Assembly: GCF_024345185.1 (NCBI RefSeq)
Contig: NZ_BROB01000009.1
Span: 36,590-100,589 of the forward strand
Origin: Levilactobacillus humaensis
GTDB lineage: Bacteria > Bacillota > Bacilli > Lactobacillales > Lactobacillaceae
DNA: 64,000 bases
Direction: 5' to 3'
This document shows positions 1-64,000 of the stretch, one piece after another (the stretch's first letter is position 1; each line of letters opens with the position of its first letter). The position numbers and the translations under genes were made by a program. The notes beneath the pieces are model-generated. The model saw nothing but the letters and a program-made list of their open reading frames with translations, made no database searches and was not told where the DNA came from.

Positions 1-139
1 CCCCGCCGGTTGTCCGGTTCGTCGTTGATATTTACCGTGTTTTCACGTAAATACCACTTGGCTTGGCCACCAGTGCTGATGACGGATTCTTCTTTGAGTA
101 ACTGGCCTAAAGTAATGTAGGGCGTGTCAATGAAAACGT
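1..139 (-). CDS. yaaA: S4-domain protein YaaA, 3' part missing (window edge)
   Basis: Only the first 46 or so codons lie in the window; the gene runs off the left edge. The reading begins with GTG at 139-137, preceded by a GGGGTG ribosome site. The peptide starts KKDVFIDTPYITLGQLLKEE and continues through STGGQAKWYL and VNINDEPDNRRG. That is the S4-type RNA-binding pattern (a helix, then a strand with a Gly/Lys-rich turn and an asparagine-rich loop) of the small YaaA proteins found between dnaN and recF in Firmicutes. Position downstream of dnaN on the same strand agrees. Its RNA target is not established in the family. It has its own promoter-like TATAAT at 184-179, and the dnaN terminator separates it from dnaN, so it probably starts its own transcript with recF and gyrBA. 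Confidence 0.85.
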
Positions 140-471
140 CTTTTTTCACAATTTCACCCCTTAATATTCTTCTCTTATATTATACCGCTTTTTAGGGAAA
201 AGTACAGGCGATCCCCTTGATTTTTGCGTTCTGAGGCTATTTGGGGTGTTTTTGATATTTTTGGTAAAAAGGCGGTAAATTTGCTCAGATTCGAAAATAG
301 CGGTCTTTTAGCGAATTATTTGTTTTTTGGCGGTTTTGACGACCCTAAATCGCGATCCCCGTTCTGGACACCGTTATTTGCGCACGCATTTTCCGTTAAA
401 TGGCTCAAATTGACGCCTATTTTCCCCCGTTTTCATAACTGGCCCACTGCCGAAATCGACGACCACCTATA
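140..471. other. dnaN-yaaA intergenic region, 330 bp
   Basis: Apart from the yaaA promoter at its left end and the dnaN terminator at its right end, I see no gene, repeat or RNA here. An open frame of 82 codons on the plus strand (224-472) has no ribosome site and no protein-like composition. Confidence 0.5.
176..210 (-). promoter_or_regulatory. Probable yaaA promoter
   Basis: On the minus strand a perfect TATAAT occupies 184-179, about 40 bases before the GTG start of yaaA. The -35 element is weak (TGTACT-like, 17 bases upstream). Confidence 0.5.
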
Positions 472-504
472 AAAAAAGTGTTGCCCCAAGGGACAACACT
501 TTGT
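471..504 (-). terminator. dnaN intrinsic terminator
   Basis: Read on the minus strand, an AAGTGTTGTCCC / GGGGCAACACTT stem closes on a TT loop and is followed by a run of seven T, just after the dnaN stop codon. Confidence 0.85.
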
Positions 505-515
505 GGTGATTAACT

Positions 516-1655
516 TTAGAACGTCCGTACCGGCGTGATCAACTGAATGAAGTTGCTGGTATCTTCGGTTGGGACCAAGGTGAATGGCCGCAACGCGGAA
601 GTAAAGGCCACTCTGATCGTCGTTTGACCAAATGATCGCAAGGCATCCTTCATGTAATCGGGGTTAAAGGAAATTTCGAGGTCTTCACCCGTCAATTCCT
701 TAGGATCCAACGCTTCTTCAACATTCCCGACATCGGGTGAATTACTGAAGATCGTCACATGATTTTCGGCTGGCGTCAAAGTCAGTTTAACCACGTTGTT
801 CCGTGATTCATGGGACAACAGCGAGGCCCGTTCGACGGCGGCCAATAATTCTGGTGCTTCGAACTCGACTGTCGTGGAGGCTTCCTTTGGGATCAACCGC
901 GACGTATCGGGGTAATTGCCTTCCAGTAACCGGGAGTAAAACGACGTATCCCCTAATAAGAAGAGAACTTGATTCTCGGAGAACTGCATCTTAACGGTGC
1001 TGTCATCGTCACCGATCATCCGGGATAATTCGGTCAAACTCTTTCCGGGGATGATGACATCAAAGGCGGCTTCGGTGGGATCTGGTAATTCGATCTGCCG
1101 TTGTGAGAGGCGGTGACTATCCGTGGCCACGGCCAGGAATTGGTTGTTAGCCAGGACGAAATGCACCCCGGTCAGGATTGGCCGACTTTCTTGATTAGAA
1201 ACGGCGATAACCGTTTGGCCAATGAGCTCCTTAAAGACGGCACCTGAGAGTACCACGGAGTCGGCCGCATCAATTTCTGGCAAATGTGGATAGTTATTGG
1301 CATCTTGTCCGTTAATATTGAACGCCGCAGAACCAGAGGTAATTTCAGTTTGGAAACCATCCTTAACGGTCAGCGTCAGCGTTTGTTCTGGTAATCGCTT
1401 GACGATTTCACTGAAGAACCGCGCCGTTAAAACAATGGCCCCTGGTTCGTCAATCGTTAAGCCAATATCAGGATCGTCGGCTCTAATCAACGTTTCAATA
1501 GAAATATCGGCATTAGACCCGGTTAAAAGTAACCCAGCGTCACTGGCGACGATTTTGAGTCCGGTCAAAATGGGAATCGTGGTTTTAGAAGAAATGGCTC
1601 GGGAGACGTTGTTCAGTTCCTTAATGAAGGCTGCCCGGTTAATCGTAAATTTCAT
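516..1655 (-). CDS. dnaN: DNA polymerase III beta sliding clamp
   Basis: The product is 379 residues, the usual length for a Firmicute beta clamp, which forms a ring dimer on DNA and tethers polymerase III. It starts MKFTINRAAFIKELNNV and has the three repeated clamp domains. The C-terminal motif FIQLITPVRTF is typical (clamp ends with a PV/MR pattern). I placed the start at the ATG at 1655-1653, which has AAAGGAG eleven bases upstream; a GTG four codons earlier overlaps that ribosome site and is unlikely. It lies downstream of dnaA on the same strand with the second half of oriC between them, and its own terminator follows. The gene probably has its own promoter in the 1660-1720 stretch as well as readthrough from dnaA. 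Nothing unusual in the coding sequence. Confidence 0.98.
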   Translation of the reverse strand: MKFTINRAAFIKELNNVSRAISSKTTIPILTGLKIVASDAGLLLTGSNADISIETLIRADDPDIGLTIDEPGAIVLTARFFSEIVKRLPEQTLTLTVKDGFQTEITSGSAAFNINGQDANNYPHLPEIDAADSVVLSGAVFKELIGQTVIAVSNQESRPILTGVHFVLANNQFLAVATDSHRLSQRQIELPDPTEAAFDVIIPGKSLTELSRMIGDDDSTVKMQFSENQVLFLLGDTSFYSRLLEGNYPDTSRLIPKEASTTVEFEAPELLAAVERASLLSHESRNNVVKLTLTPAENHVTIFSNSPDVGNVEEALDPKELTGEDLEISFNPDYMKDALRSFGQTTIRVAFTSALRPFTLVPTEDTSNFIQLITPVRTF

Positions 1656-1923
1656 TAGTGATGACACTCCTTTACTTGGTGCGTAATTTACTTAATTAAA
1701 AGAAAAAAGATAGAAGAAGTAGTAGCGCGGTGGGTAATGTGGATAACTTTGAGAAACTATGTTGCGGCTACGCTTTTCCACCTGTGGATAACTTGTGGAA
1801 AACTCGTAGACTTATCTTTTCTTATCCACACACGCTGTGGCGTTCATTTCTATGATACCGCAGTTGGGGCCAAAAAAACGCCTCGAACACCCCCACTCAG
1901 AGGTCCTCGGAGACGGCCAATGA
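1656..1923. other. oriC, dnaA-dnaN half: DnaA-box cluster with DnaA-trio unwinding element
   Basis: DnaA boxes: TGTGGATAA at 1738-1746 and 1783-1791, TGTGGAAAA at 1794-1802, TTATCCACA at 1822-1830. Left of the first box comes a GC-rich CGCGGTGGG (1726-1734). Before that are five consecutive trios TAG-AAG-AAG-TAG-TAG (1711-1725), then the AT-rich tract 1683-1710. This order (box, GC patch, trios, AT-rich tract) is the basal unwinding layout described for Bacillus subtilis oriC, where DnaA loads onto one strand. A weak hairpin at 1880-1925 with T7 on the minus strand could attenuate dnaA-dnaN readthrough. Confidence 0.8.
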
Positions 1924-3297
1924 CTAGCGCCGTAATTCTTCCTTTAAGTCATCAATATCCTTTTGAAGTTCGGGATCCGTTTTTAGCGCGTCGTCGATCT
2001 TGTCGTAGGCATGAATGACCGTGGTATGGTCCTTACCGCCAAACTCATTCCCAATGCGCGGCAGCGAGGCATCCGTTAGCTCACGCGAGAGGTACATGGC
2101 AATCTGGCGCGGCGTTACGATGGACTTCTTACGTTTCTTCCCCTTTAAATCCTTCATTGAAATGTGGAAGTAACTGGCCACTCGGTCTTGGATGACTGGA
2201 ATGGTAATGGCATCGTTGGCGTTTGCCAGGTTGAGACTCTTCAACGCCTCGGCCGCCAAATCAGTGGTGATTGGCTTATGTGTCAGGTTGTGGTAGGCCT
2301 GAACGCGAGACAAAGCGCCTTCTAGTTCCCGCACGTTGGAGTCGATCTGGCCAGCGATATAGCTGAGCGTGTCGTCCGGCGCATCGATCTGGTCGGCGTC
2401 GACTTTATTGCGGAGAATGGCGATCCGCGTTTCCAGATCTGGTGGTGTGATGTCCACGGACAACCCCCAGGCGAAGCGGGATACCAGCCGGTCTTGGAGC
2501 TTTGGGATCTCATTTGGTAAGCGATCAGAAGTCAAGACGATCTGATGGCCGTCGTCATACAAGGAGTTGAAAGTATGGAAGAATTCTTCCTGGGTCGAAT
2601 CCTTATTGGCGAAGAACTGGATATCATCAACCATTAAGAGGTCAACGTCGCGGTACTCTTGACGAAATTGTTCCTGAGTCCGCGTTCGAATCGAGTTAAT
2701 GAAGTCATTGGTGAAGGCTTCACTGGTCACGTACTTCACCTTGGTGTCAGGATGATCTTCCAACATCTTATTGCCGATGGCGTGCATCAAGTGGGTCTTA
2801 CCCAACCCAACACCTCCATAGAAGAAGAGTGGATTATACATCACACCAGGTTCTTCAGAAACCACCAAGGCCGCCGCATGGGCCATTTGGTTCCCTTTCC
2901 CGATCACGAAGGTATCGAATGTGTAGCGTGGGTTCAACGCATTTTCCTTCATAAAAGTGGGTGTGGCATCGGGAGCATCGGTAACCCCAGGCTCCTCTGT
3001 AACCACGCCGGTTCCCGTTTTACTACGGGAAACCTCTGGTTGTAATTCACTCTTCGTGACAAGAATAGGTTGAATATCTTCATGTGTGACCTGGTAGGCG
3101 TATTCGATGACTTGTTGATCGAGGTGGCGCCGAGTCCAGTAGTCACGGTGTAGGGGTGAGAGAAGTTCCAACGTTAGTTTGTTACCGACGAGGGAAATTG
3201 GCTTAGCTGCTTCGATCCAGGTTGCGTACGTTGCCGGATCAAGGTTTTGCTTGAGTAATTTTGTAATATCAGCCCACAAAGTTAACATATCTGGCAC
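1924..3297 (-). CDS. dnaA: Chromosomal replication initiator DnaA
   Basis: The product is 457 residues. Domain I (about 1-85) carries the [13 protein letters not shown] helix; a variable linker follows. The AAA+ domain III has Walker [11 protein letters not shown] (around residue 165) and Walker [11 protein letters not shown]. Domain IV ends in the DNA-binding signature [15 protein letters not shown]. The protein binds DnaA boxes at oriC and opens the origin. I chose the GTG at 3297-3295 because an AGGGGGG site sits eight bases upstream; the frame is open for another 29 codons upstream but that stretch contains the promoter. A TTTTCCACA box at 3397-3405 overlaps the likely promoter, which fits the autoregulation known for dnaA. 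Boxes both upstream and downstream make the gene the centre of a bipartite origin. Confidence 0.98.
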
Positions 3298-3833
3298 TGA
3301 TGTAGCCCCCCTAAATTTAAGATTATGGTAATCGTAAGTTTGGACGGACGCCGCCCAAACGAAAACGTAAGTCCAGTGTAGCATGAAGAAAAAAAGTTTT
3401 CCACAGGGTAATGGACGCTGTGCATAATTGTTTCACAGGGAGTTAATAAAGTTATCCACAGGCAGGGTGAAACTTGTGGATAATAAATGTGATTTTAACT
3501 TGTCCACAGGAAACTGTGGAGTAGGAATAGCTCAAGGACAAGTGTTTCACAAGTTATCCACAGAATTAACAGGAATGCTTTTTTAAAAATAAACAGGCTG
3601 TGGATTGGTGGATAACCAGGTGGGAAAGCCCGGCATAACTTTTTCTGAATCCACAAGTTATCCACAGCCAAAGTGCATGAAACAAATTTATCCGGGGACA
3701 ACTTTTTATGGATATTTTCAACTAACGGTTTCATTCGGTCGAAATTTATGCTAATATGTTCAGGAAATGCATTTAGTATTTGTCTGGAATTATCCAGATG
3801 AAAAAAATTCAAAAATTTCAAGGAGGTGTCACG
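3298..3833. other. oriC, rpmH-dnaA half: DnaA-box cluster
   Basis: DnaA boxes of the TTATCCACA type lie at 3452-3460, 3554-3562 and 3658-3666 (plus strand) and 3475-3483 (minus strand). Near matches are TTTTCCACA 3397-3405, TTGTCCACA 3500-3508 and the reverse of TTATCCACC at 3607-3615. An AT-rich patch is at 3577-3595. The region separates leftward dnaA from rightward rpmH, the standard position of the upstream half of a Firmicute origin. The dnaA promoter (extended -10 TGCTACACT on the minus strand near 3378-3386) and the rpmH promoter lie at its two ends. Confidence 0.9.
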
Positions 3834-3968
3834 ATGAAGCGCACTTACCAACCAAAGAAACGTCACCGTTCACGTGTACACGGCTTCCGCAAGCGCATGA
3901 GCACTAGCAATGGCCGTCAAGTATTAGCACGTCGTCGTCAAAAAGGACGTAAAGTATTGTCTGCATAG
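3834..3968 (+). CDS. rpmH: Ribosomal protein bL34
   Basis: The 44-residue product [21 protein letters not shown]... is a canonical bL34: highly basic, with the invariant TYQPK, HGF and GRKVLSA segments. It belongs to the large ribosomal subunit. The start at 3834 follows a strong AAGGAGGTG (3820-3828); an in-frame upstream ATG lacks such a site. It is the first gene of the rightward operon rpmH-rnpA-yidC, the nearly universal partner set next to oriC. The promoter lies in 3730-3780, probably with -10 TAATAT or TATGCT. Confidence 0.98.
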
Positions 3969-4066
3969 GCCGCTGACTGTCAGTGGTCTTTTTATTTTAT
4001 CTGCGAGGAGACTGGGACCCCAATCCCTCGCGGCCTGTTCATATATGAGAATTTTGGAGATGCACC

Positions 4067-4423
4067 ATGCGAAAATCTTACCGCATTAAGAAAGAAGCGG
4101 AATTTCAGCAGGTCTTTGAAACCAGAAATTCAGTCGCTAACCGGCAATTTGTGGTGTATTCAATGGAGAAGCCGGATCAACCGCATTTTCGGGTTGGGAT
4201 TTCGGTCGGGAAGAAGATTGGAAACGCCGTTCACCGGAATTGGGTGAAACGACGGATTCGGCAGAGTTTACTCGAGCTGAAGCCGCACCTCAAGCAGGAT
4301 GTGGATTTCCTAGTTATCGCACGTCCGCGTGCCGATGGCATCTCGATGCCCGATGCGAAGAGCAGCCTGATCCATGTCTTGAAGCTGGCAAAACTGCTGG
4401 ATTCCAACTATAGTGAGGAATAA
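4067..4423 (+). CDS. rnpA: Ribonuclease P protein component
   Basis: The 118-residue basic protein binds the RNase P RNA and helps process tRNA 5' leaders. It starts [18 protein letters not shown] and contains the family signature around [16 protein letters not shown] (RNR motif region) followed by DFLVIARP. The ATG at 4067 has TTTTGGAG ten bases upstream. It lies 98 bases after rpmH, and yidC starts two bases after its stop codon, so translation of rnpA and yidC is probably coupled. Confidence 0.97.
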
Positions 4424-4425
4424 AC

Positions 4426-5268
4426 GTGAAAAACGTGAAAAAGTACAAACGTACCCTACTGATGCTTGGTATTGTGGGCTTGACTTTGATCCTTTCCGCT
4501 TGTAGCAATAAGCCAATCACGAACCAGAGTACCGGGATTTGGGACGGTTTAATCGTTCTGAACTTCTCGCGTGCTATCATCTGGTTGGCTCATTTCTTCG
4601 GTGGGAATTATGGTGTTGGTATTATCATCTTTACCATTATCATCCGGATCATTTTACTGCCACTGATGGTTTTCCAAACGCGCAGCATGCGGAAGACCCA
4701 GGAAATTCAGCCCCAATTAAAGGCTTTACAGAAGAAATACTCGTCACGGGACCGTGACACGATGCAGCAGTTGCAGACCGAACAGCAAAAGCTGTATTCG
4801 GAAGCCGGCATTAATCCCTTAATGGGATGTCTACCAGCCGTGGTACAACTCCCAATCATTTGGGCCTTGTACCAAGCTATCTGGCGGACAGCCGTTCTGC
4901 GGTCCGGCACCTTCTTGTGGTTGCAATTGGGCCACAAGGACCCGTACTTCATCTTGCCATTCCTGGCGGCCTTTGCCACGTTCTTGAGTTCGTGGTTAAC
5001 CACCAAGTCGGCACCGGAGACGAGTTCCATGAATACGATGATGATTATCGGGATGCCCGTGGTGGTCTTCTTTACCGCCTTAAACGTGGCCTCGTCACTG
5101 TCATTGTACTGGACCGTGTCTTACATTTTCCAAGTCGGTCAAACGCTGTTACTGCAAAACCCATGGAAGATTCAAGCCGAACGCGATGAAAAGGCCAAAG
5201 AAAAGGCCGCTCGCGAACGGGTTATGAAGAAGGCCGTGCGTCGCGCTAAGCAGAGTCGCCGCAAGTAA
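4426..5268 (+). CDS. yidC: Membrane protein insertase YidC/OxaA, lipoprotein form
   Basis: The 280-residue protein inserts and folds membrane proteins, with SRP/Sec or alone. A lipoprotein signal ends in LILSAC, so residue Cys26 is the likely lipidated N-terminus, as in Gram-positive YidC proteins. Five membrane segments follow: around the GVGIIIFTIIIRIILLPLMV segment, the LPAVVQLPIIWALY segment, and three more near the C-terminus. The conserved arginine in TM1 (IIIRII), important for insertase activity, is present. A charged tail (KAKEKAARERVMKKAVRRAKQ) is suited to ribosome contact. The GTG start at 4426 is two bases after rnpA. Firmicutes often carry a second paralogue elsewhere. Confidence 0.95.
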   Translation: MKNVKKYKRTLLMLGIVGLTLILSACSNKPITNQSTGIWDGLIVLNFSRAIIWLAHFFGGNYGVGIIIFTIIIRIILLPLMVFQTRSMRKTQEIQPQLKALQKKYSSRDRDTMQQLQTEQQKLYSEAGINPLMGCLPAVVQLPIIWALYQAIWRTAVLRSGTFLWLQLGHKDPYFILPFLAAFATFLSSWLTTKSAPETSSMNTMMIIGMPVVVFFTALNVASSLSLYWTVSYIFQVGQTLLLQNPWKIQAERDEKAKEKAARERVMKKAVRRAKQSRRK

Positions 5269-5289
5269 ACCAAGCTAAATAAATGCATT

Positions 5290-5323
5290 TTAGGCCGTTC
5301 CGCAATGGTGGGACGGCTTTTTC
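5290..5323 (+). terminator. Terminator after yidC
   Basis: GGCCGTTCC and GGGACGGCT flank a short loop and are followed by T5. It sits between yidC and khpB, so khpB is probably transcribed mainly from its own promoter (extended -10 TGGTATACT near 5371-5379). Confidence 0.75.
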
Positions 5324-5416
5324 TATCCGCGGAACGCGTGATGGCAGATGAGCTGACTCGGAAAGTTCTATGGTATACTGAAAAATGACTGAAAGCATAT
5401 TGGAGGAATGGACGAC

Positions 5417-6205
5417 ATGACAATCTTTACGGGGAAAACGGAAGAAGCGGCGATTCAGGCAGGATTGACCGCCCTGAATTGTCGGTTGGACCAAGTGACA
5501 ACCCGAGTGGTCACCACGCCACGTAAGGGTTGGCTGGGAATTGGCCAGAGAGACGCGATGGTGGATGTGGCTTTGAAGCCCGTTGAACCCGTCGCGACGT
5601 CGAAACCAACACCTAAGAAACAAGCGGTTGTGCCAGTGCAGCCGATGATGCCCGCAAACAAGCCGGCAGCGGCCGTAACTGACACCCCTGAGGCGGCGGA
5701 GACCGCTCAACCGGTGCAATCGGAGACAACGCCAGAGGAACGGCGGAAACGTCGCGAGGCGGCCATTGAGGCCGTTCAGGACTATCTGGCCACGATCGTC
5801 GATCAGCTCGGAATTGACGCCACGTTGGATGTCGAATCAACGGCACGGCGGCAGGTTAAGCTGGTCTTTACGACAGAGAAGGAGGGCCTGCTGATCGGCA
5901 AGCACGGTCGGACCATCAACGCCTTGCAGAGCCTGGCACAGTTGTTCTTGAATCATCATGGCGCTGCGCACGTCATGGTTGAATTGGACGTTGCCGGTTA
6001 TCGTGAACGGCGAGCAGCCACTTTGAACCGATTGGCCGAGAGTACGGCGCGGGAGGTCGTGGCAACCGGGAAGCCGATCTATTTGGACCCAATGCCGGCG
6101 TTTGAACGCAAGCAGATCCACGCGGTTTTGGCGAAGAATCACTACGTCACAACCTATTCGGCGGGGAGAGAACCCCACCGGGCCGTGGTGATCGAACCGG
6201 CCTAA
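5417..6205 (+). CDS. khpB: RNA-binding protein KhpB (Jag/EloR): Jag-N, KH and R3H domains
   Basis: The 262-residue protein has a Jag-N module (about 1-50, FTGKTEEAAIQAGLTALN). A low-complexity Pro/Ala/Thr linker (about 55-105) follows. The KH domain has the GKHGRTINALQ loop. The C-terminal R3H domain has ERKQIHAVLAKNHYVTTYSAGREPHR. With KhpA it binds RNA and helps control cell elongation in related cocci and lactobacilli. The ATG at 5417 is chosen over the in-frame ATG at 5408 because the GGAGG at 5402-5406 is only one base from the earlier codon but ten from this one. Location after yidC is conserved across Firmicutes. Confidence 0.95.
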   Translation: MTIFTGKTEEAAIQAGLTALNCRLDQVTTRVVTTPRKGWLGIGQRDAMVDVALKPVEPVATSKPTPKKQAVVPVQPMMPANKPAAAVTDTPEAAETAQPVQSETTPEERRKRREAAIEAVQDYLATIVDQLGIDATLDVESTARRQVKLVFTTEKEGLLIGKHGRTINALQSLAQLFLNHHGAAHVMVELDVAGYRERRAATLNRLAESTAREVVATGKPIYLDPMPAFERKQIHAVLAKNHYVTTYSAGREPHRAVVIEPA

Positions 6206-6212
6206 GTTTCGT

Positions 6213-6241
6213 TTGACAAAAGCGTCTTTACCCCTTATAGT
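6213..6241 (+). promoter_or_regulatory. Promoter of the mnmE-mnmG operon
   Basis: A perfect TTGACA (6213-6218) and TATAGT (6236-6241) are separated by 17 bases, immediately after the khpB stop codon. Confidence 0.8.
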
Positions 6242-6269
6242 GAAGACAATCATTCTTATCAAGTTTACG

Positions 6270-6332
6270 ATAAAGTAGTGAAAGTACTTTATCCACGCAC
6301 AGTTAGGTGGCGTGGAGTGGGTGCTTTTTTTT
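6270..6332 (+). promoter_or_regulatory. Attenuator-like leader upstream of mnmE
   Basis: Downstream of the promoter, the leader forms a GATAAAGTA/TACTTTATC hairpin. Two competing pairings follow: CCACGC (6293-6298) with GCGTGG (6310-6315), or CACGCAC (6294-6300) with GTGGGTG (6317-6323, one mismatch). The latter lies directly against T8 (6325-6332). Only one can form at a time, the geometry of a terminator/antiterminator. No ligand or peptide is obvious. Confidence 0.4.
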
Positions 6333-6416
6333 ATGGCGTAAAATGATACGCCCGGGGCGTTAGACCGCGTAAACAAGGGTAAGAACCAACTGACAGACTT
6401 AAAAGGAGGATGGCTC

Positions 6417-7811
6417 ATGGCAGTCACAACCACAGAATTTGATACGATTGCAGCAATTTCGACCCCACCTGGTGAAGGTGGGATTGCCATCATTCGGCTG
6501 AGCGGTGAAGAGGTCTTTGATGTCGCTGGCAAGCTCTTCAAGGGAGCCAACCTGCGCAAGGTCGCCAGCCATACGATTCATTACGGCCACATTGTCGACC
6601 CTGAGGATGGCGAAGAGGTTGATGAGGTCATGGCTACCGTGATGCGGGCCCCGAAGACCTACACCAAGGAAGATATTATTGAAATTAATTGTCACGGAGG
6701 GATCGTGGCGACTAACCGGATCCTTCAATTGTGCCTGAGTTATGGGGCGCGCCTGGCCGAACCCGGTGAGTACACGAAACGCGCCTTCTTAAACGGCCGA
6801 ATCGATTTGACCCAAGCGGAATCCGTGATGGATCTGATCAGAGCCAAGACCGACAAGTCCATGAAGGTGGCCTTAAACCAATTGGACGGGGATCTTTCCC
6901 ACTTGATTCGCAACCTGCGGCAGGATATTTTGGATGCCCTGGCCCAAGTCGAAGTGAATATCGACTATCCGGAATACGATGATGTTGAGGCCGTAACGAC
7001 CAAGATGTTATTGGAGAAGTCCAAAGAGGTTCAGCAGCAGGTCAAGACCCTCTTGGCCACCGCTAAACAAGGGAAGGTGCTCCGAGAAGGCTTGGCGACC
7101 GCAATTGTGGGTCGGCCAAACGTTGGGAAGAGTAGCCTGTTGAACCACTTGTTACATGAAGACAAGGCGATCGTGACTGATGTTGCCGGAACCACGCGTG
7201 ACGTGATCGAAGAGTACGTTAACGTTAAGGGCGTGCCGTTGAAGCTGATTGACACCGCGGGGATTCGCGATACCACCGATAAGGTTGAAAAGATCGGGGT
7301 GGAACGCTCACGCAAGGCCATCAACACCGCTGATTTGGTCATGTTGGTGCTCAATGCCAGCGAGCCACTGACCACCGAGGATGAATCGCTACTGAAGGCT
7401 ACGGCCGACACGCAACGAATCCTGATTTTAAACAAGACTGATTTACCCCAGAAACTCGATCTGGATGCCGTCAAACAGGCTGCCAATGGGAGTCCCATCA
7501 TTGAGACGTCCATTCTGCAGCGAGCCGGCTTAGACAAGCTGGAAACGACGATTGCTCATCTCTTCTTCGATGAGGGTATCGAGTCAAGTTCACACTCGGT
7601 GATGGTGACCAACGCCCGCCACATTGGGCTGTTGCACCAGACCAGTGACGCCTTGGATGACGTCCAGAGTGGAATTGCTGCGGGGATGCCCGTAGACCTG
7701 GTCCAAATCGACATGACGCGGGCTTGGGATCTGCTGGGTGAAATTACTGGCGATAGCTACCAAGACGAGTTACTCGACCAATTATTTAGTCAATTCTGTT
7801 TAGGAAAATAA
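6417..7811 (+). CDS. mnmE: tRNA modification GTPase MnmE
   Basis: The 464-residue protein works with MnmG to add the carboxymethylaminomethyl group to uridine 34 of certain tRNAs. The N-terminal folate-binding domain begins [27 protein letters not shown] helical domain surrounds the GTPase domain with G1 [10 protein letters not shown]3 DTAGIRD and G4 NKTD. The C-terminal catalytic CLGK (CxGK) motif is intact. The ATG at 6417 follows AAAAGGAGG. mnmG starts 57 bases after the stop, giving the usual mnmE-mnmG pair. The leader may be attenuated (see the entry at 6270). Confidence 0.98.
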
Positions 7812-7868
7812 CGCATAAACCGTTTGGCCGCGGGCAGTTCCGTGACCCGACATGGAGGGAAAGAAACC

Positions 7869-9779
7869 ATGACTGAAGTAAAAGAATATCCCGGCCAGGA
7901 CTACGACGTCATCGTCGTGGGCGCCGGTCATGCCGGTAGCGAAGCAGCTTTAGCCGCCGCCCGGATGGGGAACAAGACACTCCTCATGACCATCAACCTG
8001 GACATGGTGGCATTTATGCCATGTAACCCATCGGTTGGGGGTCCCGCAAAGGGGATCGTCGTCCGTGAAATCGACGCCTTGGGTGGCGAAATGGGCCGCA
8101 ACATCGACAAGACCTACGTGCAGATGCGGATGTTAAATACCGGTAAGGGCCCGGCCGTCCGTGCGCTCCGTGCGCAGGCCGACAAGCACGCCTACCACGC
8201 AGAAATGAAGCATACCATCGAACGCGAACCCAATCTGACGTTACGTCAGGGGATCGTCGACGACCTGATCGTGGAAGACGGTGTCTGCAAAGGGGTCATC
8301 ACGAATACTGGGGCGCGTTACGCCGCTAAGGCCGTGGTGATTGCTGCCGGAACCGCCGCGCGTGGGAAGATTATTATTGGGGAATTGATGTACTCATCAG
8401 GCCCTAACAACTCCCAACCAGCCAACAAGCTAACGGCCAACCTGCCAAAGTACGGGTTCGACCTCGAACGCTTCAAGACGGGGACCCCACCACGAGTGGA
8501 TGGGAATACCATTCACTATGACGAGACTGAGGAACAACCTGGGGATGCCGAGCCCAACCACTTTAGCTTTACCACGCCCGACAGTGACTACTTGGCCTTA
8601 AAGAACCAGCTGTCTTGCTGGTTAACTTACACGAATGAAACGACCCACAAGATCATCCGCGAAAACCTCGACCGCGCGCCGATGTTTACCGGGGTCATTG
8701 AAGGGGTGGGCCCACGTTACTGCCCATCAATCGAAGACAAGATCGTTCGTTTCGCCGACAAGTCACGGCACCAACTTTTCTTGGAACCAGAAGGTCGCAA
8801 GACCGACGAATGGTACGTCCAAGGGCTGTCCACGTCGATGCCTGAAGAAGTGCAACAGAAGATTTTGCACTCCATCCAAGGCCTCGAAGATGCCCAAATG
8901 ATGCGTCCCGGCTATGCCATCGAATACGATGTCGTTTCCCCTTATCAATTACGGCCAACGTTAGAGACCAAGCCATTGAAGAACCTCTTCACGGCAGGCC
9001 AAACCAACGGAACGTCCGGCTACGAAGAAGCAGCGGGTCAAGGTCTGCTGGCCGGAATCAACGCCGGCTTACGGGCCTTAGGCAAGCCAGGTTTCACGTT
9101 GAAGCGTTCGGATGCCTACATTGGAGTTATGGTGGACGATCTGGTTACCAAGGGAACCAAGGAGCCTTACCGGTTGTTGACCAGCCGGGCCGAATACCGC
9201 TTGATTTTGCGGCATGATAACGCGGACCTGCGGCTGACCGCCAAGGGCCACGAGTTGGGCCTGATCAGTGATGACCGTTATGAGGAATTCTTGGCCAAGA
9301 AGGCTGCTATTCAGGTTGAATTGGACCGGTTAAACAGCATCCGGATCAAGCCGAGCGATGCGATCAACGCCTTTGTTGAGTCCCACGGCGACAAGCCACT
9401 CCAAGATGGTGTGTTGGCCGCAGCGTTCTTGCGCCGGCCCTACGTGGACTACCAGACGTTACTTGAGTTCATTCCAGCACCAGAACAGCCTCTGGATCGT
9501 CACATTGTCGAGGAAATTGAGATTTCGTTGAAGTATGCCGGCTATATCAAGAAGGCCGAGGATAACGTGGCGAAATTGAAGCGGATGGAAGCCAAGGCCA
9601 TTCCTGCAAACATCGATTACGATGCGATCGATGGCTTGGCAACTGAAGCACATCAGAAACTCAAGAAGATTCAACCCGAGACGCTGGCCCAGGCTAGCCG
9701 AATCAGTGGGGTTAATCCCGCCGATATCGCCATCCTGAGCGTTTACGTTGAACAGGGTAAGATTGCGAAAGTGAAGTAG
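7869..9779 (+). CDS. mnmG: tRNA uridine-5-carboxymethylaminomethyl(34) synthesis enzyme MnmG (GidA)
   Basis: The 636-residue FAD enzyme is MnmE's partner. The dinucleotide fold is at the start: [24 protein letters not shown]. The FAD-binding [11 protein letters not shown] and the [19 protein letters not shown] blocks are canonical, as are [20 protein letters not shown] and the C-terminal helical domain ending at [17 protein letters not shown]. The ATG at 7869 has GGAGGG ahead of it; an in-frame codon 15 residues earlier has none. In many relatives rsmG, noc and parAB follow, but here a strong terminator and unrelated genes follow instead. Confidence 0.98.
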
Positions 9780-9787
9780 TTAAAACT

Positions 9788-9836
9788 TAAAGAGGTGTCC
9801 TTACGGTTGTGATAACCGGGAGGACACCTCTTTTTA
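9788..9836 (+). terminator. Terminator of the mnmEG operon
   Basis: AAAGAGGTGTCCT and AGGACACCTCTTT form a 13-pair stem ending in a T-run. Confidence 0.9.
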
Positions 9837-10065
9837 ATTATTAATAATTAATTTTCAAAAGATAAATAATTAGTGACGGCCGTAAGACTGGCTGTATGGT
9901 AATGGTAGCGTAGTTATTCGATACCTAATAATTAAAACACGCAATCTTTACACGTTCTTTGCAGCAACAATACGTGGTCTTGTTAATCTTGAAGAAGAGA
10001 TAAGACAAGCGGAACGCCGAATATGGTCGCTAAAAGGGCGACCTCGGGATAAGGGAGTCTTGAAC
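9837..10065. other. Intergenic stretch, AT-rich on its left
   Basis: The left part (9836-9935) is AT-rich and probably holds a promoter. A short hairpin, GGTCGC/GCGACC (about 10025-10043), lies just before the ribosome site of the next gene. The frame of the next gene stays open for about 50 codons upstream of its start, but with no initiation codon and no ribosome site, so I do not extend it. Confidence 0.35.
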
Positions 10066-10446
10066 GTGCAAACGATTCTGTTAGGTCTGGGTATTGGGTT
10101 GGCCTTAGTGAGTCTGTGGTGGCATCGCCAACTATTAAAGCGGATCCAAGCGGCCAATGGCTGGCGGTTGAGTCGGCATCAGATCATGTGTCATAGTTTT
10201 CTCTACTTGGGGTTGGCTTATGCGACGATTGCAGTCATCCAACCGGCTTGGACAAACCAGCGCGTGGTGTGGTTGTTACTGTTGGTCGATCTGTCTTCCG
10301 GAGTGGTGGCGCTACGGATTCAACGACGTCGTCGGGTTTCAGAAGACCAACAACTATGGTGGCGCCGTCAGACCCAGTACCTGTTACTTAGCCAGGTGTT
10401 GTTGGCGGCCGTTTTAGCCGGGATTTTGGCACGGTTAGCCGGATAA
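10066..10446 (+). CDS. Small membrane protein of unknown function
   Basis: The 126-residue product has four hydrophobic segments: ILLGLGIGLALVSLWW at the start, then FLYLGLAYATIAVI, VWLLLLVDLSSGVV, and LLLSQVLLAAVLAGIL near the end. Basic loops separate them (QRRRRVSEDQQLWWRRQ). I recognise no family. The GTG at 10066 lies eight bases after AAGGGAG; the TTG at 10060 is only two bases from it. The next gene starts 18 bases downstream, so the two probably share a transcript. Confidence 0.7.
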   Translation: MQTILLGLGIGLALVSLWWHRQLLKRIQAANGWRLSRHQIMCHSFLYLGLAYATIAVIQPAWTNQRVVWLLLLVDLSSGVVALRIQRRRRVSEDQQLWWRRQTQYLLLSQVLLAAVLAGILARLAG

Positions 10447-10463
10447 ATAGAGGGGGAACAAAC

Positions 10464-10673
10464 ATGAAGCGTTATTCACCAACAGCGGCACAACAGGCTT
10501 TGATGGAGATATTAGCCGAGGTCCGCGATGGACAAGAAACGGTCGTTGTGACACCCACGGATGGTCATGAGACAGACTCAATTGTCCTTATTACCAAACA
10601 GGATTGGGACGTTTTACAAGCGGCCAAGGCTCATGATCCTGAAACCTATTTAGGTGAGGTGGAATTAGGCTAG
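10464..10673 (+). CDS. Phd/YefM-like small protein without an adjacent toxin
   Basis: The 69-residue product has a strand-helix N-terminus (MKRYSPTAAQQALMEILAEVRDGQETVVVT) and an LITKQDWDVLQAAK segment. These resemble the N-terminal DNA-binding part of Phd/YefM antitoxins. The usual Doc or RelE/YoeB partner is absent: the next gene is a convergent HAD phosphatase. It could be an orphan antitoxin or a free-standing regulator. AGAGGGGG precedes the ATG. Its TAG stop shares a CTAG with the stop of the opposing gene. Family call is tentative. Confidence 0.6.
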   Translation: MKRYSPTAAQQALMEILAEVRDGQETVVVTPTDGHETDSIVLITKQDWDVLQAAKAHDPETYLGEVELG

Positions 10674-11356
10674 TCGTCGAGCAAGACGTGCTCGGCGGCC
10701 GCATAGGAATCGACCTCATAGGTTGGCTGAATGCCCTCGAAATTGATGTCGTGGTGCGGATTGTACCAGATACTGTCGAGGTGACCATTCAGTGCCCCCT
10801 GAATATCTGAGGCGAGATGGTCGCCGACCATGATGGTACTAGCGGCCGTCATATCTGAATAGGCTGCAAAGATGGCGTTAAAGAAGGCTGGATCGGGTTT
10901 GTCGACCCCGAGGTCTTGCGAGATGAAGAGCCGATCGAAATAGCCGGCGATGCCGGAGCCCTCTAGTCGGTTGAGCTGGATGGTCTTGGTTCCGTTGGTG
11001 CCGCCGACCAGAGTAAGTTGCCCTTTTTGAAGGGTGTCCAGGAAGTCCTGAGCGCCCGGGAGTACATAGAAATTGTGATCTAGCATGGCATGGTAACGGC
11101 GTTCGAGCGCCGCACCGTCGACCGAAATTCCCAGGGCACCAAAGGCTTTGGCAAAGCGTGTATTCAATAGTGGCTCGCGTGGCGCCCCCTGCTCGATCTG
11201 TTGCCAGATCGCTGTGTTGATCGTTTGGTAGACCTGCAGGCCGCGGGCGGTATCGGTGACGCCATGTTCGGCGAGCAGTGTCGTGACACCTTCGATTTCG
11301 CCGCGGGTGAAGTCGAGGAGCGTATCGTCAAGATCGAGAATGACATATTTTTTCAT
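10670..11356 (-). CDS. HAD-superfamily phosphatase, YjjG-like nucleotidase
   Basis: The 228-residue protein has HAD motif I DLDDTLLD at the N-terminus (nucleophile Asp in VILDLDDTLLDF). Motif II is GGTNGTKT. A lysine lies in DKPDPAFF (motif III) and acidic motif IV in MVGDHLASDIQGA. The helical cap and length match the YjjG/YfnB group that dephosphorylates non-canonical pyrimidine nucleotides, a house-cleaning role; substrate is inferred from family only. It starts at ATG 11356. It converges on the antitoxin-like gene and overlaps it by four bases. Confidence 0.85.
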   Translation of the reverse strand: MKKYVILDLDDTLLDFTRGEIEGVTTLLAEHGVTDTARGLQVYQTINTAIWQQIEQGAPREPLLNTRFAKAFGALGISVDGAALERRYHAMLDHNFYVLPGAQDFLDTLQKGQLTLVGGTNGTKTIQLNRLEGSGIAGYFDRLFISQDLGVDKPDPAFFNAIFAAYSDMTAASTIMVGDHLASDIQGALNGHLDSIWYNPHHDINFEGIQPTYEVDSYAAAEHVLLDD

Positions 11357-11458
11357 GGATAGGGGACCCCCTCGTGGTTTCTATAAAGTTTACCACGAAT
11401 GTGAGGTTGCCGACGAGTTGACGACTAAAATGTGGCCAACTCTTGGGGAGGTGTGGGG

Positions 11459-11623
11459 ATGAACCGCAAGCAGATCTATTTGTTAAATGCCGGTTTATTC
11501 TTTGTGGCGGGGATGATCCTATTCTTACGCCCTAATCGCGATCTGGCTATGGGTGGTATTTCATTGAGCCTGGGTGTCGTGACGTTGGTGCTGGCCCTGA
11601 CAGATGATCAAACGAAACCGTAA
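11459..11623 (+). CDS. Small two-helix membrane protein
   Basis: The 54-residue product MNRKQIYLLNAGLFFVAGMI... has two hydrophobic helices separated by LRPNRDLAMGG. The ATG at 11459 is preceded by GGGGAGGTG. It is divergent from the HAD gene. I recognise no family; short proteins like this are often annotated only as hypothetical. Confidence 0.65.
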   Translation: MNRKQIYLLNAGLFFVAGMILFLRPNRDLAMGGISLSLGVVTLVLALTDDQTKP

Positions 11624-11643
11624 AGGATTGTCATGGATTTTAA

Positions 11644-11678
11644 AAAGCCCGGTTGTCTGCTTGGACAACCGGGCTTAG
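11644..11678. terminator. Bidirectional terminator
   Basis: GCCCGGTTGTC and GACAACCGGGC form an 11-pair stem between convergent genes. The T-run is better on the minus strand (GGGCTTTTT). Confidence 0.85.
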
Positions 11679-11684
11679 ATTCAG

Positions 11685-11960
11685 CTAGTGATAATCAGTC
11701 GCACCTAAAATGAAGGCACGGAAGAATGATGCGAGTAGAAAAACAACTTGAAGAACCAGGTCAATCCGGTTTAACGGGTGGGTGTCGCTGGTATCCTCGA
11801 AGACGTTGAAGTGAAGCATCGTTGTAATCAAGGAACTAAAGCATAGAAAAGCAACAATTACGGGATCACCGACAGACAACATCAGTAACAAGAGCACAAC
11901 GGTGATAATCGGCACGAAAATTTTAGCGATATTTAAAGGGTAACGGGTAGTCGTCATCAT
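11685..11960 (-). CDS. Small membrane protein of unknown function
   Basis: The 91-residue product starts MMTTTRYPLNIAKIF and has three hydrophobic stretches: VPIITVVLLLLMLSVG, VIVAFLCFSSLITTML and LVLQVVFLLASFFRAFIL. GAGGTG lies just upstream; initiation could be at the first or second ATG (11960 or 11957). The frame is open further upstream, but that segment has no ribosome site and contains a promoter-like TATTATATATT. No family recognised. Confidence 0.65.
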   Translation of the reverse strand: MMTTTRYPLNIAKIFVPIITVVLLLLMLSVGDPVIVAFLCFSSLITTMLHFNVFEDTSDTHPLNRIDLVLQVVFLLASFFRAFILGATDYH

Positions 11961-12094
11961 TTTCACCTCGTTTAAATTAAATGAGAATATGAGAATTCGA
12001 TTACAGCTTAAATATATAATACCAGAAATTTTGTGCCAAGGGGAGGTCGAAACACTCAAATTGCAAGATGACTTTTCGAACAAGATGAGGTAGA

Positions 12095-12200
12095 GAGTGT
12101 GATAAAAGGCGGTTGATGCTCATTGACTGCCTTCTGTCACACGTTTCGACTGTAGATGTTCGGAGCGCAAGAAAGGCCTGAGACAAAAAGGCTCAGGCCC
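12095..12200 (-). repeat. Modular hairpin repeat, copy 3 (short form)
   Basis: Read on the minus strand it begins just after the brnQ stop with a terminator hairpin (GGCCTGAG/CTCAGGCC). Then come TTCTTGCG and GTCGAAACGTG, and an imperfect palindrome GTGTGACAGAAGGC...GCCTTTTATCACAC. The order and sequence match the copies at 24582 and 30548, but the inner hairpin is missing. Confidence 0.75.
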
Positions 12201-12210
12201 TACCTCGTCA

Positions 12211-13548
12211 TTAATTTGTGGTCAATCGACTAGCAATCCAGCCAATCAGCGTCCCGGTCAACGCGGGAACTACCCACCCGAAGCCCTGACTGGCTAAGGG
12301 TAAGTATGTGTTAAGTATTAATAACGGGCGACACCAGGCCATATTTTGAATGGCTGTTGGCAGCGCGGTGAGCCCAGCGAAAATGGCTGGAATAAGGGTA
12401 AAGAGCATCGCAGTTCCGAAGAGCCAACGAGAGGTCCCCATCAGAGGGGACAAGACGGCCAACAGGATTAGCACGATGGCTAGGGGATATAGAAAGAGCA
12501 GTACCGGTGTGGAGGCCGCAATCAGCTTAGTCAGGCCGATGTTGGCAAATAGGCAAGGCAATACACTGGCAATGCCAATTAAAACGGCATAAGGGATACG
12601 CGGAAATAAGGCATGACCTGCATCGCCAAAGGCTGAGATGAGGCCAATGGCGGTCTTTAGGCAGGCGATAATTACAATCAGTGCCAATAGGCCAGTTCCC
12701 CAGGTACCAAAATAGTAATTGGCAATCTGAGCCAGGGTAATGCCCCCGTTGGCTGCAAGTGAGAAGTGACCCAAACTCATGGTTCCCATGAGGGCTAACA
12801 GTGTGTAGATGACTCCCATCAGGGCAATGCTGATGGTTCCGGCCTTAATCACGTCTTTGGCGATCTGGCCGGGTTCGGTAACCCCCAGGTCGCGAATACT
12901 ATCGATGACGACGATCCCAAAGGCCAGTGAGGCCAAGGCATCCATGGTGTTATACCCCTCCATAAATCCACTTAAAATAGGTGCGTGAACGTAGCTGCCA
13001 CGGACTGGAACGCTCGACAAGCCACCCAGGGGTTTCAAAAAGGCCGCTAACATCAGTGCGCCTAAGAGAATGAGAAATAGCGGTGTGAGCCATTTTCCCA
13101 CGTAAGTCATGAGTTTACCTGGTCGGCGGGCTAACCACCAAGCGAGGCCAAAGAAGGCGACTGAGAAGAGTCCCAGGGCGAGCGACTGGTGGTGCGGGGC
13201 GATAAAGGGCACGAGACCGATTTGAAAGGACGTTGTTGCCAGACGGGGGAGGGCAAAGAACGGGCCCACGGTTAGGTATAGCAGAATGGTAAAGAGGTAG
13301 GCGAAGGGACGATTGACTTTGGTTGCGAGGTCAAAGACGCCCTCACTATGGGTGATCCCAATCCCGGTGACCCCTAGAAGGGGAATCCCGATTCCAGCGA
13401 GTAACAAGCCAATGGCCGCCCAGCCGACATTGGATCCAGCCTGTTGTCCCAAGAAGATGGGAAAGATCAGATTGCCGGCGCCAAAGAATAGGCCGAAGAG
13501 CATCATGCCAATGAAGAGCAGCTCTCGTCGGTTTAATTGTGTTTTCAA
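12211..13548 (-). CDS. brnQ: Branched-chain amino acid transporter, LIVCS family
   Basis: The 445-residue protein has about 12 membrane helices and the LIVCS opening MMLFGLFFGAGNLIFPIFLG, followed by GFGWVVPALTGT at the end. It imports leucine, isoleucine and valine with a cation. The best start is TTG at 13548 (LKTQLNRREL); the ribosome site is poor (AAGAAAG, distant), so the start is uncertain by a few codons. It is transcribed alone on the minus strand, and repeat copy 3 supplies its terminator. No T-box or other amino-acid leader was seen in the short upstream region (13549-13606). Confidence 0.92.
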   Translation of the reverse strand: MKTQLNRRELLFIGMMLFGLFFGAGNLIFPIFLGQQAGSNVGWAAIGLLLAGIGIPLLGVTGIGITHSEGVFDLATKVNRPFAYLFTILLYLTVGPFFALPRLATTSFQIGLVPFIAPHHQSLALGLFSVAFFGLAWWLARRPGKLMTYVGKWLTPLFLILLGALMLAAFLKPLGGLSSVPVRGSYVHAPILSGFMEGYNTMDALASLAFGIVVIDSIRDLGVTEPGQIAKDVIKAGTISIALMGVIYTLLALMGTMSLGHFSLAANGGITLAQIANYYFGTWGTGLLALIVIIACLKTAIGLISAFGDAGHALFPRIPYAVLIGIASVLPCLFANIGLTKLIAASTPVLLFLYPLAIVLILLAVLSPLMGTSRWLFGTAMLFTLIPAIFAGLTALPTAIQNMAWCRPLLILNTYLPLASQGFGWVVPALTGTLIGWIASRLTTN

Positions 13549-13605
13549 GATGGCATCGCAACTTTCTTAAAGTTAGATTCAGATTTTAGCACCCGGTAAG
13601 CATAC

Positions 13606-13641
13606 CAAAAAAGAGTTCCGGACAAAAGCCCGAAACTCTAG
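13606..13641 (-). terminator. Terminator of the NAD(P)-binding protein gene
   Basis: On the minus strand AGAGTTTCGGG pairs with CCGGAACTCT, followed by T6. Confidence 0.75.
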
Positions 13642-13650
13642 ATCGTTTGA

Positions 13651-14301
13651 TTATTTATCGGCGACGGTGAAGCGCACCTGATGATGTTGTGGTTGCTCGA
13701 TTTCATCGAGGATCGCCACAGCCATGGTTCCTGCTGAAGTTCCAGATTCTTGGTTAGCATTGACCAGTAACTCATCCGTACCCAGTAAGGCAGGGACGGC
13801 ATCCCCAGGATGGAAGTTAGCTGCGGGAGAAACACCGACCCAATTAACATTGTCGACATCGCGTAAGAAATTAAGTTCCTTCAATTGATTTTGGGGCACG
13901 CTGATGAAGCTGGCAGCGTTCGGGTCCTTGGCGATATCGTCAACGAACAAATGGTGGTCATCCCCAGTTTGGAGGCTACCAGCGCCTAGGATGAAGACTA
14001 AGCGAGGACTGGTCGTCTCCCGAAGTTGGGCCACCAGGTGAGCAGCCAAATCGACGTGTTGGAAGGCCAGACTAGGTGCGGTGGCAAAGGCATCAATCAC
14101 GACATCCGTTGCCTGAAGATCAGCGGTGCTTAGCGTAAAGGCATCCTGAACGTGGGTGGTTAAGGCCGGGTTGTCAGTTGGCAACTTGGCTAATTTTTCC
14201 TCAGAACGGGCTAACGCTGTGACCTGATGGCCGCGGCGCAAAGCTTCGTTGACCAAGGCGCTGCCGGCCATTCCAGTGGCACCGATAATTGTGATTTTCA
14301 T
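13651..14301 (-). CDS. NAD(P)-binding protein, NmrA/YwnB-like atypical SDR
   Basis: The 216-residue protein opens with a Rossmann nucleotide-binding motif, MKITIIGATGMAGSALVNEA, in the TGxxGxxG-like form GATGMAG. The FILGAGSLQTG segment follows in the middle of the fold. It lacks the classical YxxxK SDR dyad, as in NmrA/YwnB-like proteins that are redox sensors or reductases of unknown substrate. It starts at ATG 14301 and stands alone between terminators, divergent from the GNAT gene. A second protein of similar type is encoded at 37641. Confidence 0.82.
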   Translation of the reverse strand: MKITIIGATGMAGSALVNEALRRGHQVTALARSEEKLAKLPTDNPALTTHVQDAFTLSTADLQATDVVIDAFATAPSLAFQHVDLAAHLVAQLRETTSPRLVFILGAGSLQTGDDHHLFVDDIAKDPNAASFISVPQNQLKELNFLRDVDNVNWVGVSPAANFHPGDAVPALLGTDELLVNANQESGTSAGTMAVAILDEIEQPQHHQVRFTVADK

Positions 14302-14428
14302 AGATAGTTTCCTCCCTTATTTGTTACGATGCGATTAGTATAGCGGTTTCCAAGTGATTCGCCAATTAATATGGTTCGCAATGATAGTCTATGGTAGAGT
14401 TAGAGCAAAGAAATGGGAGGTCTGTCGG

Positions 14429-14974
14429 ATGAAAGATGTGGTTCAAGGGCAATTGGTCCATTTAACGGAAATGCGTGATGGGGATGCGGAGTGGCTGCAA
14501 GATACCCAATGGGAGCCCGGCTTACTGCGAAATCTATCCGCAGACGCCTTTCATCCATGGACGGCTGCGGAATACGCCGAGCTGGCGGCGGAACCCGACC
14601 GTGATGATAAATTCTTCTTCATGGTACGGGCAAATGCCGACGATGGATTGTTAGGCTGGGTCATTCTCGACGACGTCCAATTCAAGAATCGGCGAGCCGA
14701 TCTCGGGATTGCCCTGCCGGTGGCCAGCGATCGCGGCCAAGGCTTCGGGACGGATACGCTCGATACCATTCTGTCATTTGCTTTCAACGAGTTGGGTCTT
14801 CACAAGGTGACCTTAAACGTGAATGCCAATAACTTCCCCGCAATTCACGCGTACGCCGCGGTAGGCTTCGTCCGGGAAGGCATCAATCGTGAGGCCGTTT
14901 TCCAAGACGGTCAGTGGGTGGATCTTTATCAGTATGGCATTTTGGTTGATGAGTGGCGGCAACGGCAACAATAA
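14429..14974 (+). CDS. GNAT N-acetyltransferase, RimJ/RimL type
   Basis: The 181-residue protein has the acetyl-CoA-binding region RGQGFGTDTLDTILSFAFNELGLHKV. It continues to LNVNANNFPAIHAYAAVGFVREG, the RimJ/RimL/SpeG layout. The family transfers acetyl groups to protein N-termini, antibiotics or polyamines; the substrate here is unknown. The ATG at 14429 follows GGGAGG; the frame runs 25 codons further upstream without a ribosome site. Confidence 0.88.
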   Translation: MKDVVQGQLVHLTEMRDGDAEWLQDTQWEPGLLRNLSADAFHPWTAAEYAELAAEPDRDDKFFFMVRANADDGLLGWVILDDVQFKNRRADLGIALPVASDRGQGFGTDTLDTILSFAFNELGLHKVTLNVNANNFPAIHAYAAVGFVREGINREAVFQDGQWVDLYQYGILVDEWRQRQQ

Positions 14975-14977
14975 GGA

Positions 14978-15013
14978 AGCCCTCGCAGAACGAAGTCTGC
15001 GAGGGCTTTTAAT
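14978..15013 (+). terminator. Terminator after the acetyltransferase gene
   Basis: AGCCCTCGCAGA and TCTGCGAGGGCT form a 12-pair stem followed by TTTAATT. Confidence 0.88.
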
Positions 15014-15089
15014 TAGGGGCTCCTTTGGCGGGGGATAAATGTAGCTGAGAAGTGATCATGTACTTATAATCTAATTTACTAAACAGTCC

Positions 15090-15117
15090 TTTTACTAAAT
15101 GGGTATTAGCGTATAAT
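15090..15117 (+). promoter_or_regulatory. Probable promoter of the zinc-ribbon gene cluster
   Basis: TTTTAC (15090-15095) and a perfect TATAAT (15112-15117) are 16 bases apart, about 190 bases before the first gene. The remaining leader (15118-15307) holds nothing I recognise. Confidence 0.5.
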
Positions 15118-15307
15118 AATAAACGTAGCAAAAACTTAATAAATTAGTAGGGTGTTGGGTGGCAAATGTTTAAATATCTGTCTTTTAATAGCATGGTATC
15201 ATCTAACGGCGATTAGTCTTGTCGGTCGAGCCGATGCAGAAAGATTACGGTATGCGAGCTACGACTTTTTTTAATCCCTAATACCCCGCCATGAGGAGTG
15301 AACTCTA

Positions 15308-16423
15308 TTGAAGACTTGTCCGAACTGTCAGCAATCAGTGGCGTCCGATAGTATTTTCTGTGAGCATTGTGGCTTTGACTTGCGGACGACTCCGGTAACG
15401 CCGCCCACCGAGACGCGTCGAGGAGGACGGCATAGGAATGGTAAGTCGGCAAAGCCGGGGAAAAAGAAAGCAAAATGGCTCAGTCGTGGGATCTGGGGTG
15501 TCCTGGCGGTTGCCGTGATTGTGGTCATTGTGTTGGCTGGTTCCTTCTATAGCAAGCAGGCCGGTAAGCAAAAGCAGATTGCCACAATTACGGATGATAT
15601 TACGGATAACCAGAGCAACGATTTCGCCAAAAAGATGGTTAGTGATAATCCAAATTTAAAGATTGATGGCGACACGGTGCAACCGTTCTTTGATTATGCG
15701 CGGAAGCATCCTAACTACGTGAAGGTGATGAAGGCGGACTTGCAAAAGTCAGGAGAGACTCGAGACCACACCTTTAAATTGGAAACGGCTGGCCATAACT
15801 TCTTAGTTTTTCCGGTTTATAAATTAAAAGTGACGACCATGCATCCTGTTTTGACGAGTAACGTGGCTAATGCAACGTTGTTAGCTAATGGGAAGGCGTT
15901 GGTTACCACCAAGAATGATCATTATTCCTATAAAGCTGGTCCACTGTTCCCTGGGCAATATATTTTTAAGTTATCAGGCGGACGTGTTCACAAAAGTACA
16001 ACAGTCAATTTAGTAGCGGGTAATACGATCAATAAACATATTGATTTAATTGTTCAAGCAACTAAGGGTGGTCATGACGTGGTAAATGAGAATGAAGATG
16101 AGTCAACCGTAACTGATGCGACTGGCGGTAAAGTTGAAGATAATACGACGAGTGATGACGATTCGAATGCCACTGACAGTTACGATGATTTATCCGCTGA
16201 AGCCCAAATGGCGCTAGATGAACTGAGTGACAACGATGATCTGGATACGGATGATTATACCTATAAAGAATCGACACCTCAGCCACATGTGACTGAAATT
16301 AAGCTGTACGACGTCGATTCAGGGGATCATGACAGTACTTATCGTTACGATGATATTCATGACATTTTGGCCGAATATGACTCATCTAAGGGAAAGTTTG
16401 AAGAAGTCGACTTCGACGACTAA
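15308..16423 (+). CDS. Zinc-ribbon, single-pass membrane protein with acidic tail (TcaA/YvbJ-like)
   Basis: The 371-residue protein has an N-terminal zinc ribbon (Cys4, Cys7, Cys18, Cys21 in CPNC...CEHC). A basic linker (about 38-60) and one membrane helix (about 61-81) follow. An extracytoplasmic region continues to the end. The last 110 residues are rich in Asp, Glu, Ser and Thr (for example TTSDDDSNATDSYDDLSAEA). The layout resembles TcaA/YvbJ proteins, envelope-linked proteins of uncertain function. TTG at 15308 is the start, with GAGGAG ten bases upstream. It is the first of three consecutive zinc-ribbon genes, and the third has the same architecture. Confidence 0.8.
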   Translation: MKTCPNCQQSVASDSIFCEHCGFDLRTTPVTPPTETRRGGRHRNGKSAKPGKKKAKWLSRGIWGVLAVAVIVVIVLAGSFYSKQAGKQKQIATITDDITDNQSNDFAKKMVSDNPNLKIDGDTVQPFFDYARKHPNYVKVMKADLQKSGETRDHTFKLETAGHNFLVFPVYKLKVTTMHPVLTSNVANATLLANGKALVTTKNDHYSYKAGPLFPGQYIFKLSGGRVHKSTTVNLVAGNTINKHIDLIVQATKGGHDVVNENEDESTVTDATGGKVEDNTTSDDDSNATDSYDDLSAEAQMALDELSDNDDLDTDDYTYKESTPQPHVTEIKLYDVDSGDHDSTYRYDDIHDILAEYDSSKGKFEEVDFDD

Positions 16424-16441
16424 GTGAAGGAAGGTTTTCTG

Positions 16442-16882
16442 ATGAAGCAAACATATTATCGTATCTGTTCCAAATGCGGGAATCCCAACGCAGCGGATGC
16501 GAACTTCTGTTTAAAGTGTGGCACGAGCCTATCTTCGGCTGATGAATATGCCCTGATCCCCCATGCAGCTGACCAGGCAGTTCCGTTGTTTGATTTGGAG
16601 TTAACCCCTGATGAGGTAGCGCAAACTAAAAACTTCAAAATTACGGCGGATCGTGACATTCCGGCTGGCTATCGGTCGGCAGGATTAATCTTCGCGGAAA
16701 GTGCTGTTACGCCTCGCGCGGGGGCTAAAGCCGCTTGGGAGGACCTCATGAAACACGTTTACGGCTTACTGCTGGCGAAGGGGTATGCGGGGGTGACGCG
16801 GGTTTCCATTCAGCCAGAACCAATGCAACCTAGTCAACTTTGCCTATACGGCGAAGCTTTAATTGTTGATACTCAGCATTAA
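16442..16882 (+). CDS. Zinc-ribbon protein with a possible YbjQ-like domain
   Basis: The 146-residue protein has a zinc ribbon (Cys9, Cys12, Cys23, Cys26). A soluble domain follows: FKITADRDIPAGYRSAGLIF then AWEDLMKHVYGLLLAKGYAGVTRV. The pattern, with a strand start, a helix carrying EDLM..., and a final strand with VxRVSI, recalls the small YbjQ/DUF74 fold, but I am not certain. It has no membrane helix. The ATG at 16442 follows GAAGGAAGG; a GTG six codons earlier overlaps that site. It starts 18 bases after the first zinc-ribbon gene and is followed 14 bases later by the third, so the three are an operon. Confidence 0.65.
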   Translation: MKQTYYRICSKCGNPNAADANFCLKCGTSLSSADEYALIPHAADQAVPLFDLELTPDEVAQTKNFKITADRDIPAGYRSAGLIFAESAVTPRAGAKAAWEDLMKHVYGLLLAKGYAGVTRVSIQPEPMQPSQLCLYGEALIVDTQH

Positions 16883-16896
16883 TATTGGAGGATTTC

Positions 16897-18399
16897 ATGA
16901 TGCATTTGACTAATTACGCCGCACCAGCTGATAATCAGCCTGGTGGTGCGACAACAAATTTCTGCCCCAACTGTGGGCAACCAGTCTCGGCGACTGACAC
17001 GTTCTGTGAAAACTGTGGGTACAATCTTCAATTGGCTCAGGGCGACCCAACACAATCAAGTCAGACCCAGCAGAGCACACAACCACAGCCAGCACAATAT
17101 AAGCAGGCAGCACCACAACAACAGCGGACCAGTCGTGTCCCACGACAGCCTTGGTCTAAGAAGAAAAAAGGAATTTGGTGGGGTGCGGGTGTTGTGGCCG
17201 TTGCATTGGTAGGTTTCGTCGCTTGGGGGAGCCAACATTATTCACGTGCCGCAACTTTGGACCGAACGATTAGTGATATCAAGAGTGGCAAACACCTGAC
17301 AGATGACTTCAGTAGTGCCAGTTCAGATCTAACCTTGAGCAAAGCAAAATTATTGCCAATTAACCGGTATTATAGTAATCATGCGCGCGCCTTAAGTAAG
17401 TTGAAGGCAGATTTAACGTCTAGTGGTCGTAGCACGGACGGCAACTTTGTGTACGAACAAAAGGGACATCACCTCTTGTTCTTCCCGAAGTATCAGATTA
17501 GTGTAAGTCCCGTTTATCCAACCGTTACCACGAACCATACGGGGAACGTCATCACATTAGATAATAAGAAAATTGCTACGGCCACAAGTGATGAATTTAC
17601 GAAGAAACTTTCCGCGATGGTTCCGGGTGAATACCACTTGCAGTCCAAGGGGAAGATCGGTGGTCATAATCTGACCAACAGTAGTGATTATCACATCACT
17701 AGCAATCAAACGTATGATTTGCAATTGACGACGATCACGGTGGAATTGGATACGGTTCCGGGCTCTTCGATTTACCTGAATGGCAAGAAGATTGGGACAG
17801 CGAACAGTTCGGGAAGTTATCAGATTAAGGATGAACCGTGGACGTCTGATATGAGTGTCTATGCAGCCTACACCTCTAGTGCTGGGAAGGCCACCACTGC
17901 GACAACCAAGTTACGCAAGGACGACGATCAGAGTTCAGTCGATTTGGATTACAAGGACATGATGAGCGAGGATGATGCGGATGATTTCATTTCCAACTTA
18001 TTTGAAGCGGCTGGAAACCTTTCCCGAAGTGGCGATATGAGCGACGCTACCGATGATGATGGGGATGCAATGTCTGACTTCTTTGTGAATGGAGAGAATA
18101 ATGCTCACTACACGGACTTGAAAAAGATGGCCCAGGGTTACTATGATAATGATGATCTCGATACGATTGACATGGATACGAGTGTGTCATCAGTCAAACC
18201 AGGGCCGAATGGGACAAGTGAAGTGGTCTTTACGGTTGAATATACCTTTGGGTTGACCGACTATGACTACGATCATGTTCAGGACTTCCAATATACCGCA
18301 ACGATTCAGCCAGCCGGCGATGATGATACGTCACAAAACTATGAGCTGGTGAAGTATGGCCATGCGGTTAAGACTGATGATCGGCATGAAGATGAGTAA
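16897..18399 (+). CDS. Zinc-ribbon, single-pass membrane protein, paralogue of the gene at 15308
   Basis: The 501-residue protein has a zinc ribbon (Cys23, Cys26, Cys37, Cys40). A Gln/Pro/Thr-rich linker (about 50-90) and a membrane helix (about 93-111) follow. The long extracytoplasmic region contains a PEGA-like TVELDTVPGSSIYLNGKKIG segment. An acidic patch (DDADDFISNLFEAA) and a C-terminal beta domain complete it. It shares the KPxL-type outer domain with its upstream paralogue (GxHLLFFPKYQISVSPVYPTV against GHNFLVFPVYKLKVTTMHPV), so the two arose by duplication. ATG at 16897 follows GGAGG. Function is unknown; TcaA-like envelope sensing is a guess. Confidence 0.8.
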   Translation: MMHLTNYAAPADNQPGGATTNFCPNCGQPVSATDTFCENCGYNLQLAQGDPTQSSQTQQSTQPQPAQYKQAAPQQQRTSRVPRQPWSKKKKGIWWGAGVVAVALVGFVAWGSQHYSRAATLDRTISDIKSGKHLTDDFSSASSDLTLSKAKLLPINRYYSNHARALSKLKADLTSSGRSTDGNFVYEQKGHHLLFFPKYQISVSPVYPTVTTNHTGNVITLDNKKIATATSDEFTKKLSAMVPGEYHLQSKGKIGGHNLTNSSDYHITSNQTYDLQLTTITVELDTVPGSSIYLNGKKIGTANSSGSYQIKDEPWTSDMSVYAAYTSSAGKATTATTKLRKDDDQSSVDLDYKDMMSEDDADDFISNLFEAAGNLSRSGDMSDATDDDGDAMSDFFVNGENNAHYTDLKKMAQGYYDNDDLDTIDMDTSVSSVKPGPNGTSEVVFTVEYTFGLTDYDYDHVQDFQYTATIQPAGDDDTSQNYELVKYGHAVKTDDRHEDE

Positions 18400-18454
18400 G
18401 GAGAGTTGCCGTAGCTAATCGGTCAGGTGTTATTCTACAAATAGTTATATTGAA

Positions 18455-18494
18455 TTAAAAAATCGGTTGGCAATTAAGCCAGCCGATTTTTTAA
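18455..18494. terminator. Bidirectional terminator
   Basis: AAAAAATCGGTTGGC and GCCAGCCGATTTTTT form a long stem serving both the zinc-ribbon operon and the convergent thioesterase gene. Confidence 0.88.
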
Positions 18495-18501
18495 TACCAG
18501 T

Positions 18502-18517
18502 TGTTTCACATGAAACA
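18502..18517. other. parS-like site 1
   Basis: TGTTTCACATGAAACA is a 16-base palindrome. It differs from the parS consensus TGTTTCACGTGAAACA at one central base (G to A). It directly abuts the stop codon of the thioesterase gene. It is probably bound by ParB (Spo0J) near the origin. A stronger parS is at 28635. Confidence 0.75.
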
Positions 18518-19042
18518 TTATTCGGTCCACGGGGAGTCGGTCGTCACATGGCTATTGAGGTCACGCTGTTCCTGGCGGCGGATGGCGCGTTGATCGTGGC
18601 GATGGCCGTAGCCGGAACAGATGTAGCGCTGCTCTGCGGTAACTGGCGTTATCCCAGGCAATGGCGTGGTGACACTCCGGTCGTCAATGACATAGGTAAT
18701 GAAGCAGGTGAAGCCAACGAAGCGCTCGCCGGTGGTCAGGTTTTCTCCGACAATTTTGACGAAGACCTCGAGAGAGCGGGTCCCGGTACCGGTGACGTAA
18801 GCGGTCAGAATCATGGAGTCGTCGAGATGAAAGGGCTGGAGAAAGCTGACATGGTCAAACGAGGCCGTCACAACGGTCTTATGCGTTAGACGAACGGCAG
18901 CCACTGAGGCACTATCATCAACCAATGATAAAATCTTGCCACCAAAAACGGACTGGTGCTCGTTTAAATCGGGTTGAAAGACCCGGTGGGTTGTCATAAT
19001 AAGTGTTGCGTTACAGGATACGGATGGTTTTGAATCAGCCAT
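18518..19042 (-). CDS. Acyl-CoA thioesterase, hotdog fold (YkhA-like)
   Basis: The 174-residue protein has the hotdog signature HRVFQPDLNEHQSVFGGKIL, with catalytic-type Asn/Asp near the dimer helix, then DDSASVAAVRLTHKTVVTAS. A single-hotdog enzyme of this group hydrolyses acyl-CoA thioesters in the cytosol, probably medium- or long-chain; chain length is not predictable here. ATG at 19042 follows GAGGTGA by ten bases; an in-frame GTG four codons earlier lies on that site. It converges on the zinc-ribbon operon. The parS-like site lies just downstream of its stop codon. Confidence 0.9.
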   Translation of the reverse strand: MADSKPSVSCNATLIMTTHRVFQPDLNEHQSVFGGKILSLVDDSASVAAVRLTHKTVVTASFDHVSFLQPFHLDDSMILTAYVTGTGTRSLEVFVKIVGENLTTGERFVGFTCFITYVIDDRSVTTPLPGITPVTAEQRYICSGYGHRHDQRAIRRQEQRDLNSHVTTDSPWTE

Positions 19043-19200
19043 AGAAGCAGTCACCTCATCTGAATTAAAGTTATGCCTTCAGTGTAACAGACCGTCACGT
19101 TACAGGATTATTAATTTTTCGCAATATCTAGACGAACTTGTAGGGGTGGCGGGGGCCAGTTTGCTATACTTAGCGTAATTAAGGATGGAGGGGTGATCGT

Positions 19201-20412
19201 TTGAATTATCGTGGTGAACCAATGGACTTACTGCCCACTTTTGACGTGGCCCAGACTTATCCCTTGCTGGAATGTACGCTGAGTCTGATGCAGCCAGTTG
19301 ATGTGGATCGGTTAAAGGCCGCGGTTGTGGCAACCCAGACGGTCGTTCCCCAAGTCCTGGGACGGTATAATTTACGAAAGAATCGGTTTGAAGTTGATGG
19401 CTTGGCTAGTGACCAGGTGATCGAAGAATTTACGGCGAGTCACGACCCCGGTCGTGGCCGACTGGATGTGTTGCACGGTCCCCAACTGAAAATTCAGGTC
19501 ATCCATCACGGGGACTACGATCAGTTGCGATTGATCATGAGTCGCTTGCTGACGGATGGCGAGGGGTTTAAACACTACCTGTATCTGCTAGCCGCCGCCT
19601 ATGATGGGGCGGATTTATCCAACTTTGTGAATGAACGCAGTAGTCGTCGCATCTTGACGCACTTACGGCGACCAGATCGCGGGCGTCTCGCTGATCTTGC
19701 CCTGGCAAGTCAGAAGGCGATTCCGGAGCTCGCTGGGGATGTGCATCATCACCGAGGAGAGGCTCTGATTCCACGGACCACTAGTAAGCGTCTGCGACAA
19801 CGAGCCCGCCAACAAGGCGTCACGATGAACGCCGTCTTGTTATCGGCGTATGCCTTGGCTCTGTTTGCCCTCACAGGTGAACGCGAGCTAGTCATCCCCT
19901 ACCAGGTGGATCTGCGCCTCCAGGGGCCGGTAGCGGCCGCTAACGTGGTTCAGGTGGCCAATCTGACCGGCGAAATGCCAATTCCACTGACGGTGAGCGA
20001 TGGTGACACCCTGGCGACGTTAGCGCAACGCACCCAGCAGACGATCAGCGACCTGCGCCAGTCGCGGGCCTACCTATCGCCTTTGATGGAAATCAGACGG
20101 TTGAATCGCGCCTTCTCACCGGAAATGATTCGGCGACTGGCCGCTAAACGCCGTCAACCCGGGGCGGTCTCGTTCGCTAATTTCGGTCACGTGGATCAGA
20201 CGCGGCTCAGCTTTGGCGACATTGCGGTCACGCAGATCTACTTTGCTGGCGCCTACAAGACGATGCCGCACTTCCAGCTAACTGTCAGTGCCTATCACAA
20301 CGCCTGGACGTTAGCTTTTCGAATGGTCGGTTCCGAGCCAGATTACCAACTCGGCATTAAAATTTTAAAGAATATGGTGACTCAGCTCACACAGTGGGGC
20401 CAGGAAAATTAA
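19201..20412 (+). CDS. Condensation-fold / acyltransferase-like protein lacking the HHxxxDG histidines
   Basis: The 403-residue protein has the two-lobed layout of chloramphenicol-acetyltransferase/NRPS-condensation proteins. An N-terminal lobe has LECTLSLMQPVDVDRLKAAV. A central motif follows, and a helical latch precedes TMNAVLLSAYALALFAL and IPYQVDLR. Where active members carry HHxxxDG, this protein reads SRLLTDG, so only the Asp-Gly remains. C-terminal SFANFGHVDQTRL resembles the DFGWG-like region. Either it is a non-catalytic paralogue or it uses another residue. The TTG start at 19201 follows GGAGGGGTG; an ATG seven codons later is possible. Confidence 0.7.
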   Translation: MNYRGEPMDLLPTFDVAQTYPLLECTLSLMQPVDVDRLKAAVVATQTVVPQVLGRYNLRKNRFEVDGLASDQVIEEFTASHDPGRGRLDVLHGPQLKIQVIHHGDYDQLRLIMSRLLTDGEGFKHYLYLLAAAYDGADLSNFVNERSSRRILTHLRRPDRGRLADLALASQKAIPELAGDVHHHRGEALIPRTTSKRLRQRARQQGVTMNAVLLSAYALALFALTGERELVIPYQVDLRLQGPVAAANVVQVANLTGEMPIPLTVSDGDTLATLAQRTQQTISDLRQSRAYLSPLMEIRRLNRAFSPEMIRRLAAKRRQPGAVSFANFGHVDQTRLSFGDIAVTQIYFAGAYKTMPHFQLTVSAYHNAWTLAFRMVGSEPDYQLGIKILKNMVTQLTQWGQEN

Positions 20413-20456
20413 AAATCAGTCTAACCGGTGAAACTTAGCGGCTAGACTGATTTTTG
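20411..20456. terminator. Bidirectional terminator
   Basis: AAAAATCAGTCTA and TAGACTGATTTTT flank a short spacer between two convergent genes. Confidence 0.88.
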
Positions 20457-22283
20457 CTATTTAAGTGTCGTGACGAGTTTAGGATTGCTGGTAATGTACC
20501 CGCCGGCAACACGGTAACGTAACGTGCCGCCAACCTTGGTGTTTGAACCATGGGAGTAGTCCCAACCAAGAATCTTGAATACGTGGGGATTTTTGCACGA
20601 GTAGTGGTGGTTACGCGTGGTTAGATTGGCATTGGTGTAGCGATTGATAGTGGCCTTGTTCCTAACCTTCGTTGGCAGCTTGACTTTGCTAGTCGTGACC
20701 AGCCGGCGGTTAGCGGTAATGTAGTGACCATTTGCCAAACGGAAGCGGGTCACGTGCCCCGTGGTGACAACCTGTTTAACCGTGAGAACTGTCCCTTGGG
20801 TATAGTGAATCTGTTTCTTAGCAAGCTTGGCATTGTTATAGCCATTGATAGAGATCACGGTAATGTGATCGGGTGCCTTCTGAATAAATTTAGGCGTAAC
20901 AAATGTCGGTTTGGCGGTGATATAACCGGTCTTGCCATAGGTGCTGGACCCACGATTGGTATCGCGAACCTGATAGCGTGGATTGCCATTGACGGAAGTC
21001 GCCGTGCCAATAATGGTAAAGGTCGGGCGCTTCATCTGGGGCTTCTTCACGAACCAATGCAAACGGGAAGCCGTCGTGAAGTTACGGGTCCGATACAGGC
21101 CAATCTTGTGTGCGGCAACAACGTAATAGGGATCCAGATCAACGGCTTGATCCGGCTTAGTTTCCGGTGCTGATGTCCCTGGTGAGACGGGCGCAATGAT
21201 TGGGGTAACGGGCTGCCAGACGTAGGTGACATTGGTAGGAATGTCAGATCCGCTTGCGGGATAACGACTCAGGAGGTCATCGTTAGTAATATCTTTTTCT
21301 CCTTGGGGATCGTAGTTGAGATAGCCCTGGGTCGGGTCGTTGTTAATAAAGTCAACTTTACCAGAACCCACGGCTTGCCAGGTGCCGGTGAAGTCAGTTT
21401 GAGGTAGAAAGTCTGGTGTCAAATCAGGTCGCGTCAAGAGTGAGGTTCCGAAGTGAATCTGGGGGCTCAAAGTAAGATTACGTAACTTGTCGGTTCCGGT
21501 AAACATTCCCGAAGTTGCGGCAAGAATGGTTGGTGACACACCAAAGTTAGCCAGGTTAGCTGTTTCCAGTGCGATATTTTCCTGAAATAAGCCCATACAA
21601 GTGGTGACATTTTGAGTAGCTATCTGGGAGAGATCAACGTATTTTAGTGAGCTATCTCCAGCAAACATATCGTTAATATTATGATCCGCCGTGACATCAA
21701 ATTTTGGGGCCGTAAAGGTGATCAGACTGGGATTGTTGGCAAACATGTACTGGAGTCCAGTAGGATCGTCTACGTCAGAGAGGTCAAGATTGTCTAGGCC
21801 ACTATAGGTTTTGACGTTGGGTAGTCCCGCAAAGAGATAGCCAGCGTAGTTTCCATCGCTACTTCCCTTGAGTCCTAACTGAATTGGGCCAGCTAAATCG
21901 ATTTTTGTAATGGCAGCGATCATATCAGTGAAGTCAGTGCCAACCAGACTAGTTTCTGGATTACCGTCCTCGTCAACTGGTAAAGCGGTTCCGCCAGTCA
22001 TAGTCGAGTTTTTTAGATTTTTAATGAGCTGTCCGCTCGTTTCAGTGGCTGGAGAACTATTATCATAGTCGCCTAGAAACCCACTATTAAGCGTGAGCGT
22101 TCCATCCGTTAAGGTCCAGGTAACTGGTGTTCCACTAACGTTGATGCGGGACATACGCCCCGCATAGTCGGGGTCCGTAGCGGCCTTGACCGGGAGAGGT
22201 GTGGCAATCAAAAACAAACTGAAGATGCCGAGAACAATGCCCAGGCTCAAGAAAAGTGTCCGAAACTTTAACCATGCTTTCAT
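20457..22283 (-). CDS. Secreted BspA-like leucine-rich (DUF285-type) surface protein with repeated C-terminal wall-binding-like domains
   Basis: The 608-residue protein has a signal peptide (TLFLSLGIVLGIFSLFLIATP, cleavage near VKA-ATD). A BspA-type leucine-rich region (about 110-290) follows, with the YMFANNPSL, DMFAGDSSLKYVDLS and GMFTGTDKLRNLTL repeats typical of DUF285. A short linker leads to three related basic SH3-like repeats that end ITANRRLVTT, ITAKPTFVTP and ITSNPKLVTT. It lacks an LPxTG anchor; the basic repeats probably bind the envelope. It is probably an adhesin or exopolymer-binding protein. The ATG at 22283 follows TTGAGGATG. A cre-like element lies upstream. Confidence 0.85.
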   Translation of the reverse strand: MKAWLKFRTLFLSLGIVLGIFSLFLIATPLPVKAATDPDYAGRMSRINVSGTPVTWTLTDGTLTLNSGFLGDYDNSSPATETSGQLIKNLKNSTMTGGTALPVDEDGNPETSLVGTDFTDMIAAITKIDLAGPIQLGLKGSSDGNYAGYLFAGLPNVKTYSGLDNLDLSDVDDPTGLQYMFANNPSLITFTAPKFDVTADHNINDMFAGDSSLKYVDLSQIATQNVTTCMGLFQENIALETANLANFGVSPTILAATSGMFTGTDKLRNLTLSPQIHFGTSLLTRPDLTPDFLPQTDFTGTWQAVGSGKVDFINNDPTQGYLNYDPQGEKDITNDDLLSRYPASGSDIPTNVTYVWQPVTPIIAPVSPGTSAPETKPDQAVDLDPYYVVAAHKIGLYRTRNFTTASRLHWFVKKPQMKRPTFTIIGTATSVNGNPRYQVRDTNRGSSTYGKTGYITAKPTFVTPKFIQKAPDHITVISINGYNNAKLAKKQIHYTQGTVLTVKQVVTTGHVTRFRLANGHYITANRRLVTTSKVKLPTKVRNKATINRYTNANLTTRNHHYSCKNPHVFKILGWDYSHGSNTKVGGTLRYRVAGGYITSNPKLVTTLK

Positions 22284-22332
22284 AGAGATCATCCTCAATC
22301 CTATTTTTTAAATGGATAAATAATAGCAATCA

Positions 22333-22349
22333 ATAAAGCGCTTACACTT
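22333..22349 (-). promoter_or_regulatory. Possible cre (CcpA) site upstream of the surface-protein gene
   Basis: On the minus strand TGTAAGCGCTTTAT matches the cre core (TGNAARCGNWWWCA) except the final CA. It lies about 50 bases before the start codon, where CcpA binding would interfere with transcription. Two mismatches, so tentative. Confidence 0.35.
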
Positions 22350-22464
22350 TCATCCTAGCACAAGATTATTGATGAATGCTGACATCGTGATTTAGTTCAC
22401 AAATTCAATTTACGTAACTGGTCGATGGTAACTAATGACGTTTATAAACTGTCATCAAACCAAC

Positions 22465-22496
22465 AAAAAACGACCACCAATCGGTGATCGTTTCAG
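22465..22496 (-). terminator. Terminator of the Bcr-type efflux gene
   Basis: On the minus strand AACGATCACCGA pairs with TGGTGGTCGTT, followed by T6. Confidence 0.8.
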
Positions 22497-22516
22497 ATAG
22501 TTATTTTATAAAATTG

Positions 22517-23713
22517 TTAAGCTTCCGGTGTATGTTTTTCCTGATAAGTAACCAGACCCAAAGCCCCTTCAGAACAAACGAAGAGCATGATGGCCATGGC
22601 CGCGTAGGATTGACCGGACAACCCGACCAACGGGGATGCGAGACCCCCACAGGCGTTCTGCGCCAGACCAATCACGGCCGAAGCCCCACCGGCATTGCTG
22701 GTGGCACGGTCCATGATGAGGGTTACCGTGAGGGTCAGGAGTGCCCCGATGAGGACGACTAAAATCAGGATGAAGACGCTGACGACCCAGACGTTGGCGG
22801 GGAATAGTAAGGTCCCCACTAGTAGCGCACTGAACCCAGAGGCAAGTGATAGGAAGAGCGTCACCTGTTGGCGATTGGTGAAGCGTTTGGCCAGATGTCC
22901 TGGCAGGTTACTGCCGACGACGATCCCCAGGCCGTTAAAGGCATACAGGAGGCTAAACATCTGCGGTGCCATGCCGAAGCCGGTTTGAAAGACGAACGTC
23001 GAAGCCGAGATGTAACTGAAGAGGGCCCCGTAGACCAGGCCAGTTGCGAGAATCAACGGCCAGAAGGCGGGTTTGACCACCAGTTGGGCCATCGACGTCA
23101 GCGAGGCATGGAAGCCCCCGGTTTGACGTTGATCGACTGGTAGAGATTCCTTGAGACCCAAGGCGACAGCCAGGGCAATGATCCACCCAATTCCGGCAAG
23201 TAACATGAAGATGGCTTGCCAGTCTACGTAATGAATCATGAAGCCCCCGATAATTGGGGCGATGATTGGGAATACCCCATTGACTGTATTGAGCAGGGCA
23301 TAGAAGCGGGTCAACCGCTTCCCCGAGAAGAGGTCGCGGGCCACGGCTCTAGCCATGACTTGGCCGGTCGCCCCGGCGAGCCCCTGAATGAAGCGGAGGA
23401 TAATAAGCAACGTAATCGATTGAATAAAAGCCATGGCCAGAGAAACCAGGCCGAAGATGATGAAACCCGCGATGAGCGGTCGACGTCGCCCGTATTGGTC
23501 CGATAGGGGGCCGGCAATGAGTTGGCCTAGTGCGAGTCCAATCAGGCAGGCCGTGATGCTGAGTTGCATGAGCGAGGCGCTGGTGCCGAATTGGGTGCGC
23601 ATCTGGGGCAGGGCCGGCAGATAGAGGTCAATCGCCAACGGGCCGGTCGCACTGACGGTCCCTAAGAGGAGAGTCAGCCAGAGTTGGCGGCGCCGAGTAA
23701 GAGTAGGATTCAA
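22517..23713 (-). CDS. Bcr/CflA-type multidrug efflux transporter (MFS, DHA1)
   Basis: The protein of about 398 residues has 12 membrane helices. It opens with RRRQLWLTLLLGTVSATGPLAIDLYLPALP, the Bcr/CflA signature including the acidic residue in TM1. Motif A follows in TM2-3 (GPLSDQYGRRRPLI) and motif C-like glycines come later. It expels drugs or metabolites by proton antiport; the substrate is unknown. I chose TTG at 23713 because GAAAGGGC lies nine bases ahead; an ATG at 23731 is in frame but lies inside the promoter. The gene stands alone between terminators. Confidence 0.88.
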   Translation of the reverse strand: MNPTLTRRRQLWLTLLLGTVSATGPLAIDLYLPALPQMRTQFGTSASLMQLSITACLIGLALGQLIAGPLSDQYGRRRPLIAGFIIFGLVSLAMAFIQSITLLIILRFIQGLAGATGQVMARAVARDLFSGKRLTRFYALLNTVNGVFPIIAPIIGGFMIHYVDWQAIFMLLAGIGWIIALAVALGLKESLPVDQRQTGGFHASLTSMAQLVVKPAFWPLILATGLVYGALFSYISASTFVFQTGFGMAPQMFSLLYAFNGLGIVVGSNLPGHLAKRFTNRQQVTLFLSLASGFSALLVGTLLFPANVWVVSVFILILVVLIGALLTLTVTLIMDRATSNAGGASAVIGLAQNACGGLASPLVGLSGQSYAAMAIMLFVCSEGALGLVTYQEKHTPEA

Positions 23714-23989
23714 ATAAGTCAGCCCTTTCATATAGTCGTAAGTCGTGGTTAGTATGTAAGTTGGCACGTATGCTTCATTATTGACGGAAATTCGGGAATT
23801 TGCAAGGTGGTTCTTACGGTCAGTTGGCAATTCCATATCAAATGGATTAAATTCGCGGAAAGCGGGGGTATTTTTTCCATGTAAATGGTAAGATTAGAAG
23901 CGACCGCTAAACTGGGAGATGGGACAAATTCCCGGGGTGGTGTATGATAATAACAAATATAAACTAGTTGAGAAATAAGGAGTGCCAGT

Positions 23990-24574
23990 ATGAAAGTCTT
24001 AAAGGAAGTTGCCAGTTGGCTCATTCCCATCATTATTGGGTTAGCCATTGCCGGAGCACTGAAAGCATTTGTCTTTACCCGTGTTAGAGTGGATGGGCCT
24101 TCCATGGAGCCTAACCTGAACAACAACGAAAAAGTCTTTGCTTTGAAGCAATCTAAGGTCAAACATCTGAGTGTCATCGTTTTCGATGCCCACGGTGAAG
24201 ATCCTTCGGCCAAGGTTAAGACCAACTATGTGAAGCGGGTCATTGGTTTACCTGGTGACAAGGTTAGCAGCAAAAACGGGTATATTTACGTTAATAACAA
24301 GAAGATTAAACAGTCTTTCATCAGCGATAGTGAACGGACTGCCGGTACTGGGAACTGGACGCTGGCTAGCCTGCAGAAGACCTATCACTGGGGCAGTGGG
24401 ACCACGGTTGTGCCTAAGGGCCGATACTTTGTCTTAGGGGATCACCGGAGTGTTTCCAACGATTCTCGTTACTGGGGCTTTGTCAAGAAAGATAAGGTCT
24501 TGGGCGTGGTCAAGGTGCCAGTCTGGGCCTCTAGCAAGACGAAACGGGCCAATGTGAATTCACTGGCTTACTAA
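23990..24574 (+). CDS. lepB: Signal peptidase I
   Basis: The 194-residue enzyme removes signal peptides on the outer face of the membrane. One membrane helix (about 9-28) is followed by the catalytic Ser38 in DGPSMEP and Lys82 in YVKRVIGLPGD. The box GDHRSVSNDSRYWG completes the active site, all canonical for the SipS-type serine-lysine dyad. It starts at ATG 23990. It is transcribed alone, ends at a strong hairpin (copy 1 of the repeat), and acts on the many secreted and surface proteins encoded nearby. Confidence 0.95.
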   Translation: MKVLKEVASWLIPIIIGLAIAGALKAFVFTRVRVDGPSMEPNLNNNEKVFALKQSKVKHLSVIVFDAHGEDPSAKVKTNYVKRVIGLPGDKVSSKNGYIYVNNKKIKQSFISDSERTAGTGNWTLASLQKTYHWGSGTTVVPKGRYFVLGDHRSVSNDSRYWGFVKKDKVLGVVKVPVWASSKTKRANVNSLAY

Positions 24575-24581
24575 TAAAATT

Positions 24582-24755
24582 AGAGGGTCTGGGATGAATC
24601 CCAGACCCTCTTGTGTTTTCAAATTATATGGTCGAAACGTGGGACAAAAGGCAGCTGGTTCCGCTTAAACCTGATAACCAAACAATCCAAGCCCAGGATT
24701 ATTCGGTTATCAGCCTTAATGCTCACCAGCTAACCGCCTTTTTTCCCACTCTTTT
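24582..24755 (+). repeat. Modular hairpin repeat, copy 1
   Basis: It begins 8 bases after lepB with a terminator hairpin (AGAGGGTCTGGGA/TCCCAGACCCTCT). CTTGTG, an AT-rich spacer and GTCGAAACGTG follow. A long hairpin then has outer arms GTGGGACAAAAGGCAG...CCGCCTTTTTTCCCAC, a second pairing AGCTGGT/ACCAGCT, and an inner stem GATAACC/GGTTATC around AATCC...GGATT. Arms differ from copy 2 by paired changes, which argues for selected structure. A 65-codon frame inside it is not a gene. Confidence 0.75.
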
Positions 24756-24847
24756 TGGTTTTACCACTTTACGTCAAGCCAATAGCGGGACTAAACTAAT
24801 CGGGTAAAAGTTCTGAAATTTGGAGATGAGTCGTCATTAAAAATTCA

Positions 24848-25519
24848 ATGCAACAACGCTGGTTGGCGCTGATTCTGGGGTTGGTGGTCAACGCCTTTGG
24901 CAACGGTCTCTCGGTGGCCTCGAACATGGGGACAAGCCCCTGGACGGCGTCTGAGGTTAACCTGAGTCACTGGCTTGGCGGCAGTGTCGGCCTATGGATC
25001 GCCATTATTAGCAGTCTGGCGGCGGTTGCCAATCAATTTCTGATTCATCGCTGGGATCCCCGTCGACTGTTTGGCGAGATAGGGTTCATTCTCTTCTTCA
25101 GTTCGTTCGTGGATCTCTTCGTTGGGCTCTTTGATCGGCTGGGCATCATGCGGTTGAATGCGGGGGTTCGCCTGTTGCTGGCCCTGACTGGGATCTGTAT
25201 CTTCTGTACGGCGATCTCGCTCTATCAGCGGGCCAACTTGGTGATGCATCCCAACGACGACACCACCAATATTCTCCGATTCCTGTATTGCCGTGGGAAT
25301 GTTGTGAAGGCACAGCTGTTGAGTTTTACACCACCGGTAGCGATTATTCTGGTGAGCTGGCTGAATACCCATCAGTTGTATGCCGTGAACTGGGGAACGC
25401 TGTTTACGTTACTCTTCAATGGGGTGCTGATTGGCTTGGCGGATCGCCTCGTTTGGCCGCATCTCCATCATAACTTTCAAACAAAATCGACGGGGATGAC
25501 GCCCCATTCAGCAGCTTGA
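24848..25519 (+). CDS. YitT/YczE-family integral membrane protein
   Basis: The 223-residue protein has five or six membrane helices. It opens with a glycine- and Asn-rich segment (LGLVVNAFGNGLSVASNMGTSP) typical of the YczE/YyaS/YitT family, whose function is poorly known. The ATG at 24848 has its nearest GGAG about 22 bases upstream; an in-frame ATT twelve bases earlier would be better spaced, so the exact start is uncertain. It sits just after the repeat copy and 59 bases before a MarR gene, which may co-transcribe. Confidence 0.8.
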   Translation: MQQRWLALILGLVVNAFGNGLSVASNMGTSPWTASEVNLSHWLGGSVGLWIAIISSLAAVANQFLIHRWDPRRLFGEIGFILFFSSFVDLFVGLFDRLGIMRLNAGVRLLLALTGICIFCTAISLYQRANLVMHPNDDTTNILRFLYCRGNVVKAQLLSFTPPVAIILVSWLNTHQLYAVNWGTLFTLLFNGVLIGLADRLVWPHLHHNFQTKSTGMTPHSAA

Positions 25520-25578
25520 CTTCTAAGCGTATTTAGAATATGCTTGCGCACGTAATTAGAGAGAGGGAGGTGGTGGCA

Positions 25579-26034
25579 ATGGCTACCACGGAAAATGATT
25601 CGGATATTATTAAGTGGTTGTCGATTGCCAACCGCTATACGAGAATCGCACTAGATCGGTGTTTACAGCCGTATCGCTTGAATGCCAGTTTGTATTATTA
25701 TATTTTGCGATTGTACGAGCAACCCCGCCTGACGCAGGACAAGTTAATCAGTATGACTTACCTGAATCCCAGTAATGTGACGCGGGCGGTCAATCAGTTG
25801 GTAGACCTGGGCTATGTCCGAAAGCGACAGTCCAAGGCGGATAAACGGATCTACGAGCTGTCACTGACCAAACGGGGGGAGCGGATTTATCCCGACATCT
25901 TACATCTGCGGCAGACCGTGGCCGATGACCTGCTGGCGAAATTTCCAGCGGACCAGCATGATGAATTGGTCGCGGCTATTCGGCAAGTGGCCTTACAGGC
26001 CGTGGATAATGAAACGGTAACAGATCAAGATTGA
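25579..26034 (+). CDS. MarR-family transcriptional regulator
   Basis: The 151-residue protein has a winged helix: ASLYYYILRLYEQPRLTQDKLISMTYLNPSNVTRAVNQLVDLGYVRKRQSKADKRIYELSLTKRG spans the recognition helix and the wing. Dimerising helices flank it. MarR proteins repress efflux or stress genes and are released by ligands or oxidation; the target is unknown, with the YitT-type gene upstream the nearest candidate. ATG at 25579 follows GGGAGG by eight bases. It is followed by its own terminator. Confidence 0.9.
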   Translation: MATTENDSDIIKWLSIANRYTRIALDRCLQPYRLNASLYYYILRLYEQPRLTQDKLISMTYLNPSNVTRAVNQLVDLGYVRKRQSKADKRIYELSLTKRGERIYPDILHLRQTVADDLLAKFPADQHDELVAAIRQVALQAVDNETVTDQD

Positions 26035-26043
26035 GTTGTGGTA

Positions 26044-26081
26044 TGGAGACTGGGACAGCTGTCCTGGTCTCTTTTTTTTTC
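26044..26081 (+). terminator. Terminator of the MarR gene
   Basis: GAGACTGGGACA and TGTCCTGGTCTC form a 12-pair stem with T10. Confidence 0.9.
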
Positions 26082-26158
26082 CCACTTTTTTAGTGATAAC
26101 TTCCCGTTGCGTCCGCTACCGGAAAGCGTTAGAATGAATTCATGCTTTATTATGAGAT

Positions 26159-26180
26159 TTTCATGAGATTTCTCATGAAA
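26159..26180. promoter_or_regulatory. Operator-like perfect palindrome before pepC
   Basis: TTTCATGAGA and TCTCATGAAA flank a TT centre, a perfect 22-base inverted repeat. A second imperfect arm, CATGAGATTTTCATG, overlaps its left side. It follows a TATTAT -10-like element by about 10 bases and ends 20 bases before the ATG of pepC, so it spans the likely transcript start. This is where a repressor would act. A 5' hairpin in the mRNA is an alternative. Confidence 0.5.
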
Positions 26181-26200
26181 CAGGAGAGAGGAGTTATTTT

Positions 26201-27532
26201 ATGCCAGAAACGCAAACGAACTATCCTTTAACGGCGGCCGAAATTGCGGCCTTACATGCCGATTTACAGACCCAACCCGCTCACGATGTCATTGGGCGCG
26301 CCGTCATTAAAAACGGGGTCTTAGCGGCTGCCGAGGATCCACAGGCTGTCACGCGATTAAACCGGACTTTTTCCGTCGAACTCGATACCGGGAAAGTCGC
26401 CAACCAGAAACACTCTGGTCGTTGCTGGCTCTTCTCCGTGTTAAATACGATTCGCCATCAATTTGCGGCACAATACAACGTGAAAGACTTCGAGTTATCC
26501 CAGAGTTACCTTTTCTTCTGGGACAAAGTGGAACGGGCCAACATGTTCTACGCTAACATTTTGAAAACGGCTGATCGGCCCCTCGATGACCGCGAAGTGG
26601 CTTACTACCTGAGCCGTCCCGACGATGACGGTGGCCAATGGGCCATGGGTGCGGCCCTGGTTCAAAAGTATGGGGTGGTGCCAACCAGCGTCATGCCCGA
26701 ATCTTTTACTGCCAACAACACGACGGCCTTCGCGGCAGCCTTAAACCTGAAGTTGCGCAAAGATGCCTTACATCTTCGCCAGTTAGTTGCCGATGGTGCC
26801 AGCGAGGCCGACATTGCTGCGGCTCGTCAGGCGGCCTTGAAAGAAGTTTACCGGATGGCAGCCTATGCCTTCGGTGAACCACCAACCACCTTTGATTTAG
26901 AATATAAAGATGACAAGCAAGGCTACCACCGGGTTCCGGGCCTCACGCCTAAGCGCTTCTTCGATCAGTACTTCGACGTCGACTTAGATGACTACGTGGT
27001 GCTGTCTAACTCACCTGACAAGCCATTTGACCACTTCTACAGCCTGCCTAGCCAGGATAACGTTGTCGGTGGGAAGAACATTACCTTCCTCAACGAGCCG
27101 ATGGACGTGTTGAAGCAGGCCGCTAGTGCGCAACTCCAAGCCGGAGAAGCCGTGTGGTTTGGAAATGATGTTCTCCAACAGATGAGTCGGGAACGGGGCT
27201 TCCTTGATAGCCAACTTTACCGGACTGCGGAACTCTTCGGAGTTGACCTGAGCCTGAGTAAAGCCGACCGTCTCGCGACCCATGAGGCTGAGGTGACCCA
27301 CGCGATGACGCTGACTGGAGTTGACCTGGTTGATGACGAATCGACCCGCTGGAAAGTTGAAAACAGCTGGGGCGAGAAGAATGGCGACAAAGGATACTTT
27401 GTCATGACCGACGAGTGGATGGATGATTTCGTCTACGAAGTCGTCGTGCACAAACGCTTCCTGACCGCTGACCAACAAGCTTTGTTGGCCACGACGCCAG
27501 AGGTTTTGCCTGCTTGGGATTCCTTACAATAA
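26201..27532 (+). CDS. pepC: Aminopeptidase C, bleomycin-hydrolase family
   Basis: The 443-residue cysteine peptidase is a member of family C1B, a cytosolic hexamer that trims N-terminal residues from peptides during protein use. Catalytic Cys75 lies in SGRCWLFSVLN, His in THAMTLTGVD and Asn in VENSWGEKNG. Length and order are standard. ATG at 26201 follows CAGGAGAGAGGAG. A perfect palindrome lies across the likely transcript start. A terminator follows the gene, so it is monocistronic. Lactobacilli use it with peptide transporters for amino-acid supply. Confidence 0.96.
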   Translation: MPETQTNYPLTAAEIAALHADLQTQPAHDVIGRAVIKNGVLAAAEDPQAVTRLNRTFSVELDTGKVANQKHSGRCWLFSVLNTIRHQFAAQYNVKDFELSQSYLFFWDKVERANMFYANILKTADRPLDDREVAYYLSRPDDDGGQWAMGAALVQKYGVVPTSVMPESFTANNTTAFAAALNLKLRKDALHLRQLVADGASEADIAAARQAALKEVYRMAAYAFGEPPTTFDLEYKDDKQGYHRVPGLTPKRFFDQYFDVDLDDYVVLSNSPDKPFDHFYSLPSQDNVVGGKNITFLNEPMDVLKQAASAQLQAGEAVWFGNDVLQQMSRERGFLDSQLYRTAELFGVDLSLSKADRLATHEAEVTHAMTLTGVDLVDDESTRWKVENSWGEKNGDKGYFVMTDEWMDDFVYEVVVHKRFLTADQQALLATTPEVLPAWDSLQ

Positions 27533-27534
27533 TT

Positions 27535-27577
27535 AAAAAACGATAATCGCCGAATGTGGTGGTTATCGTTTTTTCTG
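27535..27577 (+). terminator. Terminator of pepC
   Basis: AAAACGATAA and TTATCGTTTT with further pairing inward are followed by T6. Confidence 0.8.
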
Positions 27578-27652
27578 TTTAAGCTGTAGCGTATCGATCG
27601 TTGCGGGTTCCCTGTGCTACACTAAAACTTAAAAGGTTAAGAAGGTGATAGG

Positions 27653-28192
27653 ATGGCCCGTGTAAATAATGACACTATTATTAAAACGGCAGAGGATCTT
27701 TTAAAGAATAACGAGACGGTGACTCTCGCTAAGATTGCCGAAAAATTAGATATTACCCATCCCGCGCTCTATAAGCATTTTAAAAATAAGGATGAGTTGT
27801 GGACGGCCGTCTTGACGAAGTGGTTTACCACTGAGGTCTTTAATCAGATCGACGTTACGCGACATATAGAAGATCCCAAGTCAGGGTTGCGGGATTGGTT
27901 GTGGCAGTTCGTGACGCTTAAAAAGAAAATCTATAATCAGGACCCGAGAATGTTCGCGTTGAATACCAAATATATCGACGAACGGCCGTTAGTTTTACGT
28001 GAGTTGCTTCAAGGTTCCTACGCCCAGATCAATGACATCATGGGATATGACGATCCAACTCATTTAAAAGCCGAGGCGATCATGTCGGCTTTTGCTATCT
28101 TCACGGTACCGAGTTTTAAGGAAACGTGGAACGATCCGGACTATGCGGATCGGTTTGACGCTATCTGGCGGTTAATCGAAAAGGGATTGTAG
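27653..28192 (+). CDS. TetR-family transcriptional regulator
   Basis: The 179-residue protein has an N-terminal helix-turn-helix VTLAKIAEKLDITHPALYKHFKNKDEL, a clear TetR signature. An all-helical ligand domain (about 60-179) follows. ATG at 27653 follows GAAGGTGATAGG. It stands alone; no adjacent efflux or enzyme gene is in the same direction, so its target is elsewhere or itself. A terminator follows. Confidence 0.9.
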   Translation: MARVNNDTIIKTAEDLLKNNETVTLAKIAEKLDITHPALYKHFKNKDELWTAVLTKWFTTEVFNQIDVTRHIEDPKSGLRDWLWQFVTLKKKIYNQDPRMFALNTKYIDERPLVLRELLQGSYAQINDIMGYDDPTHLKAEAIMSAFAIFTVPSFKETWNDPDYADRFDAIWRLIEKGL

Positions 28193-28205
28193 TTGAGGCA
28201 TAACT

Positions 28206-28258
28206 TAAAATCGGTCAACACCACCTGTTGTTACCCAGGGCTGTTGACCGATTTTTGA
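28206..28258. terminator. Bidirectional terminator
   Basis: AAAATCGGTCAACA and TGTTGACCGATTTT form a 14-pair stem; A-run and T-run on both sides fit the convergent genes either side. Confidence 0.8.
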
Positions 28259-28270
28259 GTTTTTAAAGTT

Positions 28271-28576
28271 TTAACTATCGTGATGGAACGGCCGGTGGTG
28301 AGCTAGTGGCCGAGGTCGACCATCAGCATGGTGGCCGGGACGCAGCTGGTTAAGTTGTTCCAGCTGGAGCTGCTTGGTATGTTCCCGTTCGATTTGGAGT
28401 TGCTTCTTGAGTTGACGATTCTTCCAATAACCGTGAATAATTACCGTGGCGGGCAGAACTTCCATGAACAGGGTCGCAGGAATCAGCCAAGGATTCTCAG
28501 TCACGAGGGTTTTCATATCATCGTGGTGAGCGGCTAGGGGTTCGGCGACATCTGTGATCAGTTTATGCTTTAACAT
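28271..28576 (-). CDS. Small membrane-anchored protein with a coiled-coil and His-rich tail
   Basis: The 101-residue product has one hydrophobic helix (PWLIPATLFMEVLPATVIIHGYW). A basic charged helix follows (KNRQLKKQLQIEREHTKQLQLEQLNQL), likely a coiled coil. The tail is rich in His, Pro and Arg (GHHADGRPRPLAHHRPFHHD). I recognise no family. The ATG at 28576 follows AAAGGAG by 11 bases; a TTG two codons earlier is also possible. Confidence 0.6.
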   Translation of the reverse strand: MLKHKLITDVAEPLAAHHDDMKTLVTENPWLIPATLFMEVLPATVIIHGYWKNRQLKKQLQIEREHTKQLQLEQLNQLRPGHHADGRPRPLAHHRPFHHDS

Positions 28577-28634
28577 CAGCAATCACACTCCTTTGACTCA
28601 TCATAACCCAAAGGGGCAGTCCTGTCAGCCAACC

Positions 28635-28650
28635 TGTTCCACGTGAAACA
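28635..28650. other. parS site 2 (ParB binding site)
   Basis: TGTTCCACGTGAAACA is identical to the parS reported for Bacillus subtilis spo0J. It is intergenic, beside the small gene at 28654. With the site at 18502 this gives two parS sites within 26 kb of oriC, as in other Firmicutes. Confidence 0.85.
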
Positions 28651-28653
28651 TCA

Positions 28654-28821
28654 TTAACGTCGATGCCAATAACTTAACAGGTGTAAGATGCTGAGAACAG
28701 CGGCTATTCCGAGGACGATCGTTTCCAACATGGGGATGATTCCCAGATGACGATAGTATTCGTAGGCGAGGATGCTCCCCGTAACCAGAATACCACCGAT
28801 CCAGGCCAATAGTTTTTGCAT
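28654..28821 (-). CDS. Small membrane protein, 55 residues
   Basis: The frame reads MQKLLAWIGG then ILVTGSILAY, then EYYRHLGIIPMLETIVLG, ending IAAVLSILHLLSYWHRR. That gives two hydrophobic helices and a basic C-terminus. GGAGGTG lies ten bases before the ATG (28821-28819), good initiation for a short gene. It is too short for routine gene finding. It lies between the coiled-coil protein gene and the lipoprotein gene, all on the minus strand, and may share their transcript. No family recognised. Confidence 0.6.
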   Translation of the reverse strand: MQKLLAWIGGILVTGSILAYEYYRHLGIIPMLETIVLGIAAVLSILHLLSYWHRR

Positions 28822-28853
28822 CTTAATGGGGCACCTCCTGTGATCTTAGTCAC

Positions 28854-28883
28854 GAAAAAAGCCCGGAAACATCCCGGGCTCAA
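28854..28883 (-). terminator. Terminator of the lipoprotein gene
   Basis: On the minus strand GAGCCCGGGATG and TTTCCGGGCTTTTTT form the stem and T-run. Confidence 0.85.
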
Positions 28884-28894
28884 TGATTCATTGG

Positions 28895-29437
28895 TTATTC
28901 AGCAACCTTAACCAACACAGCCTTCGTCACGTCTTCATCGACGTCACGGGCGATGTGATAGCCGGCGACCTTCAAGTGGGTTGCCTTGTTCTTGCCCGTC
29001 AGGGTTGTCTTAACCGTAAACTTCTGGGTCATCGGAATATCCGACAACTTCCCCTTAAAGGAGATTTCAGTTTTTTGACCCTTGGTCTTAAACGTCGTGG
29101 CCAACGTGCCTTCCTTGTTAAGGGCATCGGCCTTCTTAGCCGCGCTGAAAGTCTTGTAGAACTTGTTCACGTTGTAGACGGTAACTTTTCCGTCCTTGTT
29201 GAACTTGTAGGCTTCTAGGCCAGAATTGCTCTTGGCGTTGACCGAACCGGTCACATACCAAAGTTGTTTAGACTGGGTCAGGGTAGACTTCACGTCAGCC
29301 TTCTTAGTTGTTTTGTTTTTAAAGCTTGCTTGTTGGGTACTGCCTGAGTCACTACTCTTACTGCTGCAACCCGCTAGGCCAATGGTTAAAATCGCCAGTA
29401 AACCTAGGGTAGCAGTGAACATCCGGGACTTCTTCAT
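28895..29437 (-). CDS. Secreted lipoprotein of unknown function
   Basis: The 180-residue protein has a lipobox LAGC at residue 24 (signal LGLLAILTIGLAGCSS), so it is membrane-anchored on the outside. A Ser/Thr/Lys-rich linker leads to a beta-rich domain (LWYVTGSVNAKSNSGLEAYKF, then TKGQKTEISFKGKLSD and TLTGKNKATHLKVAGYH). I do not recognise the domain. It starts at ATG 29437. It is followed by its own terminator and, further along, by small membrane genes on the same strand. Confidence 0.8.
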   Translation of the reverse strand: MKKSRMFTATLGLLAILTIGLAGCSSKSSDSGSTQQASFKNKTTKKADVKSTLTQSKQLWYVTGSVNAKSNSGLEAYKFNKDGKVTVYNVNKFYKTFSAAKKADALNKEGTLATTFKTKGQKTEISFKGKLSDIPMTQKFTVKTTLTGKNKATHLKVAGYHIARDVDEDVTKAVLVKVAE

Positions 29438-29698
29438 TATCCAATCACCTCATCTAAAAATGATAACAGTTTTTACAGTAACGTACAAATGGCGCCGCTT
29501 TATCCACCCATAGTATAGCATGACAGCCACCTTAAAATTGAACGGGGCCCGTTAAAAAAGCGTTAAGGTTAGGAGGAGAAAATGAGCACGCATAAATTAA
29601 AACTTTCATCGGGGATTCATGAAAAAAGCAGACGAACGTATGTTTTTCTGGTAAAATGTGACAGAGAGTTTGAACGGATTGAGAGAGGGGAACTGGAA

Positions 29699-30535
29699 AT
29701 GAGTAAGCGACATTACCACAGGGGGCGCCGCCGCGGGCGGACCTCAATTGTGGCGGCAATTCTGCTGATTGTGATTGGCGGCATCGGAGGGCTGAGCTCA
29801 CAAGGGAACCCGACAGCTAAGAAGCTCACCCAGACGGCGAGCAATGCGGTCACTCAGATTACAGGAGAGTCGAGCAGTCAGTCTAGCCAAAATGGCGGGA
29901 CACAGGCACCGAAACAGTCGGTGGCGACTAAGAAACTCGCCGAGTTGAAGTATACGGGAACCCAGATTGTGGCGGTTAATCATAATAATCCAACCTTCAC
30001 GAAGGCTGACCTGTCCCTTAAGCAAGGGTCCTGGGCGAAATATGGGGCCCTAGACACCGCTAATCGGGTGACGACGGCCAATGCCATGCTAAGCAAGTCA
30101 ACGATGCCTACGGCCAAGCGAGAACCCTTGTACGTCAACCCAACCGGATGGCGAAATAAGCCCTATACGGTTAATGGTAAGCGGGGTTATTTGTATAATC
30201 GGAGTCACCTGATTGGGTACCAATTGACTGGTCAGAATAACAACCTGAAGAATCTGATGACTGGGACGCGTTCTTTGAATGACCCGGGGATGACGGCCTA
30301 CGAGAATCCAGTGGCGAGTTATCTGAAGGCCAACCCGACCAACCACATTCGTTACCAGGTTCAACCTGTCTTTCGGGGGAACGAATTGGTAGCTCGCGGC
30401 GTGCACATGCAGGCCGAGTCCGTTGAGGGCAAGGGCATTTCTTATAATGTCTACATCTTTAACATTCAAGCTGGCATCAAGATTAACTATGATAATGGGA
30501 GTAGCCAACTTGGCGATCCCGCGGCAGCCTTTTAG
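29699..30535 (+). CDS. Secreted or membrane-anchored DNA/RNA non-specific endonuclease
   Basis: The 278-residue protein has a basic N-terminus (RHYHRGRRRGRTS) and one membrane helix (about 18-35, uncleaved anchor or signal). A Ser/Gln-rich linker follows. The nuclease domain carries NRSHLIGYQLTGQNNNLKNLMTGTRSLN, with catalytic His in the DRGH/NRSH-type motif and metal-binding Asn. The fold is the beta-beta-alpha metal type shared with streptococcal DNases and EndA. It likely degrades extracellular DNA for nutrients or competition. ATG at 29699 follows GAGAGGGGAA. Copy 2 of the modular repeat follows it. Confidence 0.9.
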   Translation: MSKRHYHRGRRRGRTSIVAAILLIVIGGIGGLSSQGNPTAKKLTQTASNAVTQITGESSSQSSQNGGTQAPKQSVATKKLAELKYTGTQIVAVNHNNPTFTKADLSLKQGSWAKYGALDTANRVTTANAMLSKSTMPTAKREPLYVNPTGWRNKPYTVNGKRGYLYNRSHLIGYQLTGQNNNLKNLMTGTRSLNDPGMTAYENPVASYLKANPTNHIRYQVQPVFRGNELVARGVHMQAESVEGKGISYNVYIFNIQAGIKINYDNGSSQLGDPAAAF

Positions 30536-30547
30536 CCTAAGAACTTA

Positions 30548-30721
30548 AGAAGGGTCTGGGGAAAATCCCAGACCCTTCTTGCGTCTCTAAATTTACGCGG
30601 TTGAAACGTGCGCCAAAAGGCAGTCAACTCCGCTTAACCCCGATAGACAAACAATCCAAGACCAGGATTATTTGTCTATCGACGTTAATGCTCATTGACT
30701 AACCGCCTTTTGTCGCACTCT
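30548..30721 (+). repeat. Modular hairpin repeat, copy 2
   Basis: It opens with a terminator hairpin (AGAAGGGTCTGGG/CCCAGACCCTTCT). CTTGCGTCTC and GTTGAAACGTG follow. A long hairpin then has arms GTGCGCCAAAAGGC...CCTTTTGTCGCAC, a second pairing AGTCAA/TTGACT and an inner stem GATAGACAAA/TTTGTCTATC around AATCC...GGATT. It fills the gap between the nuclease stop codon and the stop codon of the convergent gene at 30722. Confidence 0.75.
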
Positions 30722-30874
30722 TTAGTGGCGATTCATATAACGGTAAATGAGATAGAGAACCACTCCGGCCAGTAGGATCAGGCCAACAGTGGGATTGTCG
30801 CGGAAGATCCAACGGATGGCACGGAAAGTTCCGGTGCCGTGTAGGCCGCCGAGTAGGGCAAAGAGTCTGGGCAT
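30722..30874 (-). CDS. Small membrane protein, 50 residues
   Basis: The frame reads MPRLFALLGG, LHGTGTFRAI, RWIFRDNPTV, then GLILLAGVVLYLIYRYMNRH. A hydrophobic helix at the end is followed by a basic tail. AGGAGGTC lies nine bases before the ATG (30874-30872), a strong ribosome site, so I count it as a real gene. The stop TAA abuts repeat copy 2. It is divergent from cls. Function unknown. Confidence 0.6.
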   Translation of the reverse strand: MPRLFALLGGLHGTGTFRAIRWIFRDNPTVGLILLAGVVLYLIYRYMNRH

Positions 30875-30993
30875 GATGAATGACCTCCTAAAATTTTTTC
30901 AGGTTAAGCAAGTAAAATTTAAAGAAAATTAAAGACATTTACACGGATTGGCGTATGATGAAAAAAGAAAATGTTTAATGAGGAGGGTTACTG

Positions 30994-32451
30994 GTGAACG
31001 TGAATTTTGTGCTGATCCTGGATATTATCGTCATCTTGAATACGGCGTTAGCCTTCGTGACGGTCTTCCGGGAAAAACGCGACATCGCGGCAACTTGGGC
31101 CTGGATGTTAGTGTTAGTTTTACTGCCGGTAGTGGGGTTTATTGCCTACGCCTTCATCGGGCGAAAACTACCGAAGAACCGAATGTTTCGACTGCAACGG
31201 CAGGTGGCTGTTCAGTTAAATGAACGGTTGGACCAGCAACGCGAACAGTTGGGAACGGAGATCATGCCCGCTGATAAGATTAGCCATTCGGTCATCAACA
31301 TGGTGAATATGTTTATGGAAACCGATCAGGCCTTTTTGGCTCGTAAGAATCGCGTGCGCATCTTCACCAATGGACACGACCTCTTTCACACGATGATGGA
31401 GGATATCGAAGGGGCCAAATCCAGCATTCATATCGAATTTTACACCTTTTACAACGATCAGATCGGGAATGACATCCTCGATCTCTTGGTAAAAAAGGCC
31501 GCTGAAGGGGTTGAGGTTCGTGTCATCTACGATCCATGGGGATCGATGGGGACTTGGAAACGGTTCTTTAAACCCCTGATGGACGTGGGCGGTCACGTGG
31601 AGCCCTTCCTGGGCGTTCGTTCAGCCGTTATTGACTTCCGTCTGAACTTCCGCGATCACCGGAAGATTGTGACGGTTGATGGCAAGGTTGGCTACGTCGG
31701 TGGGTTCAATATTGGCGACCAATACCTCGGGCGAAAGAAAAAGTTCGGTAACTGGCGCGATACGCATCTGCGCATCGTGGGTTCCGCGGTCTTCTCACTC
31801 CAGGCGCGCTTTATGCTTGATTGGAACGCCACTGATCGTGACCATCCCTTCGTTGACGATCGCATCGATTCGCGATACTTCCCAATCACGAAGGTCAAAG
31901 GGACCACGAGTCTCCAGATTGTTTCTAGTGGACCGGATTCCGATTTACAACAGATTAAGATGGGGTACATGCGGTTGATTCAAACGGCGGAGAAGAGTCT
32001 GTGGATTCAGACGCCATACTTGATTCCCGACGATAGTGTCTTGGACTCCTTGCGGATCGCCGCGATGGCCGGTATTGACGTGCGGATCATGATTCCAGAT
32101 AAGCCGGACCATGCCTTTGTTTACCGGGCCACGCAGTACTATGCGCGCCAATTGGCAGACGACGGTGTCAAGATTTACTACTATCATGACGGGTTCATTC
32201 ACGCCAAGACGATGGTTATCGACGGGAAGATTTCCTCCGTGGGGTCCGCCAATATGGACTACCGGAGCTTCAAGTTGAATTTCGAAATCAATGCCTTTAT
32301 TTACGACGAACAGATTGCCCAACAGCTGGCCGCCATTTATGAAACGGATATTCGCAATAGTGAATTGATCACACCTGAGATGTTCGACCAGCAGTCGGCC
32401 TACTTGAAATTCAAGCAAACGGCCTCACGTTTGCTATCACCAATCTTATAA
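30994..32451 (+). CDS. cls: Cardiolipin synthase
   Basis: The 485-residue phospholipase-D-superfamily enzyme makes cardiolipin from phosphatidylglycerol in the membrane. Two N-terminal membrane helices (about 1-60) precede the two PLD half sites: HRKIVTVDG near residue 221 and HAKTMVIDG near residue 402, both full HxKxxxxD motifs. The GTG at 30994 has AGGAGG seven bases upstream. It is alone on its transcript. The small RNA gene described at 32498 follows. Confidence 0.95.
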   Translation: MNVNFVLILDIIVILNTALAFVTVFREKRDIAATWAWMLVLVLLPVVGFIAYAFIGRKLPKNRMFRLQRQVAVQLNERLDQQREQLGTEIMPADKISHSVINMVNMFMETDQAFLARKNRVRIFTNGHDLFHTMMEDIEGAKSSIHIEFYTFYNDQIGNDILDLLVKKAAEGVEVRVIYDPWGSMGTWKRFFKPLMDVGGHVEPFLGVRSAVIDFRLNFRDHRKIVTVDGKVGYVGGFNIGDQYLGRKKKFGNWRDTHLRIVGSAVFSLQARFMLDWNATDRDHPFVDDRIDSRYFPITKVKGTTSLQIVSSGPDSDLQQIKMGYMRLIQTAEKSLWIQTPYLIPDDSVLDSLRIAAMAGIDVRIMIPDKPDHAFVYRATQYYARQLADDGVKIYYYHDGFIHAKTMVIDGKISSVGSANMDYRSFKLNFEINAFIYDEQIAQQLAAIYETDIRNSELITPEMFDQQSAYLKFKQTASRLLSPIL

Positions 32452-32482
32452 GCCACTTCAGTAGTGGTTGATCGGGGACGGG

Positions 32483-32491
32483 TGGTATGAT
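32483..32491 (+). promoter_or_regulatory. Extended -10 promoter of the small RNA
   Basis: TGGTATGAT is a good extended -10 element; the -35 (TTGATC at 32468) is badly spaced at 12 bases, as extended -10 promoters tolerate. Confidence 0.5.
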
Positions 32492-32497
32492 GGGGGC

Positions 32498-32620
32498 GTT
32501 GAAGGTCATGGTGCCTAGCCACCGGATTGAGGCCGGGTGAACCGGTCGGTTGGCAGGGCAGACCCGCAGCAGCAATAGGTAGTATGTGTGAGAGGTGAGG
32601 ACCCAGGTCCTCGCCTCTTT
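32498..32620 (+). ncRNA. Structured small RNA, about 120 nt, identity unclear (SRP-RNA-like motifs)
   Basis: Between its own extended -10 promoter and a strong terminator lies a non-coding segment with consistent pairing. A stem AUGGUGCCUA/UAGGUAGUAU encloses one arm, GCCACC/GGUUGGC, carrying an inner hairpin GGCCGG-GUGAA-CCGGUC. A second hairpin is GGG-CAGA-CCC. The terminator is AGAGGTGAGGACC/GGTCCTCGCCTCT with a short T-run. The words GUGAACC, CAGG, GCAGCAAUAGG and GUGUG, in that order, are those of Firmicute SRP RNA. The GGAA tetraloop and the full GGUCAGGUCCGG core are missing. So it could be a diverged SRP paralogue or an unrelated RNA. No short gene is apparent. Confidence 0.5.
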
Positions 32621-32622
32621 GG
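32591..32622 (+). terminator. Terminator of the small RNA
   Basis: A 13-pair stem (one T-G pair) closes on two bases, then TTTGGATTT. Confidence 0.8.
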
Positions 32623-32830
32623 ATTTCTGAGATGCTTTTTAAAGGGATAAAATCGAGGGATGAATCCGGTCATTCCCCAGCAAATTTTAATCCGGATTTG
32701 GTAAAATCAATTTTTAAAAATAGGTGACCATGGCGGGGAAATCTCGCGTTTGAACTGGTCAATGAAAATGGGGGACCAGTCGGGGCGTTTACCCGCTGGT
32801 AAGTTAACTGTGAGTATTGGAGGAAACAAG

Positions 32831-35800
32831 ATGAAGATCGCGCGACATCGTTGGCCGCTGTGGCTGTTATATACAATCGCCTTTGCTATCATTGCGGCGG
32901 CGAGCTTTGGGGTGTTGGCCATGGCCAACCGAACCTTGATTTGGAACATGGACGGCGTCAATCAGCACTATCCATTGATGCGTACATTTCATCAGATCCT
33001 CTATCGCCAAGGTCTAGGGGGCGTGGCTGGCTGGTCATGGACCTTCGGCTTGGGGGCCGATAAACTGACCACGTTGGCCTACTATGTCCTGGGTGATCCC
33101 TTTGCCTATGTGTTAGCGCTCCTCCCGTTACGTCTGATGGAGGCGGGGTATGGGGTGCTGGTGGTCTTGCGCCTGTACGCGGCCGGTTTAGCTTTTCTGG
33201 CTTTCAGTCGTTGTTATGCGTTTACGCCGGGAAGTCGGCTGTTAGGGACACTGACATACACCTTCACGGGGTATTCCCTAATGATTGGCGTGCACCATCC
33301 CTTCTTCATCTTACCAATGCTCTGGTTCCCACTACTCTTACTGGGAATCGAGCGCGTCTTTGCCGGCAAGGGCTGGCGTTGGTTGGGTCTCTTCACGGGA
33401 CTCGCCGTTTTGAGTAACTTTTATTTTGCTTACATATTGGGCTTGGGTAGCCTTTGTTACGCGGTGATTCGTTACTTTAGCCTGCGGTCCCAAGGCCGAC
33501 TAGCCATTAAAATTCGAACACTCTGCTGGCAATTGGTGGTTGCCGCGATCACGGGATTATTATTTGCCGGCGTGCTACTGGTACCGGCTGGGGTCATGAT
33601 GCTGCAGTCGACGCGGACACTGTCGACATTTGCCAATGGCTTGTGGGTCTATCCAGCCAGTTACTACCTGACTCTGGGAAACGCGGTCTTAACTACCGGG
33701 AACGTCCTTAATTACTGGGCCATCTTGGGGATGAGTGGCCTCACCTTTCTGGGATGTGGCTACACGTTATGGCATTGGCGCCAATATCGTTATTTGGCGT
33801 TGACACTGGGCCTCATCGTGGTGGGACTCGCGTTTCCAGCCGTGGCGGCGTTCTTTAATGTCATGTCGACACCGTCCAATCGTTGGTTACTCTTGGCCAC
33901 GATTCCCTTTAACCTGGCCACGATGGTTCTGGGGGATCACTTGTTTAGTCTGACCAAAGGTGATCGGCGTTTCCTGGCGGGACTGGCAGCGGCTTTAATT
34001 CTGGTGGTGTATGCCAGCAATGGGTTTGTTTTCAGCAATCCGCGGCGAAATTTGATTACCTATGGGTTGTTTTTGGCCTTGGTAGTAGTTGTCGTTGGTG
34101 GCCGTCAATGGTCACGACACTGGGCGATGGGGCTGCTGGGAACGTTGGTGGGGTTAAACCTGATCAGCAATGCCTGGGGGTACTATGATCCCGATGCCGG
34201 GGTACAGGCAACCCAGCAGTTACGAAATCAGGATGCCACCCACTACATCACGGCGTATTTTGATGGAGCACAACAAGGTCTCAGTCAAACGCCATTTAGT
34301 CGGGTTAACACGGCCCCTAACTTTAATTTACAGCGGACAGTAGGGAACAACATGACCATGGCCCACGATCTTCACGGGGTGATGTCATACTTCTCCGTCC
34401 AAAATGGGCATCTGGGCCAATTTAGTCAGGACGTCAAAAATGCGGAATATGCCATGAACTCACCCCTGGGTCAACTGGACGGGCGCACCACGCTGAACCA
34501 AGTTCTCGGAGTGAAGACGCTCTTCGCCAGAGACGATCAGGTGCAAAATGGCGCGGCACTGCCGTATGGATACCATGCCGGCAAGCGAATTTATCCAGAA
34601 GAGTCCGTCTATGGCCTCTCAAATGGAACGGGGACGCGGCGCTTGACCACGAGTTTGAACTTCCCCTTAATTTACACGCAGTCGCAGGTACTGACGCAGC
34701 AGCAATGGCGTCGGTTATCGGCGGTCGATCGTGAGCGTAGTCTGACGCAAGCCGCGGTGGTTCCTGGTAAGCAAACCAAGGTTGCCAAGGCCAGCTATCA
34801 TTCGCCGGCACGCACCCTGAACTACACGGTGATGGCCAATACGATCCCCGTGCTGGATAGTCCGAATAAGGTTATTCAGTATCGATTGAAACAGGCCGAA
34901 GTTGGCCAAAAGAAGACCCTCAATGACAAGCAGCTGGCGACCTTTGGCCAGACCTTGAAGGCGCCTAAACTGACCCTGGACCAAAACGGCCTCATGAGCC
35001 GCCAGGATGAGCAAACCTACGGGCCGATCGTTCAGATTAAACAGAATCAGGCGGCGCTCCAGCGGGTCCTCAAGGCCAATCAGCGGATAGTTTTACGGAA
35101 TGCTCAGGCTAACGCAACGGGCCTTCATCAAGTGACGAGTGACGTTCAGGGCCAGCCAATTCAGTATACATTGACGATTCAACGACCTAAGCAGGCTGAG
35201 GGAACTGAACTGTATCTGGCCTTTGATGGCATCAGTGCCACCAGGCAGTCGACCCGCCAACAACTCAAACAACAGGAAAATTCAAGCATCTTGGGGAACA
35301 CCCCACTCTCGGCGCTAACGAAATTAGATTCGTGGCGGGAAACCGTTCGGACCCCTGATCTCGGAGATTATTGGGTCACAGCGAAGACGCGCAATGGCCG
35401 CAATAGCTTTTCTCAATTTGGGATCGATAATCTCTCGGATTACGAGCCTAAGCACAACGTCCTTTTGAACCTTGGTTATTCGAAACAGCGGCGGGAGACG
35501 GTTGATGTGACGTTTAATGCGACCCGCCAGATTGACTTTAAAAAGGTCAAACTGATCGCTATGCCTTATGGCAAGAGCTACGATCGTCAGGTTCACGCCG
35601 TTCAGTATCGGGGCATTCGAGCCGCTACGGTTCGAGACAACCGGGTTACGGGGACGGTCGACAATACCCAGGCAAGCTGGCTGACTACCTCGATTCCTTA
35701 TTCAACCGGATGGCGGTTACGCGTTGATGGTAAGGCAGTCAAAACCCAAGTCGTCAATGATGGCTTCGTGGGGGCACCGTTAAAGGCCGGCGAACACCAT

Positions 35801-35920
35801 ATCGAACTGACCTACCGGACACCGGGACTTGCGGTGGGCTGGATTCTGACCATTCTAGGGAGCATAAGTCTGGCCAGTGGCGTAGTAATTCAAGGCTGGC
35901 GGCGTTATCGGCGGGAATAA
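32831..35920 (+). CDS. YfhO-family large membrane protein
   Basis: The 1029-residue protein starts MKIARHRWPLWLLYTIAFAI. It has roughly 12 hydrophobic helices in the first half (about residues 12-470) and a long outside domain in the second half (about 480-1000). A final membrane helix is near the C-terminus (AVGWILTILGSISLASGVVI). This is the YfhO layout (PF09586), a glycosyltransferase-C-like family implicated in glycosylating lipoteichoic acid or wall polymers in Firmicutes; the specific reaction here is not known. ATG at 32831 follows GGAGGA. An open frame runs 27 codons upstream but has no ribosome site. Confidence 0.9.
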   Translation: MKIARHRWPLWLLYTIAFAIIAAASFGVLAMANRTLIWNMDGVNQHYPLMRTFHQILYRQGLGGVAGWSWTFGLGADKLTTLAYYVLGDPFAYVLALLPLRLMEAGYGVLVVLRLYAAGLAFLAFSRCYAFTPGSRLLGTLTYTFTGYSLMIGVHHPFFILPMLWFPLLLLGIERVFAGKGWRWLGLFTGLAVLSNFYFAYILGLGSLCYAVIRYFSLRSQGRLAIKIRTLCWQLVVAAITGLLFAGVLLVPAGVMMLQSTRTLSTFANGLWVYPASYYLTLGNAVLTTGNVLNYWAILGMSGLTFLGCGYTLWHWRQYRYLALTLGLIVVGLAFPAVAAFFNVMSTPSNRWLLLATIPFNLATMVLGDHLFSLTKGDRRFLAGLAAALILVVYASNGFVFSNPRRNLITYGLFLALVVVVVGGRQWSRHWAMGLLGTLVGLNLISNAWGYYDPDAGVQATQQLRNQDATHYITAYFDGAQQGLSQTPFSRVNTAPNFNLQRTVGNNMTMAHDLHGVMSYFSVQNGHLGQFSQDVKNAEYAMNSPLGQLDGRTTLNQVLGVKTLFARDDQVQNGAALPYGYHAGKRIYPEESVYGLSNGTGTRRLTTSLNFPLIYTQSQVLTQQQWRRLSAVDRERSLTQAAVVPGKQTKVAKASYHSPARTLNYTVMANTIPVLDSPNKVIQYRLKQAEVGQKKTLNDKQLATFGQTLKAPKLTLDQNGLMSRQDEQTYGPIVQIKQNQAALQRVLKANQRIVLRNAQANATGLHQVTSDVQGQPIQYTLTIQRPKQAEGTELYLAFDGISATRQSTRQQLKQQENSSILGNTPLSALTKLDSWRETVRTPDLGDYWVTAKTRNGRNSFSQFGIDNLSDYEPKHNVLLNLGYSKQRRETVDVTFNATRQIDFKKVKLIAMPYGKSYDRQVHAVQYRGIRAATVRDNRVTGTVDNTQASWLTTSIPYSTGWRLRVDGKAVKTQVVNDGFVGAPLKAGEHHIELTYRTPGLAVGWILTILGSISLASGVVIQGWRRYRRE

Positions 35921-35954
35921 AAGGCAGCTATAACCCAGGAAATTAACCGAAATT

Positions 35955-35998
35955 AAAAAGACAGCGTGACCAGTTTACCTGGTCACGCTGTCTTTAAT
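35955..35998. terminator. Bidirectional terminator
   Basis: AAAGACAGCGTGACCAG and CTGGTCACGCTGTCTTT form a 17-pair stem between convergent genes. Confidence 0.92.
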
Positions 35999-36008
35999 TT
36001 GAGGCGGG

Positions 36009-37319
36009 TTAGCCCGCATTTAAAATCCAGAGGAAGATGACAAAGACTACAGCCAGACCATACATCATGGGGCCCACTTCCTTGCCACGCTTGGCAGCAA
36101 TCATGGTCAGCGGGTAAGTGATGAAGCCTAGGGCAATCCCATCGGAGATACTGTAAGTCAGGGGCATTCCCAAAACAATCAAGAACGCTGGTGCGGCGAC
36201 TTCAAATTTTTCCCAGTGAATACCCTTTAAGGATTGGGCCATGAGAACCCCAACGATGATCAAGGCTGGGGCCGTGACTTGGTTGGTCACGACAGCCAAG
36301 AGTGGGGAGAAGAAGGCGCCGAAGATGAAGAGAATCCCGGTGACGATCGCGGTAAAACCAGTTCGACCACCCACGGCGATACCGGCGGATGATTCGACAA
36401 AGGCGCCCATTGGGGAGGTCCCCAGTAAGGACCCCACAACCATCGTGCTGGAATCAGCCATTAAGGCTTTACCAATCCGTGGTAACTTGTTGTCCTTAAC
36501 TAATCCGGCTTGTTCGGCCAGGCCGACTAAGGTCCCGGTGGTATCGAAGAAGGTGACTAGCAGGAAGGTTAGGACGACCACAACGAGTTGAATCGAGTTG
36601 ATACTGCCAATGTGTGTTAATCCCACCAGGAAGGTGGAGTGGATGCTAGGAATTGGGGCAATCAGGTGGCTAGGTAACGGAATTAGACCCGTGATAAGAC
36701 CTAGAATGGAGTTGGCCACCATCCCAATAAAGATGGCTCCGGGAACCTTGGCACTCATGAGAATCAAGGTTACTAATAGGCCAAAGATGGTTAACCAGGT
36801 ACTTCCAACTTGTAGAGAACCCAGCGTGACCACAGTAGACTTGTCGGCGGCAACGAGGCCCCCTTGGCTGAGGCCGATGAAGGCGATGAATAAGCCAATA
36901 CCAGCGCTAATGGCCATCTTGAGGTCCCGTGGAATGGCATCAACAACCATTTCACGGAGCTTGAATGCTGTCAAAACCATGAAGAGTAATGAGGCCACGA
37001 AGACTCCCGCTAAGGCCGTTTCCCACGGCACCTTCATGCCAATAACAACAGAGTAAGCGAAGAAGGCGTTGATTCCCAAGCTGGCTGAAATGGCGATGGG
37101 GTAGTTGGCCATGATTCCCATGACGAAACACCCGAAGGCAGAGGCAAAGGCGGTCGCGGTGAACACGGCCCCTTGGCTAATCCCGGAGGCCCCCAGGACC
37201 TGTGGATTAACGAAGAGAATGTAGGCCATGGAAACGAAGGTGGTGAGGCCGGCTAGAATCTCGGTTCTAAAGTTGGTATTTAACTCATTGAAATGAAAAT
37301 AGTTGGCAATCTTTTGCAT
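36009..37319 (-). CDS. Guanine/hypoxanthine permease, AzgA (NCS2-like) type
   Basis: The 436-residue protein has 12-14 membrane helices and the NCS2-like motifs ITAGLTTFVSMAYILFVNP, SASLGINAFFAY and STMVVGSLLGTSPMGAFVESSAGIAVGGRTG. These are characteristic of AzgA/PbuG-type purine permeases. It imports guanine or hypoxanthine for salvage. ATG at 37319 follows GAGGAG. It is monocistronic. PurR-box-like CGAAC elements and a 26-base palindrome lie in the upstream region, so regulation by purine supply is likely. No guanine riboswitch core was seen. Confidence 0.93.
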   Translation of the reverse strand: MQKIANYFHFNELNTNFRTEILAGLTTFVSMAYILFVNPQVLGASGISQGAVFTATAFASAFGCFVMGIMANYPIAISASLGINAFFAYSVVIGMKVPWETALAGVFVASLLFMVLTAFKLREMVVDAIPRDLKMAISAGIGLFIAFIGLSQGGLVAADKSTVVTLGSLQVGSTWLTIFGLLVTLILMSAKVPGAIFIGMVANSILGLITGLIPLPSHLIAPIPSIHSTFLVGLTHIGSINSIQLVVVVLTFLLVTFFDTTGTLVGLAEQAGLVKDNKLPRIGKALMADSSTMVVGSLLGTSPMGAFVESSAGIAVGGRTGFTAIVTGILFIFGAFFSPLLAVVTNQVTAPALIIVGVLMAQSLKGIHWEKFEVAAPAFLIVLGMPLTYSISDGIALGFITYPLTMIAAKRGKEVGPMMYGLAVVFVIFLWILNAG

Positions 37320-37640
37320 GAAGCAGCACTCCTCAGCAGTTTTTGGTTAAAAGACGAACATTAATGACTATCGTTCGTGTATTTGTCGATAAACACTCCT
37401 TAAAGAGCTTAACATTTTTCACTTTTAGAAGCAATCACGAATTAACATTTATTTTATAAAATAAATGTTCGGATTAATGTTGGATGTGATTTGCGTGGCT
37501 CGGAACGGTTGTCGGTCACAGCAATCATAGAAGGATTACACCGTTATAAATCTTGAAAATTTATGAAAATTGGTAAGGTCGTTATCTCTTGGTGAGGCTT
37601 TCTGGTACACTGGGAGGCAAGTAAAAAGGAGCGAGAATTG
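37320..37640. promoter_or_regulatory. Purine permease control region, divergent with the 37641 gene
   Basis: A perfect palindrome at 37444-37469 has half-sites AACATTTATTTTA and TAAAATAAATGTT. PurR-box-like elements on the minus strand are AATCCGAACATT (about 37463-37476), ACGAACGAT (about 37368-37378) and its inverted partner AATGTTCGT (about 37354-37364). In Firmicutes PurR binds paired boxes around AWWWCCGAACWWT, so this is a candidate PurR site. The palindrome could be an operator for another regulator. Confidence 0.4.
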
Positions 37641-38237
37641 ATGACAACTTTCTTAATTATTGGCGCAACGGCCGTGGGTCAAAGCGTAGCCGAACGATTA
37701 TTGGCGGCCGATGCGGGTGCAGTCCGGCTCCTGCATACCCCACAAGAACATTTGGTGGCCAGTGTGGCGAACCGCGTGACCGAATACACGGGTGATCTCC
37801 GCCAAGAAGCCACCTACCAGGCACCGTTACAGGACCAACCGGTTGTCTTCTCGGCACTGACGGGGATGGATGTCGACCTGGCCTTCGAGGCCTTATTTGA
37901 CGCCCAGTATCACCAGCGACTGACCTATCCGCGTTTCGTCATGTTAAGCACTGCCGGCGTGGATCATGAGGTTGATTTGACTTATCCGGGCATTTCAGCC
38001 ACAGATGAGTACCTGAATCAACAGCGCTATGCGGCCAAGCTGGTAGATGAGGCGGAATTTCCGTATACGATTTTGCGGCCAGTGGCGATGGTTGATCGCC
38101 CTGAAGAAGATGCCCAGATTATTCCAGAGGGCCATCCCGTCCCAACTGGCCAAGTGGCGAGAGAAACGGTTGCGGCTGTGGCAACGGATGTGCTCATCAA
38201 CGGTGGTTACGATTATCAATCGATCGCAATTTGCTAA
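37641..38237 (+). CDS. NAD(P)-binding atypical SDR
   Basis: The 198-residue protein starts MTTFLIIGATAVGQSVAERLL. Its GATAVGQ motif is the nucleotide-binding turn of NmrA/YwnB-like proteins. A Tyr/Lys SDR dyad is not evident. It resembles, but is not close to, the protein at 13651. ATG at 37641 follows AAAGGAGCGAGAA; a TTG one codon earlier is possible. Substrate unknown. It is transcribed away from the purine permease. Confidence 0.8.
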   Translation: MTTFLIIGATAVGQSVAERLLAADAGAVRLLHTPQEHLVASVANRVTEYTGDLRQEATYQAPLQDQPVVFSALTGMDVDLAFEALFDAQYHQRLTYPRFVMLSTAGVDHEVDLTYPGISATDEYLNQQRYAAKLVDEAEFPYTILRPVAMVDRPEEDAQIIPEGHPVPTGQVARETVAAVATDVLINGGYDYQSIAIC

Positions 38238-38313
38238 AAACCACACAAAGTTTGTTTTTTTCATGGAAAAGGGTTTGCTCACGCGCATAGTTTGTTAGAA
38301 TAAGGGCAGTGGG

Positions 38314-38691
38314 GTGAAGGCATTGGCAATTAAAATAGACGATCAACAACTTCAAGCAATTCGTGAACGGATGGACGAAGCGAACCAGCAGGCCCACTTT
38401 GTGATCTTTCAATCCGTTGAAAAGGAAACGGGAAAGGTCCTGCGATTGATTACGGATATCGAAAGTTTTCGGACTATTCAGGAGCAGCATGCGGCTGATT
38501 CCGAAATGACGGTTATTCAGGACATTGTTCCGATTACGGATGCCTTGGCTCGCTGGGCAGTCGCCGAAAATATGGCGGCACAGCAGGCGGACGGCGAAAC
38601 GGTCCTTGCCGATTTGGAATACTATACCAACGAAGTGTTAAAAGAGAATCATCAAGCGGTCAATCCTCCAGAGGATGCTGCTAGCAAGTAG
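38314..38691 (+). CDS. Unknown cytosolic protein
   Basis: The 125-residue product is acidic and soluble. It begins AIKIDDQQLQAIRERMDEANQQAHF and ends in a Glu- and Asn-rich tail (NEVLKENHQAVNPPEDAAS). GTG at 38314 has AAGGG upstream; TTG at 38323 with GGTGAAGG is a plausible alternative. A -10-like TAGAAT precedes it by about 30 bases. It is followed at once by a terminator, so it is a single-gene transcript. I recognise no domain. Confidence 0.6.
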   Translation: MKALAIKIDDQQLQAIRERMDEANQQAHFVIFQSVEKETGKVLRLITDIESFRTIQEQHAADSEMTVIQDIVPITDALARWAVAENMAAQQADGETVLADLEYYTNEVLKENHQAVNPPEDAASK

Positions 38692-38719
38692 GTTAACCTC
38701 GGTTAGCCTACTTTTTTAT
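38687..38719 (+). terminator. Terminator
   Basis: GTAGGTTAACC and GGTTAGCCTAC pair around TC, followed by T6. Confidence 0.85.
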
Positions 38720-38809
38720 TGCCATTTTTGTAAGACATCTGGGACCTGGTCGCGGGCTAAGGCTGGTAAAATGGAGGTAAGTTTAGGGGATTACCCTTGA
38801 GGAGGGGTT

Positions 38810-39826
38810 ATGATGAAACAAGGAAAATTGATGATGAGTGGGGTACTGGTAACCTTACTAACCTTTGGGCTAGTTGGGGTGCCGGTGACCGGGCATGCGG
38901 CGACGACCAAGGCAGTCACTTACGGCCAACTCACGAATAACAATGCCCATCGACTCGCGGCCATTCGACAGGCAACGCGGCAAGAGATTCTCAAGCAGAC
39001 AAAATCGAAGAGTAGTCGCGTTAAGGCGGTTTACAAGGTGGGCTTGCCCTATCACATGAATAAGAAGGGAAAACTGACCACCAAGGGACTACGAGTCAGT
39101 TTGCAGAAAAATTCATTTAAGTTAAAGAACGTCACGGTCCCTTACAAGGACTTGAAGGGGAAGATTCGTAATCGTTATCTGCCAAAGGCACAACGGACCA
39201 AGTCAGTTAAAACGTCTAAGTTGGTTGCCTTAACCTTCGATGATGGGCCAGACAAGACGCTCACACCACGCCTCTTAAAGACACTGAAGAAGTACAAGGT
39301 TCACGCAACCTTCTTTGAAGTTGGTCAGAGTGTCAGCCGTTACCCACAGATCTCACGGGCCGTGCTCGCCGGAGGCAATGAGCTGGGGAACCATTCGTGG
39401 AATCACCCAGACTTCAATGCCATCGGGACAGCTAAGACGAAAGCACAGATTATCCGGACGAACCAGGCCATCTACAAGGCGACGGGAACATTACCACAAT
39501 ACGTTCGGCCGCCATATGGGAATATCACGGCTGCCGAGGGTCGCGCGATTGAACAGCCGATCGTCCGCTGGTCAGTTGATTCTCGTGACTGGGCTTATTT
39601 GAATAAGCAAAAAGATATTAATTCTGTCATGCACGCCACTAGAGGTGGGTCCATCGTGTTGATGCATGATATCCACTCACAATCAGTAGCCGCCGTACCA
39701 ACGATTATCAAGCGGCTGAAAGCCAAGGGATACAAGCTGGTGACGGTGAGTCAATTGTTGAATTATCAGGCATTGCCAGGACTCCAGTACTTTGGGGCAC
39801 ATGACTATCGGACAGCTGGTAAGTAA
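38810..39826 (+). CDS. Secreted polysaccharide deacetylase (NodB domain)
   Basis: The 338-residue protein has a signal peptide (LMMSGVLVTLLTFGLVGVPV, cleavage near GHA-AT) and an N-terminal region of about 100 residues of unknown fold. The NodB domain follows: TFDDGPD (metal Asp), HSWNHPDF (metal His pair) and RPPYG, with HDIH at the far end. All catalytic motifs are present. It removes acetyl groups from peptidoglycan GlcNAc or from a surface polysaccharide, a lysozyme-resistance or wall-remodelling role. GAGGAGGGG precedes two ATGs (38810 and 38813); the second is slightly better placed. Confidence 0.9.
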   Translation: MMKQGKLMMSGVLVTLLTFGLVGVPVTGHAATTKAVTYGQLTNNNAHRLAAIRQATRQEILKQTKSKSSRVKAVYKVGLPYHMNKKGKLTTKGLRVSLQKNSFKLKNVTVPYKDLKGKIRNRYLPKAQRTKSVKTSKLVALTFDDGPDKTLTPRLLKTLKKYKVHATFFEVGQSVSRYPQISRAVLAGGNELGNHSWNHPDFNAIGTAKTKAQIIRTNQAIYKATGTLPQYVRPPYGNITAAEGRAIEQPIVRWSVDSRDWAYLNKQKDINSVMHATRGGSIVLMHDIHSQSVAAVPTIIKRLKAKGYKLVTVSQLLNYQALPGLQYFGAHDYRTAGK

Positions 39827-39836
39827 TAGAGATCAT

Positions 39837-39871
39837 AAAAAAGGGGTCGAGACGGTGTCTCGACCCCTTTA
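39837..39871. terminator. Bidirectional terminator
   Basis: AAAGGGGTCGAGAC and GTCTCGACCCCTTT form a 14-pair stem between convergent genes. Confidence 0.9.
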
Positions 39872-39896
39872 GCTAGTCATTAATGGGATAAGCGGC

Positions 39897-41039
39897 TTAC
39901 GCGAGGAATTGTTCTGCGAGTTGCTGATAAACGTGTTGCACGTGGATAAACTGGTCCAGATCGACAGATTCGTTTAAGGCATGGGCATCCCGCCAGTCGC
40001 CGGCTCCGTAGACAATGACGGGGAAGACGTTACTGGATTTTGTGAATTCGGAGGCATCCGTGGCACCGTGAATGACCTGGAGGTTGATCGCGTGGCCGAA
40101 TTCAGCATCCGCAATTTTCTTGGTCAGTTGGACCAACGGTGACGTTTGTTCGGAGATGATGGGTTTGAAACTGTAATCTACGTGAAGGGTCAAATCCTGT
40201 TGGGGTTCCTGGTTCAACCGGTCAACGACGGCATTCAACCGGGCGATCACGGCCGCATTATCGAATTCTGGAATTGGCCGGATGTTACCTTGTAGCTCGG
40301 CTTTGGCGGGGATGCTATTTACCTGTTCCCCACCGTTGAAGACCGTGACGCTGTGTACCAGTGGTCCAAGTTCAGGACTGACTGGGGCGTCGTCAAAGGC
40401 CGTCGCTTCGGCGGTAATGAATTTTGCCAAATTGGTGACGGCGTTCACGCCTTTTTCCGGCATGGAGCTGTGGGCCCCCACCCCTTTAGAGTAAACATGG
40501 TAGTTGAGCGAGCCATTGTGGGCATAAACGATGTTACCACCGGTTGGTTCGCCGATGACCATGGCGCTGATATCATCTGCCAGACCTTGTTCGGTCAGCA
40601 TGCGTGAGCCCATGGCCCCGTTCTCTTCACCCACAGTGCCGATGAAACGCAAGCGGCCATTAAGTGGCGTCTGGGCATCCGCCAAGGTCAGGAAGGTGAT
40701 GACCATAGCTGCCAGACCGCTCTTCATATCGGCACTGCCACGGCCGTAGAGGCGGTTATTCTCGATGTGGGCAGCGAAGGGATCAAATTCCCAGTCGCTC
40801 AGGTCGCCGGTGGCTACGGTGTCGAGGTGACCAGAGAGCACCAGAACGCGATCGTTGTCGGGATCTCCGATTTCTGCGATAAGATTATGGCGTCCTTTGG
40901 CATAAGGGACCTGATGGGACTGGATGCCGTGGGCCGTGAAGAGGTGCTGTAGGTAGTCGGCCACGGCCGCCTCATTTCCATTGACGGAGTTAATTTGAAT
41001 TAAATGCTGTAAGATTTCAACTTGTTCGCTTTTTTGCAT
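39897..41039 (-). CDS. M20-family metallopeptidase/deacylase (ArgE/DapE/succinyl-DAP type)
   Basis: The protein of about 380 residues has zinc-binding LSGHLDTV, GRGSADMKSGLAAM (bridging Asp) and the GEENGAMGS acid pair, then GEPTGGNIVYAHNGSL. HGATDASEFT carries a final ligand His. Members of this clade are annotated as succinyl-diaminopimelate desuccinylase or acetylornithine deacetylase-like peptidases; the substrate cannot be told from sequence. In a lysine-wall organism (see MurE), a DapE role would still serve lysine synthesis. ATG at 41039 follows a weak GAGTTGAG; an in-frame ATG nine codons upstream lacks a site. Confidence 0.88.
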   Translation of the reverse strand: MQKSEQVEILQHLIQINSVNGNEAAVADYLQHLFTAHGIQSHQVPYAKGRHNLIAEIGDPDNDRVLVLSGHLDTVATGDLSDWEFDPFAAHIENNRLYGRGSADMKSGLAAMVITFLTLADAQTPLNGRLRFIGTVGEENGAMGSRMLTEQGLADDISAMVIGEPTGGNIVYAHNGSLNYHVYSKGVGAHSSMPEKGVNAVTNLAKFITAEATAFDDAPVSPELGPLVHSVTVFNGGEQVNSIPAKAELQGNIRPIPEFDNAAVIARLNAVVDRLNQEPQQDLTLHVDYSFKPIISEQTSPLVQLTKKIADAEFGHAINLQVIHGATDASEFTKSSNVFPVIVYGAGDWRDAHALNESVDLDQFIHVQHVYQQLAEQFLA

Positions 41040-41228
41040 AGAAGACTCAACTCGCTTTCTCACCATTTTTTAATATTTAAGTCCTAGTGTAGCACGGTTT
41101 TGGCGAAATGAAGACTGATTGTGCAAAAAAGTTCGCCGTTAACTGGCACTTTAACCAAACGCTTGTTCGCTTTTGGCGTGAGGTATGCTAGACTATAATC
41201 AAGTAAAAATAACATAGGAGGTTGGCAT

Positions 41229-44200
41229 ATGAGTTTACAATTCGTCTTGGGGAGCGCAGGGCGGGATCACCGGACGCCCATGGTGACCGCTTTGGCACAG
41301 CAGGTGACGGATCATCCCCAGGATCGGGACTATTATTTGGTTCCTAACCATATCAAGTTTGAAACGGAAGTCGATGTTTTAGCCGCACTGAAGGCGCGTT
41401 TGGCCCCGGATCAGGGATTGTTTGCTCAGTCTCAGGTTCAGGTCTTTTCATTTACCCGTTTGGCCTGGTTCTTTATGAAGAATGAACCGGTCTATCAATT
41501 ACCGCGGATCTCCAAGGCTGGACTCAATATGCTGATTTACCAAATCATTCAAAGCCATGCGGATGAGTTAACTATCTTTCGTGGGGAAGTCGATCGGCCT
41601 GGTTTTGTCAGCCAGTTGACGGCGCAGCTGGCCGAACTCAAGGTGGGACAAGTCACCGCCGTGGACCTGATGACGGCCGTTGAACAGATGGATACGGTTA
41701 ACGCCGATCTTCAGGCCAAGCTCCATGATCTCATGATTATCTATGATGCCTTTGAACAGCAGATGCTGGGAAAGTATGTCGAAAATACCGACCTGCTTAA
41801 CCAGTTGGCGGATTTTCTTGCCACGAAGGTTGATCTCAGCCAGGCTCATTTCTACCTTGAAGGTTTCTCTCAGTTGAGCGCTCAGGAACGTCGGCTGGTG
41901 GCAGTCTTAATCGAACACGCCGCCAGTGTAACCGTGGCGTTAAACCTCGATCGGCCTTATCGCAATCAGAAGCCAGACGCCACCAATTTGTTCTATCAAT
42001 CTGGTCGGTTATACTTTCAGTTGGCCCAAGTGGCCGCGGCCGCTCAGGTGCGTTTGGAACCTGACCAGCTCGCCCAACAACCCCGGGTCTCAGCCGACCT
42101 ACAGGCACTAGATGCCTACTGGCAAACCTCTAATTCACTAATGACAGTGCCGACTAAGGCCACGAAGGTATCGGAGAATATTCGAATTGTTCAGGCGGCC
42201 AATCGTTACGTGGAAGTGGCCCAAGTCGCCATTAAGATTCGCCAGATGGTGGCAACCGGTGACTATCGTTATCAAGACTTTTTAGTGGTCGCCCGCCACC
42301 TCGATGCCTATCAAACGGTGATCGATCCCATTTTCAAATCGCAAGAAATTCCGTACTTCGATGATGCCGATGTTCAAATGGCCGATCATCCCTTTGTGGA
42401 ACTCATCAACGCCCTCTTTGACGTCGATCGGCGTAACTATCGCTATGCCGATGTCTTTCGGGTCCTGAAATCAGAACTCCTCTTACCGAGAAATTCGGCA
42501 GGCCAGCCAATTGATTTACAAACGTATCGTCAGGCGTTGGCCTTAACGGAGAACTTGGTTTTGAAGAATGGCTACGAGGGCCAGTATCGGTGGACGCAGA
42601 AGAAGGATTGGGTCTATACCCGGTTTGCTTCTGTCGCCGATCAGGTCCAGACGACACAAGACGAACGCATTACCCGGCAGATTAACCTGATTCGCCACTT
42701 TGTCGGCAACACCTTGCCACCACTCTTTCAGCGACTTAAAAAAGCTGAGACCTATACCGACGCCGCCGCGATCCTTTACCAATTTTTGGATCACGCAGGC
42801 GTTGCCGATCGGCTGATGACCTGGCGTGATCAGGCAATCGACGCGGGAGATTTGATGCGTGCGGGGCAACCCGAACAGACTTGGTCGACCTTCTGTCAGA
42901 TGCTAGACGAATGTCACGATATCTTAGGCAACATGCCATTTAATCAGACAACTTTCCAGGCGATCCTACAGTCTGGTTTTGCTGGAGCCAAATACAGCCA
43001 GATTCCGTCGACCTTGGATCAGGTGACTATTTCCGAAAGTGGGCTGGTTCAGGCCAACAATCGGAAGGTGACCTTCCTGATGGGGGCGACTGCCGACAAC
43101 ATGCCGGATGATCAGGTGCCAACTACGCTGTTAGCGGATAATGATCGTCAAGACTTGAGTACGCAATTACAGGCGACGGATGAAACCCATTATCTGAGAG
43201 ATGATGCGGCCACCCAGCTCGCTGGGGAACCCTACCTGAATTATCTGGCCTTCATGAGTGCCAGTGAACAGTTGATCTTCAGTTACCCAGTCACCAGTGA
43301 TGACGACAACACGTTGCAGATTTCGCCTTACGTGGCCCGGATTCAACAACATTTTAATTTGAAACCAATTATTGCGGCCGCAGCGCCACGAGCCGAACAG
43401 ACGGGAATTGGGTCCTTTGTGGGGACCCGGCGCACCACGCTCCGTCACTTGGTCCAGGCGAGTCATGACAGTCAGGAACGGCAACAACCATTGTCGCCGG
43501 CCTGGATCACCGTTTATCGCCTATTGAAAGACGATCCGACGTATGGCGATTTGACTGTGAAATTATTGGGCAGTCTGAATTACCGCAATGTGCCAAAGGC
43601 TTTAAAACCAGAAATTGTGACCGACCTGTACGGCGCACATATCAGTACCTCGATCTCAAAATTGGAAGAATACTATGCCAATCCGTATGCCTACTTTCTG
43701 AAGTATGGGTTGAAGCTACAGGAACGAGATGTTTTTGAATTATCGCCGGCTAGTACCGGGGAGTTCTTCCACGCCACGATGGATGGCTTGATTCACAAGA
43801 TTCATGACCAGCATTTGGATTTGGCCAAACTGGATCAGCAACAACTCCATGAATTGGCAACGGAGGTCATGGCCAACGTCTTGGATACTGACGTGAACCC
43901 CCAATTTGCCATTCTGCAGAGCTCTCATCGGATGACGTATATCCAACAGCAGCTTGAGAAGACCATGCAGAAGATGGCCGAGACCCTCTGGGAACAGAGT
44001 AAACGCACCCAGTTACGGCCCCGGAAGACGGAGGTTCAATTTGGAACCAAGAATGAACGGACGGGATTGTCTTTTGATCTGGGCAATGAACGCCAGGTGA
44101 CCGTTCGTGGCCGGATTGACCGGTTGGATGGCTTGAAAACGGCGGATAAGACCTATTTGGGTATTGTGGACTACAAGAGTTCAGAGCATAAGTTCAGCTT

Positions 44201-44837
44201 CCAAGAGGCCTTCTATGGGCAATCCATGCAGATGTTAACCTACCTGGATGCGGTCAAGCAAAACCTGTCAGAATACTTAGAAGACACCGATGTGCAGGCT
44301 GCCGAGCTAGCAGGCGCAGTTTACCTGCATCTGCAGAATCCCATTTTGAAATTGGCAGATGTGGACCCTGCAGATCCAATTGGCGCCTTACTGAAGGCGG
44401 AAAAATATCAAGGATTACTATTAAATGATCCGGAACTTTTGAACAATATTGACGAATTATTTAGCAAGGAAGGCAACTTTGGGAGTTCACAACTCTTTAC
44501 CGGTATTGCCCAGAGAAAGGCAGGCGGCTTTTATTCCAAGAGTGGGATGCTCGTGACGCCGGATGAACTGGATTTATTGTTAGCTCATACGGAAACGCTA
44601 ATTAAGCGCGCGGCCAACGGGATTCTATCTGGAAAAACCGATCTGGCTCCGGTCAGAGAAAAGAGCCAGAATAAAACAGCCATGCAGTACACACCGTACA
44701 AGGCTATTATGCAGTTTGACCCCTTGCTCCCTATGAATAATTACCATGATTTGGCACCACTCAAACGCGATCAGGTCTTTAAGATGATTCAAGACGAGCA
44801 GGCGGCCGCAACCAGAAAGGAGGACCATCATGAGTAA
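41229..44837 (+). CDS. rexB: RexB, AddB-type subunit of the helicase-nuclease
   Basis: The 1202-residue subunit pairs with RexA to resect double-strand breaks and feed RecA. The start reads GSAGRDHRTP where AddB has GSAGSGKT: no Walker A lysine, as in other RexB proteins. The C-terminal nuclease keeps LGIVDYKSS near residue 980. AddB nuclease domains hold a 4Fe-4S cluster with one Cys near the start of the domain and a C-x2-C-x5-C group at the end. Here those positions are Asn818, Met1152, Thr1155 and Met1161, so no cluster can form. ATG at 41229 follows AGGAGG; the stop overlaps rexA by eight bases. Confidence 0.93.
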   Translation: MSLQFVLGSAGRDHRTPMVTALAQQVTDHPQDRDYYLVPNHIKFETEVDVLAALKARLAPDQGLFAQSQVQVFSFTRLAWFFMKNEPVYQLPRISKAGLNMLIYQIIQSHADELTIFRGEVDRPGFVSQLTAQLAELKVGQVTAVDLMTAVEQMDTVNADLQAKLHDLMIIYDAFEQQMLGKYVENTDLLNQLADFLATKVDLSQAHFYLEGFSQLSAQERRLVAVLIEHAASVTVALNLDRPYRNQKPDATNLFYQSGRLYFQLAQVAAAAQVRLEPDQLAQQPRVSADLQALDAYWQTSNSLMTVPTKATKVSENIRIVQAANRYVEVAQVAIKIRQMVATGDYRYQDFLVVARHLDAYQTVIDPIFKSQEIPYFDDADVQMADHPFVELINALFDVDRRNYRYADVFRVLKSELLLPRNSAGQPIDLQTYRQALALTENLVLKNGYEGQYRWTQKKDWVYTRFASVADQVQTTQDERITRQINLIRHFVGNTLPPLFQRLKKAETYTDAAAILYQFLDHAGVADRLMTWRDQAIDAGDLMRAGQPEQTWSTFCQMLDECHDILGNMPFNQTTFQAILQSGFAGAKYSQIPSTLDQVTISESGLVQANNRKVTFLMGATADNMPDDQVPTTLLADNDRQDLSTQLQATDETHYLRDDAATQLAGEPYLNYLAFMSASEQLIFSYPVTSDDDNTLQISPYVARIQQHFNLKPIIAAAAPRAEQTGIGSFVGTRRTTLRHLVQASHDSQERQQPLSPAWITVYRLLKDDPTYGDLTVKLLGSLNYRNVPKALKPEIVTDLYGAHISTSISKLEEYYANPYAYFLKYGLKLQERDVFELSPASTGEFFHATMDGLIHKIHDQHLDLAKLDQQQLHELATEVMANVLDTDVNPQFAILQSSHRMTYIQQQLEKTMQKMAETLWEQSKRTQLRPRKTEVQFGTKNERTGLSFDLGNERQVTVRGRIDRLDGLKTADKTYLGIVDYKSSEHKFSFQEAFYGQSMQMLTYLDAVKQNLSEYLEDTDVQAAELAGAVYLHLQNPILKLADVDPADPIGALLKAEKYQGLLLNDPELLNNIDELFSKEGNFGSSQLFTGIAQRKAGGFYSKSGMLVTPDELDLLLAHTETLIKRAANGILSGKTDLAPVREKSQNKTAMQYTPYKAIMQFDPLLPMNNYHDLAPLKRDQVFKMIQDEQAAATRKEDHHE

Positions 44838-47800
44838 TGGCTTTTCATTTACCCCCAGTCAGGATCAGGCGATCCATCAACACGGAAATAACCTCTTGGT
44901 ATCGGCTTCGGCAGGTTCCGGGAAGACCCGTGTTCTAGTAGAACGCGTGATCGAACGTCTGAAGGAAGGTACTGGAATTGATGAGTTTCTCATCGTGACT
45001 TTTACCAATGCCGCAGCGGCCGAGATGCGCGACCGGATTCAAAAGGCGCTGCGTAAGGAACTGACAGAAGCGAAGGACGAACAGCAGCAACAGTTCTATT
45101 TACGCCAGTTAAATCAACTGCCAGTGGCTGATATCACGACACTGGATGCCTTTTGTTTACACCTGTTGCAACACTACTACTATGTTATTGATATGGACCC
45201 CGTATTTCGACAACTTACAGATAAGACGGAAGTAGGCTTGCTTCGAGATGAGGTTTGGGACGACTTGCGGGAAGAACTTTATGCCGACGACGAGTCAGGT
45301 CGGTTTGCCCGGTTAACTGAAAACTTCTCTAATGACCGGAGCGATGATGGGTTGGCCGAATTGGTTCAACAGACGTATACTTTTGCCAATGCCACGCCCG
45401 ATCCCGTTGCTTGGTTGAAGCAGCTACCGGTGGCCTACCAATTGGACGCAGCGAAGTTAACGGATACGACGTTCTATCAGGAGCAGGTTCAACCGCTGTT
45501 AACGAGCAAATTAAACCAAGTTAAGGCGGACCTGGTCAGTGCCCAGGAGTTGGCAACGCAACATGAGTTGAAGAAACAGGCCGATCACATGTCCAAAGCC
45601 TTGAAGTTGCTAACCCAGGTGGAAGATCTAGTGACCAATGGCAGTTGGAATGATTTACGGGCGGCTATCCAGGACTTTCATTGGGGGACAATTCCCAGCA
45701 TTCGAAAGACCAATGAGGATTTCCCAGTCTATGATGTTCTGAAGACAGCTTACTATGAACCTGCCAAGGATGAACTCAAGAAAATTTGCGACACGTACTT
45801 CGCCCAACCAGAGGATCAGCTTGTCGCGGTCATGCAACGTTCCGGGGAACTGATCACAGAATTATCACGGGTTGTGTTGGCCTACCGTGAGGCCTACCGG
45901 GTCGAGAAAGAACGGCGGCGGGTCTTGGAGTTTGCGGATATTGAACATGCCGCGTTGCAGATTCTGGCCAGCAAAACTGAACAGTCCAAGCAGGTGGCGG
46001 AACGACTTCGCCAGCAGTATGCCGAGATTATGGTCGATGAGTACCAAGATACCAATGGCTTGCAGGAAGCTATTTTAACGGCAATTGCCGATCCAGCACC
46101 TCATGGGAATCTTTTCATGGTGGGGGATGTGAAGCAATCGATCTATCGCTTCCGTCAGGCAGATCCCACCCTCTTCATGGGGAAGGCCGATCATTACGGC
46201 CAAGATCCACAGGCAGGGGGCGTGATCACCTTAGCCGAAAACTTCCGCTCGATGGCAAATATCGACAATTTTACGAACTTAATCTTTAAACAACTGATGA
46301 ATCGTGAACTGGGTGAGGTGGCTTATACCGGGGATGCCGAGTTGGCCTTTGGAGCCACTTACTATCCGGAAGAAGTCACCAGTACCGCTGAGTTATTAGT
46401 CTATCTGACCGGGAATACCGAGTCGGACGACCAGGATGGCGAGGCGATGGACGAGACCTTCCAGGTGGACGATAAACATCAGGGAGAAGTCTTGATGACT
46501 GGGAAGAAGATTCAAGCCCTCATCGCTGAGAAAACGCCGATCTATGATCGCGATAAAAAGTGTATTCGGCCGATGACCTATGGGGACATTACGTTACTGA
46601 CCCCTACTCGGAGCAATAATCTTATTATTACGGATGAACTTCGTCGACTGGGAATTCCAGTCGTGGTTAATGATGCGCAGAATTACTTCAAGACGACTGA
46701 AATTCAGATCATGATGGCCCTCCTACAGGTCATCGACAATCCTTACCAAGATATCCCGCTCGTGGCTGTGCTACGGTCACCCATCGTGGGTCTCGACGAA
46801 AACGAACTGGCGTTGTTGCGGATTAATCAACGGACCGGGGACTACTATCAAGCAGTTCGCCATTTTCAACAACAGATGACTAGTGGTGGTCCCGCTAGTG
46901 ATATGCAGCAACGGGTCTATCAGAAAGTGAGTCACTTCTTAGAACAACTCGACACGTTCCGCGACATCGCCCGCCAGAACCAACTAGTCACGCTTATCTG
47001 GCGAATTTACCAGGACACGGGTTTCTTAGACTATGTCGGGGGGATGCCCGCCGGTAAGCAACGACAGGCTAACCTCCATGCGTTGTACGAACGGGCTCAG
47101 AGTTATGAGCAGAGTAGCTTCAAAGGGCTTTTCCAGTTCGTTCGGTTCGTGGAACGTCTCCAGGAACGTGACGACGATCTGGCTGGTGCGCCGGTTCAGA
47201 CAGCAGAAGATGCCGTATCGGTGATGACGATCCATGGGAGTAAGGGGCTGGAATTTCCAGTGGTCTTTATCATGGATGCCTCGCACCAGTTTAACGTTAA
47301 AGACCAACAGGGAACCTATGTTATGAGCGGTAAGAATGGCATTGGGATCGATTATTTGGATCCCGAGACGCGAATTCGGGCGGCCAGCCTCCAGAAATTA
47401 GTCGTTGCCCAAGCGATTTCACGGGCCAGTCTCGCAGAAGAAATGCGGAAACTCTACGTGGCCTTAACTAGAGCTGAATCGCGCGTTTATCTTGTCGGAT
47501 CTCACAAGAACAAGGATGAGGCCCTGCAAGCTTGGCGCCAGGCCTACCAGAGTCCTGACTTGGTGCTCAATGCGACTTTGCGAGAAAAACATACGCTGGC
47601 AAACTACCTGGATTGGGTGGGGATGTGTCTGGTCAGAGCCCCACAATTCAATCCTGACTGGCGCGACGGCGAAGCCACTAGCCTGAAGTTAGTTGATGAT
47701 CAAACTAACTTCCAGGTTAGCTTTGCGACAGCCCAAGATCTGGGACCGGTGACGGCCGTCGGTGAAGAGGCCGCAGACTGGTTGAAAGAAACCCAGACCC

Positions 47801-48600
47801 AGGCAGATGCTCAGGCGGGAACGCCTTTAGAACAGACGGCCATTCGTGGTGTCATGGACTTCAAGTACCCGCATGAGGCAGCAACACTGACCACGGCTTA
47901 TCAGTCAGTCTCGGAAGCCAAGCGGCTCTTCGAAGATCCCGACAATGCATCGATTGGGGAGTATCAGCCGGATGAACCTACCGGCCACGGTCGACGGTTC
48001 GTCAGCCATGACTTCGAACGGCCAGAGTTTCTGCAAACGGTACGGGCACCGCTACCGACCGAAATCGGGACGGCAACCCACCTGGTGCTACAACAGCTAC
48101 CGGTTACCAGTGTCCCAACGGCGGAAACTGTTCAGACGGTGATTGATCGACTGGTTGAGACAAAGATTCTGACACCGGAAGTGGCGGCAAAAATTGAAGC
48201 AGATCGCGTCCTAGGCTTCTTTGAGACGCCGGTGGGACAGGCCGTGTTGGCTCATCCCGATCAGTTACATCGAGAGGTGCCATTCTCACTCTTGATTCCA
48301 GCCAAGAGCCTATTCCAAGATTTCCGTGAAAACGACTCACAAGTCCTCATTCACGGGATCGTGGACGGGTATTTGGAAACGGCTGATGGCATCACGCTCT
48401 TCGATTACAAGACTGACCATGTCAATCAACGGGCAGTCGACCGGAGTACGGCAAAATTGGTGGACCGCTACGGTGGACAGGTTAATCTCTATGCCACAGC
48501 GTTACGACAAATGACCGGCAAACCCGTGACGGCACAGTACCTGTATCTCTTGGATACAGGTACCTTAGTTGCGGTACCGGAACAAAAAATTCAAGGTTGA
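44830..48600 (+). CDS. rexA: RexA, AddA-type helicase-nuclease subunit
   Basis: The 1256-residue subunit has UvrD-like helicase motifs. Walker A ASAGSGKT is at residues 26-33, and TFTNAAAAEMRDRI and TLDAFC follow. The Walker B VDEYQDTN lies near residue 402, followed by GDVKQSIYRFR and SVMTIHGSKGLEFPVVF (motif V). YVALTRAE is motif VI. The C-terminal RecB-type nuclease has LFDYKTDH near residue 1190. All catalytic motifs are intact. ATG at 44830 overlaps rexB by eight bases, with AGGAGG just ahead, so translation is coupled. The pair is transcribed from a promoter upstream of rexB. Confidence 0.95.
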   Translation: MSNGFSFTPSQDQAIHQHGNNLLVSASAGSGKTRVLVERVIERLKEGTGIDEFLIVTFTNAAAAEMRDRIQKALRKELTEAKDEQQQQFYLRQLNQLPVADITTLDAFCLHLLQHYYYVIDMDPVFRQLTDKTEVGLLRDEVWDDLREELYADDESGRFARLTENFSNDRSDDGLAELVQQTYTFANATPDPVAWLKQLPVAYQLDAAKLTDTTFYQEQVQPLLTSKLNQVKADLVSAQELATQHELKKQADHMSKALKLLTQVEDLVTNGSWNDLRAAIQDFHWGTIPSIRKTNEDFPVYDVLKTAYYEPAKDELKKICDTYFAQPEDQLVAVMQRSGELITELSRVVLAYREAYRVEKERRRVLEFADIEHAALQILASKTEQSKQVAERLRQQYAEIMVDEYQDTNGLQEAILTAIADPAPHGNLFMVGDVKQSIYRFRQADPTLFMGKADHYGQDPQAGGVITLAENFRSMANIDNFTNLIFKQLMNRELGEVAYTGDAELAFGATYYPEEVTSTAELLVYLTGNTESDDQDGEAMDETFQVDDKHQGEVLMTGKKIQALIAEKTPIYDRDKKCIRPMTYGDITLLTPTRSNNLIITDELRRLGIPVVVNDAQNYFKTTEIQIMMALLQVIDNPYQDIPLVAVLRSPIVGLDENELALLRINQRTGDYYQAVRHFQQQMTSGGPASDMQQRVYQKVSHFLEQLDTFRDIARQNQLVTLIWRIYQDTGFLDYVGGMPAGKQRQANLHALYERAQSYEQSSFKGLFQFVRFVERLQERDDDLAGAPVQTAEDAVSVMTIHGSKGLEFPVVFIMDASHQFNVKDQQGTYVMSGKNGIGIDYLDPETRIRAASLQKLVVAQAISRASLAEEMRKLYVALTRAESRVYLVGSHKNKDEALQAWRQAYQSPDLVLNATLREKHTLANYLDWVGMCLVRAPQFNPDWRDGEATSLKLVDDQTNFQVSFATAQDLGPVTAVGEEAADWLKETQTQADAQAGTPLEQTAIRGVMDFKYPHEAATLTTAYQSVSEAKRLFEDPDNASIGEYQPDEPTGHGRRFVSHDFERPEFLQTVRAPLPTEIGTATHLVLQQLPVTSVPTAETVQTVIDRLVETKILTPEVAAKIEADRVLGFFETPVGQAVLAHPDQLHREVPFSLLIPAKSLFQDFRENDSQVLIHGIVDGYLETADGITLFDYKTDHVNQRAVDRSTAKLVDRYGGQVNLYATALRQMTGKPVTAQYLYLLDTGTLVAVPEQKIQG

Positions 48601-48602
48601 TC

Positions 48603-48662
48603 AAAAAACAGGTCCCAGTAGCTCGCACCAGAAGTGGCGTCGAGTTGCTGAGACCTGTTGTC
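48603..48662. terminator. Long hairpin terminator, bidirectional
   Basis: ACAGGTC arms continue inward (CAGCAACTCG against CGAGCTACTG). T6 follows on the minus strand and the arms also end rexA on the plus strand. Confidence 0.8.
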
Positions 48663-48674
48663 GTTAAATTTAGA

Positions 48675-48866
48675 TTAATGGTGAATCATGAGTAATGAGA
48701 CCAAGATGAAGGCGAGAACCACCATTGCCCCAATTACCCCGGGGAGGTGACGCCGGTAGGTCGTATGGCGTCGGGCCACTGTGACTAAGGCCCCACAGAG
48801 AATGATCAGGCCCAGACTCGCTAAAATTAATAATTTCATTTTGACATCGAAATCTGCTGTCAGCAT
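48675..48866 (-). CDS. Small two-helix membrane protein
   Basis: The 63-residue product MLTADFDVKMKLLILASLGL... has two hydrophobic helices (LLILASLGLIILCGALVTVA and GVIGAMVVLAFILVSLLMIHH), separated by a basic loop RRHTTYRRHLP. The ATG at 48866 follows GAGGTG by four to six bases; a second ATG nine codons later has no ribosome site. Function unknown. It lies downstream of the thiolase gene on the same strand. Confidence 0.6.
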   Translation of the reverse strand: MLTADFDVKMKLLILASLGLIILCGALVTVARRHTTYRRHLPGVIGAMVVLAFILVSLLMIHH

Positions 48867-48919
48867 GGGGCACCTCACTCATTTCAATTTGTTAACCGCA
48901 TTATACCAGACTTCTTGGT

Positions 48920-50086
48920 TTAGCGTTCGACGAGCAGGGTCATGCCCATCCCTCCGCCGATGCACATGGCAGCCAGGCCACGATGAGTCTGGGTTCTCAG
49001 GAGTTCGTGAAGTAGGGTAACTACGATACGGGTTCCAGAAGCGCCTAGGGGATGTCCCAGGGCAATACTCCCGCCATTGACGTTCAACCGGTCTGCGGGA
49101 ATTTGAAGATCTCGTGTGATGGCAACCGATTGAGCGGCAAAGGCTTCGTTAATTTCAAAACGGTCGATATCAGCTACCGTTAAGTGGTGATCCCGGAGGA
49201 CCTTCTGAATCGCGGTGACCGGGGCGTACCCCATGATCTGGGGATCAATACCGCTCTCCTGATAACCACTCAGCGTGGCGAGGTAGGGGATGCCAGCGGC
49301 TAGAGCTGCGGACTTACGCATCAAAACCATGGCGGCGGCCCCATCGTTCAGACCGGCGGCATTCCCTGCGGTGACGGTGCCGCCAGCTTTGAAGGAGGGC
49401 TTCAGAGCTTCCAGCTGATCGAGTGAAGTCGTTGTCCGGACGGCCTCATCCTGTGTGATGGTTTTGCCATCAACAGGTACGGGGACAATCTCGGCATCGA
49501 ATCGGTGGTCGGCTTGTGCTTGCGTGGCTTTTTGTTGGGAACGCAACGCAAAGGTATCCTGATCGGCGCGACTAACGTTGAATTTTTCGGCGACATTTTC
49601 GGCCGTAATTCCCATGGGAACTTGGCTGAAGGCGTCGGTTAGGCCGTCTTTAGCGAGGCTATCGGTGAGGGTGAGGTCGCCAAACTTGCGCCCCCAGCGG
49701 GCATGATGACTGAGATAAGGTGCTCGACTCATGCTTTCAGTTCCACCGACCAGAACGGCATCCGCGTCACCCATGAGGATGGCCCCTTGTCCCAGACGAA
49801 TCGCCTTTAAACTGGATCCACAGACCTGATTGACGGTCATGGCGGTACTGCTAGCGGGAAGTCCCGCATTCAATTCGATTTGACGGGTCACGTTTTGTCC
49901 CTGGCCAGCCTGGAGGACGGTGCCAAAAATAGTTTGTTGAATCATGTTGGGTTCGAGACCACTACGCTTGATAGCGGCCTTTGCGGCGATGGTCCCCAAG
50001 GTAACGGCAGAGACTGACCGGAAGTTCCGGCCAAATTTACCGATGGGCGTCCGAACGGCGCTGACGATGACAACTTCTTCTGCCAT
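48920..50086 (-). CDS. Acetyl-CoA acetyltransferase (thiolase)
   Basis: The 388-residue thiolase starts [20 protein letters not shown]. Its nucleophile Cys is in [12 protein letters not shown] (about residue 88). GHP with catalytic His is in [17 protein letters not shown], and a second Cys is in [10 protein letters not shown]. It condenses two acetyl-CoA to acetoacetyl-CoA, the entry step of the mevalonate pathway in lactobacilli. Start at 50086 is clear (AAAAGGAG with nine bases spacing); the frame runs on upstream without a start. It is divergent from the 50247 gene, with which it shares a 160-base control region. Confidence 0.95.
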
Positions 50087-50182
50087 GTGTATGAATTCTC
50101 CTTTTCCGATGAGTTTCCGAAACTTAAATATAACCGACTTTGCCGTTTTTGTCTTGGTGGAGGGCTGGAATGAGGTGAGGAT

Positions 50183-50212
50183 TTGCATTTTCTTAAAGAC
50201 TTTTCTTATAAT
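50183..50212 (+). promoter_or_regulatory. Promoter of the 50247 gene
   Basis: TTGCAT (50183-50188) and a perfect TATAAT (50207-50212) are 18 bases apart. Confidence 0.6.
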
Positions 50213-50246
50213 GAGGAGGAGTCTACAAGATAGGGGATTGGTTGTA

Positions 50247-51209
50247 ATGGAACAGACAGATGAAGCGGTTGACACTCTGACAGTGGCAGATTTTCTCGCC
50301 ACTACGCAGTTTAAAAAGCTGTCGACCAACCAACAAAAGTATGCCAAAACGATTCTAACGGATGTGCTGGCCGCTCGTAAAACGGTGGATCTCAACCAAG
50401 GAGCTTGGACGTCGCGGCAGGTTGCCGGTACACTGGCGGCGCTCCCAAGTTTAGTTGACCAGCCGCACGTTTACTATGTGGCGGTTGTCCCTGTGATGAC
50501 AGCTTACTTCGAGGCCCAAGGCTATCAGGTAAAGTCATTAGTCGCGGCACTGAAAGAAGCGCGACCCGCATTGGTTGCCAAGCATGCAGAGGCCGCACAG
50601 GAAGAGGCAGACTACGATGAAGTTGTCCAACAGGTCAAGCAGTGGGTTCAAGCTATGTTTGAACAACCAGAAGTCATGAACTTGACGGTCGCCGATCAAC
50701 ACCACTTCGTGACGATCGTTCACACCACCGCGGAACTCATGATTACCGGGAGAAAATTGGCGCCGAAGGATTGGGATGTTGACACGTTGAGTGGCATTAT
50801 GTTTGGACCATTCACGCATCTACTGGATGAACGGGACCGGGTCTCTGGTCTCTTTCAGTTAGTGCCTTTTGCCCTGACGACGCTCTTTACCTATCTCGAA
50901 CAAACGAATCAACTGACACATGCTGCCGCGTTACAGGACTGGGTACTCAAGCAGCATGAGGCGTTGGTGACGATGTACAATCCCGAATTGGAAAAATTCT
51001 ATGAAGGCTTGACCGAAGCCATGCAACAAGCCGGCGTCGATACGCAGGACCACGCGGCTGTCGATCACTTCACGCAGAGCTATCTGCGGGCCCATCCGGC
51101 AGTTAGTCGGGAGTTATTTACGGCAGATCGTCAGTTAAAACGGACCAAGCCTGTCAAACAAATTAAATATAGTCGCAAGCAGCGTCGCCGTCGTCGGCGT
51201 AAGCGTTAG
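50247..51209 (+). CDS. Uncharacterised protein with strongly basic C-terminus
   Basis: The 320-residue soluble protein is largely helical (EEADYDEVVQQVKQWVQAMF, PFTHLLDERDRVSGLFQLVPF). It ends in a run of basic residues, KYSRKQRRRRRRKR, suggesting nucleic acid, ribosome or membrane contact. I recognise no domain. ATG at 50247 follows AGGGGA. The basic tail is followed by the stop at 51209, and a LacI-type regulator begins 111 bases later. Function unknown. Confidence 0.75.
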   Translation: MEQTDEAVDTLTVADFLATTQFKKLSTNQQKYAKTILTDVLAARKTVDLNQGAWTSRQVAGTLAALPSLVDQPHVYYVAVVPVMTAYFEAQGYQVKSLVAALKEARPALVAKHAEAAQEEADYDEVVQQVKQWVQAMFEQPEVMNLTVADQHHFVTIVHTTAELMITGRKLAPKDWDVDTLSGIMFGPFTHLLDERDRVSGLFQLVPFALTTLFTYLEQTNQLTHAAALQDWVLKQHEALVTMYNPELEKFYEGLTEAMQQAGVDTQDHAAVDHFTQSYLRAHPAVSRELFTADRQLKRTKPVKQIKYSRKQRRRRRRKR

Positions 51210-51320
51210 AGTACTCGTGACCGCCTCTGAATTTGCAGGTAAAATCACAAAAAACTTTTACCTAGCGTCAGATTAGTTTATGATTAACTTATAATAACTA
51301 TTTGGCGAGGTGTGCTTTTT

Positions 51321-52322
51321 ATGGTCAAGAAGGTCACAATTACTGACATTGCCAAGGCAGCGGGGATCTCACCAACAACCGTGTCGTTGATTCTCAATGG
51401 TAAGGGTGAGCGATTCAGTCAGGAAACCTGTTCACGTGTTTTTCAGTTGCGCGATGAACTCGGCTATCATATCGAAAAGCGCCCAGTTGTGCCGCGATAT
51501 GCCAAGAAAATTTACCGGCTTGGCGTTGTCATGACGGCGTTTAATCAATTTTTCTATCAGGATGTCCTTGCGGGTATTCGTGAGTCAGCGGGGACGGAGG
51601 TTATCGTCTCGCTCTATGAAGTCGGAGATACCTACGAAGATAATTTGCGGGACCTGAAGGGACTATTCAGAGAGCCGATTGATGGCTTGATTCTTTGCGA
51701 GCCAGTGGTTCCAGCGAAGATTCTCAGAGAGTTGTCAGCGGCCTTTAAGGTCCCTTACGTCGTCATCAACAGCCATGCGGCGGTTAGTGACTCCGACGTC
51801 TGGGTCGACCTCCATGAGGTGGGAGTCCTGTCGGCGGAGTACCTGTTGGCCAATGGACATCGTAAGATGGCGGTGGTCGTGCCCCAAGGAAACCACGCGA
51901 ACTCGGAGATCATTGCCGGTTTTCGTGAAGGGCTGGCAGAGTATCACCTCCAGCTAGAGGAGCAAGATATCTTCCGTATTGTGCCGTCACTAGCCGAGAG
52001 CTATCGTTTTGCTAAGACGACCAATCTACAAGACTACACGGCGGTCTTTACCGCCGCGGATGAGATCGCGATTGGGATGATGCGGGGCTTGGCCTCAAAG
52101 GGTCAGCGCGTGCCAGACACCCAGTCTTTACTAGGCGTTGGCAATTCCGAGTTGGATAATTATACGCATCCGCAGCTATCGTCGGTGTTGATTCCAGCGT
52201 CCGACATTGGTCGGGCAGCTTTTGATAAGTTAGAAGAGCTGAATCAGAAGCCACAGACACCACGAGGAACATTGAACCTGCCGATTGGACTGGTCAAGCG
52301 CTCAAGCGTCAAACATATCTAA
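51321..52322 (+). CDS. LacI-family transcriptional regulator, probably controlling the decarboxylase locus
   Basis: The 333-residue protein has the LacI DNA-binding motif VTITDIAKAAGISPTTVSLI and the hinge ending LGYHIEK. A periplasmic-binding-protein-like ligand domain (about 60-333) follows. ATG at 51321 follows GAGGTG by eight bases. It lies just upstream of the ornithine decarboxylase genes, same strand, separated by a terminator and a 600-base leader. That leader contains GGCAACCGGTTGCC, a LacI-type operator palindrome. So it probably represses the polyamine operon; the inducer is unknown. A TATAAT precedes it at about 51291. Confidence 0.88.
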   Translation: MVKKVTITDIAKAAGISPTTVSLILNGKGERFSQETCSRVFQLRDELGYHIEKRPVVPRYAKKIYRLGVVMTAFNQFFYQDVLAGIRESAGTEVIVSLYEVGDTYEDNLRDLKGLFREPIDGLILCEPVVPAKILRELSAAFKVPYVVINSHAAVSDSDVWVDLHEVGVLSAEYLLANGHRKMAVVVPQGNHANSEIIAGFREGLAEYHLQLEEQDIFRIVPSLAESYRFAKTTNLQDYTAVFTAADEIAIGMMRGLASKGQRVPDTQSLLGVGNSELDNYTHPQLSSVLIPASDIGRAAFDKLEELNQKPQTPRGTLNLPIGLVKRSSVKHI

Positions 52323-52328
52323 GATGTC

Positions 52329-52361
52329 TCAGGATCACCCGGTTTAGGGTGGTCCTTTTTG
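52329..52361 (+). terminator. Terminator of the LacI regulator gene
   Basis: GGATCACCC and GGGTGGTCC flank GGTTTA and are followed by T5. Confidence 0.75.
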
Positions 52362-52960
52362 GTTTTTATGCATAAAAAATTAAAAAAGCATGAATGAAAA
52401 TGAAACCGCTTAAATAAGGCAACCGGTTGCCACCCAAACCTGCCCATTTCAGGTAAATGAAAACGCCTTGCGAAAACAAAGTAAAAAGAGACTATAAACT
52501 ATTGAAAACAGATACGTTCTAGGCTATGGGCCGATCGACCAGTGGACAAAAGTGACCACATAAACCGATTTTTGATGGGGTTAGTAAAAAAAAGTAAAAA
52601 TTATTTTTGAATGAAAAGCAGACGCTAATTTTGACCGTTTTTGACCCGCAATATACATTTAATATGAATATTATTAGTTGTGCTCGTGAAAAGCCCTACT
52701 TACCAAAGATAGCGCTGCCACGCGGCTTTGAACGGGATTGGTCCAGTCTAGTGAGCGGGTAATCAATCCAACGGATGAGTATATTTATTGATAAAAAGAG
52801 AATTCCCATCATCTTCTAATGAGGCGTAAAGGGCGATTTGAAATGAAAGACCCCCTTGTCAGCGCTTTCAAAATGTAGTAAAAATAAGAGTGTAAGTCTT
52901 ACTTCGATTCCCTCATCCGGGGATCGTGGTAAAAATTGTAAATTTTATAAGGAGGCTCTC
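52362..52960. promoter_or_regulatory. Long control region of the decarboxylase operon
   Basis: It contains a LacI-like operator GGCAACCGGTTGCC (52418-52431). Near it is a second CG-centred site TGAAACCGCTTAAA (about 52401-52414), a weak cre candidate. Farther down is a likely promoter: TTGACC near 52650 and TATGAA near 52672, or the alternative TATACA. A cre-like TGTCAGCGCTTTCA lies at 52857-52870, about 90 bases before the start codon. The remaining 5' leader of over 200 bases carries weak inverted repeats and no short reading frame with a ribosome site. No other RNA element recognised. Confidence 0.5.
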
Positions 52961-55126
52961 ATGGATAATTTAAAGATTGCGTCTACTGAGGAAGCTCGGC
53001 AGTATTTCACCACTACTCGTGAAATCGTCGATGCTAACAACACTGATTTCGTTGATTCAGCTGCCGTCGTTGTTATGGATGATGAAATTGATCCTATCAA
53101 TGCGGTTGAAGAAACTAAGTTTGGTGTGCCAGTCTTTGTTCTCAGTAAAGACAGTTCAAAGATCCAGGGCGATTTGATGGCAAAGATTTACCACATTGTT
53201 GACTTAAACAGTAAGTCAGATGGTAAATTGGTTGATCGTGAAATTGAATCGGCTGCCGCAAAGTACGAAGATAGTGTATTACCACCATTCTTCAAAGCCC
53301 TTAAGTCATATGTTGAACGGGGTAACATCCAGTTCGACTGTCCAGGACACCAAGGTGGGCAATACTTCGCTAAGCACCCAGCTGGTCGCGAATTCTACAA
53401 CTTCTTCGGTGAAAACGTCTTCCGTGCCGACATCTGTAACGCCGATGTTGACTTAGGTGACTTGTTAATTCACGAAGGTCCAGCTATGGATGCTGAAAAG
53501 CATGCTGCACAAGTCTTCAACGCTGACAAGACATACTTCGTAATGAACGGGACTTCAACTTCTAACAACATCGCTGTTGGTGCTGCTGTTGCTCCCGGTG
53601 ACTTGGTTCTGTTCGACCGGAACAACCACAAGTCCATTTACAACGCTGCCCTCGTTAAAGATGGTGGCCGTCCAGTTTACTTAGAAACTTCCCGTGACCC
53701 TTACGGATTCATCGGTGGGATTTACGCCCGCGACTTCGATGAAGACTACATCCGGAAGCAAGCTGCTAAGGTTGACCCAGAAAAGGCCAAGCAAAAGCGC
53801 CCATTCCGTTTAGCTGTTATTCAATTAGGGACTTACGATGGGACTATCTACAACGCAAAGCAAGTTGTTGAAAAGATCGGTCACCTTTGTGACTACATCT
53901 TATTCGACTCTGCTTGGGTTGGATACGAACAATTCATTCCTATGATGAAGAACAGTTCTCCATTACTGTTAGACCTCGGACCAGAAGATCCAGGTATCTT
54001 AGTAACGCAATCAACCCACAAGCAACAAGCTGGGTTCTCACAAGCATCACAAATCCACAAGAAGGATAAGCACATTAAGGGTCAGAAGCGTTACATCGAC
54101 CACAAACGGTTCAACAACGCCTACAACCAATATGCTTCTACTTCACCATTCTACCCATTATTCGCTACTCTGGACGTTAACGCTCAGATGCAAGAAGGGG
54201 AAGCTGGGAAGAAGTTATGGCATGATGCATTGGTAACTTCTGTTAACGCTCGTAAGAGTCTGTTAAAGAACGCAACCATGATTCGTCCATTCGTCCCACC
54301 AGTTGTTAATGGTAAGAACTGGGAAGATGCTGACACTGAAAAGATCGTTAACGACATCGACTACTGGCGCTTTGAAAAGGGAGCTAAGTGGCATGGATTT
54401 GACGGCTACGAAGATAACCAATACTTCGTTGACCCTAACAAGTTCTTGTTAACGACTCCTGGTATCAACGTTGAAACCGGTGAATACGAAGACTTCGGTG
54501 TTCCAGCCGTTATCTTAGCTAACTACTTACGTGAACACGGGATCATCCCAGAAAAGAATGACTTGAACTCTATCTTATTCTTGATGACTCCTGCCGAAAC
54601 TCCTGCTAAGATGAACAACTTGGTAACCCAAATTGTTAACTTCGAAAGCTTGATTAAGGCCGATGCCCCATTATCTAAGGTATTGCCTCGTCTGTACGCA
54701 CGTAACAAAGACCGTTACGCCGGCTACACTATCAAGCAACTTTGCCAAGAATTACACAACTTCTACAAGGGTAACAACGCTAAGGAATATCAAAAGAAGA
54801 TGTTCTTAGCTGACTACTTCCCAGAACAAGCTATGACTCCATACGATGCTAACGTTGAATTGTTACACAACAATGCTAAGTTAGTTAAGTTGAGTGATAT
54901 CGAAGGGGAAACTGCCCTTGAAGGTGCTTTACCATATCCTCCTGGTATCTTCTGTGTTGCCCCAGGTGAAAAGTGGACCAAGGTTGCTCAAACTTACTTC
55001 TCAATTCTTGAAGCAGGTATTAACAACTTCCCTGGTTTCGCACCAGAAATTCAAGGTGTTTACTTCAAGCAAGAAGACGGCAAGACCGTTGCTTACGGTT
55101 ACGTTTACGATCCAAGCAAAAAGTAA
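52961..55126 (+). CDS. Ornithine decarboxylase (PLP, SpeF-type), first paralogue
   Basis: The 721-residue enzyme turns ornithine into putrescine, consuming a proton. An N-terminal wing domain (about 1-110) precedes the fold-type I PLP domain. PLP contacts are MNGTSTSNN and LFDSAWVGYEQF, and the catalytic lysine is Lys354 in TQSTHKQQAGFSQ, matching Lactobacillus 30a ornithine decarboxylase. The loop GENVFRADICNADVDLGD follows the family consensus. ATG at 52961 follows a strong AAGGAGG. Codon use is strongly biased toward GAA, AAC and TTC, more than in most neighbours, so it is probably highly expressed. The second paralogue starts 34 bases downstream. Confidence 0.92.
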   Translation: MDNLKIASTEEARQYFTTTREIVDANNTDFVDSAAVVVMDDEIDPINAVEETKFGVPVFVLSKDSSKIQGDLMAKIYHIVDLNSKSDGKLVDREIESAAAKYEDSVLPPFFKALKSYVERGNIQFDCPGHQGGQYFAKHPAGREFYNFFGENVFRADICNADVDLGDLLIHEGPAMDAEKHAAQVFNADKTYFVMNGTSTSNNIAVGAAVAPGDLVLFDRNNHKSIYNAALVKDGGRPVYLETSRDPYGFIGGIYARDFDEDYIRKQAAKVDPEKAKQKRPFRLAVIQLGTYDGTIYNAKQVVEKIGHLCDYILFDSAWVGYEQFIPMMKNSSPLLLDLGPEDPGILVTQSTHKQQAGFSQASQIHKKDKHIKGQKRYIDHKRFNNAYNQYASTSPFYPLFATLDVNAQMQEGEAGKKLWHDALVTSVNARKSLLKNATMIRPFVPPVVNGKNWEDADTEKIVNDIDYWRFEKGAKWHGFDGYEDNQYFVDPNKFLLTTPGINVETGEYEDFGVPAVILANYLREHGIIPEKNDLNSILFLMTPAETPAKMNNLVTQIVNFESLIKADAPLSKVLPRLYARNKDRYAGYTIKQLCQELHNFYKGNNAKEYQKKMFLADYFPEQAMTPYDANVELLHNNAKLVKLSDIEGETALEGALPYPPGIFCVAPGEKWTKVAQTYFSILEAGINNFPGFAPEIQGVYFKQEDGKTVAYGYVYDPSKK

Positions 55127-55159
55127 ACTCACTCGGAAATAGAAAGGAACTTATCGAAA

Positions 55160-57346
55160 ATGGCTGAGCCTTTGAAAATAGCTAGCTCTGAAGGAGCTCT
55201 TAAATTCTTCAGTACTGACCGTGAGATCGTTGATCTCGTAGGTAAGACTGACTTCACCGATATTGCTGCTGCCGTCGTCACTGATTCTGACGAAGACATT
55301 GCCAGCGTTAAGTTAATTAATGCAACGAAGTTCGATATTCCTGTATTTATGTTAACTGCTGACTCCGCAGCCCTCGATGCAAGTGTTCGTGAAATGGTCT
55401 TCCATTTCTTGGACAACAATGACGAGAGTTACCGGAACATCTACGACAGTGAAATTGAAACCGCTGCTGCTACGTATGAAGACAAAATGATTCCTCCATT
55501 CTTCAAGGAAATGGTACATTACGTTGAAGAAGGTAACCTGAACTTTGATACTCCAGGGCACCATGGTGGACAATTCTTCTTACGTCACCCAGCTGGTCGT
55601 GCACTGTACAACTTCTACGGAGAAAACTTGTTCCGTTCTGACGTAAGTAGTTCTGACGTCGAAGTTGGTGACTTGTTGACCCACGGTGGTGCTGCCCTTG
55701 ATGGTGAAAAGCATGCCGCACGTGTCTTCAACGCTGACAAGACTTACTTCGTTATGAATGGTACGACGACTTCTAACGCAATCGTTGATATCGCAGCTGT
55801 AAAGCCAGGCGACCTGGTATTGTTCGACCGGAACAACCACAAGTCTAACTACAACGCTGCCTTGGTACAAGCTGGTGGTTTACCAGTTTACCTCGAAACT
55901 GAACGGAACCCATTCGGTTTCATCGGTGGTATCGATGACGCTGCTTTCAATGAAGATTACATCCGTGCACAAGCTGCTAAGGTGGATCCAGAAAAAGCTA
56001 AAGAAAAGCGTCCATTCCGATTAGCTATCATTGAATTAGGGACTTACGATGGTAGTATCTACAACGCACGCCAAGTTATCAAGCGGATCGGTCGTCTCTG
56101 TGACTACATCCTCTTTGACTCTGCATGGGTTGGATACGAACAATTCATTCCTATGATGAAGGATAGCTCACCATTACTTATTGACGACTTAGGGCCAGAA
56201 GATCCAGGTATCTTCGTTACCCAATCCGTCCACAAGCAAATGGGTGGTTTGTCACAAGCTTCCCAGATTCACAAGAAAGATAAGCACATCAAGGGTCAGA
56301 AGCGTTACATTGACCACAAACGGTTTAACAACGCCTACATGAAGTACACGTCTACTTCACCATTCTACCCAATCTACTCCACACTTGACGTTAACGCCAA
56401 GATGATGGAAGGCCCTGCCGGTGCCAAGATGTGGATCGACACGGTTAAGTTAGGTATCGAAGCTCGTAAGCGGATGCTCAAGGAATCAACGATGTTTACG
56501 CCATTCATTCCTACCACTGTTCATGGTAAGAAGTGGGAAGACGTTGACACTGATACGATTGCTAACGACATCGACTACTGGCGCTTTGGTAAGGGTGAAA
56601 AGTGGCACTCATTTGCCGGCTATGCTGACAACCAGTACTTCGTTGACCCTCTGAAGTTCATGTTGAAGACGCCAGGTATCAACATGGAAACGGGTGAATA
56701 TGAAGACTTCGGTGTTCCTGCAACGCTGATTTCCAGCTACTTGCGTGAACATGGGATTATCCCTGAAAAGTCTGACTTGAACTCAATTCTGTTCTTGTTG
56801 ACCCCTGCTGAAACTAAGGCTAAGATGGACAACTTGGTTAACTTCATTCTTCAACTTGAAAAGTTGATTAAGGAAGACGCACCACTTAGTGATGTCTTAC
56901 CTAAGATTTACGCTGAAAACATTGACCGGTACCGTGGTTACACGATCCGTCAACTTTGCCAAGAAATTCACAACTTCTACAAGAAGTCGAATGCCAAGGC
57001 ATATCAACGTGCATTGTTCCGGGAAAAGACTTGGCCAAAGCCAAGCATGACCCCATACGATGCTGACAAGGCGTTAGTTGCTAACAACGCTAAGTTAGTT
57101 CCACTTGACAAGATTGTTGGTGAAACTGCTCTTGAAGGTGCACTTCCATACCCTCCTGGTATCTTATGTGTTGCCCCAGGTGAAGTTTGGAATCAAGAAG
57201 CCGCAACTTACTTCACGATTCTCCAAGAAGGTATCAACAACTTCCCTGGATTTGACCCTGAAATCCAAGGTGTCTACATGGAACCTCAAGAAGACGGCCG
57301 CGTTAAGGCTTACGGCTACGTTTACGACAAGGATGCCGCAAAATAA
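55160..57346 (+). CDS. Ornithine/lysine/arginine decarboxylase (PLP), second paralogue
   Basis: The 728-residue protein is close kin of the gene just upstream, with all PLP contacts, the catalytic Lys359 in TQSVHKQMGGLSQ and the same C-terminus. It differs in the active-site-adjacent loop: SDVSSSDVEVGDLLTHGG replaces ADICNADVDLGDLLIHEG, so its substrate may differ (lysine or a related diamine). Kinship, order and spacing point to tandem duplication. It probably serves with the antiporter as an acid-resistance and energy pathway. AAAGGA sits nine bases ahead of ATG 55160. A hairpin at 57383 separates it from the antiporter. Confidence 0.88.
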   Translation: MAEPLKIASSEGALKFFSTDREIVDLVGKTDFTDIAAAVVTDSDEDIASVKLINATKFDIPVFMLTADSAALDASVREMVFHFLDNNDESYRNIYDSEIETAAATYEDKMIPPFFKEMVHYVEEGNLNFDTPGHHGGQFFLRHPAGRALYNFYGENLFRSDVSSSDVEVGDLLTHGGAALDGEKHAARVFNADKTYFVMNGTTTSNAIVDIAAVKPGDLVLFDRNNHKSNYNAALVQAGGLPVYLETERNPFGFIGGIDDAAFNEDYIRAQAAKVDPEKAKEKRPFRLAIIELGTYDGSIYNARQVIKRIGRLCDYILFDSAWVGYEQFIPMMKDSSPLLIDDLGPEDPGIFVTQSVHKQMGGLSQASQIHKKDKHIKGQKRYIDHKRFNNAYMKYTSTSPFYPIYSTLDVNAKMMEGPAGAKMWIDTVKLGIEARKRMLKESTMFTPFIPTTVHGKKWEDVDTDTIANDIDYWRFGKGEKWHSFAGYADNQYFVDPLKFMLKTPGINMETGEYEDFGVPATLISSYLREHGIIPEKSDLNSILFLLTPAETKAKMDNLVNFILQLEKLIKEDAPLSDVLPKIYAENIDRYRGYTIRQLCQEIHNFYKKSNAKAYQRALFREKTWPKPSMTPYDADKALVANNAKLVPLDKIVGETALEGALPYPPGILCVAPGEVWNQEAATYFTILQEGINNFPGFDPEIQGVYMEPQEDGRVKAYGYVYDKDAAK

Positions 57347-57382
57347 CCTAGACTTTATGAGATTCTAGATTTATACTAATGA

Positions 57383-57412
57383 ATGTCGGCCCTTTTTGGG
57401 CCGGCATTCTAG
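57383..57412 (+). other. Hairpin between the decarboxylase and the antiporter
   Basis: GAATGTCGGCCC and GGGCCGGCATTC pair perfectly (12 pairs) around T5, but no T-run follows. It is more likely an RNA-stability or partial attenuation element than a full terminator. Confidence 0.55.
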
Positions 57413-57454
57413 CAATTGTTCGTTTCAAAATTTTATTCAATTGAGGTTAGAAAA

Positions 57455-58822
57455 ATGGCAGAAAATAGCACGAAAATGGGTGTTGTGCAGTTAACCATCA
57501 TTACTGTTGTCAACATGCTTGGTTCCGGGATTATTATGTTGCCATCTAAGTTAGCACAAGTCGGGACGATGTCCGTTCTGTCTTGGGTTGTAACTTTAGG
57601 TGGGGCCCTCTGTCTGGCTTGGGTTTTCGCCAGAAACGGGATGTTTAGTCAAAAATCCGGTGGTATGGGTGGATACGCCGAATACTCATATGGTAAAGAC
57701 GGTAGTTTCATGAGTAACTTTACCTACGGGTTATCACTGGTTATCGCCAACGTTGCCATCGCGGTTTCCGCTGTTGGTTACTTGACGGTGTTCTTAGACA
57801 TCACCTTGAAGCCTCTTGAAGTTACGATTTGGGTTATCATTACGGTTATCGTAACGACCTTACTTAACTTCGGTGGTTCCAAGTTGACTGGTCGGATTGG
57901 TTCCGTAACTGTCTGGGGTGTTATTCTCCCAGTTGTTATCTTGGCCGTATTAGGCTGGTTCTGGTTCTCACCATCAATGTACGCTTCTTCATGGAATCCA
58001 CACAATGTTGGATTCTTCGACGGGATTGCTTCATCAATTCCAATTACGTTATGGGCTTTCTTAGGACTTGAATCTGCGGTTGCCAACATGGACGCCGTTG
58101 AAAATCCACAAAAGAACGTTCCTATCGCTGTTATGTCAGGTACCATTGGTGCCGGGATCATTTACATTCTTTCTACCAACGTTATGGCCGGGATCGTTAA
58201 GAACTCAGCATTGCTGACTTCTAACGCCCCATTCGGTTTAGTATTCTCAACCATGTTCGGTGGCTGGGCTGGTAAAGTTGTTGAAGGTGTCATGGTTCTT
58301 GCATGTCTTGGTTCATTATTGGGTTGGCAATTTACCATCGCCCAAGTGTTCAAGTCATCTGCCGATGAAGGTTACTTCCCAGCAATCTTCTCCAAGGTTA
58401 CGAAGAACGGTGCGCCAATTGCCGGTATGAGTATCTTACTGGTTGTTCAAATCCTGTTGTCATTCATGACTATCAGTCCTGACTTGAACAAGCAATTCAA
58501 CGTGCTGGTTAACTTGGCCGTTATCACTAACTTGGTTCCTTACATTCTTTCAATGGGTGCTTCCAAGACCATTCAATTGAGTGCCGGGATCAGCAAGCAC
58601 AACATGACCTACAAGGTTACGAACTTCTTAGCTGTCGTTGCTGCATTATACTCACTGTATGCAATGTACGCTTCAGGTGCCGAAGCCATGGTCTTAGGTT
58701 CATTAGTTACCTTCTTTGGTTGGACTATGTACGGTTTCGTTTCGCCTAAGTTTGACTTAGACCAAAAGGAAATTGACAAGGCTAACAAGGAAGCCGCAGC
58801 TACTGAAGCTGAAGCTAACTAA
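57455..58822 (+). CDS. Amino-acid/amine antiporter (APC superfamily, PotE-type)
   Basis: The 455-residue protein has 12 membrane helices and the APC opening TIITVVNMLGSGIIMLPSKLAQ, with the substrate-binding GSGI motif. Placed after two decarboxylases, it is probably the ornithine/putrescine exchanger that couples amine export to substrate import, giving proton motive force and acid resistance. ATG at 57455 has GAGG upstream. Codon use is as biased as in the decarboxylases. Confidence 0.9.
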   Translation: MAENSTKMGVVQLTIITVVNMLGSGIIMLPSKLAQVGTMSVLSWVVTLGGALCLAWVFARNGMFSQKSGGMGGYAEYSYGKDGSFMSNFTYGLSLVIANVAIAVSAVGYLTVFLDITLKPLEVTIWVIITVIVTTLLNFGGSKLTGRIGSVTVWGVILPVVILAVLGWFWFSPSMYASSWNPHNVGFFDGIASSIPITLWAFLGLESAVANMDAVENPQKNVPIAVMSGTIGAGIIYILSTNVMAGIVKNSALLTSNAPFGLVFSTMFGGWAGKVVEGVMVLACLGSLLGWQFTIAQVFKSSADEGYFPAIFSKVTKNGAPIAGMSILLVVQILLSFMTISPDLNKQFNVLVNLAVITNLVPYILSMGASKTIQLSAGISKHNMTYKVTNFLAVVAALYSLYAMYASGAEAMVLGSLVTFFGWTMYGFVSPKFDLDQKEIDKANKEAAATEAEAN

Positions 58823-58840
58823 TATTAGTCAGTTAAAGAA

Positions 58841-58878
58841 AGTCGTTGGTCCGCGTGAGTGGGCTGACGGCTTTTTTC
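58841..58878 (+). terminator. Terminator of the decarboxylase-antiporter operon
   Basis: AGTCGTTGGTC and GGCTGACGGCT with G-T pairs are followed by T6. Confidence 0.7.
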
Positions 58879-58985
58879 TGTTGAACGGGTTTTGGAACCA
58901 TGGCTGCCATTTCTGAGAATGGGTAGGGGAGACAGCCTCACAGCCAGATGGGATCGCCAAAGTACGACTTAGTTCCGATAGAATA

Positions 58986-59034
58986 GCAAAAAAACAGCAC
59001 GACAGGTGATTTTAATCACCTGTCGTGCTGTTTA
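58986..59034 (-). terminator. Terminator of the murE gene
   Basis: AAACAGCACGACAGGTGATT pairs with its complement around a short loop; T7 follows on the minus strand. Confidence 0.9.
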
Positions 59035-59066
59035 CGTTTAAATATGACTCGTTATCCTTGAAAGTG

Positions 59067-60593
59067 TTAGGCTTCGTCAGCTAACGATTCTAAGACGTTA
59101 GCGGCAACGACTGGATCGGAAGGATAAGGTGTGTCCACACCGTTAACCTTTTGATACTTGTCTTCACCTTTACCAGCCAGAACCACGAGATCCGTATTGG
59201 ATGCGCCGGTAATGGCTTGGCGAATGGCGTCTTCACGCTTTGGCACGATCGTGGTATCAACCTTCGAGTGGTCGATGTGACTGTCGATTTCCTCGGCAAT
59301 CTTGATAGGGTCTTCGTGACCCGGATCATCGGCCGTCAAGTAGGCGACATCAGCGAAATCGTTCAAGGCGCGGGCGAAACCTTCTCGCCGGTCTTCACCC
59401 TTATCACCGGTACTGCCGAGAACGGCAATGACCCGTTGATCGGGGAATTGGGTACTCAGGAAGCCCAGTAACGCATTCATACTGCCCCAATCGTGGGCAT
59501 AGTCCACGTAAATGGTTCCGTGATTCTTGGTCCGAGTGAATTGCATCCGGCCAGGAACCTTAGTGTTAGCCAAACCGTATTGCATATCCTCAGCAGAGGC
59601 ACCCGCAATTGCGGTGGCCAGGATGGCTGCGGAAGCATTACTTTGGTTAAAGTCACCAGGAACGGAGACGTTGTACGTTTGTGCGAGACTGGCGAGCATT
59701 GGGTTGTCACTGTTAACGACTAATTTGAAGGTACTTGCCGTCAAGCTAGCTTGGTTATCAGTGATCGAAACGCTGGCAGAGTCTGAATTCATCCCATAGG
59801 TGAAGATGTGGTCGGGTGCGGTGGAGACCTGAGCGGCAGCAAGCACTTCATCGAAGTGGTCGGTGTCCGCGTTAATCACCACGTTACGGGAATTCAGCAA
59901 TAACTGTTGTTTGCAGAACAGGTAGTTCGCAAAGTTAGGATGTTCGTTAATGCCGATATGGTCTGGCGTGATATCAAGGAAGATACCAACGTCAAATTGT
60001 AACCCGTAAACCCGGTCGAGTAGGTAAGCCTGCGAGGCAACTTCCATCACCAGGTACTTCGCGCCGTTATCCACGGCTTCTCGCATTTCCTTGAATAGAT
60101 CGAAGGATTCTGCGGTGGTCAGGTGGGCTTTGAATTGGTTCTTAGCACCCTGGCCAACAATCCGGTCGATAGTCGAGAACATGGCAACCTCACCTGGGTG
60201 AGCATGTTCAAGGATGTTGTGAGTGAAGTAAGTGGAAGTGGTTTTACCCTTGGTTCCCGTGTACCCAATCAGAAATAAATCATTTTGGGGGAAGCCGAAG
60301 AATAGTTGGGCGGCTAAAGACATAGCTTTACGCACGTCGTTGACGATGATTCCCGGAACGGAAACCGCGTCACTATAATCAGTTTCAGCGAGATAACTAG
60401 TGGCCCCATTAGCAATGGCTTGCTTTAGGTAATCAACTGAAAAGTTCTTGCCTTTGCAGATGAAGAGACCATTCTCACTGACGTTGCGAGAATCATAAGC
60501 TAATGATTCGAAGGAAACGTCGTCTGATTTTAGCGAATTACTTTGGTACAAATCATGTTCTTGTAGTAACGCAATCAGTTGGAATGCTTTCAT
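59067..60593 (-). CDS. murE: UDP-MurNAc-tripeptide synthetase (MurE), probably L-lysine-adding
   Basis: The 508-residue Mur ligase adds the third residue of the peptidoglycan stem peptide. The ATP-binding P-loop is GYTGTKGKTTS. Central motifs include DYAHDWGSMN and VLGSTGDKGEDRR. At the amino-acid pocket it reads ADDPGHEDP, not the DNPR of diaminopimelate-adding enzymes, so the substrate is probably L-lysine. ATG at 60593 follows AAAGAGG; the frame runs six codons further upstream. It begins 21 bases after the stop of lysS, so both genes are probably co-transcribed. Confidence 0.93.
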   Translation of the reverse strand: MKAFQLIALLQEHDLYQSNSLKSDDVSFESLAYDSRNVSENGLFICKGKNFSVDYLKQAIANGATSYLAETDYSDAVSVPGIIVNDVRKAMSLAAQLFFGFPQNDLFLIGYTGTKGKTTSTYFTHNILEHAHPGEVAMFSTIDRIVGQGAKNQFKAHLTTAESFDLFKEMREAVDNGAKYLVMEVASQAYLLDRVYGLQFDVGIFLDITPDHIGINEHPNFANYLFCKQQLLLNSRNVVINADTDHFDEVLAAAQVSTAPDHIFTYGMNSDSASVSITDNQASLTASTFKLVVNSDNPMLASLAQTYNVSVPGDFNQSNASAAILATAIAGASAEDMQYGLANTKVPGRMQFTRTKNHGTIYVDYAHDWGSMNALLGFLSTQFPDQRVIAVLGSTGDKGEDRREGFARALNDFADVAYLTADDPGHEDPIKIAEEIDSHIDHSKVDTTIVPKREDAIRQAITGASNTDLVVLAGKGEDKYQKVNGVDTPYPSDPVVAANVLESLADEA

Positions 60594-60614
60594 GCAATTG
60601 CCTCTTTTCAAAGA

Positions 60615-62126
60615 TTACTCGTTAGGACGCATCGTTGGGAATAGCATGACGTCTCGGATTGAAGGAGCATCCGTTAACAGCATGGTCATCCGGTCAATCC
60701 CGATTCCAAGTCCACCAGTAGGTGGCATACCATATTCCATGGCTTCCAGGTAATCTTCGTCAATACCATGGGCTTCTTCGTTACCGGCGTCACGTTCAGC
60801 ATCTTGTGCTTCGAAACGTTGACGTTGGTCGACGGGGTCGTTTAATTCGGTAAAGGCGTTCCCATATTCGTTACCATTAATGTATAACTCGAAGCGGTCA
60901 GTGAATCGGCCGTCCTTAGGGTTCTTCTTAGCTAATGGTGAAATTTCAACTGGGTGACCATAAATGAAGGTTGGGTCAATTAAGGTGTCTTGAACCTTGT
61001 CTTCAAAGAAGGCGTTGATGAAGTGACCAACAGTCCAGTAGTCTTCGTATTCAACATCATTTTCGTCAGCTAACTTACGAGCATCTTCAACGGACATCTT
61101 CTTCCAGAAGTCGATACCAGTAACTTCCTTAACAGCATCAACCATGTGAATCCGCTTGTATGGAGATTCCAGGTCAATAGGGGTGCCTTGGTAAGTGATG
61201 TGGCCATCGCCGTGAAGCTTACGGGCAGTGTAACGGAAAATGTTTTCCGTTAAGTCCATGACGTCGTTATAGTCCGTATACGCGGTATAAACTTCGATCA
61301 TGTTGAATTCAGGGTTATGACGGGTGTCAATCCCTTCGTTCCGGAAGTCCTTGCCTAATTCGTAAACCTTTTCGAATCCACCGACAATCAAGCGCTTCAG
61401 GTAAAGCTCCGTGGCAATCCGGAGATATAAAGGAATGTCGAGGGCGTTAGATGAAGTGATGAATGGCCGTGCTTCCGCACCACCGGCTTGCGTCTGTAAG
61501 ACAGGCGTGTCGACTTCAATGTAGCCTTGGTTATCCAGGTATTCACGCACTGCGCGCTTGATCTGGGTAACCTGCATAAAGCGGTTAAAGCTATCGCGGT
61601 TAGCAATTAAGTCCAAGTATCTCTTACGGTAGATAGATTCTTGGTTCGTTAAACCGTGGAACTTGTCAGGTAACGGACGTAACGCCTTTGATAAGAATTC
61701 GAGTTGCGTAATTCGAATCGTTAATTCATCGGTATCAGTCTTAATGACGTAACCATGAATACCAATAAAGTCACCTAAGTCCAAAGAAGTATATAAGTCG
61801 TAGGCAGATTCACCGAGTTCATCTTGTCGTGCGTAGCCTTGGATAGTACCGAAACGGTCGAGAATATCGACGAATCCGGCCTTCCCACTACCACGCTTAG
61901 CGGTTACCCGCCCGGCAAGACTCACATTATGCTTATCTTCGGCCAACTCTTCTTTAGTGCTTTGACCGTACTTGTCGTTAAGTGTCTTGCTAGTATCGGT
62001 TCTGTCAAACCGGTGTCCAAATGGCGCGATGCCTTGTTCACTGAGCTTGTCCATTTTGTCCCGCCGAACCTGCATTTGATCGTTTAAGTCGGGTTGCGTG
62101 GAACTGTTTGTATGATTATTGCTCAT
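60615..62126 (-). CDS. lysS: Lysyl-tRNA synthetase, class II
   Basis: The 503-residue enzyme charges tRNA-Lys. An OB-fold anticodon domain (about 70-180) precedes the class II core: motif 2 [20 protein letters not shown] and motif 3 [13 protein letters not shown] near the C-terminus. ATG at 62126 follows GGAGG; about 15 codons of open frame lie upstream without a site. It heads a transcript with murE. No T-box leader is visible in the 150 bases upstream. The order lysS and a nearby rRNA operon is common in lactobacilli. Confidence 0.97.
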
Positions 62127-62479
62127 ATATGTGGCCTCCTGATAAGTATTGATTCGGTAAATCAAATCCAAATCTAACTTAAATCTAATTTATTTTGCCC
62201 AAATAAGCAAGGGAAATCGCTAAAAAAGTTAATTTTATTTAGAAAAATGTATAAATCTTTCGGGGTGCTAGCATGGTAAACGTGACTTTGACGGCTTTTG
62301 TAAACCGAATTAGCAAATTGGTCTGGAACAATTTATGTATAGCTTGAATTATTAGAACTTTTGTAATAAAACCACGGAGAGATCAGGCAAGTGACGGGGC
62401 TAAATGATCGATTCGGGTGTTTCGGTCAGTGACGGGTGATGATAGAATGGAATTAGTATTGAAGGGCGGGAAACGACAT
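62127..62479. other. Divergent lysS / MFS intergenic region
   Basis: It holds the two opposed promoters. On the minus strand TTGCTT and TAAATT-like elements are near 62205-62235. Toward the transporter I could not fix a clear -35. No T-box, riboswitch, repeat or small gene recognised. Confidence 0.4.
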
Positions 62480-63661
62480 ATGTTAAAAACGATTCGTAGA
62501 ATGTGGCCGTTGCTGGTGCTGGGGTTCTTGGTGAACACGGCGTACAGTGTGATGTGGCCGTTAACAACCATCTATCTGCACGGTAACCTCCATTTAGATC
62601 TGGTTCAGAGTGGACTGATTCTAGCAGCTTACTCTGGATGTAATGTCTTGGGGGGATATCTAGGTGGGGTCCTCTCGGATCGCTACTCGGCGAAAACGGT
62701 TGGGTTGGGCATGCTCGCAGCACTGGTGATTGATGCTGGCTTCGGGTTTATCTGGAATGGGATTATTGCCTATCCGATTGTCTTGATTGTCTTTGGGCTC
62801 CTCACTGGGGGTATGTTAACCCTGATTACGGCCCTTACGGCTCAGCTCAGTCATAATGACAGTAAACTCTTTAATCTACTATATATATTCATTAACGTCG
62901 GGTTGGTCGTCGGCACGGCTAGTATTGGGGTGCTCTTCCATCACAGTCTGCGGCCAATCTTCACCTTACTGATTGTCTGCTACCTGGGGGCCTTTGCCCT
63001 CTGGCGTTGGAAAGCAGCTGAGTTTGAGGCCAGTGGTACTGATGAAGCCGTCGCAACCACGACACAGGAAACCACGACAACTAATAGTAAGAAACTCCCC
63101 GTTGCGAGTCTCGTGATTATCCTCTTAACGTTGGTCTTCATGTGGATTACCTACGCGCAGTGGATGAGTAACGTCTCGGTCTACATTCAGAATGAAGGCT
63201 TGGGGATTAAACTCTACAGTTATCTCTGGGTCTACAATGGGATTCTGTTGATTATTGTGCAGGCGCTGATGACCAAGGCGAGCCATGTGCGGATTATTCC
63301 ATGGCAGATTCTATTTGGACTCCTCGCGATTGCCTTTTCTTTTCTATTAATGACGACAACTTCCGGTATCGTGGTGCTCTTTATGGCCATGACACTCTTA
63401 ACAGTTGGGGAAGCCGTCTATGTGCCAGGGGTTCCGGCCTTGATTAACGCGTACACTGTAGGGAATGAAGGGAAGTACCAGGGACTAGTCAATTCCTTCT
63501 CGTCGGTTGGGAAGGCCCTGGGTCCTGTTCTCGGGGGTGTCGTGATCGGTCAGTTTACGTCATTTAAGTTCTTATTCCTCCTGTGTGCGACTGTTGATTT
63601 CATCGTTGCGGCCGGATTTGTTGCTGGCGTCGCGCCACTCTTGCGGCGGCGTGCCAAATGA
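62480..63661 (+). CDS. MFS transporter, DHA1-type
   Basis: The 393-residue protein has 12 membrane helices (LLVLGFLVNTAYSVMWPLTT first). An MFS motif A lies between TM2 and TM3 (GGVLSDRYSAK). A central acidic/Thr loop (SGTDEAVATTTQETTTTNSKK) separates the two halves. Substrate unknown; DHA1 members export drugs or small metabolites. ATG at 62480 follows GGGCGGGAAAC; alternatives upstream at 62447 and 62417 lack good sites. It is divergent from lysS and followed by a terminator before the rRNA promoters. Confidence 0.85.
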   Translation: MLKTIRRMWPLLVLGFLVNTAYSVMWPLTTIYLHGNLHLDLVQSGLILAAYSGCNVLGGYLGGVLSDRYSAKTVGLGMLAALVIDAGFGFIWNGIIAYPIVLIVFGLLTGGMLTLITALTAQLSHNDSKLFNLLYIFINVGLVVGTASIGVLFHHSLRPIFTLLIVCYLGAFALWRWKAAEFEASGTDEAVATTTQETTTTNSKKLPVASLVIILLTLVFMWITYAQWMSNVSVYIQNEGLGIKLYSYLWVYNGILLIIVQALMTKASHVRIIPWQILFGLLAIAFSFLLMTTTSGIVVLFMAMTLLTVGEAVYVPGVPALINAYTVGNEGKYQGLVNSFSSVGKALGPVLGGVVIGQFTSFKFLFLLCATVDFIVAAGFVAGVAPLLRRRAK

Positions 63662-63681
63662 CAACGGACGACAACTAATTT

Positions 63682-63731
63682 AGCGTCTGAAATTGTGCGG
63701 CTTTTACAGCACAATTTTGGACGCTTTTCTT
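63682..63731 (+). terminator. Terminator of the MFS gene
   Basis: GCGTC and AAATTGTGC pair with GCACAATTTT and GACGC across a short interior loop, then TTTTCTT. Confidence 0.8.
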
Positions 63732-63777
63732 GTACGGTTCGGCTTTGAAAAAAGATCGTTTAATTGTCATTTTTTAG

Positions 63778-63806
63778 TTGACGATTTGGGCGCTGGTTGG
63801 TATAGT
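63778..63806 (+). promoter_or_regulatory. rRNA operon promoter P1
   Basis: TTGACG (63778-63783) and TATAGT (63801-63806) are exactly 17 bases apart. Confidence 0.8.
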
Positions 63807-63865
63807 TGTATACGTTGCTGTTACGAAAAACCAACTAGACCAATTTAAAAGATTGAATTTAGTTG

Positions 63866-63894
63866 TTGACAGCAAATAGATAGAATGATATGCT
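63866..63894 (+). promoter_or_regulatory. rRNA operon promoter P2
   Basis: A consensus TTGACA (63866-63871) and TATGCT (63889-63894) are exactly 17 bases apart. With P1 this is the tandem promoter pattern of rRNA operons. Confidence 0.88.
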
Positions 63895-63899
63895 TTATG

Positions 63900-64000
63900 A
63901 GTTGCTTGTTCAGGCAAACAACCAGGTAGACCTTTGAAAACTGAACATTGTTTCGACAAACCAAATATGTGTAGGGCGGTTTGATATTTATATCAAACCC
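63900..64000 (+). other. rRNA operon leader (16S gene beyond the window)
   Basis: The leader includes the boxA-like CTTTGAAAACTGAAC (about 63932-63947) and a closing hairpin GGTTTGATAT/ATATCAAACC at the very end. The latter is typical of the 5' half of the pre-16S processing stem. The 16S gene itself is not in the window. Confidence 0.75.

Follow-up and report, generated by a model that had tools for sequence, protein, structure and literature searches.

The repeat that lies behind three genes of the window, the 64,000-nt stretch of Levilactobacillus humaensis DNA analysed here, is best explained as a transposase-less MITE which replaces terminators, carries a terminator-like hairpin of its own and is likely moved by a transposase of the IS1182 family. 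We assign this reading a probability of about 0.73. The repeat is real, abundant and most likely mobile; the transposase and the movement of the unit are argued by analogy with known elements. The first-pass annotation had suggested a mobile or stability module attached to 3′ ends, and mobility is supported by dispersed copies, by empty sites in relatives, by one orthologous copy that is inverted, and by ends that resemble those of IS1182 elements.

All three copies could be read directly in the window sequence, in the order that had been claimed for their parts. A covariance model trained on 43 near full-length copies from the same genome matched the window at exactly these three places, plus opposite-strand shadows of two of them. 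At each place the repeat unit is longer than its core (units at 12094-12199, 24586-24752 and 30553-30721). The features are as follows.

12087..12093, no strand given: probable right remnant of an old terminator stem (CTACCTC on the minus strand), from flank comparison
12094..12150, minus strand: core of the brnQ copy, a truncated palindrome containing 13 nt of the right arm in inverted form, from model match and fold
12094..12199, minus strand: unit of the brnQ copy (left-end hairpin, linker and shortened palindrome), ends from flank comparison with the relative G020
12165..12199, minus strand: left-end hairpin of the brnQ copy, terminator-like (GGCCTGAG...CTCAGGCC), from sequence and fold
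12200..12206, no strand given: probable left-hand remainder of the former terminator stem (minus strand GAGGTAG), counterpart to 12087-12093, from comparison with G020
12211..13548, minus strand: brnQ-like branched-chain amino acid transporter gene (PF05525)
23990..24574, plus strand: lepB-like signal peptidase gene (PF10502)
24582..24611, plus strand: left-end hairpin of the lepB copy, terminator-like, its base extending 4 nt into the flank, from sequence and fold
24586..24752, plus strand: unit of the lepB copy, left end set 3 nt before CTGGGA, right end CACTCT
24631..24752, plus strand: 122-nt palindromic core of the lepB copy, from model match and fold
24739..24752, minus strand: right terminal repeat of the lepB copy (minus strand AGAGTGGGAAAAAA), IS1182-like by family-wide matrix score
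29582..30535, plus strand: DNA/RNA non-specific endonuclease gene (PF13930)
30546..30581, plus strand: left-end hairpin of the nuclease copy, terminator-like, its base extending into the flank (fold -27.7 kcal/mol, z -5.8)
30553..30721, plus strand: unit of the nuclease copy, from sequence and model match
30600..30721, plus strand: 122-nt palindromic core of the nuclease copy (fold -51.0 kcal/mol on the top strand, -64.4 on the bottom strand)

The arms pair as the first-pass annotation had proposed, and folding beats that of shuffled sequences with z values of -10.6 and -9.9 for the two full cores and -3.6 for the truncated one. The copy behind brnQ had been described as one that lost its inner hairpin. 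Its core is indeed truncated, but simple loss does not account for it, because an inverted copy of the right arm is present: AGTCAATGAGCAT in this copy is a perfect reverse complement of ATGCTCATTGACT, the right arm of the nuclease copy. A search of the window returned no Rfam match at gathering score, and all hits obtained when 30520-30740 was searched to E 10 stayed below gathering. Likewise, blastn of window positions 30545-30725 against plasmids and phages gave no match.

The unit measures about 170 bp in total, too short for a transposase gene, and consists of a terminator-like hairpin, a linker of about 20 nt and an imperfect palindrome of 122 nt. When 175 copies were aligned on GTCGAAACG, the hairpin stood in register with the core, with an A-rich stretch at about -56 to -47 followed by a G-rich stretch, a loop, a C-rich stretch and a T-rich stretch at about -23 to -19. 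In the same alignment the linker from -15 to -1 is partly conserved, the core ends in CACTCT, and sequence outside about -70 to +130 is near-random. Folding of the segment upstream of the core gave -12 kcal/mol or below in 126 of 160 copies, compared with 47 of 160 control segments. The core itself comprises five helices and keeps a nearly constant length of 122 nt, with conserved stretches over many species; GAAACGTG, TCCGCTTAA, TTAATGCTC and the C-C/G-G that closes the apical hairpin hardly vary, and both the internal and the apical loops hold stretches that are conserved across species. The counts given here and below exclude copies close to the end of a contig or locus, copies that lack a CACTCT-like end, and duplicates recognized by an identical flank, with filters that vary by test. 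Orthologous copies from different species were retained and are not independent.

In the genome that contains the window (2.37 Mb, 67 contigs) the model scan gave 116 rows, which by hand count resolve into 45 opposite-strand shadows and at least 71 distinct places, 59 of them near full length and 12 shorter. Since the scan scored the best 150 of 691 candidates, 71 is a lower bound. The motif GTYGAAACGTG has 48 exact matches in this genome, at least two of which are non-elements, against 0 for the pattern read backwards; thus the repeat is not a product of chance. By model, the element occurs in 34 of 35 Levilactobacillus genomes (none in G004, and a single weak match in G024) and in 137 of 301 sampled Lactobacillaceae genomes, which cover 22 of 40 genera. 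A class-wide sample yielded 3 of 398 genomes, namely the own genome and two with weak matches, both from one genus of another family. Among the matches listed in a pattern scan of named genomes were many Levilactobacillus species, including L. brevis CD0817, as well as some Lactiplantibacillus and a few unplaced Lactobacillus records. The earlier proposal had been made to depend on further copies in the genome and its relatives, and these were found in large number. Adjacent tandem copies of the element were seen at L143:7669-8000 and L169:1693-1939. A different short repeat (about 45-70 bp, GCCACGGCCGGCTCCATCCCTGGCCTCCTCCGGCT) lies in the upstream flank of L006 and is present at about two dozen places each in the relatives G020 and G015.

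The position of the unit relative to genes, determined with ORFs called by a simple script, is confined almost entirely to 3′ ends. Usable flanks were available for 103 copies, of which 45 have convergent neighbours, 34 and 23 lie in tandem pairs of either sense, and 1 is divergent; the 43 usable copies of the own genome divide into 19 convergent, 15 and 9 tandem, and none divergent. Altogether, 79 of the 103 copies sit behind a bottom-strand gene. The stop codon of this right-hand minus-strand gene has a median distance of 5 nt from the CACTCT end and falls within -10 to 12 nt in 56 of 79 cases. Where the left-hand gene of a tandem pair is on the plus strand, its stop codon is found 54-82 nt before GTCG, i.e., just before the hairpin, in 15 of 23 cases, and a looser set of 102 left-hand plus-strand genes gave a median stop-to-GTCG distance of 79. 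The two orientations in tandem pairs (34 vs 23, p 0.18; 55 vs 31 in the looser set) do not reveal a significant preference.

Comparison with the nearest relatives, G020 (96% at lepB) and G015 and G012 (91%), shows what stands at these sites when the unit is missing. At 11 of 23 compared sites, partly judged by eye, at least one of the three has only an unrelated plain hairpin: L001, L003, L007, L009, L012, L013, L014, L020, L024, L027 (lepB) and L049 (brnQ). In this classing, pairs of more than 130 nt were labelled 'other' and the brnQ site was added by eye. L035 is ambiguous and stands outside the eleven, as the hairpin of G012 shares AAAAAAGTCT with the hairpin of the unit and resembles the same end repeat. 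At the lepB site, G015 and G012 have an unrelated hairpin, and the unit in G020 is of the other arm type, with a different left hairpin; at the nuclease site, the unrelated hairpin is in G012, and G015 retains a decayed remnant. In the empty/filled pairs inspected by eye no target-site duplication was seen, and another hairpin stands in place of the unit. At one site, L007, the unit is inverted in G020 (L305) between the same flanks. At four sites (L009, L023, L024 and L071, two of them also among the eleven) one relative keeps, as judged by eye, a left hairpin but no core, so the two parts need not be gained or lost as one. G012 possesses few intact copies, shows decayed remnants at L019, L029, L033 and L062, and misses several orthologous copies, a pattern that looks as if a maintaining factor had been lost.

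The brnQ site allows the position of the unit within the former hairpin to be traced. Both G020 and G015 have plain hairpins here, and the intact hairpin of G020 has the stem base GGTAG/CTACC. Since this stem base matches the flanks of the brnQ unit in the window, GAGGTAG and CTACCTC, the unit appears to lie inside the old stem. Such stem remnants flank the brnQ unit on either side, and a minority of the other units show them too. With free boundaries, a flank test detected no signal in the own genome (observed mean reached by 31 of 60 shuffles) and a weak one in other genomes (by 2 of 60). A second test with exact boundaries, devised after the free-boundary result, set the ends 3 nt before CTGGGA and after CACTCT and covered the 59 of 158 copies that had the motif. 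In this test, at least 4 complementary flank bases were present in 9 of 59 units compared with 2.8 expected, at least 6 in 5 of 59 compared with 0.59 expected, and 2 of 500 shuffles reached the mean.

The ends of the unit resemble the terminal inverted repeats of IS1182-family transposons. In Levilactobacillus, these transposons end in AGTCTGGGACA.., GGCTGGGACAAAAGTCC or AGGCTGTGACATAA., and the unit has a left end close to AGTCTGGGACAAAA in a minority of copies and a right end close to AGAGTGTGACAAAA in most. We scored the units with a matrix made from 14 ends, i.e., those of 7 IS1182 copies for which both repeats were found among 27 loci tried, taken from Levilactobacillus and from further genera of its family. 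The left end reached at least 10 bits in 39 of 139 units (most often, in 17, at -48) and in 0 control windows, the remaining 100 of 139 units scoring below 10 bits. The fixed right end scored at least 0 in 103 of 139 units, compared with 1 of 139 in the control. These matches are not independent, because the units share descent. The left end of a unit in G071, AGGCTGTGACATTAGTCACAGCCT, is very close to the IS type AGGCTGTGACATAA.

The IS1182 copies themselves have flanks that are complementary over at least 8 bases in 4 of 7 loci, by eye and allowing small offsets. In G007, an IS1182 copy occupies the place where the left hairpin of a truncated unit would be, leaving about 22 nt, made up of a T-rich stretch and the linker, up to the core start. 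A search for core motifs in the seven IS1182 loci did not find the core; it returned short words of chance length, plus a unit beside the L342 remnant. This unit (G027, L342:1808-1933) is inverted and lies directly behind the 3′ end of the IS1182 remnant, and the IS1182 copy L335 has a terminator-like hairpin at the position where the L342 remnant has the unit. In its own 67-contig draft, the genome of the window contains no IS1182 transposase above noise (best E 6.8e-6 for NF033551, over 82 profile positions) and no match to PF13751. The G015 draft holds nine short IS1182 C-terminal stretches, several of them at contig ends, which suggests that IS1182 is present there in many copies.

Across the 301 Lactobacillaceae genomes, 65 have both the unit and any IS1182 match, 72 the unit only, 48 the IS only and 116 neither, a modest association with an odds ratio of 2.2 (p 0.0013) that is uncorrected for kinship and includes many weak matches. 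When the comparison is restricted to the 52 genomes with a strong IS1182 match, 32 of these have the unit and 20 the IS only, while 105 genomes have the unit only and 144 neither; the odds ratio is again 2.2 (p 0.014, kinship uncorrected). No IS1182 match was found in 5 of 22 unit-bearing genera.

Because it leaves the same footprint as IS1272, the unit can be regarded as a transposase-less element of the IS1272 kind. An inverted-repeat-replacing transposase, as in IS1272, would place the unit within the stem of a terminator already present and thereby remove the top of that stem, and the hairpin of the unit would then restore termination. Restored termination would in turn render insertion tolerable directly behind stop codons.

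The paired changes between copies, which the first-pass annotation took to imply selection for structure, require a separate look. The covariation as such holds with more copies and is strong: 205 cells are changed on both sides, compared with 58.8 (sd 6.7) in shuffles, and 96.2% of the core cells are paired, compared with 84.5% in shuffles. The step from there to selection is less secure. In the 115 ungapped 122-nt copies used for the mismatch count, 4370 cells comprise 4147 Watson-Crick pairs, 89 A.C, 38 G.U and 96 others, and wobble pairs are therefore rare. Between the own genome and G020, eight orthologous sites with flanks 93% identical showed 32 both-sided changes that still pair, 21 one-sided changes and 2 of another kind, the changes at two of these sites (L003 and L013) being mostly one-sided; two sites compared with G015 showed 11 both-sided changes, 1 one-sided and 1 otherwise. 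The excess of both-sided changes and the inverted arm in the brnQ copy point to concerted change at the DNA level. After insertion, the arms of the palindrome may change together by template switching across the hairpin or by conversion between copies, and much of the covariation might arise in this manner, with the conserved loops being maintained by a binding partner or by conversion. As both processes can produce paired changes without selection, selection for structure is only one reading of them.

That reading leads to the strongest alternative, which we consider possible but doubtful. It holds that the unit is a structured 3′ UTR RNA selected for the stability or regulation of mRNA 3′ ends, that this function spread or kept the copies, and that mobility is secondary. 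The functional strand would be the bottom one, on which the order is stop codon, structured core, linker and terminator, and the gene that precedes most copies is indeed encoded on this strand. Covariation far above shuffles and loop stretches conserved between species would both be expected of such an RNA, as opposed to the rarity of wobble pairs and the use of both orientations in tandem pairs. On the top strand, A.C mismatches exceed G.U (89 vs 38 in the 115 copies; 31 vs 12 in 38 dissimilar copies, p 0.005), an excess that corresponds to G.U when the bottom strand is read, and it is this strand that has the more stable fold in 38 of 38 dissimilar copies. A bottom-strand RNA would give this pattern, and a strand-biased mutation pattern might do so as well. 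The lack of an Rfam match also speaks against an RNA of this type, which moreover leaves the IS1182-like ends and the replaced hairpins unexplained.

A broader proposal joins both ideas and is, in our estimate, unlikely. According to it, a terminator-hunting mobile element found throughout the Lactobacillaceae excises the hairpin of the host and installs its own terminator together with the covarying 122-nt core, to be transcribed as a bottom-strand 3′ UTR RNA (stop codon, core, linker, terminator). A trans-acting partner would keep the core, and G012 and G004 would have lost the partner and, as a consequence, the element. If this were true, a bacterium would rewire the 3′ ends of dozens of its genes by transposition.

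It is very improbable that the repeats are ordinary intrinsic terminators whose sequence is shared by descent or by an uptake-type bias, with a neutral palindrome adjoining. The terminator-like energy of the left hairpin and the four sites at which relatives keep a hairpin without core would suit this explanation. It does not, however, account for a core of nearly constant 122 nt with stretches conserved over many species, for close relatives that are devoid of whole units, or for ends resembling those of an IS family. Least probable of all are REP/RAYT- or IS200/IS605-type palindromes that move as single strands. They share with the unit a long imperfect palindrome and an intergenic location. 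Against them stand the removal of the target hairpin, unit ends that form an inverted repeat pair, and the lack of strand bias when base 1 of the closed L. brevis chromosome is taken as the origin (19 of 35 copies point with the fork).

If the preferred reading of a terminator-replacing MITE is true, the unit defines a transposon niche in which the element itself repairs the damage done to its target, the lost terminator, and for this reason insertions immediately after stop codons can number in the dozens. The copies would then constitute a natural series of terminator replacements, suited to tests of 3′ end effects on expression, and the unit would be a substrate for work on inverted-repeat-replacing transposition. 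For RNA discovery, the results call for caution, as strong covariation can arise from palindromes changing in concert, besides selection on an RNA. While inverted-repeat-replacing transposition is already known, inverted-repeat-replacing, terminator-carrying MITEs with a conserved structured core would be new.

Among known systems, group IIC introns likewise use intrinsic terminators as homing sites. Their insertion point is beside the hairpin, and they contain a ribozyme; at about 170 bp, the unit is too short to be such an intron. No description of this repeat family was found in the titles and abstract beginnings of the open-licence literature searched. A 2024 MITE review makes no mention of IS1182 or Lactobacill* (PMC10969869), and in the relevant passage of a 2008 survey of stem-loop families L. 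johnsonii is the only lactobacillus named (PMC2267715). SPRITE, RUP and BOX of Streptococcus pneumoniae are alike in being small interspersed MITE-like repeats (PMC3049150). SPRITE resembles a Rho-independent terminator and is enriched at the 3′ ends of convergent genes; it is a simple hairpin with AAAA/TTTT ends, for which no empty site was found (PMC3049150). The unit is set apart from SPRITE by its IS1182-like ends, by empty sites with another hairpin and by its covarying core.

The closest likeness is to IS1272, a member of the IS1182 family, and to TnSha1. IS1272 inserts into hairpin stems, several of which are confirmed terminators, deletes part of the hairpin, generates no target duplication and uses both orientations (PMC4923244, PMC5678879). 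The unit shares with IS1272 and TnSha1 the hairpin-stem target, the partial loss of the hairpin, the lack of a duplication and the use of both orientations (PMC4923244, PMC5678879), and its ends resemble the terminal repeats of the Levilactobacillus IS1182 elements. It differs from them in that it has no transposase, measures about 170 bp and brings its own terminator-like hairpin, and in that it carries a conserved 122-nt structured core and reaches tens of copies per genome.
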